NCBI GenBank assembly: GCA_019973155.2
Contig: BPQB01000003.1
Span: 930,001-994,000, forward strand
DNA length: 64,000 bases
From: Phanerochaete sordida
Taxonomy: Eukaryota; Basidiomycota; Agaricomycetes; Polyporales; Phanerochaetaceae
Reading direction: 5' to 3'
The notes under the pieces were generated by a model that worked only from the letters and a program-made list of their open reading frames with translations, ran no database searches and was not told the origin of the DNA. Every line of letters begins with the position of its first letter. Positions within the stretch are counted from its first letter, which is position 1. Both the position numbers and the translations under genes were made by a program. This document shows, piece after piece, positions 1-64,000 of the stretch.

Positions 1-321
1 CGCATGTCGCGATGGCTGCGCACGGCCTCACGGATTTCTGGGCACACGGGGGATGCTCGACAGTCGGAGATGGCCCTCGTTGGGCTGTGCGGGCAATGGG
101 GACGCGGCGGAGGTCGAAAGTGGAGTGGCTGGGTCCAGCGGCCGGGTACGTCATGCGCTCGGACACGGACCACAGTCGCTCATCTCTGATATATATTTCA
201 TGTCCCTCCCCAGACCCCGCCTTCGTCCTGGCCGACAATTTTTCCAGTCGCCGGGCGACAATACACCCTGCTCCTCCGTCCTGCCCGTCCGTCCACCCGT
301 CCTCGTCACCCATGTTCAGCT
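1..321. other. Upstream region of OGT, no gene seen
   Basis: No frame here carries a recognisable protein. The stretch holds a TATA-like run and a pyrimidine-rich leader just before the OGT start. An ATG at 312 lies 10 nt upstream of, and out of frame with, the chosen OGT start. Confidence 0.6.
189..197 (+). promoter_or_regulatory. TATA-like element of OGT
   Basis: An ATATATATT run sits about 125 nt upstream of the OGT start codon and is followed by a C/T-rich stretch, the usual look of a fungal core promoter. Its role is inferred from position only. Confidence 0.35.
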
Positions 322-3300
322 ATGGCCAATGGACACCATTCGTCCATCTCGACCCCTTCAGACTACGTCCACACCGCCCCCGACTCCGCCTCTGCAGTAT
401 CGCACTCGCCCCCCTTGCAGCACGCTGACGACCAGGTCCTGACCACCCAACCGCTCTCCTCCTCCGAGCTTCACTCTGCCTTACCGCTACCCACGGGTGC
501 GTGCGGCAGCTTCACATGCCCATGCACAACCCACACGCTGACTCGATGCCATAGATCTCGCGCCTGATAACGCACCGGCGCGAGGGCTGCTGGATGACAG
601 TGCTGTGCCCGTCCAAGCACCTCAGACGCGTACATTGCCTGCTCCAGCTCCCCCAAACCCGTTCGCCAGCTCGCTCAGTCGAGATGCACTCATGGCATAC
701 GCCTACCATCTGTATAGCAGTGCACAGCGGCCGAACCTCGGCCTCACAGCGATGCCTCTCGTCGCCACAGTCCCTACGCCTTCTACGCCGGAGCACGTGT
801 ACAAGCTACGACTGCTCCCGCTCCTCGCGACCCTCCGTTCGCTGCACCCCAGGGATCTTCCTATCCTGCTCCTCCTAGCGTGTACGCATCATTCACTCGG
901 CGACTACAGCTCGAGCCTAAGTGTCAGCCAGGAAATGTTACGTATCGACCCTGCATACGTGAGGTCCCCTCATTTCAAAATTCTGATGGGCACAACAATG
1001 ACGCACGTTCACCCAGGTCGAAGCGATGAATAATATTGGGACCACCATGCGAGCCCTCGGCCGAGACGATCAAGCCTACGAATGGTGGTGGAAAGCCATC
1101 CAGGAGCGGCCGACGTACTGGGATGCGGTTGTACGTCAAAAGACACGCGCGTGAACCTTGTCCTCACTTTGCCTCAGGACAACCTGCTGGGTCTGCTTTT
1201 TACGCTTGCACAGAGCACGCGCGACAAAAATCAAAGCTCGGTGCTATATGCGCGAGCTCTAGACGTCTGCGTCTATGTCCAGCGCAAGGTCATCGCAAGC
1301 GACGGCCGGCTGGCATTGCCGCTGTCTCCGAATGACCTGCCCAGGCTACAGAAGGTGCTTCTGACGAGCGCGACGATTCAGGGAATGACTTCACCAGGAT
1401 CTCAAGCCGTCGTCACCGCTCACTTTCAAGCTCTAGAGCTCGTGGTGTCGCCCCCCGCACTGTTCCTATCCGGCCAGGGCTATACCGTCCGCGAGCTGAT
1501 CCTAGCCAGTTTCGTCGCCATGTACATCCTCCAATCCTCCCAGGACAACCACCTTCCGCCTGAATTGGCGCAGAGCCTGAATTTGCCTGCTGATGCCAAG
1601 AATTCGACCCTCTTGACATCCGGCATAAACCTCTTCGACGCCGCTCGAACTTCAGGCGACAGAATACTCACAGCAATCTTGCGTCTTGGTACGAACGCGC
1701 TGCCGTTCCTGCTTCTGCTTCCCGAGCAAGTTGCTCGTCTCCCCGCCCTGTTGTTCCCGCGCTCGTCCGGTGTTCTTCCAGGTATCTGCACCGAATCGGA
1801 TGGGGACGATCGGTTGAAACCCCCGTCGGATACCACACTCCAGGAAGCGAACACAATGACTGGTACGATCCTGCTGGCCCTCGCCAAACGATATCAAGAT
1901 CTCTCGTCTAATGAAGTATCTGTCCCTGGCTTCAATGGCACATTGAACGTGAATCATTCGCTGTCCATCATGTTCTACTACCTCGCCTTGTCCCTGTCCC
2001 CCTCACCGTCCACCTACAACAACATGGGCATTGTGCTGTCGACGGTGTCTGCTGGCGTTCCGCGCATGGACCCGCAAGGTGAACTGTCGTTTCTCACCGG
2101 AACGCAGCTGGCGCGCATATACTATTCCACTGGGCTGCACATGGATCCGAACCATCCGCATCTCCTCACAAATCTTGGTTCGCTGTTCAAAGACCAGGGT
2201 AACCTCGAGGAGGCCATCCAGTAAGTGACGGGTGATTGAATTGATTATATGCAGGAGCTTACTCAGCTACCACACAGCTTGTACTCCAAAGCCATCGCGA
2301 TCAAGCCTGACTTCGACGTGGCATTGGCGAACATGGGCAACGCGATCAAAGACTTGGTATGTGCTCGATTCTTCTTCCATTTGCAACGGCTGGTCTGAAG
2401 ACACGATAGGGCCGCGGATGGGACGCGCTAGAGTACTACCGCCGGGCGGTCGAACTGAACCCTGACCTGCCGGAGGCCGTGTGTGGGCTCATGAACGCCA
2501 TGGCTTCGGTTTGCGACTGGCGCGGGCGCAGCTGCTTCACGGATGAATTCGGCGTGGACGAACAGGGCAACCTCCTCCCGCCCAACTCTCTCGAGCACCT
2601 CCCGCGCGACGGGCTCATGCACAAGATGATCGACATGTGCGAACGGCAGCTGCACCTCGCGTACAGCGAGAACGTGCACGCGATGAGCGCGACGCGCGGG
2701 CTCGGCGAGTGGCTGCGCGCCGTCGAGGCGTCCTTCGGCCGGCCGCTGCGCGCGGACGAGCGCGCGCTGTGGACGCTGATGATCAACCAGTTCTACCAGC
2801 CGCTCGACCGCGTGCAGCGGCACATCAACGAGGGCGGCTTCGTCATCCGCATCCTCACCTGGCTGCAGCCGCGCCTGCAGCGCCAGTGGTACGTGCGGAT
2901 GTTTGGCCAGGTGCTCCGGACCGACGAGGAGGTCGCGGTCGATGCGCTGGCCCACCGGAACGACTTCATGCGTCCCTCGCTGCCGCGCACGATGTCGCCG
3001 CCTGTCGTGCCGTCACTGTTGCCCTTCAATACGGCAAGTGCACTGCCGTTATCGTGGGACGTGCTCTTACCTGATTCTCTCAGTTTATCTACCCCCTGTC
3101 CGCCCGCACCATCCGGCTCATCTCGCACCGAAATGCGCTCCGCATCTCCTTCACCGCGCTCTCGCAGCCGTGGCTGCCGCCGCACGTGTACCCGCCGCCG
3201 CCACCGCCGCGCGACGGCGTGCTGAACATCGGCTACGTGACGAACGATGTCAAGTGCGTTCCTGCTCCGCGCTGCCGCATGCCCCCGCTGACGCCGCGCC

Positions 3301-5286
3301 GCGCCCACAGCAACCACCCGCTGTCGCACCTGATGCAGTCCGTGTTCGGCCTGCACGACCGCGCGCGCGTGCGCGTGTTCATGTACACGACGAGCGCGTG
3401 GGACGGCACGTCCTACCGCCCGCGCATCAGCGGCGCCGTCGAGGTCTTTGTCGACGCCGCGACGTGGTCGAGCGAGCAGATCGTGAAGCACATCACCGAC
3501 CACAAGATCCACGTCTGTGCGTCGCGCGCGTTTTCCTCTTGGTGTCGTGCGAGCGAGCGGCTGACCGGCGTGTGCAGTGATCAACCTCGGCGGGTACACC
3601 AAGGGCGCGCGCAACGACGTCTTCGCCGCGCGCCCGTGTCCCGTGCAGATCCAGCTCATCGGCTACGCCGGCACGCTCGGCGCGGGTACGTGGGCGTTCA
3701 GCCTTCAGCCTTCAGGCGTCGCGCGCATGTGAGCTGACGATGGCCGCGCCAGGCTGGTGCGACTACCTGGTGTGCGACCCGATCTCGGCGCCGAGGGACA
3801 TGTGTGCGCCCGAGGTCTGGCGGCGGAAGAGGACGGAGGGCGTGCTGCACAACGACCTCCTGCTGGACCTGGACGCCGACCCCGATCCCGAGGATCCGCA
3901 GGAAGGATGGGTGTAGTAAGTCTCCTATATGTCCGGGTTCTGGGTGGCAATCTGACGGTTGGCGCTGTCGAACAGCTCCGAAAAATTCATATACATGCCG
4001 GTGCGTGTCCGGGGTGTCTGTCGGACTGCTGCCCGGGGCTGACGGCGGCCGCAGCATACGTTCATGGTCACGGACCACAAGCAGTCGTTCAGGACGGACG
4101 AGGACCTGACGCCGGAGGAGCGCGCGCAGATCCCGGTCGACGTCCTCTGGCGGAACGAGGAGCTGCGCCGGCAAGAGATGAGACAGACGATCTTCCCGGA
4201 CCTTCCGATGTGAGTCACTGACTTCCGTTGTTGGCTGCCATTGATCCTATGTTCGCTCAGGACAGCGGTCATTTTTGCGAACTTCAACCAGGTGAGTACG
4301 CCGGGATGCTTGCATGGGCAAACGAGCTGAACTTCCGCCCAGCTGTATAAGGTGAGTTGACTTAGTTGCGGCGATAACGTGCTGGTGCGAGGATAGAACC
4401 GCATATTGTAGATCGATCCGGTAGGTCGTGCTTTAAGCCTCGAATTATCCGTGAGCTCAGACATGCATCGCAGGGCGTGTTTGCGGTGTGGCTGCGCATA
4501 CTCGCGAGGGTGCCGAACAGCATATTGTGGCTACTACGATTTCCTTCGCAAGGGGAGGAACACCTCATGCGACAGGCGCGGATGTGGGCGGGTGAGGAAG
4601 TGGCGTCCCGCGTGCGCTTCACGGACGTCGCCCGCAAAGACGTCCACGTCCATCGCGGCCGGGTCGCGGACTTGTTCTTGGATACTTTAGAGGTGGGTCG
4701 TGGTTCTCCCCAAGCTTACGGACAGGTAGCTGACAACTTGACAGTGCAATGCTCATACGATTGCTGGAGAGTGAGTGGAGCCGTGGAACCGGTGCACGTT
4801 TGCATTCGCTGATGAGCCTTCTGTTGTAGCATTATCTGGCCTGGCACGCCGCTCATTACCTTCCCAAAACATCGCCACAAGATGTGCTCCCGCGTAGCGG
4901 CGAGCATGGTCAACGCCACAGGATTCGGCGCCGAGATGATCGCCGACAGCATAGAGGATTACGAAGAACGCGCGGTGGCACTCGCGAACAGCATCTCGTA
5001 CATCCCTGTTACGGAGCCGAGCGGCACGACGGTCCTGCGGGGACAAGGCGAGCTCATTTGGCTGCGCCGCAACCTCTTCCTGAATCGCGACAGGATGCCC
5101 CTCTTCGACACCGCGCGGTGGACACGCAACATCGAGAAGGCGTACTGGGAGGCGTGGCGCCGGTGGGTGGCAGGCACGCAGTTCGAGCTGTCGGACGAGT
5201 GGGAGGCGTGCCAGGGCCCCGAGAAGGAGAGCGGGTGCATCTGGGTGCAGGACGACGAGCCCGTCGCGATCGTCCGCTACGATTGA
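322..5286 (+). CDS. OGT: O-GlcNAc transferase (TPR + GT41), 18 exons
   Basis: Predicted to transfer N-acetylglucosamine from UDP-GlcNAc to Ser/Thr of nucleocytoplasmic proteins. Exons: 322-496, 555-958, 1017-1130, 1178-2220, 2278-2356, 2410-3033, 3084-3253, 3311-3516, 3578-3685, 3753-3915, 3976-4000, 4055-4209, 4261-4291, 4343-4351, 4412-4420, 4474-4692, 4745-4770, 4830-5286; summed CDS 4017 nt, 1338 aa. The N-terminal half has TPR units (around 1020-1130 and 2000-2460); the C-terminal half is the GT41 catalytic region. NNHPLSHLMQ matches the segment holding human His498; FNQLYKIDP carries the Lys842 equivalent; ARKDVHVHRG carries the Lys898/His901 equivalents. Intron 3034-3083 starts with GC. 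Exons 11, 13, 14, 15 and 17 are 9-31 nt long. The start is the only ATG in phase with exon 2, but an out-of-frame ATG lies 10 nt upstream. Confidence 0.9.
3034..3083 (+). other. GC-AG intron in OGT
   Basis: The donor reads GCAAGT and the acceptor is a normal CAG. Joining 3033 to 3084 keeps phase 0 and gives LPFNT-FIYPLSAR, the family-conserved reading. The nearby GT at 3038 would shift the frame. Confidence 0.7.
4343..4351 (+). other. 9-nt microexon encoding L-Y-K in OGT
   Basis: Flanked by CCCAG on the left and GTGAGT on the right, phase 0 on both sides, between introns of 51 and 60 nt. It supplies LYK of the FNQLYKIDP motif, including the lysine equivalent to human OGT Lys842, which contacts the UDP moiety. 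Confidence 0.8.
4412..4420 (+). other. 9-nt microexon encoding I-D-P in OGT
   Basis: Flanked by TTGTAG and GTAGGT, phase 0 on both sides. It continues the FNQLYKIDP motif directly from the previous 9-nt exon and joins to GVFAVW in the next exon. Confidence 0.8.
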
Positions 5287-5447
5287 TTTTTCGTGTTTCG
5301 CGCTGTTTCATGCTGTTTACTACTGTCGTCGCTCTCGTCGCTCGCCGCTGCCGGGCATCTGCTGTTGGTATCTGCACGCATATAGATTATCTATTACACT
5401 GGTGGTCGCATTGTTAAAGGCACAGCACGGGCGGGGCACACGTTAGG

Positions 5448-6200
5448 TTACACGGATTGGTAGGCTCCGGGCGCGGACTGCTGCTGGTGGTTCGCCGGGG
5501 GAGGTGCGGCTGCGCGCGGCGTCGGCGTCGGCTCGGGGTCGTCGACGGACTGGTAGCCGCCGCTGCCGCCGCCAGACGTGAAGCCCCCGGGCATAGACCA
5601 GACTGCGCAGCGAATCGTCAGCAACGGTCGCGCTGCGGACAGGGGAACGGGGCCGCTTACCCGTCGCGCCGGCGAGGTCGTTGGCGCGGATGCCCAGGCC
5701 GCCGAACTGTGCGCCACGTTGGCGCAGGGAGGTCGCGAAGGCGAGGGCCGTGGGGACCTGTGCGGGAGCGGGGGGTCAGGGCGGGCGGCAGCGCAGGGTG
5801 CGCTGGCGCGACGCACCTTGAGAATGAGGATCAGGATCGTCAGCAGGCGCATGAACCAGTTCTGCTCGTTGCGCGCGAGCCAGACGATGTCGTAGATGCC
5901 CGAGGCGGTGAGGAGGGCGGTGAACTGCGTGGGCGCGGTGAGCACAGCGTGGATGTGGGGCAGAAAGCGACACGCACGAGCTGCAGCGACTGGATGGCCT
6001 CTGAGCTCTCCTGCGCGATGTGGCCGAAGAGAAAGATGGGCAGGTTGTACGAGGGCGCGGCGAACGCGCTGGTTGCAAAGGAGAGGCACTGTGTACGGGC
6101 GAGGGTGAGCACACGCGTCCCACGTCGCCTGAGTAGGAGAGCGCACCGTGCCGACGAGGACAAGCTTAGCAGGGTCGAGAGCCTGTATGAAGTCCGCCAT
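5448..6200 (-). CDS. AGTRAP-like small four-helix membrane protein
   Basis: Exons on the minus strand: 6200-6147, 6088-5978, 5924-5817, 5757-5661, 5602-5448; 174 aa. Four hydrophobic segments are visible: LVLVGT into LSFATSAF, NLPIFLFGHIA, SGIYDIVWLAR with LLTILILILK, and the PTALAFATSL region. The tail is polar and rich in Gly/Pro, with a YQSVDDPEP segment resembling the YQTID motif near the end of animal angiotensin II type-1 receptor-associated protein. Length, topology and tail order fit that family (human about 159 aa), so a small endomembrane protein of AGTRAP type is inferred. No catalytic motif is seen. It is divergent from DPH7 with 160 nt between the starts. Confidence 0.65.
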   Translation of the reverse strand: MADFIQALDPAKLVLVGTVRSPTQATWDACAHPRPYTVPLLCNQRVRRALVQPAHLSLRPHRAGELRGHPVAAARACRFLPHIHAVLTAPTQFTALLTASGIYDIVWLARNEQNWFMRLLTILILILKVRRASAPCAAARPDPPLPHRSPRPSPSRPPCANVAHSSAAWASAPTTSPARRVSGPVPLSAARPLLTIRCAVWSMPGGFTSGGGSGGYQSVDDPEPTPTPRAAAPPPANHQQQSAPGAYQSV

Positions 6201-6360
6201 GGTTGTTGGTTGAGGGTAAGATGCGCAGCGAGCAGCGGATGCAGGGAGTTGGCGAGGGGGTGGTTGGAATGCAGCTGCGCGGTGATGATGTCGATGACCG
6301 CGCCCAAGGAACGATCGCGGGGAACGGCGCTTGTGCTCTGTCTCGTCTCGCTTGCCCGCC

Positions 6361-7820
6361 ATGTCCGTCCCGCCCAGCGTCACCTTCGACACCCTCTGGC
6401 CCGCAGATTCGACCGAGTTCTGTCCACACCCAGACGCAGCGAACCTCTTTGTGTGCGGGACGTACAAGCTCGAGCAAAATGAGACCGATGCACCCGCAGA
6501 CGAGGCCGAGGGTGCTCCGCGCAAACCTCAGGTCCGGCGGGGGAAATGCATGCTCTTTGCTGTGGACGAGAAAAATGACCTGTACGAGCCTTCTGAAACT
6601 TCAAGGCTGTTTGAGCTAAACAGCAGTTAGTTCAGCTCAGAAATAGACCATGTGTCGCTGCCTGCGGTGCTCGATATGAAGTGGTATGCTTCCAGTAAAT
6701 TGTTGTCAAATGCATCGTCGAGTAATCACCCGAAGGTGTCATCGAACGTTGGATGTACCGCCTTTACTGGGTATAGCCGATTCCGAAGGCGGTCTGTCCC
6801 TCTGTGAATTGGACATAGAACAGGTGAATTCGCAGAAGCTCTAGTCCTGTTCATGCTAATGAGTCGCGCTAGAAAACTCTGCAAAGCCTTGAGCGCGTCG
6901 AATGTGCAACGTCAGACGTTCTCTGCCTCTCGCTCGACTGGTCCAACAGGAGGGATCCTACAAGGTGCATCTCGTACGCGCTTGTCTCATAGCTTTTCCT
7001 CATACTTGCTTTAGCACGCTAGGAAACGTCGTCGTCTCATTATCCAACGGCTCTCTGGCCTTGCTCAAGCCTACCGATAATGCACGTCTGTCAGTGACAG
7101 AGACATGGCATGCGCACGACCATGAACCGTGGATAGCAGCCTGGAACTACTGGGATACAAACGTCATTTACTCAGGTAAATTGTGCTGTTTGTATATGCA
7201 CACTTGCGGCCCCTGACACGGCTGAGAAGGCGGTGATGATCTTACAATGAAGGGCTGGGACATTCGCCAGGGCTTCGGGGCATCAACCTTCGCAAATAGG
7301 CGGTACGTTCGTCCACACAGGGTCCGGGCGTCCCTACTCATTTCAGCGTAGCTTCGACGCCGGCGTGACCACCATCCAGAGTCACCCTCATGTAGAACGC
7401 CTTATAGCAGTCGGCAGGTGCGCTTACTGCACATGCATCCTCTGTCCGGCTCTGACCCCACTTTATCACAGCTACAACGACACCGTCCGGCTCTTCGACA
7501 CGCGCAAGCCGCTCGTGCCGCTTGCAGAGACAAACGTCGGCGGTGGCGCATGGCGCGTCAAGTGGCACCCTTCGCCCACGCGCAAGGACGACCTGCTGGT
7601 CGCGTGCATGCACGACGGCTGCAAGGTCGTGCGCTTCGCGCTCGGCGGCGGCGGCGCCGAGTTCCACAGCGCGGCCAGCGAGGGCGCCGTCGTGCATCGC
7701 TTCGATGAGCACGCGTCCATGGCGTACGGCGCGGACTGGTGCTACGCACCTGTCACGGGCGATAGCCTCGTCGCGAGCTGCTCGTTCTACGACCACAAGC
7801 TGTGTCTGTGGCAGGGCTAG
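6361..7820 (+). CDS. DPH7: Diphthine methylesterase (WD40), DPH7
   Basis: Removes the methyl group from diphthine methyl ester on elongation factor 2 in diphthamide synthesis; cytosolic. Exons: 6361-6581, 6636-6683, 6736-6823, 6873-6964, 7015-7175, 7230-7302, 7352-7417, 7472-7820; 365 aa. The N-terminus FCPHPDAANLFVCGTYKLE, the LPAVLDMKW block, LGIADSEGGLSLCE and the GGDDLTMKGWDIR blade are typical of DPH7, and the last blades end in KLCLWQG. A TAG at 6628-6630 looks like a stop if the first intron is read through; removing 6582-6635 (54 nt) restores DLSEIDH. The stop lies 37 nt from the convergent TMEM135-like gene, so the 3' ends are nearly touching. Confidence 0.88.
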
Positions 7821-7857
7821 GGATATATATGGTCCGAAAATGTATGGTATACGGGAG

Positions 7858-9695
7858 CTAAATGGTGTATGGCGCGCGCGGCGACGGCGGGTCGCTTGTG
7901 TCCTGCCTTTTCTTCTCCCAAAACCCGGCGTTGGGGCCGTTCATCACGAACGCGAGTGCCCAGCGCGAGAGTCCGCGCAGCGAGGACGTGTCGTGCACGG
8001 ATTTTGTGAGCAGCGTCGCCAATGACACGACGAACACAATCCTGGTACAACCAGACATCAGCAAGGGATACCGTAGCCAACAACATTTCGTACCTCTCCA
8101 GCAATTGCACCCTGCGTCCCGAGCGCACGAACGCCTCCGGCAGGCACGCGCGGATGGCGCGCGGGAGGACGTAGAGCGCCATCTCGCCGCGGCGGCGCCC
8201 CTGCTCGATCCAGATGCTGCCGCCGCACACGAGCGTGCCGGCGAACGTGCAGCCGAGGGGGCCGTCCCAGAAGTCGTGCGACACGCCGGGCAGCAGGCGC
8301 GCGAGCAGGAGCGTGCGCGTGAGGCAGACCGCGCCCCAGATCGAGGCGACGAAGCTCGAGAGGAAGGCCGCGCTGCGCGTCACGGAGAGCAGCGTGCGGA
8401 CGAGGTGGTCCGCGCGTGCGAGCTTGTGTGGGCGCGTCAGCAGGATCGGGAGCACGTGCACCTGCGCAGAAACGCGGTGAGACGGGCGTGGTCATGGCGG
8501 AAAACGGGAGACGTACTGGCAGGTAGATGAGCATCGCCTCAGCGAAGGCCTTGACACCACGCAGTGCGGCATTGGCGGTGCAGCTTCCGCCACCAATGCC
8601 GCCGTGCACGAGCTCGCAGGGTATGCCACCACGGCCAGCCCTGTTTGTCACTCCAAGCGTCTTCCAGGACGCGTTCGCGCGCGGGCCACCGTACGCCGGT
8701 AGACGCGTGACGTCGCCCCAGGATGCGGGGTAACCGAGGTCGTGGGAGAACGACGAGAGTAGGTCCGTCGGGACCGCGACCTTGCGCGTATACGACCATT
8801 TGCCCTCGCGTATGGCGCGCAGAGCCTGCAGGATGCGCGGGTCGATGTTCGCGAGGGTCATGATCCATCTGTTGTAGGACCGCGGAAGCCTGCGACGCAG
8901 TCGTCAGCGGTGATAGATACCACGGCGGAAACGCATCTGACCTCTGGGGCTCGTAGAAAAAGCACCACATGATCCTGGACGTGCGCCACATCAGCATGGC
9001 AGCACAATCACGGGGCGGTCGAGGGCGTACCTTGCGCTCGAGGCCCAGAAGACCATCGCGTCTATACGCGCGGAGAGTGTCCGCCTGCGGCCTTCGGCCT
9101 TCTTGAGCTCTTCGGTGGAGGAGACATCCTGTACTTTGGGCTGCGGGAGGAGCGTCGCGCGAACCGCAGCGTCTAGCGCTCTCACCAGGACGAGCAGCGT
9201 CAGGTCCAAAGTCGGAGAGGGGCGCTGCGCTGGGGCTACTGCGTGGAGTTTGCGTGTCGAAACGACAGAGGTTCGGGAGCGCGGAGACTGGAGCAGGACG
9301 ATGGCGATGTACGCGGAGAGCGCGTTGGCATAGAACGTCTTCTGGACGTCCTTGACGCGTGACAAAAGCCTGCGTACGCTCTGTGGCAGGAACTCTGGCC
9401 GCTCCTGCTCCAGGTAGGTCACGAGCGACTTGAGGGTGGCTCCGCCTGCGACGGCGACCGTGATAGCGGACGCGAACCGGGTGACGCCTAGCTCGCGCCG
9501 GATGGCGCGTAGGAGCCCAGCGATGCCTCTACGTCGTGGATTCGCGAGGAAGGTGGCGAACACTGGACCTAACGAGAGCGAGAGAGCCAAGGAGTATGTC
9601 CTGAGCGCAATCTGCAGTGGATGGTCATCTGGAAAGCTGTGCAGGTACTCTGCAGCGGAGTGGGACCATTCCTGCAGCTGGTTTTGGCTGGGCAT
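7858..9695 (-). CDS. TMEM135: TMEM135-like multi-pass membrane protein
   Basis: Exons: 9695-9031, 8974-8942, 8889-8517, 8461-8094, 8041-7858; 540 aa. The protein has several hydrophobic stretches (TYSLALSLSLGPVFATFLA, ALSAYIAIVLL, SSFVASIWGAVCL, FAGTLVCGGSIWIE, VVSLATLLT). A CELVHGGIGGGSC block followed by IYLPVHVLP corresponds to the cysteine-containing region and the VHxLP signature of the TMEM135 family, which is linked to peroxisomes and mitochondria in animals. The fungal role is not established, so only membership is claimed. The ATG at 9695 opens the long first exon; an additional upstream exon cannot be excluded. Confidence 0.78.
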
Positions 9696-9917
9696 GTGCT
9701 GGGCGTGCCAGTGTCTTGTCCAGGACGTGGTGGGTAGAGGGTGCCCTCCGTCGACGAGCCTTGCGAGCTGGTTGCGAGTGGGCCGGACGCGATGGCGAGC
9801 GCACCGCGGTCTGCCCAGCGTGCATCACGAACTCCGAAATCACATGCATGAACGTTCGTTAATCGACAGCCCGGATATGGTATCTGTAGTATTCCCATCC
9901 TAGTCCAGTGTCCGAAT

Positions 9918-11387
9918 TCATGAGGGCGCCCCGTCGACCACCAGGTTCTGCAAGCTCTGGCAGGAGCTCCAAAAGTCAAGCATAGACATCGTCGATACCC
10001 CTCCAAGCCCGCCACTAATGTCCGCAAGCAGCCCGGCTCTTGTGATCAGCTCAATGAACTGCGCGCGCGAGTCTGGGTAGACAAACAGCTGCAAAATGTC
10101 TTGACCCTGCAAAGCGAGCGATAGTAAGTACGTAGCCCGCCATAGCACATCACGACTCACGTGTACTTGCAAGACCTGGGCGACATGGTCTCGTGCAGCT
10201 GGGTCCAGAACAACGCCGGTGTCCCCTGCGAGCTTCTCGTCGACAGTGGCCCTACCCTCGCGGTCGTACTGTGACGCGAGTGGCGTGTCATCTTCTGTCC
10301 ACTGCTTGCGCGGTACAGGCAGCTCGTGCACAGCTTCTGGCTCGGGAGGCGCCAGCTCATGCAACCACCTCTGCCAGAGCTCTAGCTTCCGACCGTCCCT
10401 ATCAAGCTTCTTCATCGCGCGCCGGCAGCGCTCCCAATCCCCCAGGACGTCCCCTTTCCAAACCACATCCTCGTTCCAGGACTTCTCATCCTCAGATTCA
10501 GAGTCAGCGGTCACCATGACTGACGGCGGGCGCGTCGCGCCTGTGTCAGGGCGCGGCAGGATGCCCTCGAGGAGTCCGCTAGCCGCCTCGCTGAAGGTGT
10601 CTCCGGTGGTCCTCTTGTTGATGGCAGGGCGCACCATCAGCCGGACCCAACGTCGTCGCCGAACCCAGCCTCCCGCGCTCATGAAGCCGGTCTGGGCTCG
10701 CCAGTTGTGCGTACGGAAGGACCAATTGTACTCGAAGCCGTCGTATTGAGTCTGGCCGTCGCCGCGCATGTCGACCATCCACGCCCGCGAGACCCAGCGC
10801 CAGGCGCCGTCGGGCAGTGGATAGGTGGACAGAGAGAGAGCTGGTGATTTGCCGCGGACTATCTTGGAGGTGGAGGGTAGGGTGAAAGCCGGTGGGTCGA
10901 TGGGTAGCAAGGACAAGCGCGAATAATATGCAGTTGAGAAGACAGTAGCACTGTACACGTCTTGTTAGAGCTCTCTTGTACGCTTAATACCTGAAGTCAC
11001 GTACCCTCGCTGATTCTCGTACAGCACTGCCCATCTGTATACATCCTTGTCGTAGTTCTCCATAAGCTCATCCGCGTAGACAATGTTGCCTCCGACTTTG
11101 ATGAAGGGCATATCTTCCGCGTCAGGACTCGACGAGAGCTCAGGCTCCCATCGTTCCTCAGGTGTAGATACTGGCTCCGTGTGGCGTGCATCCTGCGAGT
11201 CGTCGGAGCCGCGCGAGCGCGAGCTGCTCGCCGGGAGGTGGAAGAGCGACCGCTTCTTGTGCACGCGAATCTGCGCGAGCTCAGCGGCGCTGAGGCTTTC
11301 CGGCTGAACGTGCGAGGGCGGGGGCACGGCGTCGGCGTCGGCGGACGCGCCTGGCTGGCTCTGCTCGTCGCGGGCGTCGTCTGTCAT
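9918..11387 (-). CDS. Dysferlin-domain protein (Spo73/Mug65/peroxin-like)
   Basis: Exons: 11387-11005, 10950-10161, 10106-9918; 453 aa. The N-terminal 95 residues are acidic, Ser-rich and probably disordered. FSTAYYSRLSLLPIDPP, DGAWRWVSRAWMVDM, YDGFEYNWSF and VRRRRWVRLM follow in the order of the DysF-N and DysF-C halves of the dysferlin domain, as found in fungal Pex23/Pex30-type peroxins and the sporulation proteins Spo73 and Mug65. No convincing transmembrane helix is visible, which favours the Spo73/Mug65 type over the integral peroxins. The 108-nt gap to HSCB is a shared divergent promoter. Confidence 0.78.
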
Positions 11388-11454
11388 GATGCATTGGCAA
11401 GGGGTGCGCGCCCCTAGCGTAGGGTTCGCCGCGTCTGCACGCCTGGGAGTGATG

Positions 11455-11462
11455 TGACGTCA
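11455..11462. promoter_or_regulatory. CRE/ATF palindrome TGACGTCA
   Basis: A perfect TGACGTCA, extended to GTGACGTCAC at 11454-11463, lies in the 108-nt divergent promoter between the dysferlin-domain gene (68 nt upstream of its ATG) and HSCB (34 nt upstream of its ATG). The sequence is the consensus for CREB/ATF-type bZIP factors such as fungal Atf1. Binding is inferred from the motif only. Confidence 0.5.
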
Positions 11463-11495
11463 CGCCCCGGCATCCGACCTTGGCGGGGAACCACC

Positions 11496-12360
11496 ATGTT
11501 GCGCTTGACCGCGACCGCGACTGCCAGGCTCCGCCTCGCCGCCCTACATAGCCCTGCACGCCTTCCTGGCCGACTCTCAAGACCGAATGCAGTCCGCCAT
11601 GCGCGGGTACCCGTTGCTGCGAGGTGCATGAACACCTCCGCGTCGTCCGCGCCGAGCCAGTGCCCGAAGTGCTCGGCTCCGCTGCCCACCACTCTGCCGG
11701 CATGCCCGAAGTGCTTCTTCATCTCGCGACCGTCCAAGTCGACGACGTACTTTGACATCATGGGCCTCTCGGACAGCCCGAACCGCTTCAACGTCGACCC
11801 CGTCGACCTGAAGCATCGCTTTCGGGAGCTGCAGCGCGTCATACATCCTGACAAGTGGTCAGGGAAGGGCAGTGTGCGTATGTCTGCATTATTCAAATAC
11901 TCTCAGAACTTACGGGCTCGACGCGTTTATAGGAGGTGCAGGATGTAGCGGTTCAGCTATCCAGTATCGTGAACAAAGCCTACACCACGCTGCTGAATCC
12001 GTATACGAGAGCGGAGTACATCATGCAGCTGGAGGATATTCACATCGGCGAGTCCGACAGCCTCGACGATCCCGAGCTGATCATGGAGATCATGGAGGCT
12101 CGAGAGGAGCTAGAAACCGCGGAGGACCGTGAGGACGTAGAGCGGATTCGCGAGGAGAACCAAGGTAAGAAGCTGCTCGCTCAGACTTACACTGCTAACG
12201 TCTCTGAGCAGAGAAAATTGACGAGATCATTCCCGAGCTATCGGCTGCTGTGGCTGCGAAGGACTGGGATGCCGCCAAGAACGCTACGGTCAAGCTAAAG
12301 TACCTGCAAGGCATCAACGCTGCAGCGGAAGCCTGGCCTAACACTGCGCATGACCATTAG
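11496..12360 (+). CDS. JAC1: Mitochondrial J-protein HSCB/Jac1
   Basis: Co-chaperone that delivers the Fe-S scaffold protein to mitochondrial Hsp70. Exons: 11496-11873, 11933-12164, 12212-12360; 252 aa. The start has a good context (CCACCATG) and opens a basic, Arg-rich presequence MLRLTATATARLRLAAL suited to mitochondrial import. CPKC...CPKC at residues about 50-66 forms a four-cysteine zinc site as in animal HSCB. The J-domain spans YFDIMGL to the HPDKW loop, and a C-terminal helical domain with repeated acidic helices (EIMEAREELE, AAVAAKDWDAAK) binds the scaffold. The gene is complete and shares a promoter with the dysferlin-domain gene. Confidence 0.92.
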
Positions 12361-12816
12361 CAATACCTTTGTGGAGAACAACCGTAGATTACTGTACAAA
12401 TGTAAATAACTCCCACCACTCATCTGCCCGTAGTGCGTAAAACAGAGGCTGCGCGGCGCGCGGAGGTGCCGTGTGCGCCTCCGGTCTTGGGCGCCTGCAT
12501 GATTGAAAGACAAGCGCTCGGACGTTGGCTTGAAACTTTGCGGGTCGCAATCCTTCAGTTTGCCTTCGAGCTTGCTCTGGTCAAGCATTTCAGTCCTACC
12601 CATACGCCCAATTCTGCTCCCTCACGTCTGTGCTGGAGCATCCCACATCGGCACAGAGTCAGACACGAAGTAGAAAGTCGTGAGGCTAGAAGTCTTGGTG
12701 CGGCGGATCATTTGTACAAGCAAAGGCGCAAAGCTTACTGTCTGGGCTCTGTAGGGTCCACAGGTACTCTACATATGCGCTTTGCATTTGTTCTCCGGCT
12801 CAGGCGAGGCCTCCTC
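12361..12816. other. Intergenic region HSCB to DEVH helicase
   Basis: No additional gene is seen. The frame of helicase exon 1 stays open upstream to an ATG at 12775, which would prepend MRFAFVLRLRRGLL; the downstream ATG at 12817 is preferred because it begins the polar Ser-rich leader. Confidence 0.6.
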
Positions 12817-15800
12817 ATGTCACAACACCCACTCCACAGCTCAGCGCAGGCGTCGTCCTCTGGCGGTTCCCTGAAGCGTCCGTACGCTCAGCCAGGCCAG
12901 AGCCGCCCCTCTTCCTCGTCCTCCACCACCCAGACCCCCGCCGGCGGCCTCGCCTCCACCCCGCTGGACCGCCCCGCCAAGGCACCAAAAGTTGACATCA
13001 TGCAGAAACAGCACTACTCGTCCGCCGCTCCCGCGTTGAAGGCCCGAGGAGGTGGCAGTAGCGGCTTTTCGTCGCGCCCGTCAGGACGAAACACAGGCAA
13101 GGGCAAGGGAAAGGGCAAGTCGACGCCGCAGAAGCAGCCTAGTATCCAGGGCCCGCTGTACGATGAGAAGTATATCACGGAGACATACAAGACAAGACCT
13201 GTCAAGAGCGAGTGGGAGGCGAACCCAAAATCGCCGGTGGCGAACTGGAGCTCGATGCATACAGGCTCCACGCCGAAATATGAAGCGGTGCGCGTACTAG
13301 GGCCGAACGGTATGGTCTGGAGGTACGTGTCAGCAGTGTCAGTCTCTCGAAACAACTCTGACAGTTTCGTGTCGCAGGAGCACCCTCACCGTGAAAGGCG
13401 AGACTGATGATGAGACCATATCCGCCATTGGAGACCACCCTGCCTCTCGAAAGGACGCTGAAAGGTTGGCTGCAATGTGTGCGATGTATCAAATGGATGC
13501 CAAGGGCTTTGTACGTCCGCCAGCACTGTCATGTCGTGTATATGCTGACGGGCATCCGCTGTTGTAGTTCGAGCGCAAGCCATCGGCGTCGGGAAGGGTT
13601 GAAGAATCTCCAGTTGAAGCCGTCTTGTCAGATGGCTCGACGGTTTCCTACGACAAAGCCCGTCAGTTCATGGACTACTACTGCCGGCGGTTCGGCTTTG
13701 GAAGGCCGGACGTCGAGTACGTCGAGCAGCGCGGCAAGGGCACCTCTGGCTGGGACGCCGTCATGACCGTCGGTGGGCGCAAGATTGGCATGGGTTCCGG
13801 CGGGAACAAGAAGCATGCGATGATGGCCTGTTACGTCGATGTCACGCGATACCTCGAAGAGTGCGACAAGGACCTCTGGAAGAAATTCGTCGACGATGCG
13901 CGCACAGGCAAGGACCTCGGTATGGCGGTGCCCGTCCGCTTCTCCGTCGACCAGCGCGTGGAGGACCAGATCGGGGACCTGTGCATGGAGATCAAGAGGA
14001 GCTCTCTGTACAAGAACAGGCCTAGGATCCGCTCGCTCATGACCGGCAGCGACGACCCTTCGTCCCTCGACGAGGCTCCGCAGCCGCAGAAATATGTAGC
14101 GCCGTACCGCCGACAGGCAGACGAAGAGGCACTCGCTGCGAAGTCGCAGTTGCTGCAAGAGAGGCGCAAAAAGTACCTCGAGGACCCTGAGATGGAAAAG
14201 ATGCGCACCACTCGCGCCCAACTCCCCGTATACACGAAGGCAGAAGACCTTCTTGCCCACATCGACGAGCACGATGTCACGATCTGTATGGCAGCCACCG
14301 GTTCCGGCAAGACGACTCAAATCCCTCAGCTCATCCTGGACCAGTGGATAGACAAGGGCGACGGTGCGAAGTGCAACATCGTTTGTACCCAGCCGCGCCG
14401 TATCGCTGCAATTTCCGTCGCACAGCGTGTCTCTGCGGAACGCGGAGAGGTCGTTGGTAGGGGCAGCATCGGTTACCAGGTCCGATTCGAGTCAAAAATT
14501 CCCGAGGACAATGGTAGCGTCACCTTCTGCACCACCGGTATCTTCCTGAAGCGGATGCAGTCGTCGCTCGAGTCAGGCTCGCGCGGCAGGAATCTCGACG
14601 ACGTTACGCATATAGTCGTCGACGAGGTCCACGAACGAGACGTCGACACCGACTTGCTGCTCGTCGTGCTGAAACGACTTCTTGCCGACCGGAAGGCCAA
14701 GGGCAAACCGATCAAGGTTGTGCTCATGTCCGCCACTATCGACCCCAAGCTCTTCTGCGAGTACTTCCCCGACAAGCAAGGCCAGCCTGCGAGCGTCATT
14801 GACATCCCGGGTCGGTCATTCCCTGTGCAGAAGCACTTCTTGGACGAGTATCTGCCGGAGGTTCTGCAATCCTCTGGCTCTGCGGCTCAGTGGGTTTGCC
14901 AGGAAGATAGTGTTCGCAAGTACATCTCTCAGGAACTTGGCGGCAACCTTCCCAACCTGCCGGTATTCAACTCGTTCCGCCAGCGCTATCCTCAACGAGC
15001 TACCTCCTCCGACGAGGATCTCGAGCTGCCGTACCCCTTCATTGCCCTTACCATCTCGCACGTGCTGCAGAAGACCGACGACGGTCACGTCCTCGTCTTC
15101 CTTCCTGGATGGGACGACATCGTCCGTGTTCAGCGTGCCCTCCAGACGCCAAGGGGCGGATCGTGGCCCATGGACTTCAACTCCTCGCAGTATGAGATTC
15201 ACTGTCTCCACTCTACCGTACCCCTCCAAGAGCAGCAGAAGATCTTCGATCCCGCAGCACCTGGCGTACGTCGCATCATCCTCGCCACCAACATCGCCGA
15301 AACATCCGTCACTATCCCGGATGTCGTATACGTCGTCGACTCTGCCAAGGTCAAGGAGCAGCGGTACGACCCAGAGAGGCACATCTCGTCGCTCGTCTCT
15401 GCGTGGGTCGGCTCGTCGAACCTGAACCAGCGTGCTGGTCGTGCCGGTCGTCACCGTGCCGGAGAATACTACGGTATTCTCGGCCGCCAGCGCGCAGACA
15501 ACCTGCACCCGCACCAGACCGTCGAGATGAAGCGCGTCGACCTCAGCAACGTCGTCATGCACGTCAAGGCGCTCAACTTCCCTGCGATGACCGTCGAGGA
15601 GGTGCTCGCGAACACGATCGAGCCGCCGCCCGTGGAGCGCGTTGAGGCGGCCATGAACACCCTGCAGATGGTTGGTGCGCTCGACGGCGGCAAGAACCTG
15701 ACGTCGCTCGGCCGCGTGCTGCTGCAGCTGCCGATCGACGCGCAGATGGGCCGGCTCGTGCTCTTCGGCAGCTTCTTCCGCTGCCTCGACCAGGCGCTGA

Positions 15801-17029
15801 CGCTCGCGGCGGTGCTGACGAACCGCGACCCGTTCGTGAGCCCGATGCACCTCAAGGACGAGGCGAACGCGCGCAAGAACTCGTTCTGCCCCGAGGACTT
15901 CCGCTCGGACGCGCTCGCGACGCTGAACGCGTACAACCAGTGGTGGGCGATGCAGAGCCGCGAAGAGTACGTCCGCGCGAACAAGTTCTGCATCGACAAC
16001 TTCCTGTCGAAGCCCACGCTGCTCATGATCCAGAAGATCAAGGCGCACATCCTGCAGAGCCTGTACGACATCGGAGTCATTGAGGTCTCTGCGGGCGGTG
16101 TCCTCGCCTCCAGGCCTCCCAGGACCCGAGGCGCGCAGCTCGCGGTGCCCCCTGAGCTTAACAAGAACGGCGGCTCCAACCCGCTGCTTGCGGCCCTCAT
16201 CGCGATCGCGGTGCAGCCCAAGTTCGCGGTGCGGTCTTCTGACAAGACGTACAGAACTGCTCAAGACAAGGTGCGTGCCTTCGACCAACGTCTTGCTACA
16301 TGACCTGCTCTCTGACCTCGCATATAGACTGTCTTCATCCACCCGTCAAGTGTCAATCACCGCAAGAGGCTCGATAGAGACGAAGGCAGTGTCTTGGAGG
16401 AGAAGCACATCATCGCCTACGCCGAGAAGCGTCAGAACTTGTCGTCAGCAGGTGCCTCCGCGAACGCTCAGAAGTTCCTCGTCAACACGACTCGTCTGGA
16501 CCCGCTCACGTACATGCTCTTCGGTGCCCACCGCGTCGAGGTGACTCGCCGCGGACTCGACTGCGACGAATGGCTGCCCGTCGTCGGCGACCTGAACGTG
16601 CTCGACGACGTAGAGCACCTCAAGATCATGCTGGAGTCATGCTTGCTCCGCGTCTTCGAGGGCATCACCAAGCTTCGCGCCAAGCGCGCGCCGCCGCTGT
16701 TGGAGGGTAAGGAGGACGAGTCGGGCGATGAAGATGACGACATAAGGGATTTGCCACTGTCGGTGACGGAGATCAAGGAGCTCGACTTCCTCGCATCCGA
16801 CGTCGTCGGCATCCTCAACAACTACGGCGCATACCGCGCGGCGAGCCAGTCGCGCCCGAACACGCGCCCGGCGACGCCGATGGACTCGCCGTTCTGGTCT
16901 GCGAGCATGCTCCCGCCGTCGGGCGCGAGCGGTGCGCGGTCTGGCTACTCGACGCCGCGGTACATGAGCACGAACGCGGTCAACTTTTCGTCGCGACCCG
17001 GCACGCCGAGCCGCCTCTCCCGGAGATGA
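12817..17029 (+). CDS. DEVH-box RNA helicase (DHX36/DHX57/RHA type)
   Basis: Predicted ATP-dependent RNA helicase. Exons: 12817-13322, 13378-13510, 13568-16270, 16328-17029; 1347 aa. The leader (about 1-110) is Ser/Gln-rich with a GKGKGKGK run. Two dsRNA-binding-like segments follow, the second ending in GGNKKHAMMACYVDV. The helicase core shows Walker A ATGSGKTT, Walker B VVDEVHERD, motif III VLMSATID, and motif VI NQRAGRAGR. HA2 and OB-fold regions precede a C-terminal Ser/Pro-rich tail. Together these place it with DHX36/DHX57/DHX29-type and RNA helicase A-type proteins; the precise orthologue is not fixed. An in-frame ATG at 12775 would add 14 residues. Confidence 0.87.
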
Positions 17030-17444
17030 TTTGTCCCTCGCCTGCAGTTTACCCCACGATGACCCCCACTTGCATGCCAATCCCCCACTTATACTATTGT
17101 AATATACTAGAGTAATGATAGCCAAAATGTCACAACTCGTGCAAAATGCTGTCTGTCTGCGTGCTGGGTGTGCGCCGGAGCGCGCAGTTCGGGTCGGGGG
17201 GCCGGCACGTGGCGTCGCGGGGGAATCCTTCGATCGCGTGGCTGAGCCGCCGGTCTCTGGCCGAGACCAGCCTGTCGCGCACAGAGCACCCTCCGACGCC
17301 CACAGCCCTCTCATTTCATGCCGACGGCCCTCCCCAGCCTCTAATCCCGCTCGCGACGCCGCCTCACCAGTAACCGCCATACTCTCTCTGCGACTGTAAC
17401 TCCCGAAAGCAGTCTGTCGCGAACCCGTCGATACATCCGCCAAG
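17030..17444. other. Intergenic region DEVH helicase to AP-2 alpha
   Basis: Holds the helicase 3' end and the AP-2 alpha promoter. AT-rich sequence around 17088-17120 is probably the helicase polyadenylation region; nothing else is recognised. Confidence 0.5.
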
Positions 17445-20400
17445 ATGGCTACGTCTATGAGGGGCTTGACCCAGGTGCGTCACAGGGCCCTGTCTGCCAA
17501 GCCGCAGACCGCTCACGAGAGCAGTTCATCGCGGACATTCGCGGCGCGCGAGTCCGTGAGCTGGAGGAGAAGAGGATAAACAAGGAGATGGCCAATATCC
17601 GGAAGCGATTCAAGGGTACGCGTCCCGAAGCGCACTCGTGACTGAAGGCTCTGACCTCTCGGCAGACGGAAACCTGGACGGGTACCAGAAGAAGAAGTGA
17701 GCGAAGACCGTGTGCTGTGCCGAGGGCTGTCGCTTACACGGCCCGCCGCAGATATGTCGCGAAAGTCATCTTCACGTACATCCTTGGCTACAAGGTCGAC
17801 GTCGGGCACATGGAGGCCGTCAACCTGATTTCGAGCCAGAAATACAGCGAGAAGCAGATAGTACGTGTATTCCCCCCGCGTGTGTAGGCCCACTGACGAA
17901 TGTCCGCAGGGCTACCTAGCCGTTACCCTGCTCATGCACGAGGACTCGGACTTCCTCCGGCTAGTGGTCAACTCAATACGAAAGGACCTGAACGAGAACA
18001 ACGAAATCTACAACTGCTTGGCCCTCCATGCTATCGCCAACGTCGGTAGCCAAGAAATGGCCGAGGCGCTCGCGGAGGACGTTCACCGTCTGCTCATTTC
18101 ACCGTAAGCAGGAGTCCAGATTGCTGCAAGGCGGCTAATACTCACCGTACGAGCTAGGACATCACAGAGTTTCGTGCGAAAGAAGGCAGCGCTCACCCTG
18201 CTTCGACTCTATCGGAAGCACCCCGAGGTCATACCCGCCGCGGAATGGGCCCTGCGTATCGTGTCCATCATGGACGACCTGGACCTCGTACGCTATCGTC
18301 CTTGTCTACATGTTACGAGACTCAACGAATGCGCAGGGTGTTGTAATATGTGTTACGAGTCTAGTAATGGCCCTCGCACAAGACCACTTGGATGCATACG
18401 CCGTGTGCTACACGAAAGCCGTTGACCGATTAAATAGAGTAGGTCCCATATCGTCTCTGAGAGTGTACGTCAATTGACAATTTCCAAAGCTAGTCGTAGA
18501 ACACGAATATTCCGCAACTTACGCTTACTACAAAGTGCCATCGCCATGGCTGCAGGTCAAGCTCCTGCGCCTACTACAGTACTATCCTGCTACTGGTATG
18601 ACACATTCTTGCAATGCTTGGAATAAAGCTAAAAATACTTTCGGATGCGCAGAGGATCCAACACTCAGAAATGTCCTTTACGAGGTGCTGAAGACGGTTA
18701 TGAATAACTGTGCTGAGCCCTCGCGGAACGTCCAGCACAACAACGCACAACATGCAGTACTATTCGAGGCCATTAATCTTGCAATCCACCTTGATACCAA
18801 CTCGCCACTAATTAGCACAGCGACCGTGCTTCTCGCTCGCTTCATCAGCTCCAAGGAGACCAACGTACGATACCTTGGTCTAGATACCATGGCGCATCTG
18901 GCTGCTCGTGCAGACCACCTCGACACCATCAAGCGGCATCAGGGGACCATCATCCTCTCATTACGAGACAAGGATATATCTGTCCGCCGGCGAGCGCTCG
19001 ACTTGCTCTACAGTATGTGCGACGTCGACAGCTCCGAGCTGATTGTCGGCGAGCTGCTGCGGTACCTCAAAGTCGCAGACTATGGGCTTCGGGAGGAGAT
19101 GGTCTTGAAAATCGCGATCCTCACGGAGAAGTACGCGGGCACGTACAAGTGGTACGTTGACACGATACTGGACCTCATCAGTGCCGCCGGTGACCACGTC
19201 GGTGATGAGGTCTGGTACCGTGTCGTGCAGATCGTAACCAACACCGAGGACCTCCAACCTTACGCGGCGAGAGTCATCTTCGAGTACTTGAAGTCACCAG
19301 CGTCACACGAGAGTTTGGTCAAGATCGGAGGTAAGTGAGGGTCTAGGCGGTGCGTCTGTCACTCCCGCTGACTGTGCTGCAGGTTACATCCTCGGCGAGT
19401 ATGGTCACCTCATTGCCAACGACCCTGGCTACAGCCCGATTGAGCAGTTCCAAGTTCTGCACTCGAAGTCGCAGTTTTGCATGGCGCCTACCAGGGCACT
19501 CCTCTTATCCACGTACATCAAATGGGTCAACGTCTTCCCAGAGATCAAGGAGCAGCTCATCAACGTGTTCGAGCGGTACCGTCACGTACTCGACGTTGAT
19601 CTGCAGCAGCGCGCCTGCGAGTTCTACGCGTTGGCCACGCGTTCAGACGATGATGAACTGCTGCAGAACGTATGCGAGGAGATCCCACCGTTCCCGCCGC
19701 GCGAAAGTACGCTCATCGGTCGTCTTAACCGGAAGAACACCGAGGCCGGCAAACCGGTCCTGGAGCGCTCGTCAACACTGAGACAACAGACCAGGAAACC
19801 TACCTTGGGAGACGTGAACGGGGCGAGCGCAGGGGCGGCCGACCGCGGCACCTCAGAAATCGCACAGTCTCTCATGGGCCTCGATCTCACATCTTCCCCT
19901 ACGGGAGTGAGCCCGTCAGGGACCATCCAGGACCTGATGTCGGCACCATCAGCCGTCCTAGCAGAAAAGGGCATCCCGCGGTTGACCACCAACGCCAACA
20001 TCGACCGGTGGTTCGACAAGCTCATCTACTCCGCCGAGGGGGTCCTGTACGAAGATGTCCAAATCCAAATCGGCATCAAGTCGCGGTACCAGGGGCACAT
20101 GGGCCAGGTCGCGGTGTACGTCGGCAACAAGATCTCGGCGCAGCTGACGTCCTTCACCGCGACGCTGCACGTCGAGGAGCCCGACGCGGTCTCGGTCTCC
20201 TTCGCGAAGATCGCGCCGAGCACCATCGCGCCACGCACGCAGACGCAGCAGCTCATCCACGTCGAGTGCAAGAAGGCGTTCGCGAAGCCGCCGATCCTCA
20301 GCGTGTCCTTCCTCGCGGGCGCGCACCAGACGATCGCGGTGCGGCTCCCGATCGTCGTCACCAAGTTCGTCGAGCACGTCAGGCTCGGGCAGGCCGAGTT

Positions 20401-20798
20401 CTTCGAGCGCTGGAAGCTCATCGGCGGCGCGCCGCGCGAGGCGCAGAGCATCTTCCCCATCAAGCTCACCGACACCGGCGCCGTCGACGTCGCGCGCCAG
20501 CGCCAGGTCGTCGCGGGCTCCTCGATGAATGTCCTCGACGGCATCGACCCGAACCCAAGCAACACCGTCGCCGCCGGCATCCTGCATATGTCCGTCGACG
20601 GCAAGGTTGGGTGTCTCATGCGTCTCGAGCCCAACCGAGAGGCCAAGGTAAGCCTTTGCAGAGACGTCCGCTGTGGACTTGAATCCTGACTATGTCTCTC
20701 AGCTCTGCCGGATCACCGTGCGGAGCACGTCTGAGGTCGTGGCTGCCGAGGTCAAAAACATTATACAGAAACCTTTAATGGCGGACTCAGCAGCTTAG
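17445..20798 (+). CDS. APL3: AP-2 complex subunit alpha
   Basis: Large subunit of the AP-2 adaptor that links clathrin, cargo and PtdIns(4,5)P2 at the plasma membrane during endocytosis. Exons: 17445-17474, 17525-17615, 17666-17696, 17752-17860, 17910-18103, 18158-18287, 18337-18438, 18490-18595, 18653-19330, 19383-20647, 20703-20798; 943 aa. The opening MRGLTQFIADIR and the basic helix EKRINKEMANIRKRFK are diagnostic of alpha adaptin. The HEAT-like trunk fills residues about 30-600, a Ser/Thr-rich hinge follows (about 640-720), and the C-terminus carries the beta-sandwich and platform appendage. Two of the first three exons are 30-31 nt long. Confidence 0.93.
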
Positions 20799-20914
20799 GC
20801 TTTGCGATGCGAGGAACGGATGTATACGATCTACTAAAGCACAGCACACCTAATATATACGGATACCCTTGTACAAGATGATTATAAACACTACGCCTAT
20901 CGAGTCCTAGGTTG

Positions 20915-23900
20915 TTACTTCCGGAGAATACCGCGCAATAGTCCTCTTTTCTTCCCGTTGACCGGGACTTCATCAGATGTATCCGCGGAGTGCGAGAGAA
21001 ACGCGAACGACGAAGGGGGCGAAGACGGGAGAGACCGGCCCCGTCGAGACAGGGCTGAGTCCGTGGACGCGGACCGTGCGTGGTTGATGAGGAGTGGGCG
21101 CGATGGACCCGGTATGGGAGGCTCCTCAGTCGTGGAGGAGTGGTCCCTGGAGGAAAGCGACGACTGCCGTGCGGTCGTCAGCGAGTCATGGGACATGACC
21201 CGCGGGATCGACACATGGCTGCCGGTCGGGGTGGACTGGTACGAGGACGAGGACGGCTGGGAGTCGAGGGGGCCCGGCAACGCTGCCGTCATGGGCCGCT
21301 TCCCCTTCCGCAGCCGCCGCCGCTCAGACGAGGGCGCGCGCGCGCTGTGCGTCGCGGATATGGTCGTCGTCGTCGGCGACACGGGGCTCGACACGGCCGA
21401 GATGTTGCGGGGCGACGCGCCGGGTCGGCCGCGACTCGCGAGCTTGCTGACGCGCGAGAGGGCTTGCTCTTCGACTTCCAGGCAGGCCTGGCAGAACGAA
21501 TCGAAGTCGCGTTCCGACGGCATGCCGGTCCTCGCGGGCAGGTGCCGACGTGTATTCCGTACGACTATTGAGGTGATGATGGCCAGGTGCTTGCCGACGT
21601 CGAGCATGTGCGGCAGATGTGGTATTGACTCACGGTGTAGCTGCGGAATGGTGCTGCTCTTCCGCCAAAGGGCACTGGTGATCCTCATCCTTTCCCTCTT
21701 ATTGAGCGCGATGGATGGCGATGGTGGCACGGTTTCGGATCCTGTCGACGAGATACAGAGGATGTACTCAATCATACGGCCCGTGGAGTTCGTGAGGAAC
21801 TCCTTCACACGAGCGGTGTCATCACGCTGTACATTCTTCATGAATAAGTGTTCATGAAAGAAAAGGAGCGCGCCGGCGCACCACTCACAGTATTCAGGTT
21901 GGCCAAACTTTGCAAGACTTTGGCAATCAACGTCTGGCTCCTTTGCACAGGTTCATCCGTCAAGCCTTGGCTCCGAGTCAGTAAGGGATTATATACATAG
22001 AAGGCCCCATGACACACCTGGCCAGAATCCATGATGATGAGGGTGCAAAATTGCGGGGACGAAAAACCGTAGGAACACGAATGCGGATACGCCTTGCCAC
22101 GGTAGATCGGAATACCGGTCCTCGCGAACCTGATATCGTGTTTCTATGAGTGTTCTTATGCGAGAAAACAGTCTCCGCAATTCGCTAAATGCATGTTAGT
22201 GCTTCATGAAACGTGTGAACAGGGGAAAAGGTACGAACTCCGGACACTTCTCCCGAGCGTCGTAAATCGACTGCCAGAACTCATTGCACCAGTGCACTAG
22301 CAGCTCGACGTTCTTCTCAATCTGCTTGGGGTTCTTACCGCTGCGGGAGGCATCCGTCTCAATCGCCACATGCTGTTCGCAAAGTTTGCGGATGGGGGAC
22401 CCAAGACTGGCTTCAAGAAACGCAGCTCCCTTCGTCATCATGAATATCTCCATGGTCTTCGTGAAGACTGTATTGCCTCGGCTGATCATGTGAGCACGCG
22501 CTGAAGAGGAAAGATTAGAATCAGACTTACAATAAGGTGCTATGTGCTATGGCAAGACGTCAGTATGCAGATCTCCGAAACTGAAGAGAAGACGTTACAT
22601 CTTTCGGTGCCGTCAACTTCGCGATCTGCAAGCTCCATGATATTGTCGAGGAGGCTATCTTCAGCTAACGCGACGGCCACGATGTCGTTTGAGAGGTTCC
22701 GGATGTTCAGCTTGCTTTCCAGTTCGCTGATCCAGTCCAAGTAGTTCTTCGCCTGCAAGGTCTTTAAGAAGGGGTAAGTATGCTTGTGGAATGCGGCATA
22801 GAATTGTACAGACCTTGACCACCTCCTCATACGCGCTATGGGGTAGGATAATCTCCCTACGTTGGGATTAGATGGGAGCAGTGGCGGCTGAAAGCGAACG
22901 GACCTACTCATCCACGCGGATCTTGAGCCTGATTTCACCAGCGATGACACCAGTCCCGTTGTGTGTACTCAGGACTGGAAACCACCCTTCCACGGCTTCC
23001 CCGCGACGAAAATTCATGAGAGGTATGGACACCGTTCCGATGAGGACCTGTTTCGGCAACTTCTTCTCCCGCCATACCATGACATCCAGTGTTTCGAACG
23101 GCGGCAGGTCGCTGAAGCAGAAGCTTTCATGCCAGTCCGGAGCTCCGAGGCCCTTCCGGACTGCCGTCTTGCCCGAGAGATAGCCGTTGACCATCAGGGA
23201 GCAGTAGACGTTCATGTCTGAGGTCTCCTCGGGGTCGGGCTGGGATGTGTCGTCCACGGAGCGAACGACGCCAAGGTTACGTGCTTGTATGCAGGTGAGG
23301 TCGACCTGTCTCCACATGCGGTACAGACCACCTTCCTGCTGGCTATCCCATCGTCCGTAGACTTCTGGGATCGCGTAGGTCCGCAGCAACACGACCCACA
23401 AGTTGAGCGTTTCCGTGTCTGGAAAATGTAGGTAGAGAGGTTCTGGATCATGGGTCGGACTGAAGCCCCTCTGTTTGCTGCTTGGTGTCAGTATGCGGTC
23501 TATCTACAGCAGAGGGACCGCGCACGCACACGTTCGCAAACAGCCCGAGACAGTCTCTTCGGCGAAACAGGGAGTGGTGGACGTTACGAATGTCCGTTTG
23601 GTACAAAGTGTGGACATAGATCTGGCGGTATAACACCGTATTCTGTGGTAGAGGTAATGTTCAAGCCCCATTGTTCAGGAGGACACGCTACGTACCTCAA
23701 TGTATACGCACAGGAAGGTACCTGCGTTTTGCTCTTCCAATGTACACTTCGCAGAACGCCAGTGTTCAGCAACATTTGTTCCACGCGGGAAACTGAGCCA
23801 GCTGGACTTCTCTACGGATGCAGGTCAATATATGCGCGGGACAGCAATGTCTCGTGGCGCACCCTTGACCTTCTTCTGCCCCAGGTCGCTTGAGCTCGGC

Positions 23901-24144
23901 ATATTCCTCAATGAATCGCGCTTCTCAGACTTCTTCCGCGGCACGGGAGGGTTGAGCTAGAGACTATGGGTTTTCTATGCAACTCTAAGCCCTTTGCGGC
24001 ACGCACCTTGTGGTGATTAGTGGCAGCCCGGGAGATGTAGACCTCGAGGTTCACGTCGAACTCCTTCGGCGTGCCGCTCATGGACGTCGATGCGCCATGA
24101 TGGCTCGAGGAGCTTGCGAACGAGGGGTCCGGCATAGAGTACAT
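20915..24144 (-). CDS. PH-C2-RasGAP protein
   Basis: Predicted GTPase-activating protein for Ras-type GTPases. Exons: 24144-24007, 23956-23863, 23811-23696, 23642-23532, 23470-22908, 22856-22814, 22761-22599, 22546-22531, 22481-22248 (or to 22221), 22184-22018, 21965-21889, 21835-20915; 880 aa with the first choice. A PH-like segment (HWRSAKCTLEE ... ETLNLWVVLLR) is followed by a C2 domain (VDLTCIQARNLG ... GTVSIPLMNF) and the RasGAP domain. The arginine-finger motif LFRGNT and the FLRFFVPAI signature are intact. The C-terminal 250 residues are Ser-rich. The start is the first in-frame ATG; open frame continues upstream, so an extra 5' exon is possible. Domain order resembles SynGAP/RASAL-type proteins. 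Confidence 0.8.
22531..22546 (-). other. 16-nt microexon of the RasGAP gene
   Basis: Between a CCATAG acceptor and a GTAAGT donor, with introns of 52 and 49 nt. With its neighbours it encodes S-H-S-T-L-F and hands over to R-G-N-T, completing the RasGAP finger-loop motif LFRGN. Skipping it changes the frame. Confidence 0.7.
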
Positions 24145-25062
24145 GGCCTGCGCGGGCCAGGCGAGTGGTACGGGGTGATGCACGTTGAGGCCGAGCGCCG
24201 CACGCGACGGGTATAGCGGGCTGGCGGGTGCGGCGTGTCTCAAACAGGATGCAGCGGCAAGGTCGAGGTCGACGATACGTGGGTGTTGGATGGGTATATG
24301 CGCGAGATTGCAGGCTATGTGGCCGGGGGAAGCGGCATGGGCGGTGTGGAGAGGCGCAAGGGGTGGTGGTGGACCCCGACCATCGCTCGTCCTGTGGTCT
24401 TTAGGTACTTATCGCAAGAAGCACCCCGCCCGGAAAGGCAAGTGACGACGTTCGCCAACTGACTATCCACCCCCACTCGCCTTGCGTCCCTCATTCTGTC
24501 TCGCGCTGGACACCTTCGTGCTCCATGATCAGTTTGCTGCTTGTTACCATCGATCTGATAGACTCAAGATTCTCTGCAGGTGTTGAGCGCGTTGAAAACT
24601 GGACAGAGTCGCGCCCTCCCGATGATGCGACCAGCCGGCGCCGGCAAAACAACAGCTGTAGTCCCCTGGTGACAAGGCACAGTGCCAGCTGGCACACACG
24701 ACCTCATGGTCTCAAGGCACGTCCGGCGTTGGGCTGTTGAGCTGTCGTATGCGTGTCGTCTATTCGTGTCTCCTAACAAGTCAAAATCCACCTGGCGTCG
24801 CAGAACCAGAACAAGGCAAAGCCAGGGACCCTAATTATGCACATCGACGAACAGCGTGAAACATGGTACGAAGTAAAGCAGAATTAGGTTCCTGAATGGG
24901 AAGTAGAAGAGCATATTAAACAGGAATTTTGGGGGTATCTTAGCGTGACGCGCATCCCGACCGTCATTGTCAATTGACCTGGTTCGCTTCACTCTCTCCC
25001 TTGCATGGTCGCGGTGTGTTGATATCCTTACTCAGATTTGTGTCTGCGTGACCACAGGTTAA
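24145..25062. other. Intergenic region upstream of the RasGAP gene
   Basis: About 920 nt between the elongase 3' end and the RasGAP start. Open frame continues from the RasGAP first exon up to a stop near 24409 without an in-frame ATG, so the 5' leader or a further exon probably lies here. A perfect 12-nt palindrome (GCCGGCGCCGGC, 24634-24645) is present. No other gene is recognised. Confidence 0.5.
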
Positions 25063-26285
25063 TCAGGGCGGGGAAGAATAGATGTAGGTGACATACGCAT
25101 GACCGTTCGCAGCACCGTTCGCCTTCCCGTTCGCGACAGCCTTGCCCTTGCCCTTGCCACCCTTCTTGTACGTCTGGATGTAGAAGTTGATGAAGAGCAC
25201 GAGGTAGCTGGAGAGCAGACCGCAGCCGAATATTGCGGCGGTTTCTGTTCCAGCGCAGGTGCCGAAATTGGGGAGGCTGGGGAAGTAGTTCGCGGCGTAG
25301 TAGTTGTAGGCTGCAATTGGCGTCAGTTCAGTCTCGTCGATAAAGCTCGGTCGAGTGCACGTACTAGCAAAGTACACAGCAAAGAGGTCGATGACGAATT
25401 GTACAATTTGCATGGTAGTGAGGTACTTCTTCCACTGCAAGGATTGTGAGAAAACGCGATACAAGACAGCAGCGAAGCTGCACATACCCAAATCTTGGCA
25501 CCACCAGCAGTAGCATAGTAGTAGTAGTCTAGCGTCTATGTCAGTAGCCAGCTCATCGGATTCATCGGCCTCCACATACACATCAATACATGGACAGCCA
25601 GGTTGATGGAGATGGGGATCCATTGCTGGCCAAGAGTCAGTCGGAGCGGGCCGGCGGTGTGAGGCGACTACGTACCACACTGGTGCGGCCATTGAGCTGC
25701 GTATAGCACAGGAGAGCAGTTGCAGAGTGGTGGAAGACGTGAAGGAAAGCTAGACGAGGGGAATCAGACTGATAAGAGGCTCAGGACACGTCGCCCTTAC
25801 CCAGGGGTTTCTTTTTGAGAGCGAGGAAAAGCGTGTCGATGAGTTCGATGTACTTGAAGTAATAGTTGATCATATAGTAGAATTCCAGACGCTGTCAACG
25901 AGCAGATGGCATGAGAACAATGCTAGACACGCGAAACGACGCGTGAACAACGCACATTAGTCCACATATTGTCGTTACACATGCCCCAGTACAAGCCGTT
26001 CTTCCAGACCATAGGAACGACCTCCTCAAGGATGAGGCACATCAGGAGCAAGCTGCCACTGCTGAGGAAGACGTTGTGTATTTGGAAGGGGATCTGCAGC
26101 TTGTAGGGTGACTTGTCCTTCATGAACCATTGGGTGCCGAAGATGATGACGAGGTAGGCAACGAGGGCCGGGCCGACCTCTTGGATGGTGGACAAGGGGG
26201 TTTTACCGTTGACATAGCTCGTGAGGTAGTAAGGAACGGAGGGCAAAGGGACGTGAGCAAGGATGAAATCCGCGAGGGGCGCCAT
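25063..26285 (-). CDS. Very-long-chain fatty acid elongase (ELO/GNS1/SUR4)
   Basis: Catalyses the condensation of malonyl-CoA with fatty acyl-CoA in the ER membrane. Exons: 26285-25956, 25891-25801, 25749-25676, 25625-25580, 25528-25488, 25434-25365, 25310-25063; 299 aa. Multiple hydrophobic helices are visible. Conserved blocks appear in order: [15 protein letters not shown], the catalytic histidine box HVFHH, and the Tyr-rich MYYYYYAT segment with KIWWKKYLT. The tail is Lys/Gly/Ala-rich ([10 protein letters not shown]) and does not end in a clear KKxx signal. Which chain length it makes cannot be told from sequence. Start is the ATG at 26285, which puts [12 protein letters not shown] at the N-terminus. 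Confidence 0.9.
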
Positions 26286-26878
26286 GGGAGAGAGTTTACA
26301 GGTCGAGGTTGGAGGGACGAGACGGGGTCCAGGAGAAAATGCCACCTGAAATCTCGAACGACAGCGCCTCTGCGCTTTTGGCTGCCGGGAGCCCCGGGCG
26401 TCCAGACGCCCCGCCCACGTGGAGGCAATAACGCGTGATGACGGCGCCGATGCTCGCCCGCATGCTCGTCGCCATCGCGGGACCGCTCACTGGCTGCAGC
26501 TCTCTGCAGCGCGTCCCGCTCGCGTACAGCTGCTGACGACCTCCCGTCTCGACCAAGAGGTCTTCCATCTGTTCGGATCATCCTCCAGGCCAATCACTAG
26601 CGAAGAGGCCCAAGCGCAGCAGCGAGATCGACGGCGAGCTCGAGAGCGATCACGGCGGCAGAGCGGTACGTGTTTCCAGAAACAGACGTCTAGGCAGAGA
26701 CGGTATATATACATGCCAAACGATAGTCCATGATACTGATTAGGAGGAGCAAAGAACGAGAACGAAGACAGCCCATAGACGTGAGACAAGACGACATGCA
26801 GAGTATACAGATGCGCAGCGAAATCAGGAAAGTGGGGATGGGATGGAGTAAGAAGAATCCAAAGGGTCCGACGAAGCA
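26286..26878. other. Intergenic region upstream of the elongase
   Basis: Contains the elongase promoter and the 3' end of the unrecognised gene at 26879-27626. No further coding region is supported. Confidence 0.5.
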
Positions 26879-27626
26879 TTATGTGATAACAAGTGCGAGG
26901 CCGTCTTCGAGATCGGCAAGCAGGGCTTTTTGGCTGGCCGACCAGTTAGCCCACGTTCGCAGCATCACGTACAAAGCGCGTACCTTAATTGCAGGTGCGC
27001 GTTTTCAACGGCTGCCAGAGCAGCGGTCTTGACTTTGTTGGCATCGCTATCCGCTGGCAGAGCGCAGACCACGCAAAGCGGGCAGCTCGATGGCTGGAGG
27101 CGGTACGATGCGGGAGTCTGCGGAGCGATCGTCAACATCGCGGGAAACGATTACACGCTGGCGCCCCGGACGCACCCCTTGGGATCGCAGGGCCTCAACT
27201 AGGTTGTGAATGAACACCAGCGATCGCGTTCGTAGGTCATGCAAGTCTTGGGCGTCGACGACTGCATCGTGCAAGTGAGCGGACACCGACACGGGACGTG
27301 ATCGGCGAGCTTACAGGTGTCACACGATGGGATGGTCGTCGGCACGGTGCAGTGCAGTCGCACAGATTGTCCAGAACGGCTGATCAGCCTTGAGGAACGT
27401 CTAATGAGCGCGGTACAGCAGCAGTGCGGGGCGATACTCACTTCGCGAAGGGCTCTACGGCGTCCTGCAAATCCCCCAGCTACGAGCAGAGGTTAGCGAG
27501 GTCAACACGGTGGTTACCACGAGGACTTGCCTCGTTGAGCTGAACGTCCTTTGCTTGGTCGTGGTCCTCGACATGGAGGGGAATGTGTGTACGCTGGGGG
27601 ATGGCTTGGGGTTGGAGAGAAAGCAT
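26879..27626 (-). CDS. Unrecognised small protein, six exons
   Basis: A spliced frame can be built: 27626-27531, 27479-27442, 27388-27315, 27261-27176, 27117-26984, 26933-26879, giving 160 aa and a CDS divisible by three. The ATG is in good context (CCTCACCATG) after a C/T-rich leader. The five introns are 50-58 nt with normal acceptors; the first and last hold a GCTAAC branch-point-like site, and the first would have a GCAAGT donor. Likely helical segments are LRTRSLVFIHNLVEALRS and VKTAALAAVENAHLQL. The middle (about residues 85-105) is Cys-rich and less convincing, so a junction may be wrong. I do not recognise the family. It could be spurious, but splice architecture argues for a gene. 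Confidence 0.42.
27480..27530 (-). other. Candidate GC-AG intron
   Basis: GCAAGT donor, CGTAG acceptor, 51 nt, with GCTAAC near the 3' end. It belongs to the unrecognised six-exon gene and is only as reliable as that model. Confidence 0.4.
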
Positions 27627-28432
27627 GGTGAGGGTAGGAGCGTAGGGGGACACGGACAGCTGGGCGTCAGGATTGATATAAAGGACAGCCGCTGAGGATG
27701 CGGAGAAGTCCCGTCGAGATGACGGGTCTTAAGTACCGAATCCTCGTTGCCAGCTTCGCGGAGGGAACCGGGAGGGTTCGGGTCTCTGACAGAGGAAGAA
27801 AACCGTTTCCTAGCTCCAGATCCTCGCCAAATCGTAATGCATTGAGCGGGACAACCGTAGCTATAGGGGCATCGGCATTGCTATGGGGTGCATGCATGGA
27901 GGAGGTGTGTTCAGCAGTCGTCTGACCAAGGGGAAAAAGACAGCCGGGGAACAAAAATGTGAAATAACTCAGCCAGATCAAAGCCTGGCCGGAGCCCGGA
28001 CTTGGTCCACGACCAGAGATGCCCGTCAAAAAGTGACACGACGAACGCTGTCATTTCTAGGGAACTGATGAGCACACACGAGGCTCGCGTCGCAGGCTGC
28101 AGCACGTCCGCGGTGGACTCTCGAGGAGGCGGGGAGGAGGCGGAGGCAGGCGCAAACCGTGCAAGCGCGCGAAGCTACCGGCAATGGGCGGCGGACGGCC
28201 AGAATCCCGGTCCGAAGGGGCCAGGGCCCGGACCTTGCCCCTTTTGGGGTCCCCCATGACGTACCGCTTGCGTACTGAATGCAAGCGTCTATTCAATATT
28301 TCGCGACTGCTTCGCTTTCAGCTTTGGCCACGGTGCCAGGATCTCCAGAACGTCTCGTCCAGACAGCATATACCTCCCCTGCACGATATCACGACTGTCG
28401 ACGATTGATACCAGCCACCCGCGTTGAGCAAG
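27627..28432. other. Divergent region upstream of VPS13
   Basis: About 800 nt between the starts of the unrecognised gene (minus) and VPS13 (plus). It contains interleaved inverted repeats near 28209-28243; no gene is recognised. Confidence 0.5.
28209..28243. repeat. Interleaved inverted repeats (pseudoknot order)
   Basis: GGTCCG (28209-28214) is complementary to CGGACC (28229-28234), and AAGGGGC (28215-28221) to GCCCCTT (28237-28243). The order A, B, A', B' cannot form two nested hairpins but could form a pseudoknot in RNA. Short GC-rich repeats like this may be chance. Confidence 0.35.
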
Positions 28433-31400
28433 ATGTGGTGGCTCGACCCGGGAAAGGAGGTCCTGAACATCGTGCGTAGCGTGTTCTCAGTCGCGCTCCA
28501 CGCTGCTGAAACAGCACACAGCTGTTCAACAGAGTCCTGGCCCCTTACGTCGAGAACTTGGACCTGAACCAAGTCAACTATGGAATCGGACAAGGTTGCG
28601 ACGCGTCATTACCGAAAATCTGAGTCGTACTAAAGGGCACGCGATAGGTCAACTGACCCTGCGCAAGTTGCGCCTGAAGAAGGGCGCGTTGGACAAATTT
28701 CGGCTCCCAGTCGATGTCATAGAAGGTGCGTCGTCACTATCTGCAGTCTTTGAATCTAGGTCTGATAGACTGGACGCGTCGCAACAGGTCATCTTGGGAA
28801 ATTCACGCTCTCGCTCCACTGGATGAACTTGGGCAACCAGCCAGTCGAAGTCCTCATTGAAGACGTGTACCTTCTCGTGGTTCCCTCCTCAGAAAGCTCC
28901 TACGATGCTGCAGAGGAGGAACGTAGAGAGCAGGCGGCCAAATTCGAGAGACTCCAGAATGCAGAGCTTCTTCATATGCAAGGCCAAGCAGAACAAGGTG
29001 CGCCAATTGCTGCGTATACACGTCTTGGCCAGCTATTGAACAGCATGACAGACTCTCCACAGCAGCAGGGTCTGCTGTCGTCGCTCATCGCCAAGGTCAT
29101 CAACAACCTGCAAGTGACAGTGAAGAACATCCATATTCGCTACGAAGACAAGCTCAGCGTCCCTGGTGTACGTATTGCTTCTGGGAAATCGCTCCTTACT
29201 TCGCCTAATGCCAAAACATCCAGCACCCGTTTGCAGCTGGTGTCACTCTGGCCGGCTTTACGGCCGTCTCGGTGAACGATTCGTGGCTGCCTGCTTTCAT
29301 CGATAGCGCTGCAGGCATCATTCACAAGGTGCGTGCGCGCCCATTCGATTGCGAGCAGATCTCTAAGACGTTACTAGCTCGCGAAAATGGAATCTTTGGC
29401 CGTCTACTTCGATACCGATGCTGCCAGCCTGGCAGGCCTGTCATATGACGAATTCGTGAAGAAGTTCACGGAGCTCGTCCGTATAAGTCCTCCATTACGT
29501 TTTACTCGAGTCTGATTGTTGGGTCTAGATTAATCATGGTGCGAACTCGCCCGGTCACCAGTTCATCTTGAAGCCCGTGTCCGGGGAAGGAAGAGTAGGT
29601 ACAGCGATGCATTTTCACTAGCCGTATCATTGACTCTGCCTCAGGTCAAGCTCAACAACAAATCGACCAAGGACATCCCACGCTACGATATCCAGCTGCT
29701 TTTCGACGAGATTGGCGTGCTTCTAGACGACAACCAGTACCGAGATGCAATTTCGCTGGTCGACATGTACCATTTCTATATCCGCCAACATCAAGTAAGT
29801 ACCGTCAGCCAGCGTAAATGGCGAGCCTAATTTACTCCTCTCCCAGTACCACAAGTTCCGACCAGCCGTGGAAGACTTCGACAAGAGCCGATCTCGGGCC
29901 CTGTGGAAGTTCGCATCCACCGCTATTTTAGACGAGGTCCACCAGAAGCGGAGACAGTGGACATGGGAATACTTCAAGGAACGGCGCGATGACCGTCATC
30001 GTTACGTGGAGCTGTTTAAGAATAAGCAGCTGGGTCCGCTTGCGCCGACGGTATGCTGCTATTTGTGGCGACAGTATGATAGTCTAACGGTTCACAGGAC
30101 ACAACTATGCTGGAGGCGCTCGAGCGGAAGCTATCCTATGAAGACTTGCGATTCTATAGGTCCATCGCACGCTCCCAGCTCAAAAAGGACCTTGCGGCGC
30201 GGCGCAAGCTTGAAGATGAGAAGAAGAAGCAACAGACTCAATCGCGCAGTAGCTGGGGTGGCTGGCTATGGGGCTCCTCCAGCTCCAGCACGTCTCAAGC
30301 GTCCACCGATGAATCGCCGTTCTCCGGCGAGATGACAGACGAGCAGCGGAAACAGTTGTACGAGGTTCTAGACTACGACGAGAAGGCCGCCCTAGCGTCT
30401 TCGTTTGAGACGCCGCGCGATGCCCTCACCCTCCGTGCCGCAGCAAGCCTCCAGCGAGGGTCGTTCGCCTTGAAGACTGATCCCCACGGAAAGGACACAG
30501 AGATCATATCCGTTCTCTTTGACCGCTTCCAAGCCGACTTCCTCCAGAGGCCAGACAACTTCGAGACATCGCTTTCGCTGACCAGTTTCTCTGTGCACGA
30601 TGGCACCACGGCGAACACGGTCTACCCCCGTATCGTCCATGTGCAAGACGAGCAAGAGATTGTACGCACCGCAGACATGGGTACTCCCTCGGCCGACCCC
30701 GATCCCTTCTTCTACCTCAAGTTCGAGAATAAGCCTCTGGACGAGCGCGCGGACAGCGCCCTGACGGTTCGCATGCGGAACATGGAGGTCGTCTACCACC
30801 GAGGCTACATCGAGGCCATCTACAAATTCTTCAAGCCCCCAGCGAGCCAGCTGGAATCGGTCGAAGCGCTTCTGGTCCGTCGGTCGTGTGCCTGTGAGCG
30901 TTCCGTGGTTCTGACATATCTGGTTCCCAGGACGCTGCCGGGGAGACCCTAGAAGGTATCCGGAGGGAAACCAGAGCTGGTCTCGAGTATGCATTGGAGA
31001 CGCACAAGACCGTGGACATCCACATGGACCTCAAGGCTCCTATCATCATTATCCCCGAGGAGTGAGTGTGGGCGTCATTAACCGGCGAAAACTGCTGAGG
31101 TCCCCCTTGCAGCATTTCGACGAAGGATTGCAAGCATCTCATCGTAGACGCCGGCCACATAGCCATCGAGAGCGAGCTCGCGAACAAGAAGGCCGTGAAG
31201 GAGATCAGCTCCAAGCGGAAGCAGCAGTACTCTGATGAGGACTATCGTCGACTCGAGTCCTTGATGTATGACAAGCTGACTGTCCGCCTCGAAGCTGCTC
31301 AGGTAAATTACTTACGCCTGACCGCAGTTTTATCGGGCTCACGTCTCCACGGTAGTTTGTCATTGGTACAGACCTAGAGGCTTCACGTAAAGCCTTGACA

Positions 31401-34400
31401 TCCGACCAGCATGACGAATTGCACCTGCTGGAGCGTATCAACATCGATCTTCAGGTGCAGAACTCCATTGTTCCGAGTGCACACAGTCTGGCTCGGTTCA
31501 AAATTGCCGGCCACCTCCCGAATCTGCAGATCAACCTCTCGGACACCAAGTACAAGTCCTTGATGCGGCTGATCGACGTCTCTATCCCGAAGTTCGATGA
31601 CGACACCAGTGCGCCGCCGCGGCCGACCCTGGAGAAGACGACCAAGTCCGGCGCCGGCGCATTCCGCTTGCCAAGCGGCATCTTCGGTACACAGGATCGG
31701 GACTACGACCTGGACAGTGACGCCGAGGACAACAAGCAGGTCAGCAAACCAGAAGAGGCCGATGATGACGAGTTCTTCGAGGCTCAGCCAGGCGTCGTCG
31801 AGGTGCGCCTCATAGCATAGTAGGGCGTGACAAGGACCTATCACTAACGAGTGCTCTCACACCAGAGCCCAGAGATGCTGCAGCATGTTGTTGAAGTTGA
31901 CTTCCGGGTAGACAACCTCCGCGCTTCGCTGTACAAATCGCACGACGGCGTCGAGCGAGAGCTGGGCAACGTTGCGCTGGAGCAGTTTGCCATGTCCTTC
32001 GCGATGGCTAAGTACACAATGAACGTGGATCTGAGCTTGAGGTACCTCTTTCGACCACCTTCTGGTGCCGTGCTGATGTATCTCTCTTGCCCAGGTCTTT
32101 GTCCATGCACGTAGTACAGACCGACAAGGAGCCCATCAAGTTCATCTCCTCGTCCTCAGCGGAAGGCTCTGAGCACCTCCTGGCTGTGAAGTATACCCGT
32201 GTGCAGCCGCAGTCCCCTCAGTTCAATAGCGTGTATGAGGGGATCGACCAGTCGGTGAACATCACAGTGACGACTGTCGTTGTCCGCGCTGCTCCAGAAC
32301 CTGTCATTGCGCTCTATGACTTCATTATGACTACATTCGTCCCCAAGGACGATGCAGGAAGCGCGGTGAGCTCTCCGCAGCCTAACCAAGATCTCAGCGA
32401 AGAGGTGGTGGTCGCCGATGCGCCGTCCACGCAGAAAATCAGGGTCGTCATCAAGCTCGCAGGAGTGCAAGGTGTGCAGTCTCTTCTCATTCCAACTTCA
32501 TAGGCTGAGCGCACCCATAGTCGTTATCATCAACGACGACCTCCAGGTAGCAACTTTAGCCATGTCGACGGGTGCCGCTTCTATTCTGTTGCATGCGTCT
32601 ACCATGCAAGTCAACTGTCGCCTCGGCTCCCTGTCGCTGACCGACGACTCCGAGCTGCGCACGGCGATGCCAGAGTACAAGCAGATCTTGTCCATCGAAG
32701 GCGACAACTTCGCCGACTTCCGCTACCAGACCTTTGACTCGTCAGACAAGGAGAACTACAAGGGTATCAAGTCTTCAGTCTACCTTGCCACCGGCTCGCT
32801 GCGTGTCCACTACCTCGAAGAGCCACTACACCAGCTCTACGTCTTCCTCATCCGCCTCGCCAAGCTCAAGGGCCTCTATGACGCAGCCACTCAGGCAGCA
32901 GCGCAAAGCGTCTCCGAGATCGAGCGTATGCAGTTCGACGTCACCATACAATCCCCCATCGTCATCTTCCCCACGAATGCCGAGCAGTCGTCGGATGCCC
33001 TTCAGCTGCGCCTCGGCGAGCTGAACGCCCACAACAGCTTCGACGGCCCGACGGACAGGATCAACGCCAGCCTTCGGGGCATCAGCTTCTCCTCGACCCT
33101 GTCATCCAACGGAGAGTCTCATACCCTCAAGATGGTGGAGAACATTGATGCCACCGCGGATGTCACACAGGTCGCCGGCATCGACAGAACCGTGGATCTG
33201 AGTCGCCCCGATACTGCTGTGAGCCATACTGACTATATGGAGCCATTCGAAGGTACTGATATCGCTGCGCAGGTCTCCGTCACGATCTCAGACATCAAGC
33301 TACATCTCACGCAAGCGCAGTACGGGCTCCTCATGCAACTGCTGACCTCTATCCCTCGCGTCCTCGCCGTTCCCTCGGTAGACGCCTCTCTAGCTGTCGT
33401 TCCGGAACCACGCAAGCAGATTGAAATGTCGTCCACAGAGTCAACAGTCGACTTGCAGCCGGAGGTTGCTGTTCAGTCAGGCACTCGGTCATGGCCGACA
33501 CTCGACCTGCTCGTCACGTTGGACGTCGTCAAGTTGCACCTGTACGACGATCTTGCGTCTTCCGAGCAGTCTCTGAGAGACCACGGAATAGCGCGGTTGG
33601 CGCTGAATGCTTCCACTTTGAGGGCCAAGATGCTGTCTGACGGTGCTACTGAGGCCGAACTCATCTTGAAATCCTTCACGATGAGCAACACACGCCCAGG
33701 AAGCACCAAGTTCCGCGAAATCATTCCTGCAGCGCAGCACAGTCGCAACCAAGTCATGATTCTCTTCACATCTACAGGCGGGCCAAACAGCTCGTCCATC
33801 GCTGTTATCACTGTGGACTCTCCGCAAGTCATCTTCGCCGTCGACCCTATCATCAGCCTCCTGGAGTTCTTCATGAGCGCGTTGGGCAGAGACAGCCCGG
33901 AGTCGCCGGACGTCACCGAAGAACAAGGTGATAACGCAGTCGAAGCGTCTCAACCAGCTTCCGCGATCAACTTCCGCCTTGACCTGCATGACGTTTCCGT
34001 CAGTGTGCTGGAAAATGATACGGACATCAATACACGCGCTATCCGCCTCAGCATCCGGAAGCTGTTCTTGTCTCAGCAGGTTCGACTTTTAGATAGCTTT
34101 GCTAAAATCTGTGCTCACAAATCATCGTTTAGGGCATCATTGCGCTAAGCATAGAACATCTCGGAATGTCACTCACCCGTATGGGCAAGGATGCAGACAC
34201 CGTCCGCTTCTTGGACGACGTGGACTTCACATTCTCTCTGGACAGTCGCTCTACAGATACGCACCAGACGATGAGCATCGAAATGACGTCTCAGCCCGTC
34301 GTTTTCCGAGCGTCCTACCGCGACATCAACCTCATCACGACCATCGTCAATAGAGCGATCCAGCTCTACACCGAGTCCGCTCAGAAGCACGCGAGACCAA

Positions 34401-37400
34401 CTGCATCTGAGTCAGACGCTCTTGTACCTGCCAAGAGTGTCTATGGTGTATCGACATCCAGGAAGACTACCAAAGCCACTACACGATCCCAGCCCGTCGG
34501 TCACGCAAACGTCGTGATATCCAAAGAACAAGTACGTCCCAAGAGCAGCGTCCTCTGGCATTCATTCATTAGTGTCTTGTAGCTCCGATTATCCTGCGAA
34601 GGATTCCGGCTTATCCTCATCGGCGATTTGCACGAGCTACCAATGCTTCACCTGAGAGTCAAGCCGTTCGTGATGGCCGCTAAGGACTGGTCTGCTGAGG
34701 TACGAGGCTGCTGCCAGCGTAGATCAAGCCTTTCTCACCCTAGTACTAGCTGCAAGCTGCGACGACCCTCGGTGTGCACATCAGCTACTGGAATCTCACG
34801 AACTCGCATTGGGAGCCCTGTGAGCACAGACCCTGCTGCTTCCCATATGCATTATACTGACGATTGCGGCGTTGGTAGTCATTGACCCGTGGACCTTCAC
34901 AGCATCAGTAAGAATTTCCTATGCTTGCAGATTCTTTGTTTTATGACCGGTTACAGGTGGTCAAGGATAGCACTTCAGGAGGCCTAGCTGTCGCCTTCTC
35001 TGCTAAGGAAAGACTGGATCTGAACCTTAGCATGACCTTCGTAGAGCTCGTGCTTTCCACCGCGAAGATGTTCGGTCAGGAAGGAGAGCGCGTGCTTCGG
35101 AAGGCGAGGGGAAGCTATGCTCCCTACCGGATTCGGAACCGTACAGGATGCTCCATATTTGTATGGGCAGACGCGGATGGTAGCACGGCAGCGTTGGACA
35201 GTGCCATGACAGAGGTCCCTCACGACAAGACCATCGACTGGCGCTTCGACGACTGGAAGACGATGAGAGAGGTAAACTCTGGCTGCCCTCATCTTGCTAC
35301 TATGCTGACGCGACTCAAGCATGTGTCATCTACGACGCATAACAGTATCGGCGTCCAGTTCGTTGGGAAACAATGGGACCAAGTTCGCAGCATTCCTGTT
35401 GACAGGGAAGGCGAATTCGCGTTCACCTTGCGACCACGATCCGATAAACTTGCCCACCGCATAGTCTGCGACGTATCTGTGCAAGATAACGTCAAGATCG
35501 TCACGATTCGGTCGACGTACAGAGTGGAAAATCTGACTCTGTATCCTCTAGAGATCACACTGGTGGACGAGATGGGTCGCCCAGTCCATGCGCTGGAGAA
35601 GATCGGTACGATAGCTGATTTGGCTTCGCATCTTATCGCTCACATTACTACAGCTCCAGGTCAGGATTACGCTTTGCCAATCGAAGGCATCGGTCAGAAC
35701 AGGCTCAAAATCCAGCCAGATCGTAAGTTGACTCCCAGCGTCGTGACCTAGGCGCTTACAGTTCCGTGTCAGAGGGCTTCGGTTACAAGCCTTCGCCTGC
35801 CATCCGATGGGAAGATCTCATATCACGCAGAAGCTTCACTATACGCTGCCCGCACACTGACCCGCACGAAGCGGCTTTCCGGTTCCACGCATGGGTTGAT
35901 ACGGATGTCCAAGAAGCTGTCACTCGGTAAGCTGTCCCTCGAATTGCCTCCTGCCTCAGCTGAACTTGGGGCAGTAAATATCCCAAGATCTCCCTGAAGC
36001 TGCGAGCTCCTATCGAGCTGGAGAACCTGCTGCCATACAATATCGAGTACAGGATCTATGACAAGAATACCGATCAGAACTGGAAAAGCTACCTTCGCAA
36101 AGGGGGAGTGATGCCCGTCCATTCTGTTGAACTGGCGCACATGGTACTTCTCAACGTGACCGTGCAGGACACTGGTACGTAGCGTTGTTCGCTACCTAAC
36201 GCCTTTCGCTGATCGACACGTCGTAGTCTTCAAGCCGAGCGATTTCTCCATCATCAACACCGACGGTAGTGCAGACTTCGACACCGAGAGCCGTGTTACT
36301 CTCAGGGACGAGAAAGATCGCAAACTGGATCTAAGCCTCAATTACATGTGAGGACATCGGTCGTCGCTCTCGCATCGTGTAGCTCATTTTCCTCCCAGCC
36401 GCTACCCAGACTCTGGCGGAGCATTCAGAGTTCAGATATATTGCCCGTACTTGGTCATCAACAAGACCGGCCTACCGTTCTCAGTGAGGCCTTGGCGCAC
36501 TGGCAGAATGGGCTCTTCTCAGGATGTAGCCGGTGATCTTCGTCCAGGTAGGTTCTAAGGCTTCGTATTAGCATGCTTGTTTTAAATGGGTTGTTCGCAG
36601 AGGCGACGCGGCGGCCCTCTCCGTTCAGTAAGTGATGCCGTCAAGATATTCGCTTCAGTTTTTAATGAGCCGTCAGTGCTGTCGCATCCGATCGCGCAAG
36701 GCAAAGACTTTAGCTTTAAGGTTGGCGAATCTCTATGGTCGCAAGTAAGTCGCAGAACTCGACGTTTCATGGTTGGACTCAAACCTTTGTCCAGGCGATT
36801 GGCCTCGAAGCACCCGCTGCCGAGAGTCGACTTGTCATTCCTTCCGAGTCTCGTGCCAACGAAGAGATCCATGTCGGCCTGACATGGTCGGAAGGACTTG
36901 GCAAGTATAAGCTCACCAAAGTCATCACGCTAGCACCTCGCTTCATACTCCGCAACGACACTGCTGAGGCTATCTGCTATCGAGAGCATGGCTCGAAAGA
37001 CAGTGGTATCCTCCAGTCCGGAGAGAAATCCCCTCTACATTTCATGCGGAAGGGCGATTCGAAACTACTGACCCTGGCGTTCTCCGGCATGAATGCACAA
37101 TGGTATGCTTGCTATAGCACTCTCCGTCCTCTGGCGCTCATCATTCCACAGGTCTGCCGCTGTCAACTTGGAGGACATCGGAAGAGTCCACTTCCGCTTA
37201 ACTAGCCCGACTGCTGGCCAAGCTCATCTCATGAGGGCGGACGTCAAACTTGGTGGCTCTACGATCTTTGTCGTCATATCGCGAGCTGAAGAGTGGCCAT
37301 TCGTCATCGAGAATGATAGTGACTATGCCTTCACAGTGTACCAGAAGGTACGTGATATACCATTTCTGGAACGTTCATGGCTCGTTAAAACTTAAGTCTC

Positions 37401-40130
37401 TTAATTCCTAGGATTTGGACCATCCGGAGGAAACAGCAAGCACCCGTCCGACCTACAAGGTTGGAAGCAAGTCAACGCTCGAGTACGCATGGGACTTCCC
37501 CGCGTCTAGGGAGAAGAAGCTTGTCCTCGACGTGTATGGCGCAGGTGCCCGTCGGGTTCTCGACGTCATGGAGATCGGTGCACTAGTACCGTTCAAGTTC
37601 GCCGTAAGTGGCCGTATATGCTGCTACTGCCCATGAGAATGACCTTCTCTAGACTGGTCAAGGCTCTCGTACCGTTTCGCTAGACGTTAGGGCCGAAGGT
37701 CCGAAGCAAATCCTGAGGATATCCAACTACAACCCGCAAGTCAGTCTGTACAAGCCTACTAACCGCCGCGCTGGCTCCGTTACCTCGTTCGACACTGCTT
37801 TGACCGGCAGTCAAGACGGCTTCGAAGCAGTTCAAGAAGAATTCTCAACGTCTCTTTCTGTCAAGCTGGATTTCGAAGGGATCGGCCTGTCGCTCATCAA
37901 CAAGAAGGCAGTTGAGGTCGTTTACATGTCTGTGAACGGCCTGAAGTTCGAGTACAGCAATAGCCCCGTCGCTCAAGCGGTCAATCTTGTTTGCGGGAGC
38001 CTTCAGATCGATAACCAGCTCCACGATGCTCTCTTCCCTGTCGTTCTACAGCCTACCCCCGTTCAGAAGGACTCTACCACAGTGGCCTCGCTTCCCACCT
38101 TGCAAGGTTCCGTCATATGGTTGAAGGATGAAGGTACGTCCCACCTCGAGGATTTGCTGCGAAGACACACTCACAGCTCATGCTAGCCCACGGCGTGACA
38201 TTTGTAAAGTACTGCTCGATCTTGGTACAAGCCTTGACTGTTCAAGCGGACGAGGACTTCCTGTACGCGCTATTCGACCTGACAAAGATCAAAGGCGCAC
38301 CGTGGGACGAAGCGCAGCAAGAGTAGGTTTAATTTTCTACTCGTGACAGTCTGGCTCTAACAGAACGTGACAGCGTGTTGATAGCTCAGCCAGGAGATAT
38401 CGTCGAACCTGAGGACTCCGCAGAAGGCCTGGAGCTCTACTTTGAAGTGCTCGAGCTACAGCCCATCCAATTGGCGATATCCTTCATGCGTACTGAGAGG
38501 GTCAGCAGCGAAGAACAGTAAGGGAACACTGAGTCCGTTCGCGCTCGCAGGCGTCACTCACACTTATTCAGGCTGGCGATCCGCAATCCGTTCGCTGTGG
38601 TGCTCAATGCAATAACCATGGCAGTCGGCAACATCAACGAAGCACCGCTCGAGATGAACGCATTGGCTATCAAGGACATGCGGCTTCGATTGCCCGAACT
38701 GCAGAATCGCATCATGTACCACTATCGCCAGGAGGTCCTACGGCAGCTGTACCGGATCCTAGGCTCTGCCGACTTCATCGGGAATCCTGTGGGGCTCTTC
38801 ACCAATGTCAGCTCAGGCGTTGCGGACATCTTCTACGAGCCTTTCAACGGCGCTGTCATGCATGGCAACCAGGAACTGGGTATCGGAATCGCGAAGGTCA
38901 GTCACCATTCGCACTATCCCGCCTCCTATGCTCAAGCATGCTCCTCAGGGCGCAGCAAGCTTTGTGAAAAAGACAGTCTTCGGCGTCTCGGACAGTTTCA
39001 CCAAGTTCACAAGTAGTGTCGGCAAAGGTACGTTGTCGACAGTGGCATGTTTTGCGTTCCGTTCTCAGTGTCTTTCAGGTCTTTCTGCGGCGACCTTCGA
39101 CTCCGAATACCAGATGCGTCGCAGAATGACGCAACGGCGTAACAAGCCTAGACACGCAATGTGAGTGTCATGGCATGATGTACTCGACAGCGATTTGGAC
39201 TAACGCCATCGTTCAGCTACGGCGTCGCAGCTGGTGCAGAGGCATTTGCGAGCAGTCTCGCCAGTGGTGTGGAAGGAGTCTTGGTACGTTGCTAGCAGAC
39301 CTGTCAGACTTGAATGCTGAACCGTACCCCCAGCTCAAGCCTATCGAAGGCGCAGAGAACGAGGGCGCCCGAGGCTTCTTCAAGGGCATCGGCAAGGGTC
39401 TCGTCGGGTATGCTCCGGGTCCTGTCAAACTGTTGAACAGAGGACTAATCGGCCTTGACACAAACAGCGCAGTGACGAAGCCCGTCATCGGAGTCTTCGA
39501 CCTGGCTTCGAACGTCGGTGAAGGCATCCGCAACACAACCACGGTCTTCGACAACCCCGCCAGGGATCGTGTCCGCTCTGTGAGTAGAGGAGCCTCATAG
39601 ATATTACTCGTATTTAATGGCGCTTCTATACAGCCCCGACTCGTGCCAGCAGACGGTGTCCTCGTGGTATGTTCAGTCCGCGCGTCGTACAGCACTATCA
39701 TTGAACTTTGATCGCAGCCGTATTCCCAGCGTGAGGCTCTGGGACAGTACTGGATGAGAGACCTGGACAACGGCGCGTATCGCAAGGAATCCTACGTTGC
39801 GCACATCAGTACGTGTCCATGGAACCGGGTGGTTCATATTGTAACTAATATTTCGGCACAGATCTCCCCGACGGAGACAACGTGGTGCTGCTGACCACGT
39901 CTCGAGTGATCTCCTTCGCATCTAACAGGCTACGCGTCGACTGGCAACTCCCCTTCTCCCAGGTGCAGGGCGTCACGATTGAGGACACCGGCATCCGGTT
40001 CGCACACAAAGGCGGCAAGGAGCATGACCGCTTCGTGTACATTCCGGACAAGGCTTCGCAGACGTGGTTCTTCGGGCAGGTCGCATCGGTCGTCAGGGCT
40101 TTCAACGCACAGCGTCGGATGGACTCATAG
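28433..40130 (+). CDS. VPS13: Lipid-transfer protein VPS13
   Basis: Bridge-like lipid transporter at membrane contact sites. One gene fills about 11.7 kb and encodes roughly 3,100 residues. Exons fixed for the first part: 28433-28471, 28522-28594, 28648-28725, 28788-29167, 29224-29328, 29378-29476, 29529-29594, 29645-29794, 29847-30050, 30098-30874, 30931-31061, 31113-31302, 31356-31802, 31866-32041, 32095-32471, 32521-34079, 34133-34531, 34583-34699, 34750-34819, 34879-34907, 34957-35271, 35320-35605, from 35660 onward. The chorein N-terminus (RVLAPYVENLDLNQV, LTLRKLRLKKGALDKF) is clear. The SHR-BD/VAB region (GFGYKPSPAIRWEDL, LENLLPYNIEYRIYDK), the ATG_C-like helices (PVGLFTNVSSGVADIFYEP) and the PH-like end (SRVISFASNRLRVDW) follow. 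Later exons were followed by frame only. No disabling stop was found. Confidence 0.92.
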
Positions 40131-40369
40131 GCTATTCTGGACATATGTAGACACTGAACGGACAACAGAAAAGTGTATTGCTAGGATATCTAACGGTGTA
40201 TAGAATCTGGTATATCTGTAAGAAGGTCGAGGCGCATAGGTGGTAGAACATGATAGTATGTGGAAGATGGGTAAGCTAAACCGACGCAGTTGCAAAGCGG
40301 AAGAAGGAACGAACAGACCGATGAAGTGGTCCAACTCAAGACATAGATTGAAGGAATAAATACTCCGAA

Positions 40370-43300
40370 TTAAATGCTTCCAATGGGAGAGGTGACCACA
40401 GTATCCTCGCTAGCCCGGTAACGAGTCTTAGTATCTTTCGCAGTGGCCGTGCTCGATGCGCGGTCTCTATATGAGCGTCCAAGATCGACCATGTACTCCT
40501 TGGTGGTCGGCGTGCCCAGCTCGCTGTCGCTACCCTCGGTGTTCACAGAAAAGCGCTCCAAGCTGCCGTAGCTACTTCCACGAGGGCTGACGGAGTACGC
40601 ACTCTGATAGTCGGCCTCGTCATCCGTAGCCGCGCTTGTCGCGTTGGTCAGAGACGGCGTTATGGGCGTGATCAGAGTGGGCGACACAGGGGATCCAGGA
40701 CCAAGTGCTGAGAGATCTCCCTCGGTGCGGAGGCTCTCTAGCCGGAGTGTGTCATCCTCGCCGGCGGAGTAGTCGCCGACGATAGTACGTCGGTGGCCGG
40801 CACCAGAGGAGGTGCTGCCGGTGCTACCGATGCTTGTGATCCGATCGTGCTTCGTAGTCCTACTCGAGGGCCGACTGCGACGATGGCGGCGCGTCGCCTC
40901 GGAGAACTCGCTATCGCTTCCTCGGCTCTCAGTGGAACCTCTGCGAGCAGCATCAGCTTGGAGGGCGGTCTCAAGCTGCGGACGTGTATCAGTAATCTGC
41001 ATGACATTCGCCGAGCTTGGTTGAACGTACCTTGCGCTGAATTTGCATGACTTTCTGCGCGATCTTGTCCGTCTTCTGGTTGATACCCTCGTCGACCGCA
41101 GTCATAGCGTCCTCGCCGCGACCAGCAGAGAACCTCTTTTGCTTCTTGCTCGTCGAGTCAGAGTCCTCGGGCTCGTCCATCTCCGGGACCGTGCTGGTCC
41201 GGTGCGGGTGCTTGCTCAGCCCCTCCTCCCTCAACGCACCGTGCGAGTACGACTCTGCGAGCGTCGAGTCGGTGCTGAACGACCGCAGCGGGCGGGAACG
41301 GGATCCGCTGCGGCGCATGTTGGGTGCCGAGCGCGACGACATGCGGCTAGTCGGACGGGAGCCGCCATACTCAGACTCGTCCCCGTCGACTGCCATCGAC
41401 GCCAATGCCCGCTCGATCTGCGCCTCAACCTCCGCGATCATCTCCGCCCTTTCCATCTCCATCCGCTCCATGTTCTCCTTCATCCGCGAAAGCTCTTCCA
41501 AAGCTTCCTTGTGAGCCGACTCCGTGTCCCTGAGTTCTGCATACATTTATCAGCGGAAATGAAATTTTCATCGATACGGAGGCACTAACGGCTCTGCAGC
41601 TTCGTCTTCTCCGCCGCCGTCATGGTAATCATGCTCGACAGCCTCTTTGTCTCCTTCTGCTCCTTGTTGATCTTCGTGCGGAGGTCGCTAGCCTCCACGC
41701 TGAGCTTCTCCGCGTACTGCTCGAATGTGACAAACTTGTCACGCCAAAGGTCGGACTCCGTCATCAAGAAGTTGAGACGGCGAGAAAGCCTTCCGATCTT
41801 GGTCTCCAAGTCGTCGCGGGCGTCAACAAAGGCCGTTGCACGCTTGCGAATGGAAAGCTGAATGTGCTGCTCGGCCTGCGTGAGGCGTGGTGGCGGGCGC
41901 ACTGCTCCGAAAGAGCTGATCCGCTTGAGCAGCGACGGCTTCTTCAGCTAGAGGGCATAAAGGCTTAGTAACGAACAGAAGGGCGGGCAGTTCTAACACA
42001 CCTTGTCCTGAAGGACGCTATCAAATGCCTGGATAATCCGTGTCGAGTGCCACCATTCGGGAGGCTTGATCATGTCAGCGACAGCGGAGGAAGCCGCGCC
42101 GCGCTTCGCCTGGATCTTGCAAACTGGGCGGAAGCGGCCAGCAGGGAACGCCTCCTTGAACTCGCTCGGTACGCAGTGATCTGGGTGATAGTGCGGCTCG
42201 AAGGCGGAGAGCAGCTTCTGGCGGTACTTGTCACGCTGCTGCTTCGTAGAAATGCTCCCTGGCGGCGGCGATGAACAGTTGAGGTAGTTGATGTCCCTGG
42301 AAGCGGTCAGCGTCCTGCGGTGCGAAAGTAAAATATGCCGACGCACAAGTCAACGACGCAAACCTCCGCCGGAGGTCGCACGGCATAGCGAGCCTCAGTA
42401 GCAAGACCCATGATCCACGGACCAGGATCGTCGATGTAAATTTTCGCGTCGCGCGAGTGAACGGCGGTAAGGGCCACGCCATTCCAGCCCCGCAGCTCGA
42501 CCAGGTATTTCACGGTCATAACTGCGATGCCGAGCATCGCAGGATGACGCGAGAAGAAGAGGATACGACCGGTCGGTGACAGAGCAATCTATGCCGCCGC
42601 CTCAGTATCAGTCGAGGGAAGGGTCCGATAGAACATACCTCGCATATAGTCAGGATGTTGTCGATGTTGAGGCACTTGAACAAAGGCCACATCGTGAAGT
42701 TGACATCAACAAGACCGCGGCCAAAGTCCAGACCTCCTGGGAAGCGTGCAACGACTTCCAGGCTCGTCTCTGACTGTCCTGCCCCATGGTTCGGTGCAGA
42801 GGAAGCGTCGAGACGAATTAGTTCTCCAGGCCGCGGCGCAGGATGCGACAGTATCTTGCTTATCTGCAGGGTGTGAGACTGGACATCCTTGGAGAAGCGA
42901 GCCCAGGACAGGGTCAGATAATCCCGCATCAGGTCATAGATAGGGAATCGAGAAACCAAAGCTGTAGAATATTTGTCAGCGAGCATCTCGCCGAGGCCTG
43001 GAGCGTACACTTACTGAGCGCATACGGGAGCCAAAACACGGTGTCGCCCGGCAAGAACAAGGTGCTTTCGCCAGGCCCATGGCCGACCGTACTAGCGACC
43101 TCGAAATCACTCTCGCTGACCGCACCGTCACCGTCGGCGTCCGTCTCTCCTCCATCAAAGTCCGTTTCTGCATCGGTGCCAGGGCCCCAGGGGCCGCGGG
43201 ACTTGGCCCTCTTCCGCGCCTGGCGCGTTGTGTCCGCCGCGGAGCGCATACTGGTCCTGCTCTTGACGCGGGAGGGCACCAGGCTGTTGGCGCTCTCCTT

Positions 43301-44652
43301 CCGCGAGCGACTCGCCTCGAGAGTCTTGCGGATGGCCGTTGTGCGCTCTGCGTCGGCATGAGACCAAACCGTGAGACAGACACCGTGGTACGTGATGGTG
43401 TTGTTCGAGCCACCCGACGTGAGCGGCGTCTTCATGCTCGGCGATGCTCCGAGACCGCCTCCGCCGGACGCATGACCATGTGGCGACAACAGGGAGTTGG
43501 ACGGGCCAAGATACGCGGAGGAAGGGCGGGCGCGACCGAACGGGTCGTCTGCGTAGGGATATGGAAAGGTGACCACAGACGCACGCGGGTCAGTGGTTGA
43601 TGTCAGCACCGACGCGCGCAAGAGATCAGTCGACGCAGACGGGGCCAGCGGAGTCGATGGCGCAGGAAGTGTGAAGGAGAAAGTGTGAACCGTAGACGCA
43701 GGCTGTAGCGTAGATGCGATAATCTCAACTTCACGCGGGAAGGACAGCTACGACACGTCTGCTCAGCTTCGTCATAGACAGACTAGAAGCAACGACGTAC
43801 CTTGAGGGCCTTTGAGAGCATCTTCCCAACCTCCTGCTTGCTAAGGTGTGCCTGGCTGCTGAACACCGTGCTGGTGTCATCGGCCTTGCCTCGCCGCTTC
43901 TTCTTCCCTCCTCCGCCAGCACCAGGACTGACGGTGCTACCCAGCACCTCCGGTCTCCACCATCTGCTCACCGCTCCGTCGCCATGATGCAGTCCTAGCA
44001 CCGAATCCGGGTCGGCGAGTGTCCATGTATGAGGGCTCTTCGGTAGACCGGAAACAACGTAGAGAGACGCCAACGGCAGGGTCGGTCCTGAGCTCGGCGC
44101 CGGGGCGTCCGGAGCAGGCGCAGAGCGAGCAGACGCGACCGACGCGCGAGTTGAGGCAGGAATGGGCTCCATGCTCCTGCGATGCCTAATGCCGAGCACC
44201 CTCGACGCTTTGTCGCGGGATACGACTTGGTTCAACTCTTCGCCGTCGGGATGTTCGACGGTGACGTAGTCGGGCTCGTCGTCGAGGTCGTCGCCGACGC
44301 TGGTGCTGGAGTCGCCGTTGTGAGAGTCCGAGCGAACTCTGAGGTGGTTGTTGGGGGAGGTAGAAAGAGTGATGATCGGGTCAGGCGCAGGAATGGCTCG
44401 CGATGTGTTCCTGACGCCGGACGAAGTTGCACGAGACTGCGTGTGACCGCTGCTCGCGCTCAGCATGCTGTAGCTCGACTTTTGGGTCGTCTTGCGGCCA
44501 AGGTGGGCGAGAGGGCCGGCGTGGTCGTCTTCCTCAGCTCCAAAGTCCTCTGTGAAGTACGTGCGCAGCTTCTCGGAAATTGGTGATGTCGCGGGCGGGG
44601 AGGTCGAGACGGACTGTGCCGTGGAGGGTCGAGTGCGACCGTAGCCGACCAT
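40370..44652 (-). CDS. DENN (AEX-3)-domain protein, putative Rab GEF
   Basis: Exons: 44652-43801, 43747-43015, 42961-42639, 42588-42347, 42296-42002, 41947-41590, 41536-41031, 40975-40370; 1304 aa. The upstream DENN part shows TYHGVCLTVWSH and DTVFWLPYAL; the central DENN has LVSRFPIYDLMRDYLTL, FTMWPLFKCLNIDNIL and ILFFSRHPAMLGIAVMT; the downstream DENN carries VCVVDLDINYLNC. DENN proteins exchange nucleotide on Rab GTPases, so a membrane-traffic role is inferred. After the DENN module comes a coiled coil (EDLRTKI-type heptads, about 41,600-41,950) and a Ser-rich acidic tail. Large low-complexity inserts (KKKRRGK, DAETDFDGGETDADGDG) separate the DENN parts. Partner Rab is unknown. The end faces VPS13 with 239 nt between stops. 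Confidence 0.85.
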
Positions 44653-45891
44653 TCTAATAAAGCAGAGCCGTTGTTCGGGAGCAGGAAATGAACACGAAGC
44701 TGATTACAGGGAGTATTAGGAGGAAGAGGAAGGGAAGGAAAAGAGGGTGGGAGAGGCGCAAAGGCAGCCTTGGAGGTGGAGAACGAAGATGGACTGTGGC
44801 GGTCGCTGGGCGTGCGTTGAGGGCGCCGGCCTAATGTTCAGGGCCGTTCGTCGTGAAACAAATCGTCCGGATTACCTGCAAAATATGTTTCCCGGCATCA
44901 CTCGCTTCTAGTCGACATCACGTAAACGCGACTCTTCCCTCCTCTTTCCATTCAAACAGTCGTTTCCCGCGGAAGGGTAACCAGCGAACACATCGTGGGA
45001 GATGTTGTCGAGACGACGAACCGCGTCGTCCGCGACGTTCGTCGCGTCGACCTCGAGCGGAAGCGAACGCGGAAAGCGTCCGCGCCGATCCCTCTCGCTT
45101 GCCTCTTCTGGAAAGCTCGCGCGGATCACAGAGACGCCCAGGTTCGTGCCTCGAAACCATGTCTTGCTCGCTCGACGACGACGCCCTCGATGTCGGCCGC
45201 AACTGCACGCCGCCATCGACCACCAGCGCAAGCATGGAGAATGGGCCCCGCTAGACCTAGCTGGGCATTCACCTTGATCCTCACCGATCGCACGCCAGGG
45301 CGTTGTTCTGCTCTTGGGTGAGCCATGTGCATACGCTTCCTCGTATGGTGTAGTGCTACGGTTAGGAAGTCTGTTCTTTTGCTAATCATCGGGGTGCGCC
45401 CTTGCGAAGCTGGCGGAAAGATGCGTGCGAGAGCTTGTGAGAGCCGGTCTCTGAGAGTGTACATCCCCGCCGTGCCTTGTGTGGCACTGACATTGCGCGG
45501 GGCCCCTGCATCAGATAGGTCATGCCCCATGACGATTTGCCAGCCGACAGACCGTGTGACGACCCTAGCTGTGCCTGCGAACTTTGCATTTACGGGCAGG
45601 TGCATTTTGTGCCAAGACGTGCTTACGCTGGGGCTCCAGGGACGGGCCCTCGTTCTGCAGTGATTTTCGAGGGCCCTCGCTGGATATATTCTACAATCGG
45701 CCTTGAAAATTCCCCTTGGATCTGCCAACTGTCAATGTCTGCCGCGGCTCAGCACCAGAACAAGACTCGTGCGGGCGAATCTATGAAGGACGTGCAGCCC
45801 TGCGCCGCTGCCAGAGGCAAGTGAGACGCCGTGCATCCACGTGGCTTGTGGCGCCTCGAAGTTACACCAGACCGGAAACGGCAACCGCGCC
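44653..45891. other. Divergent intergenic region DENN / NIPA
   Basis: About 1.24 kb upstream of both genes. No open frame here resembles a protein, and no tRNA-like B box was seen. It probably holds both promoters and 5' leaders. Confidence 0.5.
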
Positions 45892-48165
45892 ATGCAACAA
45901 CCTGGACTCGACCACTGGCAGGTCGCGATGACCATGTCCCACACACTCGACGCGGACGACCCCCACATCTCTATACCCCTCGGAATCACCGTCGGCATCC
46001 TCTGCTCCTTCATCCAGTCCCTCGGCCTCACCATCCAGCGCAAGAGCCATGTCCAGAACCAGGCGTTACCCGAGTCTGAACGAAAGGTAGAGCACCGCAG
46101 ACCGTGAGTCCCGCTGTGCCACACGTGTTGCTACTGCTGATTCTGAATGCTCCTCCGCCACGCAGACTCTGGCTGCTAGGCTTTGGTGCGTGCAGACCCT
46201 GCCAATCTCCGTTGAATCCTGCTGATCCACGGCCTCGTGTTGCCCGATTCTACAGGCATCTTCATATCCTCGAACCTCTTTGGGTCCATATTCCAGATAG
46301 CCTCGTTGCCCGTCGTCATCCTTGCCCCACTCGGGGCAGTCTCGCTTCTCTGGAATGCGTTCTTCGCTCGCCTCATCCTGGGTGATGTATTCTCGCCCTG
46401 GATGGCTCTCAGCACCCTCTGTATAGCCGGCGGCGCTGTCTTGATCGCTGTCTTCGGAATCGTACCTGAACCAACTCGCTCCTTGGAAGACCTGCTGTTG
46501 CTCTTCAGCAGACCAACCTTCATCGTCTACTTCTCGTTGCTGGGCGTGTTCACGGTAGTTTCTTTGGCAATCGTGAGTACCCACCTTGTCGTCTATCGAC
46601 TCTCACTAAACCCACCATCTAGACACATGCACTGGAGTACGCTTCCTCGAGACGCATCGCGCTACCTGATGACACCCCACCACTGTCGCCTCTCCTTGCA
46701 CCAACTACAGATCCCACGATCTTAACTCACGCTGCGACACCCAACGTGAATGCTGCGGAACGTAACCATGACCCAACCGAGAACTCGCCTCTCCTTGACC
46801 CCAAGCTCTCCCGCATACCATCCTTGTCCCCACCAGCGTCACTATCGACATGCATTTCATCGTCCCACACACCACTCTTTCTTGCAATGTCGTACGCTTC
46901 CTTTTCAGGTATCATCTCGGGAATGTGTTTGCTCCTGGCCAAGAGCGGGGTAGAGCTTCTTGTCTTGACAATCGCAGGCAAGAACCAGTTCTTGCGGTGG
47001 CAGACATGGGCTCTAGTGCTTGGACTCGGTATATGCGCGCTGCTACAGCTGTGGTACATGCACAAGAGCTTGGTGCTTGCGGACCCGACGTTGGTGTGCC
47101 CTCGTGCGTATAAACAATCCAGTTGTCATATAATCACGGTATCTGAGTTTTGAATCAACAGTCGCCTTCTGCTTCTACAACTTGTCCTCCATCGTCAATG
47201 GCCTGATTTACTTCGACCAATTCTCGGTGCTTTCGACAGCACATCTACTCCTCGTCATGTTAGGGATAGTCATTCTCCTCGCCGGTGTATGGATCGTGTC
47301 CTTCCCTCCCGGTGGCTCGCACAGGATTGACCTGTCGCACTGGGACGAGTCTGAGAGCGAAGATGACGAAGAGTTCGTCCGTTACGAGGACGAGCCTCTG
47401 CCCATGGCAGGGACCCTCCGTCCAGAAGACGAAGAAATTGGTATGGGCAGAGTATCCACTTCCCGCGAACGCCCTGCGACACCTCCACCTCTCCTGGTCG
47501 ACCTCGGCAGCGACCATGACGACGACGAGCATACAGCTACGACCGAATCTCCAATCGACAGCCCCGTGAACCTCTCAGCCTCGTCACGGAGCGACCGACG
47601 CGACAAGCCGCACGCGCGGCGGCAAACCGACTCTGCGCTGCTCTCCTCGCAGTACGGCGCCCCGCCGACGCTGTCGCCGGTGTCGCCCGCGCACCCGCTG
47701 CAGCCGTCGCCGACGCGCACACGCCCGCGCGCCGCGCTCGGGCACCACTCGACGCTCGGCCCGCTCTCGCCGCGGGGCGCGCACGGCGCGCACACGCACC
47801 CCCTCTCGCCCGGCGCGCCGAGCGGGTTCGCGATCGGGTTCTCGCCGATCTCGCCGGGCTTCGCGCTCGTGCCTGCGGAGCGCACGCCGCGGCGCCGCCG
47901 CGTGACGAGCCTCACCAGTGTCGAGAGCGTCGCGGACGTGTTCGCCGGCGCGCACGCGCGGCCGCCGCGCCGTGTCATCAGCGAGGGCAGCCGCGAGAAC
48001 CTCGCGCGCGCCGCGCAGGAGCATGGCGAGTGGGGCGGAGACGTCGAGGCGCAGGAGCAGGGGCAGGGTGGTGAGGCCAGGGCGGATCAGAGCGAGGGAC
48101 AGGGCGAGGCGAGGCAGCGGTGGAGATGGATAGCTGGCGTGCTGGCTCGGAAGCACAGACGATGA
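45892..48165 (+). CDS. NIPA-type magnesium transporter (DUF803)
   Basis: Multi-pass membrane protein of the NIPA family, which moves Mg2+ in animals. Exons: 45892-46103, 46166-46185, 46256-46572, 46623-47103, 47162-48165; 677 aa. Hydrophobic helices include LGITVGILCSFIQSLGL, SNLFGSIFQIASLPVV with LAPLGAVSLLWNAFFA (the family's APLGA-x-S core), ALSTLCIAGGAVLIAVFG, ALVLGLGICALLQLWYM and STAHLLLVMLGIVILLAG. Exon 2 is only 20 nt. After the last helix there is a cytosolic tail of about 290 residues that is acidic, then Ser/Pro/His/Arg-rich and probably disordered. The start is the first in-frame ATG of the exon; ATGs at 45928 and 45934 are alternatives. Confidence 0.82.
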
Positions 48166-48489
48166 GCCGGTTCGTTGTTCGCATATATCCGGACTCTTAT
48201 ACCACTCTGTAAGTTATCGCATCGTTCTTGCATCCCCTCGGACAATGTACGCATATAAACGCATCGAGAATACCTTATTCTGGTTATATAGAGCACTCCA
48301 CCTCCTCGACTTTGAGTTCAGTATGCTGATGACTTGGAAAAATCGAGGGCCGGACCATCTGCATCGCTTTGAGTCATGAGAGAAAGTCTATCTGATATTG
48401 GTACACTTAACTATTGCTATAGTACAGTAATTTTACATGTGATGATCTACACTAATTCCGAAGCTTTCGAAGGTCCGCGTCCCAGTATT
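48166..48489. other. Convergent 3' region NIPA / HSP104
   Basis: AT-rich sequence with 3' ends of two convergent genes; no gene or clear terminator structure seen. Confidence 0.5.
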
Positions 48490-51407
48490 TTAGTCCATCT
48501 CCTCGATCTCGATATCGTCGTCGACATCGTTCCAGTCGACATCCATGCCGTCCGCCTGGTTGCCCTCGTGGTTCGGGATGATCGCGAGCCTGTTGTGCGG
48601 GCCGTCGAACTTGACCTGGACGGTCTCGCCGGGGAGGATCTGCTCGGAGAGGATCATGACCGAGAGCGGGTTCAGGAGCTCGGTCTGGATCGCGCGGTTG
48701 AGCGGGCGCGCGCCGTACTGCGGCGAGTAGCCGATGGAGACGAGGTACTGCTTCGCGTCCTCGTCGAGCACGACGCGCATCTTGCGCTCCTCAAGGCGCT
48801 CCTGGACCTCCGCGAGGCGCAGGTCGACGATGCGGAGCACGTTCTTGCGCGAGAGCGCGCGGAAGACGACGATCTCGTCGATCCGGTTCACGAACTCGGG
48901 CGGGAAGTGCGTCTGGATCGCGCCCATGACGAGCTCGCGCGTCGCGGGCTTGACGGGCCCGTCGCCCATGTCGTTCAGGAAGGACGCGCCGAGGTTGCTC
49001 GTCATGACGATGATCGTGTTCCGGAAGTCCACGATGCGCCCCTGCCCGTCCGTGAGCCGGCCGTCGTCGAGCACCTGCAGGAAGAGCTGCACGAACTCGC
49101 GCGACGCCTTCTCGACCTCGTCGATGAGCACGACCGAGTACGGCTTGCGGCGGATGTACTCCGTGAGCTGGCCGCCCTGGTCGTGGCCGACGTAGCCCGG
49201 TGGCGCACCGATGAGGCGAGAGATCGAGTGCTTCTCCGAGTATTCTGAACCATCGATACGGATCATGGCATCGGGTGAGTCGAAGAGCACGGTTGCGAGC
49301 TGTCAAAGAACAAGTCAGCGCCACATCCACAGTATGCAGGACAATGTTCAAACTTACCGTCTTCGTCATCAAAGTCTTACCGGTACCAGATGGACCAGCG
49401 AAGAGGAAGCTTGCGATGGGGCGAGCAGCGTTGCGGAGGCCAGACCGGCTGAGTCGGATGGCGTTGGCAACTGCCTTGACAGCCTCGGGCTGGCCGACGA
49501 CGCTCTCCGCCAGGATCTTCTCCATCCTCAACAACTTCTCCCTCTCGGTCGACATCAAGCGGGTGACTGGGATGCCGGTCCAGCGGGCGACGATCTCGGC
49601 GATCTGGTCGGGTGTGACGGTGTCGGAGCCGCCCGAGGCCTGTTCCTCTGCGCGGCGAGCCTCCAGTTGCGCGAGGCGCGCCTGGAGGTCGGGCAGCGCG
49701 TAGTAGCGGAGGTCGGACGCGGTCGCGAGGTCGTAGCGGCGCTCCGCCTCGTCGGCCTTGGCCTTGAGCTCGTCAATCTTGCGACGGACCTGGTTGACTT
49801 CCTCACCGCGCGCTTTCTCGGCTTCGTACTGTGCGAGGAGCGGCTGGAGCTCGTCGTCGACCTCGGCGATGGCTTTGCGTGCGACCTTCAGGCGCTCCTT
49901 CGAGGCTTCGTCCTTCTCGCGCTCGAGTGCGTGGATTTCGACCTCGAGTTCGAGCTTGCGGCGTTGGAGCTTGTCGATGGCTTCTGGTGCGGTCTCACGG
50001 GTGACGCGGACGCTGGCGCAGGCCTCGTCGACCAGGTCGATGGCGGAGTCGGGGAGACGTCTTGAGGTGAGGTAGCGGTGGGCGAGGGTAGCGGCCTGGA
50101 TCAAAGCGCCGTCGAGGATACGGACACCGTGGTGAACTTCATACTTCTCGCGGATACCACGGAGGATAGAGATGGTCTCGGGAACGCTCGGCTCGTTGAC
50201 GAGGACTTGCGCGAACCGACGCTCGAGTGCGGCGTCCTTCTCGATGTACTTGCGGTACTCGGCGAGGGTGGTGGCGCCGATGCAGCGGAGCTTGCCGCGG
50301 GCGAGGAGAGGCTTGAACAAGTTGGCGGCGTCCATGCCTCCGCCCTCGGAGCCGCTGCCGGCCATGATGAGGTGCAGCTCATCGATGAAGAGGATGATGC
50401 CGGTGCCTTCGTCCGCAGCCTTCTCGACTTCGTTAAGGACGGACTTGATACGCTCCTCGTATTCACCCTTGTACTTCGCACCGGCCATGAGCGCACCCAT
50501 GTCGAGCGAGTACAGGCGCCCGAGGAGGGAAGCCGGAACGTCGCGGTTGACGATACGCTGGGCGAGACCTTCCGCGATGGAGGTCTTACCGACACCAGGT
50601 TCACCGATGAGGACAGGATTGTTCTTCGTCCTGGAAGGAAAACGCGTCAGAACTGTGCATGAGCGGATATATGCGCCGCTAGAAACTTACCTTCGGCAAA
50701 GAATACGGATGGTACGACGAATTTCATTGTCACGACCAATAACCGGATCGATCTTGCCCTCTGCAGCCAGTGCAGTGAGGTCGGTGGCGTACTTGTTGAG
50801 CGCGTCAAAGCCCTGCTCTGCGTTCTTGCTGTCTACGCGGCGGTTGCCCCGAATCGAGTCGATTTGAGTCTTGAGCGAGGCCTCGGTCAGTCCAGCCTCC
50901 TTGAGGACAGGGGTGATGGTCGAGTCCTTGATGGTGGCGAGTAGGAGGTGGTCCTGCGCGATGTACGAGTCGTGCATGGTCTTTTGTATCGACTGTGCAT
51001 CCCGCAGAATCTTGACTGCTGCTGGACCGAGGGTCACCTCGTCTGGGGCGGGCTGCTGCGCCGGAAGGCGAACAATGATTTTCTGGAGTGCCCGCTGCAC
51101 GATTGCCTACATTGATGGTTAGCTGAGGTCAAGAGTTATTTAAAGCGTGCTATACTTACAGGATCACCGCCAGCCTTCTGGATGACCGAGTTGAAGAGAG
51201 AGTGGGTGCCCGGCTGGGCTCCTGCACCCTCGTTGAGCAGCGCGAACGCTATGTGGGCAGGGTGGACTGTGGTGGGTAGTTAGCATGAGCGTCTCGAGCG
51301 TGGCGGCGGAGGCACATACCTTGCGAGTTCGCGTAGTCCTTTGCGATCTGAACCGCGGCGGCGAGGGTCTCCTGAGTCTTGTCAGTGAACTCCATGCCTG
51401 ACGCCAT
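48490..51407 (-). CDS. HSP104: Disaggregase HSP104 (ClpB-type AAA+)
   Basis: Cytosolic hexameric ATPase that pulls proteins out of aggregates together with Hsp70. Exons: 51407-51320, 51266-51160, 51106-50691, 50630-49358, 49299-48490; 897 aa, close to yeast Hsp104. The N-terminal Clp domain, NBD1 (Walker A GEPGVGKT, Walker [10 protein letters not shown]), the coiled-coil middle domain ([19 protein letters not shown]) and NBD2 (Walker A GPSGTGKT, Walker [10 protein letters not shown], pore loop GYVGHDQGG) are all present. The acidic end EIEEMD matches the fungal Hsp104 tail used for co-chaperone docking. The upstream leader is a GA-rich tract on the plus strand (CT-rich on the sense strand). 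A CRE palindrome lies 150 nt upstream; no clean heat-shock element was found. Confidence 0.95.
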
Positions 51408-51795
51408 TGTGGTGGTAGTGTTGGTGTGTGTAGGAAAGGGGGATGAGAAGAGAAGAAAGCGAAAGCGAAAGCGTAAAGACGAAGTGGGTATCAGTGAAGG
51501 TTGTTGAGGCTGGACCGCTGGGGGCAGCGAGCTTAAGTAGTGCTGGGGGCATGTCTTGACGTCAAGGCCCTGGAGGGCGGCGGGGGCTTCTCGACTGGTC
51601 GTTCGCACCTTCGAGACCCAACCCGCCGAATCCCAGAGAACTCCCTCCTTCCAGCGCTTCCTCGAACAAGCGCCAGGTTTCGGCGCCCTTCCAGCCTTCC
51701 CACGGCCCAGCCCGCCCGGCGCTTCCGACCCCCGCCCAGGCGCGCACTCCTCCCTGTTGCCGACGTTCACCAAGCCCATCCGCCGCGCCGCAGCC
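51408..51795. promoter_or_regulatory. Divergent promoter HSP104 / NDUFS6
   Basis: 388 nt between the two start codons. It contains a pyrimidine-rich tract on the HSP104 sense strand near 51430-51490 and a TGACGTCA palindrome. No other gene is seen. Confidence 0.6.
51557..51564. promoter_or_regulatory. CRE/ATF palindrome TGACGTCA
   Basis: A perfect TGACGTCA within the longer palindrome CTTGACGTCAAG, 150 nt upstream of the HSP104 ATG and about 230 nt upstream of the NDUFS6 ATG. Stress-activated bZIP factors of the Atf1 class bind this sequence in fungi; use here is inferred. Confidence 0.5.
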
Positions 51796-52421
51796 ATGCT
51801 CTCCCGCCACGCCGTCGTGCGCCTTGCGAGGCCCCTCGCCCGCCTCTCCTCCGGCAGCTCCGTCGCCATCCCCCCAGTAGAACCCAAGCAGGTCGCCCCG
51901 CAGGCACCGAACTACCCTACGACATGGTCCACTAGCCAAGCACCCCGCCCTGCTGGCCAGTCGGGCCCGCGCTTCGAGCAGACGATCATGGAGCTCCAGC
52001 CGAACCCTCCGAGCGCGATGCAGATGGTCGCGGAGGAGCCTATCCGTGTCGTCCACGGCAGGAAGGCGGTCTGCGACGGAGGTGCGCTTCCGCATATTCA
52101 GGCGCACGGCCTAGGTTAACATGTCTGCCTGGCAGGTGTTGGTCCTCTGGGGCACCCAAAGATCTTTATCAACTTGGTACGTTTCCAGTCAAATATAATT
52201 CCACGCTTTGTCCTCACGTTCCGACAGGACAAGCCGGGACCGCAACCATGCGGGTATGTTATCCGAGCCTTGCCGCGTCGAAATGCTAAACATACGCCAT
52301 CCCTCTCTCCATCTACAGCTACTGGTACGTCGTCATTGTGTTTCACGCCGTGCCACGCACTCACTCTGCGTACAGTGGTATTCGCTACGAGCAGGCACCT
52401 CACCACGCGCACGAACACTAG
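51796..52421 (+). CDS. NDUFS6: Complex I zinc-binding subunit (NDUFS6, 13 kDa)
   Basis: Accessory subunit of mitochondrial NADH:ubiquinone oxidoreductase that binds zinc. Exons: 51796-52081, 52136-52176, 52228-52253, 52319-52324, 52376-52421; 134 aa. An Arg-rich presequence MLSRHAVVRLARPLARLSS starts the protein. The zinc module reads VCDGG, GHPKIFINLDKPGPQPCG and YCGIRYEQ, giving Cys, His and a CxxC as in animal NDUFS6. The C-terminus is His-rich (APHHAHEH). The CxxC can be assembled only by including a 6-nt exon. Confidence 0.92.
52319..52324 (+). other. 6-nt microexon in NDUFS6
   Basis: The six bases lie between ATCTACAG and GTACGT. They finish a Gly codon (one base), encode Tyr, and provide two bases of the second Cys of CGYC. 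Introns on either side are 65 and 51 nt. Skipping would keep the frame but delete Tyr-Cys, removing a zinc ligand. Confidence 0.85.
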
Positions 52422-53675
52422 CTTGCTGTACATTTCTCAATCCATCATCTGGTTATCCAATAGATCGCGTCCGGATTCTTGCTGCAGCCAAACACGACCT
52501 TCCGTAGGTCGTGAGAGGACTACCGTCCGTGGCTAAACCTACCGAATGCAACCGTACTCGGTACGCGTCCTGTTCTCCTTCTCGGCCGGACGCGCCTCGC
52601 CAGTCCCACGTCCAACCTTCGCCGCAAACCCCCAGTCAACGCCACCGACGATAGGGTTAGAGTCTCGGCGAGTAGGCGTGGTCATATGCCCGCATCTGGC
52701 AGGACTCCTGTGCGACCGCGGCAGCGTCGCGTCAGAGGGTTTCTGTCAAAGATACACTTCAGATCGGCGTGGTCATGGGACGCGCCGCCCCACTCCTGTG
52801 TCGCGCGCTGACGAAGCCTTCGTCCGAGCACTCGTCTGATGGGAGCTGCGCCTCCGAGCAGCGACTGAATGGCAGCGTAGACGTACCTCCCGCGTGGTGC
52901 GAACAGGCTTTTTCTCATTGGTGCTACACACAGCAGGGACGTGTCCGTCTTTCGAATGCGCAGCGAGCGTGGACCGGAGGATGTGTGTACAAATACAATA
53001 TTCTAAGATAAATTTGCCTCGCCGCATCCGGTCCAGAGAACGAGGAGAGAGCGAATAGTGAGCGAACGGTACAGTATGAACACAAAGCGGGGCGCGCAAG
53101 AATAGTTCGTGGGCGGGAGGATGCCAGAGTCACGACGAGAGTGCCAGGGCGTGGGGGAACGGGGAAGCGATGCAGAGTGTTGCGAGACCGTGTCCTGCCG
53201 TCGCGGACGCGTGCAGGGGCGGGCGCGCGGGGCGCCCGCGTGGTGGTGTCTGCGAGCAGGGTATACAATATGTGCCATGTGTTGCGAGAATGGGATGAGA
53301 GAAGACTGCCGGGCCAACAATGAGGGTGCGGATGTGTGCGACAGAATGAGGACAGTGCGTGTGGGAGCGACGGAGCCGTGGGCGGGAATCGGGGACATGT
53401 ACAGTGGGCGGCCGTCGGTAGCGAGCGAAAGGGCGCGGGAGTCCCGAAGCGCGAGCTTGGACACCTTGCGGGCGAAGGGTAACAGATGGAAGCAAACAAA
53501 AAAAAGAATCACCACCAGACGACCCCCAAAGAACAGAGAAAGGCCAGAAGCCCGAGAGATAAGTTAAAAAACAGGATGCGAATGTTTGAAGGAGTGGAAT
53601 GTGGTTGTCCGGAATGCCGTGATGCCGGAACATAAAAAAGCAATGGTGCGATGAGGACTGCGACGGCAGCGGGTA
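52422..53675. other. Convergent region NDUFS6 / kinase, no gene seen
   Basis: About 1.25 kb between two stop codons, long for convergent genes here. Frames are short, arginine- or proline-rich and lack family resemblance. It may hold long 3' UTRs or a noncoding RNA; nothing in the sequence decides this. Confidence 0.45.
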
Positions 53676-56600
53676 CTAGCTGTCTTCTCCAGAGACGTCT
53701 TCTTCAGGTATCGTGAACGACATGGGTGATAGAGGTGGATATTCGCCGCCATCTGCGACGGCCTCCAGCTGCGAGAACGGCGGCAGCGTCGTGAGGCTGA
53801 GAGTCGGCCGCTCTGGCGAACTCGAGAACGGCGGCTGGAGCAAGTTGTGAGTAGAGCGGTGGGAGACGAAGCACAGGATCACGTACCACTTTGAAAATAG
53901 GATTGATGGCGGACTTTGGTGCCATGCTGGGACTGGGAGGCGCATACACCCCGCCCGCGTTGTCAAACGGACTGTGAGGCCCGAGGTGCAGTCCCGGATG
54001 CCTCGGTTGCGGCGGCGGCGATAACGGCGAAGACAGCTGGTGTTGCCTCGACGACCCGATACTCCGGTTATCAACCGTCGACGTCCCTGACAGATCCGAG
54101 TGCGAGTTCTGCCAAGGGATCGGTGAGGACAGCGAGAGCATGTGCATGGCCGGTGGTTGCGGCGAGCCGCCATCAGAAATGGACGACGAGTCGACAGACG
54201 CTCTTAGGTGGAAGTCGTTCGCGAGCTGCTGCTCTAGCGAGAACGACGTGGAGGAGCGCCCCGACGTCGAGAAGTCGTCTGCGGAGCTGCGAAGTGAGTT
54301 GACGGAGTGCATGCGGTTCATCGTCTGCGCGCCCAAACGGTTCATGCGACCGGGTCCAGGATCGCTATCCACCGTGGCGAGCGAGAGCATGGACGTGCGA
54401 CCGTGCAAGTCTGACGACATCGAGTGGTCGTCGTCATAGTCTCTCCGTCTCGCTTTCGCCACGCGTCCGTTCTCCCTCTGCCAGTCCGTACGAGCCGAGG
54501 AAGTCTCCTGCGCGCTGGATATGACAGGGGACGTTGTAGACCCGGCGTAGCTTCCTGATGCAGCGTTGATAGTGAGCGTGCTTGCGCCGTAGTTCTGCTG
54601 CGCCTGGCGGATGGGCCCAGGTCCACTGGACGCAGGCTGCTTGCCCTTGTCCACGAAAGCCACCCGACCGCCGTGAGGGCCGGACATCCACTCGGGCTCG
54701 TTGTACCGCGCAACTTGGGCCAGCCGCCGGTTGTTTTTCATGACCGCCCGAGCCTGCTCGCGCTGCATCTTTTCCGCACGGAGACGACGCTGACGCTCCG
54801 CTTCCTTCTGGACCTCCTTCGCCTCCTTCTTGCGCTGCTTGGAGTCCTCGGCGTTGTTGAAGTGCTGGGGCGGCGGTCGCGGAAGGTCGACAGCGGGAGA
54901 GATCTCAGACAGCGACCGGCTATCCGTACTGCTCGACTCGCGACGCTTGAGAGACGGCGGCGTACTCGCGGAGGCGACACTGCTCTCCTGCACCGGAGGT
55001 AATGGCTGTTGGTGGCTTTTGTCGCCGTGCCCGCCGAACATGCTGAGGCCCCACTTGGAGCCCTGCTTCTTGCCGAAGCCAAGCGACGACAGCTTGGAGA
55101 ACTTGTTGCCCTGTCCGTGAGAAGGTGCCGATGCTTGAATGGGCTCTGGCTCGACAGGCGGGCGTGCAGGGTACTCTTGCGCCATCGGCGAGGTCTGTAT
55201 ATCCATGGGATGGTGTGAGCTCGTGACGTACTGAGCTTGAGCGGAAGGATCGACCTGAGGCGACACATCCATGGCATCCCAGTTCGCGGCGTGCGCTTGA
55301 CCCTGCTGTAACCAACCGCTGACACGGTCGGCACCATCCGCATACATGCGACCATCCCGTGGCGAGTAGACCAGGTCGCCCGAGTACTCCGAGGGTTGCC
55401 TAGAAGACTCGGAAAGTGTGCGTGAATGCGCCGAAGCGAAACCCGAATCGTAGAAAGACGATCGGTGGGTCGACGAGGCTCCAGGTATATGCGTGGGGGG
55501 AATCTGGATAGCAGGCGGGTGCATCTTCGGGTTGCCGTTAGGGTGCGAATGGGAAGGAGGTATGTTGCGTGGCGCGATCGAGGGAAGGGAGACGTTGGAG
55601 TTGGTATTCGAGTGAATGCCATTGAGAGCGCCTCTACGGGCTTCCACCCTGCAGGAAACCGCGCCTTGTGTCTGTCGCGGCTGCGTAGGAGGACTTGGTG
55701 GACTGTTGAGATGTGTCGTCTGTTGCAAGTATGGGTGCTCTAGACACTGTTGACTTGTCAGCCGAATCTCTGGGTCGTACTTGAGCAAGTCCACGATGCA
55801 TTCTACAAGAGATATCGGGACGGTCGGTTCGAACAGCGAATAGACATTCCGTGGCTGCGCCTGAGCAACATGTCGTGAGCGACGTTCTTGAATGGTATGG
55901 GAATAGAACAAGTTCATCATACCTTTGGAAACTGAAAGCCAATATTCCGCGCCATCCTTACACCTCGAGGCCACTGTCCACCGCCCAATGGTTTGCCTCT
56001 CTGATCCACACCATAGTCCTCAACAGGGTCGCCCAACAGTTCGCAAATCCTTGCGACCTGGTCTATCTCCGTTTGACCGGGGAACAGAGGCCGAAGGTTG
56101 ACCAGCTCCGCCATGATCGTCCCCAAAGCCCACATGTCCACTGGGTTCGAGTAGTCTCTGCTCTTCAGCAGCACTTCCGGGGCGCGATACCATCGGGTCG
56201 AGACGTATTCCGTGTATGGCGGTGCGCTGTTAGTCTCGCGCGCTAGACCGAAGTCAGCCAGTTTGATGATCACGACGACGTCCTTCTCAGGAGGTGCGTT
56301 GGGAGGGGCATCCGGATGGACCGGCCGATAGTCGTACAGGCCCGTCGTGGTGACCAGGAGGTTCTCTGGCTTCATGTCGCGATGGAAGTAGCCCGACGAG
56401 TGGATGTGATGCAGACCCTGTACGACCTGGCGGAAGATCGACGAGACCAGGCCGCCAGCCAACGGCTTGCCCTTTCGCGTCTTGATGAGCTGGTAGAGAT
56501 TACCCTCCATGGACTCGAAGACAAAATAGAGCTCCTTAGTCTCCGGGAGAAGGAAGAAGTCGTAGAGGGGGATAATATTGGGATGATATGGTATTGCGCG

Positions 56601-57204
56601 CAGAGACTGAAGGCGTCAATGCGTGAGATCACCGACGCGTTCATGCGACAGAGCAACATGACGCACCTCCAGCTCCTTGAGTCGCTTGCATTCGTCCCAC
56701 CCTCCATCCCATCGCTTCTTCATCCTCTTCACAGCCACGAGTCGCTTCCCAGCGTACTCCGGCCGTGCACCCGCGCCGCACTGCATGGCGGACACTGGTG
56801 TATTGGGCGGTAGCGTCCCATGCCAATCGCACAGCCAGACCGTGCCAAATGACCCATCACCGACGACTTTGAGCGGGGTGTACGACCGGACAGAGTCTGT
56901 GGCGAGCGGATCAGCAAACCGTGGCAGCCGCGGGCGACGTCAAGCGTTCGGTGCGAGGAGGCATATACTCACTGCTTTGCGAACCGCCGACGACAAGCTG
57001 GTCACCCTCGACCGTGACTGAAGGTATCCCAAGCACGTTGATGGTCTCCCTAGGTCCATGCTGGGAAGGGTTGCGATGCGCCTGGGACCCGTTCTGTGTG
57101 GAGCCGTTCGGCAGGGCGTTCTGAGCGTGTGGAACGTTGTTGGCATAGCCGTTCTGAGGGACGTGTGTGGGATGGTGGGCCTGTTGGACATGGTGTTGGT
57201 GCAT
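53676..57204 (-). CDS. Ime2/MAK-type serine/threonine kinase
   Basis: Exons: 57204-56973, 56896-56667, 56606-55923, 55860-53887, 53834-53676; 1092 aa. A 77-residue Gln/Asn/His-rich leader precedes the kinase domain. Present are the glycine loop GDGSFGTVW, the ATP lysine in VAVKRMKK, HRDMKPENLL, DFGLARE, and a TEY activation motif in YTEYVSTRWYRAPEVLL, the pattern of the MAK/ICK/RCK group including yeast Ime2 and Ustilago Crk1. An insert lies between GEDxRP-like sequence and ADFGLA (about 30 residues). The 650-residue C-terminal part is Ser/Pro-rich with a basic coiled segment (QRKKEAKEVQKEAERQRRLR). A role in development or cell shape is inferred from family members. The start is the first in-frame ATG; the leader upstream is CT-rich. 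Confidence 0.86.
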
Positions 57205-58684
57205 GATATGGTTCTGCGTCGCATCGCCCAGGATTGAGGAGTGAATTAGCGGCAGCTTGACAAAAGCATTCGACGGAGGCAAGTAAAGTAGATATTAGGA
57301 GACGGCCGTCGAGGTGCTGTGGGCTCGCTGTGCTGGCGGGGCGGGGGCTGGCGGTGGGCAACGGTGGGGGGAAGGAGAGGGCTGGGGGACAGGACGGGGG
57401 ACGATGGCGAGCAGAAGGCAAAGAGGCGAAGGGAAGCAAGCGTGAGCGAGCGCGGAATCCTGAGTTTGTGCAACAACACACAAGCCGAATTCGATCAAAT
57501 AGACGCTTCTCGTCTCAAGCTACTGGCCAGCTGCCCCCGGTCATTCCACAAAATTTCGCTCCCATTCCAATATTTGTTTCACGCTCAGACTAGTCTGCTT
57601 CCGGGAGGCCTTGAAACCACCTTCTCCTCCCCCTCCCCGTCCTCTCGGCCCCGCCAGCGCGCGCGACCGCATCGGCACTGTTTGAGGGCCCCAAACCCGG
57701 CATTATTGTTCTCTGGGCAGCTGGCACCTTCCACTCCTCCTGCGAGGCCATCGCGGAGCTCCTCCCCACCCAAGCGTCCGCATCGTCGCCCTCGAAAAGG
57801 CATGGCCTCAATCCCTTGTCGATCGGCGTCCTGCGAATCTACACCAGCCCGGGCGACGACGGCGTGGCACCCCCAAGTCTGATCTTCGTTTCCGCCCGCG
57901 CAGTGCACCTAGCCACGCTCTGCGCCTTCTCGCCGGCCCACCCGACGCTGTGTGGACTTCCCCTCCACGTTTTCGAGAAATATGCCGCTGCGGTTCCCTC
58001 GGCCTGCATCAGCTGCTCGCTTCTGTTGCCCCGCACGTATCGCCCGGATCCCGGCAGAACTCTCGACCAGACTGAGCTTACTGCTTACGACAGCCTCGTT
58101 CGCACGCTTCCCCCACGGCGACCATACGACCACGCCATCACTGCATCTTTGCGTTTTACCGACGACGACGTCTGGCCTACGTGCCCGCCTCCAGCCCCCC
58201 GATGTGCGGATCGACTGTCAGAAGCCAATCGCCGCTGCTCTGCCAGCCTGCGCGCGGAAGCAACCTGCTGCAAAGCCCGCGGGAAAGAGCACAGATCGCG
58301 AGACACAGGCCGCCGCACCCTTGCGAGGTCGCTTCCGGCAGTTTGGACGATCTCCGGCTTATGTGCGTTCCATGGCCTAGAGCCGTCTCGAGCGGAGCAG
58401 TTGCACCGCCGTTCAGTCCGCCTCGCCGGGCGTTTCTTCTTCCGGACGGGGGCACAGGATGGCACCCACACTAGAGGATGCTGTGCACAACCAACCGGCG
58501 TAGCGCTTCGTTGATACAGAGCTCGCACCTCGCTGCCGCGAGCCTTGTCCGAGCAAACACCATGCGATTGTCGTCGCTCATGGAAATGAAATACGTATGT
58601 CTATGATCGCATAATACACTGGTACATTGTGGAACTTCATGATACATGCGGTATATTTTCCTTCTATCTTCGCCACCACCCCTC
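57205..58684. other. Region upstream of the kinase gene, no gene seen
   Basis: About 1.5 kb. On the kinase sense strand it is strongly pyrimidine-rich near 57310-57410 and again near 57610-57650, as in fungal promoters. Open frames are overlapping, arginine/proline-rich and unrecognised. Confidence 0.45.
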
Positions 58685-60031
58685 TCAGTACGGTACTTCG
58701 TTGAACAGCTTGGAAACACTTTCCCCGTTGTGGCTGCGCCTGATGACTTCCGCGAGGACAATGCCGATGTCAATGACTTCGATCTTCGGGCACTTGGCCA
58801 CGTTCTCCTCCTGCGGAAGCGTGTTCGTGACGACCAGTTTCTCCAGGGTGCTCTCGGAGATCGTTCTAAGTGCGTTGCCGCTGAGGATGCCGTGGGTGAC
58901 CAAACCGAAGACTCTTGTGGCGCCTGCTTCGGAAAGATGGGATGCCGCGAGACAGAGCGTTCCGCAGGTGTCGGCCATGTCGTCCACGAGGATAGCGACC
59001 TTGTCCTTCACGTGCCCGACGAGAATCATTCGCGAAACCTCGTTCGCCTTCTTGCGCTCCTTGTGGAAGAGAGCAAAGTCGACCCCCAGACGGTCTGCTA
59101 TCGATGTTGCTCTAGAGACGAGCGATAAGCCGCGTGAGCGACCGGCCGAAGGCAGCGGAGAAGGTCAACGGTAACCTACCGCTTTGCGCCTCCAGCGTCG
59201 GGTGACACTATAACAACGTTTTGTAGATCAAAGTTGTTGCGGATGTATTGGATGGCAGACGGCTCCGCGTAAAGCTGTATGACGTAGAGATGCACGTGTA
59301 TGGAGGGTCAGCAGACGAGATGAAAAGACGGAGCACTCACGCTGTAGAAAGAGCGTAACGATGTGAACACTCGGCTTGATTCGACAGGGTGACTAGACTC
59401 ACTTGTCGACTGGAACATCAAAGAAGCCCTGTATCTGCGACGCATGCAAGTCCATTGTCTAGGCGTGTTGTCAGCATGCGTGGTCTTCGGCTCGGGAGCT
59501 AGGAGGGAGAACCTACTATGACATGGTCGCAGCCAGACTTCTGCAACATGTTGGCCACAAGCTTGGCAGTGATGGGAGCCCGGCTCTTGTCCTTCTTGTC
59601 CTGGCGTGCGTACGGGAAGAGGGGGACCACGGCTGTGATTCTCTTTGCACTTGCGATCTTGCAGGCGTGGATCATAATGCAGAGCTCCATGAGCGAGGTG
59701 TTGACCTGGCCGGTGCCGGTGTTGATGATGTAGACGTCGTCTTCGCGCACCGACTCTATGATGCGCACATTGCTCTCGCCGATACCACTTTTATTCACGT
59801 CGGCGCGGCCGAGCGGGACACCAAGCCTTCAGCGAGGGATTCGGGTCAGCGCTGACTGCATGACACAGCGAGCGGGCTGGTATGGCTACTACCTTCGAGC
59901 AATGATCTCTGCAAGCTCGGGGTGGCTGGTGCCTACGTCCGCCGCAGGGAACCCTGAGGTGAGCAATGGCGCTGGCAGCACGGGCAAGCAGACGCACCAG
60001 AGAAGATTTTGATTCCGTTGCCAGTAAACAT
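58685..60031 (-). CDS. PRPS: Ribose-phosphate pyrophosphokinase (PRPP synthetase)
   Basis: Makes PRPP from ribose-5-phosphate and ATP for nucleotide, histidine and tryptophan synthesis. Exons: 60031-59998, 59932-59893, 59826-59517, 59458-59403, 59341-59341, 59274-59180, 59111-58685; 320 aa, the normal family length. Diagnostic blocks: [18 protein letters not shown], the catalytic flexible loop [55 protein letters not shown] and the PRPP loop [10 protein letters not shown]. The Asn codon of VDNLYAEP can be completed only by a one-nucleotide exon at 59341; without it the frame shifts and meets TAG after about 22 codons. The gene is divergent from the FAD oxidase. Confidence 0.93.
59341..59341 (-). 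other. Single-nucleotide exon in PRPP synthetase
   Basis: On the minus strand the base C sits between TTTCTACAG and GTGAGT, both strong consensus ends. The preceding exon ends in AA and the next begins CTTTACGC, so AA+C makes Asn of the conserved VDNLYAEP. Flanking introns are 61 and 66 nt. Total CDS is divisible by three only with this base. Confidence 0.8.
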
Positions 60032-60440
60032 GTTAGAGACAGTCCATGAAATAGTAGAGGGAAATAAGGATAGGGAGGAGAAAGAAGAAAAGGACGAGGA
60101 AGGAAGAGAGATGCTAGCGGAACCAGAGGATATTTTCCAAGCGCCCATGCGCTCACCGGGATGTGGGCGCCAGTGGTGCATCTCCATAAGCGGCGTGGCG
60201 CATCAACTGATGCGCCAGCCGCGGCCGTATCCCCGACCGGGCGTCCGCCTGCAACGCTCAAGCCTCTGCGACCCCCTGACGGCTCGTGGTCAAGTGACGC
60301 TTCCGCTCATTCGCCGCATGCGATATTGCGCAGTCGCTCGCTGCGGTATAAGGCGAGATGGCCCTCCCAGGCGCCTCCGTGTCTCCGCGTAGACCACGCA
60401 CGACGAGAAGCCATCAGCATTCGTCGAATCTCCATCCGGC
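60032..60440. promoter_or_regulatory. Divergent promoter PRPS / FAD oxidase
   Basis: 409 nt between the two start codons. A GA-rich stretch near 60050-60110 (CT-rich on the PRPS sense strand) lies close to the PRPS start, and TATAAGG at 60347-60353 points towards the oxidase. An ATG at 60358 opens a frame ending at 60457, a possible upstream ORF for the oxidase. Confidence 0.5.
60347..60353 (+). promoter_or_regulatory. TATA-like element of the FAD oxidase
   Basis: TATAAGG about 90 nt upstream of the chosen oxidase start codon. Role inferred from position and consensus. Confidence 0.35.
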
Positions 60441-62633
60441 ATGCTCGCAGACAATTTGAACATCCTGTGCACTTGGCTTGGCCTTTCGTGCGGGTTCATC
60501 GAGAGGCTTCTCGAGGTATGCACCTTCCTAGACCCCTATGACAAGCCGTAAGCTAACGCGATTCGCTAGACGTCTCCTGGGATTTCCGGAACCGACCCCT
60601 GCCGCTGCCTGTCGACAGATGCATGCTGGCCCTCCAGCACTGCCTTCGCTACGCTGGAGAGCAAGCTATCTACTCCGCTCGTCACGCCACTGCCACCGGC
60701 GACCCCATGCTACTCCTCTCTCGAATCTGAAGATTGCGGGGCCGTACAACGTCTGTGGCTAGACGGCTGGTGGCGCGCAAACAGTTCTGGCGCCACTCAG
60801 CACCCTAATTTCGCAGAGTTCGCAACGCCTGAGGGTGACACCGAGGTGTGCTATGTGAACACCACCCTAGGATACCCCTGCGGGCGGGGCAGCATCCCAG
60901 CTGTTGGAGTAGACGCACGCAGCGTCGAGGACATTCAGTTGGCCATCAACTTCGCCGCAGCGCGCAATCTCCGTGTAGTGGTTAAAAATACTGGGTAGGT
61001 AGTCTGCACTCTGGAAGACACGAGGCTAAAGCGCGTTTGGCTTCCGTAGGCATGACTATCTCGGACGTAGCACCGCTCGCGGCGCGTTTCTCATTTGGAC
61101 ACACCATCTCACGAACCTTACCTATCACGACACATTCAAGCCTGCTGGCGCTCCTGAGGGTGAAGTATATCACGATGGCAAGTAATCGTACTCGATTGTC
61201 GCGCTTCTCAGCTAAATCGCGATCGAACAGTGATGACCCTCGGGGCTGGCGTTCAATGGCAAGACGCGTACGATGCTGCCTTCGCACGTGGCAGAAACAT
61301 CGTTGGAGGCATCTCGTACGGCGGCAGCGTCGGTGCTGCAGGCGGCTGGGTACAGGGAGGGGGGCATAGTATCATAGCTCCCCTCTACGGGCTAGGTATG
61401 CATCTACTTCCTTCAGCGTAGCTTGTCCGCTTTCTAACATTTGCGAAGGTGTGGACAACGTCGTCGAGATGTCTATCGTCATTTCGACCGGCAAACACCT
61501 CGTCGTGAACGCCCATCAGCACTCAGACCTGTTCTGGGCACTGCGCGGGGGCGGCGGCGGCACATGGGGCGTCGTCGTCTCTGTCACATACCGGACGCAC
61601 CCCGCCCCGCCCATAAACGCCGCATTCTTCCTCACCTCGATCAACGCCTCCACGCCGGACGCGCTCACCACGCCGAGCCCGACGCTGCACAAGCTCTTCG
61701 CCGAGCTCGTGCGCCTGACGCCCGCCCTCGCGGACGCGGGCTGGGCCGGGTACGCGGACATCCTCGCGAGCGCGGACACGGGCCACCCCGCGCTGCGCGT
61801 CGCGTACATCGCGCCGGCGGACGCGCCCGCCGCGGTGCCGCTCATGGAGCGCTTCTACGCGTACGCGCGGGAGCTCGCGGAGAGCTCGACGCTCGCGCAG
61901 GGCAAGCTCCGCGTCGCCACGGCCGTGGTCAGCCCGCTCGCGAACTTTGGTGCGTGGGAGACGATGATCTTCCGCGGCAAGGACGGGCAGGGCCAGGTCG
62001 GGTTGAACGTCGAGCTCGGATCGAGGCTGCTTCCGCGCGAGCTCATTAAACGTAACCACACCAAGGTCGCGGATGCTGTACTAGGTCTGGAGCTACCGTT
62101 CATCGGGTTTTAGTGGGTCCCTCGGCACGGAAACGTCGTCTACTCAGATGCTGACTTTGAGTCAGCACCGTCACCGGAGGGGTCGTCAGTAAAGTCGATC
62201 CCGACGCCACAGGAATTCATCCAGCGTGGCGTAAGGCCTTGGTCCACTTGGTCTTTGGCTCAAGCTGGCCGGAGGCAGCTTCTTCCGACGTTGTAAACGA
62301 GATCCGCGAGAAGAACAAAAAGGGCGAAGCGGTTTTCCGTGAGATGACACCCGACGGCGGCGCATATTTCAACGAGGTGGGCCGTTTGAGATATGGGCAT
62401 CTCACGATGTGCTCAAGTAGTCTTTTCGTACACAGGCATCTCTCTATCAAGTCGACCCCAAGTCCGACTTCTTCGGTTCGCACTACCAGAAGCTCCGGGC
62501 TATCAAGAAGAAATACGACCCCACTGGCCTTTTCGTGGTGCACGGCGGGGTAGGCTCTGAGGACTGGGACGCAGACCTGCACTGCCGCGTCTCGCCGCAC
62601 CGCACCTCTCGTACACGGTCCGACGGCCTCTGA
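60441..62633 (+). CDS. Berberine-bridge-like FAD-linked oxidase
   Basis: FAD-dependent oxidoreductase of the PCMH/BBE type. Exons: 60441-60515, 60570-60994, 61050-61177, 61231-61395, 61449-62112, 62166-62376, 62436-62633; 621 aa. A Cys-rich start (DPCRCLSTDACWPS) as in secreted family members is followed by the FAD domain (VVVKNTGHDYLGRS with the flavin-binding His, VMTLGAGVQWQD, GGWVQGGGHS, LFWALRGGGGGTWGVV) and the C-terminal BBE segment (GGAYFNE, IKKKYDPTGLFVVHGGVG). The bicovalent-attachment cysteine is absent. Intron 61178-61230 starts with GC. A TAG at 62111-62113 is intronic. The first exon is weak: it does not give a good signal peptide, so the true start may lie in another small exon. 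Substrate unknown. Confidence 0.83.
61178..61230 (+). other. GC-AG intron in the FAD oxidase
   Basis: GCAAGT donor and AACAG acceptor, 53 nt. Splicing here gives EVYHDVMTLGAGVQW; the next available GT, at 61182, gives a frameshift. Confidence 0.7.
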
Positions 62634-63151
62634 GAACTTGGAAGGCGACACGCCACGGGTATGCGGGCAACAATACTCGGTCGCGGGGACCGACTGTACG
62701 ATGATATTCGGTAAGTACATCAGGACATTTCAGGAGGTGTATGTATGTAGCTACAACCTATCGCCAATAACCAGATACTGTATAGTTTATACAATGAACG
62801 TGTAGAGGTTGTATGCGGAACCGGAGAGCTGGACTCGCAGACTCGCGACGGGCAGGCTTGTCGCCTGAGATGTCGCGGCCTGGGCAAGAACGGGAAGGAG
62901 CGTAGGGTCTGTACTCGTTCTCGAGACGGACGGAGAAGCACAAGATGGAGGAGATGGAAGATACAAGACGAGAGTATGGGGAAAGTGAGAGGTGAGAATT
63001 GAGAGCTGAGAGTTGAGAGGAGTGAGAAGGCGGCGATGTAGGGAATGGAAAGCGATAGCTCAGAAAGCGACGACAACCAACAAGAGATACCGGCACGAAA
63101 CAAAAATCATGCTACAATATAGTGTGCTGCATCGAACGATGAGGGCGGCGA
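62634..63151. other. Convergent region, no gene seen
   Basis: Between the stops of the oxidase and the last gene. It contains a GA-rich, loosely repeated TGAGAG stretch near 62985-63035; no protein or RNA gene is recognised. Confidence 0.5.
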
Positions 63152-64000
63152 TTACCGGAACCCGACGCCGACGAACGCGGGGTCAACGGTGGGTGCGCGC
63201 GGCGGGGCCGTGCCGTTGAGGATGGAGAGCAGCTGGGCGTTGTTCCCGTTCGTGCGCGGCAGGTTGAACGACGGCGAGAGCGCGGGCGCAGACAGGGGCG
63301 CGGGCTCGTTGTACCCGGTCGACGGCAGGAGCTGCCCCGGCGGGAGGAGGCGCAGGCCCTGCTGGTTGAGCTGTCGGGCCGCAGGGAGGAACTGCTGGGG
63401 CGCGGGAAGCTGTTGCGGCGCGGGGAACGGCGGACCCGCCATGCGGCCGGGCGGATATGGCGCAGGCGGGGCGGCCATGGGTGGTCCGAGGGGCGGGCGG
63501 ACAGCGTGGCCCGGCTGCATACCGCCCAGCTGCTCCTCGTTGAAGACGTGCCTGGGCGGCATCGGATACGGGGGGTGGAAGGTGTTGCTAGTGTGAGGGC
63601 GAACTGTGAAGGGGTCATGGACCGCGCCATGGGGTGCGGGCGGGAAGGGGGGCGGCTGGTTCACAAAACCAGGCGCGGTAGACGAGGGTCCTGGACCGGA
63701 TGAATAGATCACTGGAGACTCCTCGCGAACGCCGTACATGGCATTCATGGGGCCGGGTGCACCTAGCTGTTCCCGGACAGGGAGAGGCGGGCCGTTCATG
63801 GCAAGAGCAGCCTGCTGACGCTCAATCTTGGGGGTCATCCTCTCAGAGTCCTTTGCCAGACTCTCAAGCATCGAAATGTACTTCATCTGCTTCGGGATAG
63901 CTGCCTGGGTTATGCTTGCACGCTGCAAGTAGGGTGAAAGGCCTGCAGCCGTACGGCGAGCTGATGGGGATGGCTGGCGGTCTGGACCGTTGACCAGCGA
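63152..64000 (-). CDS. C-terminal part of an unrecognised proline-rich protein
   Basis: The frame is open from the window end to TAA at 63152, 282 codons, so the gene is truncated at its 5' side by the window. A short likely helix (PKQMKYISMLESLAKDSER) precedes a long Pro/Ala/Gly/Gln-rich region with repeated PPxP and GPP units, and the protein ends in DPAFVGVGFR. Composition suggests a disordered scaffold-type tail, as in some RNA-granule or actin-related proteins, but no family is recognised and no function is claimed. Confidence 0.6.
   Translation of the reverse strand, partial: SLVNGPDRQPSPSARRTAAGLSPYLQRASITQAAIPKQMKYISMLESLAKDSERMTPKIERQQAALAMNGPPLPVREQLGAPGPMNAMYGVREESPVIYSSGPGPSSTAPGFVNQPPPFPPAPHGAVHDPFTVRPHTSNTFHPPYPMPPRHVFNEEQLGGMQPGHAVRPPLGPPMAAPPAPYPPGRMAGPPFPAPQQLPAPQQFLPAARQLNQQGLRLLPPGQLLPSTGYNEPAPLSAPALSPSFNLPRTNGNNAQLLSILNGTAPPRAPTVDPAFVGVGFR

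What the first reader, a model, noticed from the sequence alone, without database searches (positions are those of the whole stretch)
59274..59458. Single-nucleotide exon in PRPP synthetase
Seen: exon 4 ends GTCGAC-AA before GTGAGT; 61 nt later TTTCTACAG is followed by one C and then GTGAGT; 66 nt later CATACAG is followed by CTTTACGC. Only AA+C followed by CTT TAC yields the conserved VDNLYAEP, and the full CDS (963 nt) is divisible by three only with that base. A direct 4-to-6 splice frameshifts into TAG after about 22 codons. Removal of the first intron would place C directly beside GTGAGT, so sequential splicing could include the base without exon definition. Known: a one-nucleotide exon has been described in Arabidopsis; I know of none in a basidiomycete PRPS gene.
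Basis: partly seen in the sequence, partly recalled or inferred. Interest (0 to 1): 0.9.

Follow-up and report, generated by a model that had tools for sequence, protein, structure and literature searches.

The report
One-base exon in PRPP synthetase gene

Summary
On the minus strand of Phanerochaete sordida DNA, a PRPP synthetase gene (963-nt CDS, 320 aa) reads in frame, by well-formed canonical sites, only if one C (59341) between CTACAG and GTGAGT is spliced in to complete Asn in VDNLYAEP. The flanking introns, 61 and 66 nt, match the gene's others (58-68 nt). The public protein of this gene (P0001) is reproduced exactly by a 25-nt exon that starts at the same C and adds eight residues. Evidence beyond the finding: of 77 named, genome-annotated entries (P0001 included) in two searches that list only the best 120 hits each, 71 depart from VDN at this codon (VDK, VDKW/Y/C, VDN missing, VDN+VS...), whereas of 67 contig proteins without organism name, probably transcripts, 66 read VDN and one VDS. 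A Postia placenta model and one such contig protein differ at that residue alone (K against N). The four-base form of the signature also appears in Phaffia, Cryptococcus depauperatus and Malassezia, which suggests an ancient exon. No P. sordida RNA and no relative's genomic DNA was read. One-base exons are known in plants and, since 2026, in Fusarium; this is a new case of apparently wide spread.

The parts
59998..60031 (-). exon 1 (34 nt, ATG start), followed by intron 59997-59933 (65 nt)
59893..59932 (-). exon 2 (40 nt), followed by intron 59892-59827 (66 nt)
   Evidence: acceptor chosen so that the protein matches homologues such as P0001 and P0002
59517..59826 (-). exon 3 (310 nt), followed by intron 59516-59459 (58 nt)
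59403..59458 (-). exon 4 (56 nt), ends GTCGACAA, phase 2
59342..59402 (-). intron 4 (61 nt), GTGAGT...CTACAG, branch-like TTCAC with its A 22 nt before the end
59341..59341 (-). exon 5 (predicted): the single nucleotide C, third base of the Asn codon AAC in VDNLYAEP
   Evidence: comparative support
59275..59340 (-). intron 5 (66 nt), GTGAGT...CATACAG, branch-like CTGAC with its A 33 nt before the end
59180..59274 (-). exon 6 (95 nt), starts CTTTACGCGGAG, followed by intron 59179-59112 (68 nt)
58685..59111 (-). exon 7 (427 nt), ends in TGA
59317..59341 (-). 25-nt exon implied by the public protein P0001 (adds VSAPSFHL): judged an annotation artefact that starts at the same C

Best explanation
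A single C at 59341, flanked by a strong acceptor and a strong donor, is predicted to be a constitutive one-base exon of the PRPP synthetase gene, likely joined in by two successive intron removals. Shown here: the sites, the frame, the poor quality of the other routes, and recurrent departures from VDN at this codon in annotated proteins of relatives. Inferred: each short intron (61 and 66 nt) is recognised as a unit across itself (intron definition); the acceptor and the donor that share the base cannot both be held by the splicing machinery at once, so one intron goes first. If intron 4 goes first, the intermediate reads GTCGACAAC|GTGAGT and the second donor is used in the usual way. Skipping the base would shift the frame and stop 22 codons after the Asn, so the skipped mRNA would probably be destroyed. 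Inferred from relatives' proteins: the base is old in Agaricomycetes and perhaps in all Basidiomycota.
For: Frame and VDNLYAEP are restored only by this base among well-formed canonical routes. The 128-nt interval is about twice the gene's other introns (58-68 nt). Strong YAG|Y|GTRAGT in 0.07% of shuffles. The public protein P0001 is explained exactly by the same acceptor and the same C, running on for 24 nt. Named annotated entries+27: 71 of 77 (P0001 included, some species twice) depart from VDN here; contig proteins without organism name: 66 of 67 VDN, 1 VDS, none VDK. Two Dichomitus squalens models, K and KW, differ only by the inserted W: W can only be TGG, so unless the two strains differ in DNA the K model there would need an intron starting TG. 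The three other VDN-VS models (Rhizopogon VS, Lyophyllum and Tricholomella VSD) are read most simply as AA, C, GTG AGY, i.e. the same base followed by GTGAG. The genome's other PRPS copy (contig C8) reads VDNLYSEP uninterrupted in DNA. Solved PRPS1 and PRPS2 chains also read VDNLYAEP.
Against: No RNA read of P. sordida was available. No genomic DNA of a relative was read: one pattern gave 0 matches in viral and 0 in prokaryote collections, where fungi are hardly expected. Six of 77 annotated entries (Taiwanofungus twice, Somion, Laccaria, Moniliophthora roreri, Marasmius oreades) read VDN normally; I cannot tell intron loss from a good model. One contig reads VDS (P0044). Two other, weaker T exons also give VDNLYAEP. 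That jgi/lgn contigs are transcripts is my inference from unbroken ORFs of 319-322 aa on contigs mostly of 1-1.8 kb; the organism of P0026 and P0013 is inferred from identity. The predicted U1 pairing energies (-5.4, -6.2, -5.5 kcal/mol) do not favour an order of splicing.
Confidence: 0.9

Rival explanations
1. One 127-nt non-canonical intron (TG-AG after AAG; the same product as GT-CA) is removed, giving VDKLYAEP with Lys in place of Asn.
For: It is the only single-intron route tested (GT, GC, AT or TG donors; AG or AC acceptors) that gives an in-frame protein with LYAEP near VD, and 27 of 77 annotated entries+27 carry exactly VDK-L.
Against: TG-AG introns are nearly unknown (recalled). None of 67 contig proteins reads K. 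Postia placenta K model against the N contig protein, 319 of 320 residues identical. K models are what one expects if a cDNA base C is laid on the genomic G by an aligner that cannot place a one-base exon (inference).
Confidence: 0.04
2. The public protein is right: a 25-nt exon (59341-59317) adds VSAPSFHL to the enzyme.
For: It reproduces P0001 exactly and keeps the frame.
Against: Its donor GTCTGC is weak. None of the 67 contig proteins+27 carries an insertion here; the other three VDN-VS models carry VS or VSD instead. It breaks a motif also found in solved PRPS1 and PRPS2.
Confidence: 0.01
3. Sequencing or assembly error: a C is missing before the first GTGAGT and there is one ordinary 128-nt intron.
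For: AAC|GTGAGT...CAG|CTT would be a plain phase-0 intron, and no reads were inspected here.
Against: Departures at the same codon show in 71 of 77 annotated entries, nearly all from other genomes. The interval holds a strong acceptor-C-donor (0.07% of shuffles). The published P. sordida YK-624 draft is Illumina MiSeq, 5,521 Mb of clean reads for 41.2 Mb (PMC8530024, read in full); that G000 is that assembly is not certain (341 contigs there, 222 here).
Confidence: 0.02
4. An addition to the best explanation, not a replacement: the base is a regulated switch, and skipping it triggers mRNA decay and tunes PRPP synthetase level.
For: Skipping gives a stop at codon 169 and keeping intron 4 gives an immediate stop.
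Against: Nothing tested shows skipped transcripts; the contig proteins listed read VDN or VDS without a shift, though full-length hits are what the search favours.
Confidence: 0.1

Closest known systems
Plant one-nucleotide exons: APC11 (PMC4674806, part 1 of 3 read; PMC8831610, passages) and VPS55 (PMC8831610, passages)
   Same: One base between canonical AG and GT, needed for frame, missing from annotations, conserved over diverse land plants; in VPS55 the donors are GTRAGT.
   Different: Plants; shown by cDNA, RNA-seq and, for APC11, reporter constructs. The APC11 interval (422 nt) is longer than the 128 nt here.
Fusarium CYP621A one-nucleotide exon (PMC12940212, parts 1-2 of 3 read)
   Same: Fungus, nuclear gene, two short introns (139-nt interval in F. 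graminearum), one base in a conserved motif, gene models wrong, 18 SRA reads support it.
   Different: Ascomycete, rarely expressed P450, base G, orthologues of Fusarium/Nectria. Here a PRPP synthetase in Basidiomycota with an apparently much wider spread.
One-base exons between mitochondrial group I or II introns: placozoan cox1 (PMC5436844, passages); rnl of Ophiostoma adjuncti and Ceratocystis (PMC12308204, passages)
   Same: A single base between two introns that must be removed in turn; cox1 also keeps a conserved residue.
   Different: Self-splicing type introns of mitochondria, not spliceosomal introns of a nuclear gene.
Spliceosomal twin introns (stwintrons) of fungi (abstracts in the listing only)
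   Same: Two introns that need consecutive splicing.
   Different: In a stwintron an inner intron splits a splice signal of the outer one; here a coding base lies between two complete introns.

Membership tests
constitutive one-nucleotide exon | one base flanked by good acceptor and donor with proper intron sizes | tested here: met
   CTACAG|C|GTGAGT, introns 61 and 66 nt
constitutive one-nucleotide exon | base needed for frame and conserved residue | tested here: met
   VDNLYAEP by good sites only with the base; skipping stops at codon 169
constitutive one-nucleotide exon | base present in mature mRNA | tested here: inconclusive
   no P. sordida RNA; contig proteins of relatives, probably transcripts, read N in 66 of 67 and S in 1; one-residue K/N difference from the Postia placenta model
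constitutive one-nucleotide exon | splicing shown by reporter or mutation | not testable with these tools
   needs bench work
constitutive one-nucleotide exon | conservation among orthologues | tested here: inconclusive
   inferred from departures at one codon in 71 of 77 annotated entries and in Tremellomycetes and Ustilaginomycotina; no relative's DNA read
stwintron | internal intron splits a splice signal of an external intron | tested here: not met
   two complete introns with a needed coding C between them
non-canonical TG-AG intron | mRNA carries AAG (Lys) | tested here: inconclusive
   no RNA of this species; 0 of 67 contig proteins carry K
PRPP synthetase (PRS) | ribose-phosphate pyrophosphokinase domains over cut-off | tested here: met
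   PF13793, PF14572 and PF00156 over cut-off; TIGR01251 and NF002320 over cut-off (done with the 327-aa version)

The most novel reading that the evidence does not exclude
The one-base exon dates back at least to the common ancestor of Ustilaginomycotina and Agaricomycotina and has been kept in a housekeeping enzyme through most of mushroom evolution while most public gene models misread it; it would be the first spliceosomal one-base exon in Basidiomycota and the most widely conserved one outside plants.
Probability: 0.55. Interest if true: 0.82.

Novelty: new member of a known kind. Interest (0 to 1): 0.74.

Why it matters
If true, it extends spliceosomal one-base exons to a basidiomycete housekeeping enzyme and suggests that such an exon can be kept for hundreds of millions of years (age recalled, not computed). 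It also points to a systematic error in public fungal proteomes: a conserved enzyme motif is altered in 71 of 77 listed annotated entries. The order of splicing and the reason for retention become testable across orthologues, and the locus is a ready benchmark for gene finders and RNA-seq aligners.

Tried and rejected
Genomic DNA of relatives: one degenerate pattern for exon 4 plus donor found 0 matches in viral contigs and 0 in genome contigs. Copies of the interval elsewhere in the genome: the 128-nt interval matches only itself (the tool warns that absence there is not proof). U1 pairing energies did not separate splicing orders. Literature: five searches for one-base-exon wording, two for microexons with basidiomycete or Cryptococcus (with 9 papers, 35 with 0) and one for microexon with PRPP synthetase names (20 of 197 papers shown) listed no title or abstract start that reports a spliceosomal one-base exon in a basidiomycete gene or in PRPP synthetase. 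Of the nine papers I saw passages of four (PMC3990503, PMC8022950, PMC4014442, PMC1184071): the first three mention microexons only as a mapping setting; PMC1184071 reports P450 microexons of 6 bp and more in Phanerochaete chrysosporium. Only openly licensed PMC papers are held. The odd models VDKCY (Rhodonia P0045) and VDKVVSPRS (Cytidiella P0007) were not explained base by base. A reading of the Leucocoprinus and Macrolepiota models (S before LYAEP) as AG plus C is a guess and not counted. The third homologue search was aimed at the VDKY form, so its counts are biased and kept out of the 77/67 tally. Searches used the 327-aa version with seven false residues near the start; the junction lies elsewhere and they were not repeated in that version.

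Full report
What is there. The window is the stretch C3:930001-994000 of a 40.8-Mb, 222-contig genome. Contig C3 is 1,362,924 bp, exactly the contig length listed for protein P0001, a phosphoribosyl pyrophosphokinase of Phanerochaete sordida, and P0001 is reproduced letter for letter from the window. The gene lies on the minus strand with seven exons (60031-59998, 59932-59893, 59826-59517, 59458-59403, 59341, 59274-59180, 59111-58685), 963 nt, 320 aa. The protein matches the three Pfam domains of ribose-phosphate pyrophosphokinases over their cut-offs.

The one-base exon. Exon 4 ends GTCGACAA and exon 6 starts CTTTACGCG. Joined directly they shift the frame and stop at codon 169; intron-4 retention stops at once. 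Between them lie 128 nt, about twice the gene's other introns (65, 66, 58, 68 nt). Near the middle stands CTTTCTACAG|C|GTGAGT, leaving introns of 61 and 66 nt that both start GTGAGT and end ACAG, with branch-like TTCAC and CTGAC. The C completes AAC (Asn) of VDNLYAEP. Enumeration found three double-intron GT/GC-AG routes to VDNLYAEP; the other two need a 33-nt intron with donor GTTCAC, or a GC donor. The only in-frame single intron found is TG-AG and gives VDKLYAEP. Strong sites of this kind arise in 0.07% (YAG|Y|GTRAGT) to 0.31% (YAG|Y|GTRNGT) of 200,000 shuffles, against 14.6% for a bare AG|Y|GT.

The public protein. P0001 reads [16 protein letters not shown]. This is exactly what results if exon 5 is 59341-59317 (25 nt), that is, the same acceptor and the same C followed by 24 more bases up to a weak GTCTGC donor. 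The published draft of P. sordida YK-624 used BRAKER2 with manual curation (PMC8530024, read in full); that this is the same assembly is likely but not certain.

Relatives. each list the best 120 of 7,993 and 7,994 hits; together 144 proteins, of which 77 carry an NCBI name with organism (P0001 included, some species twice) and 67 come from jgi/lgn contigs without organism name. Of the 77, 71 depart from VDN exactly at this codon: 27 VDK-L, 22 VDK[W/Y/C]-L, 10 with VDN missing, 4 VDN-VS..., 8 others; 6 read VDN normally. Of the 67, 66 read VDN and 1 VDS. The 67 proteins are 319-322 aa long, 64 of them 320, on contigs of about 1-1.8 kb (P0031, 6,274 bp, is an exception), so I read them as transcripts (inference). 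The departing forms are what gene finders would do when one base is missing: shift the donor by +1 (AAG) or +4 (AAG plus one codon, then GT), use the GT of GTCGAC as donor (VDN missing), or add a small exon (inference from the peptide letters). VDN-VS in Rhizopogon and VDN-VSD in Lyophyllum and Tricholomella are read most simply as AA, C, GTG AGY, the same base and donor as here.

Closest test against RNA. The Postia placenta model P0037 and the lgn protein P0026 (113 contigs, longest 1,573 bp) differ at a single residue in 320, K against N; the Rhodonia placenta model P0045 (the same species by recall) differs from P0037 only by C for L at the next residue. Fomes fomentarius P0033 (KW) and P0013 (N) differ otherwise at one residue. 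Two models of Dichomitus squalens differ only by the inserted W (all). A real K should show among the contig proteins; none of 67 has it.

Depth. A third search scored only 40 residues around VDKYLYAEP (best 120 of 2,572), so it is biased towards that form. It found VDKYL in Phaffia rhodozyma and Malassezia sp. CBS 17886, VDKWL in Cryptococcus depauperatus and VDKCL in Hydnum rufescens; taxonomy searches place these in Tremellomycetes, Ustilaginomycotina and Cantharellales. These four proteins are 72-80% identical to the window's. Shared descent of the exon is the simplest reading; independent annotation accidents are not excluded without DNA. Over all three searches 100 of 106 annotated entries depart from VDN, and 83 of 84 contig entries read VDN.

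Mechanism. Shown: sites, frame, sizes, and the recurrence of departures at this codon. Inferred: intron definition and two consecutive splicing events, since one base cannot seat both an acceptor complex and a donor complex. Upstream-first would yield AAC|GTGAGT. U1 pairing energies (-5.4 kcal/mol for the exon-4 donor, -6.2 for the second donor before and -5.5 after removal of intron 4) do not decide the order. The second PRPS gene on contig C8 has no intron at this place and reads VDNLYSEP, so the intron pair belongs to this gene and not to the motif.

Known cases. Spliceosomal one-base exons: APC11 in Arabidopsis (PMC4674806, part 1 of 3 read); APC11 and VPS55 in diverse land plants (PMC8831610, passages); CYP621A in Fusarium (PMC12940212, parts 1 and 2 of 3 read), which calls itself the first for a fungal gene. 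One-base exons between mitochondrial self-splicing type introns are also described, in placozoan cox1 and in rnl of Ophiostoma adjuncti and Ceratocystis (PMC5436844 and PMC12308204, passages). Searches (the last showing 20 of 197) listed no title or abstract start that reports one in a basidiomycete nuclear gene or in PRPP synthetase. Hence: a new member of a known kind, of unusual apparent spread.

Noticed in passing
G000 contig C8:365850-366979 (loci L005, L007, L010): A second, diverged PRPP synthetase gene (stretches 44-61% identical) whose DNA reads VDNLYSEP without an intron at that place.
   Followed up: partly
protein P0044 (jgi contig, 1,139 bp): A contig protein close to the Laccaria one reads VDSLYAEP, the only one of 67 contig proteins+27 that does not read VDN; a sequencing error or a real variant.
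   Followed up: no
proteins P0007 (Cytidiella), P0045 (Rhodonia), P0140 (Pisolithus), P0057 (Abortiporus): Gene models with other odd peptides at the same codon, not explained base by base.
   Followed up: no
window 60393-62113, + strand: Long open frames on the other strand beside the gene (look like an FAD-linked oxidase by recall); the two stretches scanned gave no Pfam match.
   Followed up: partly
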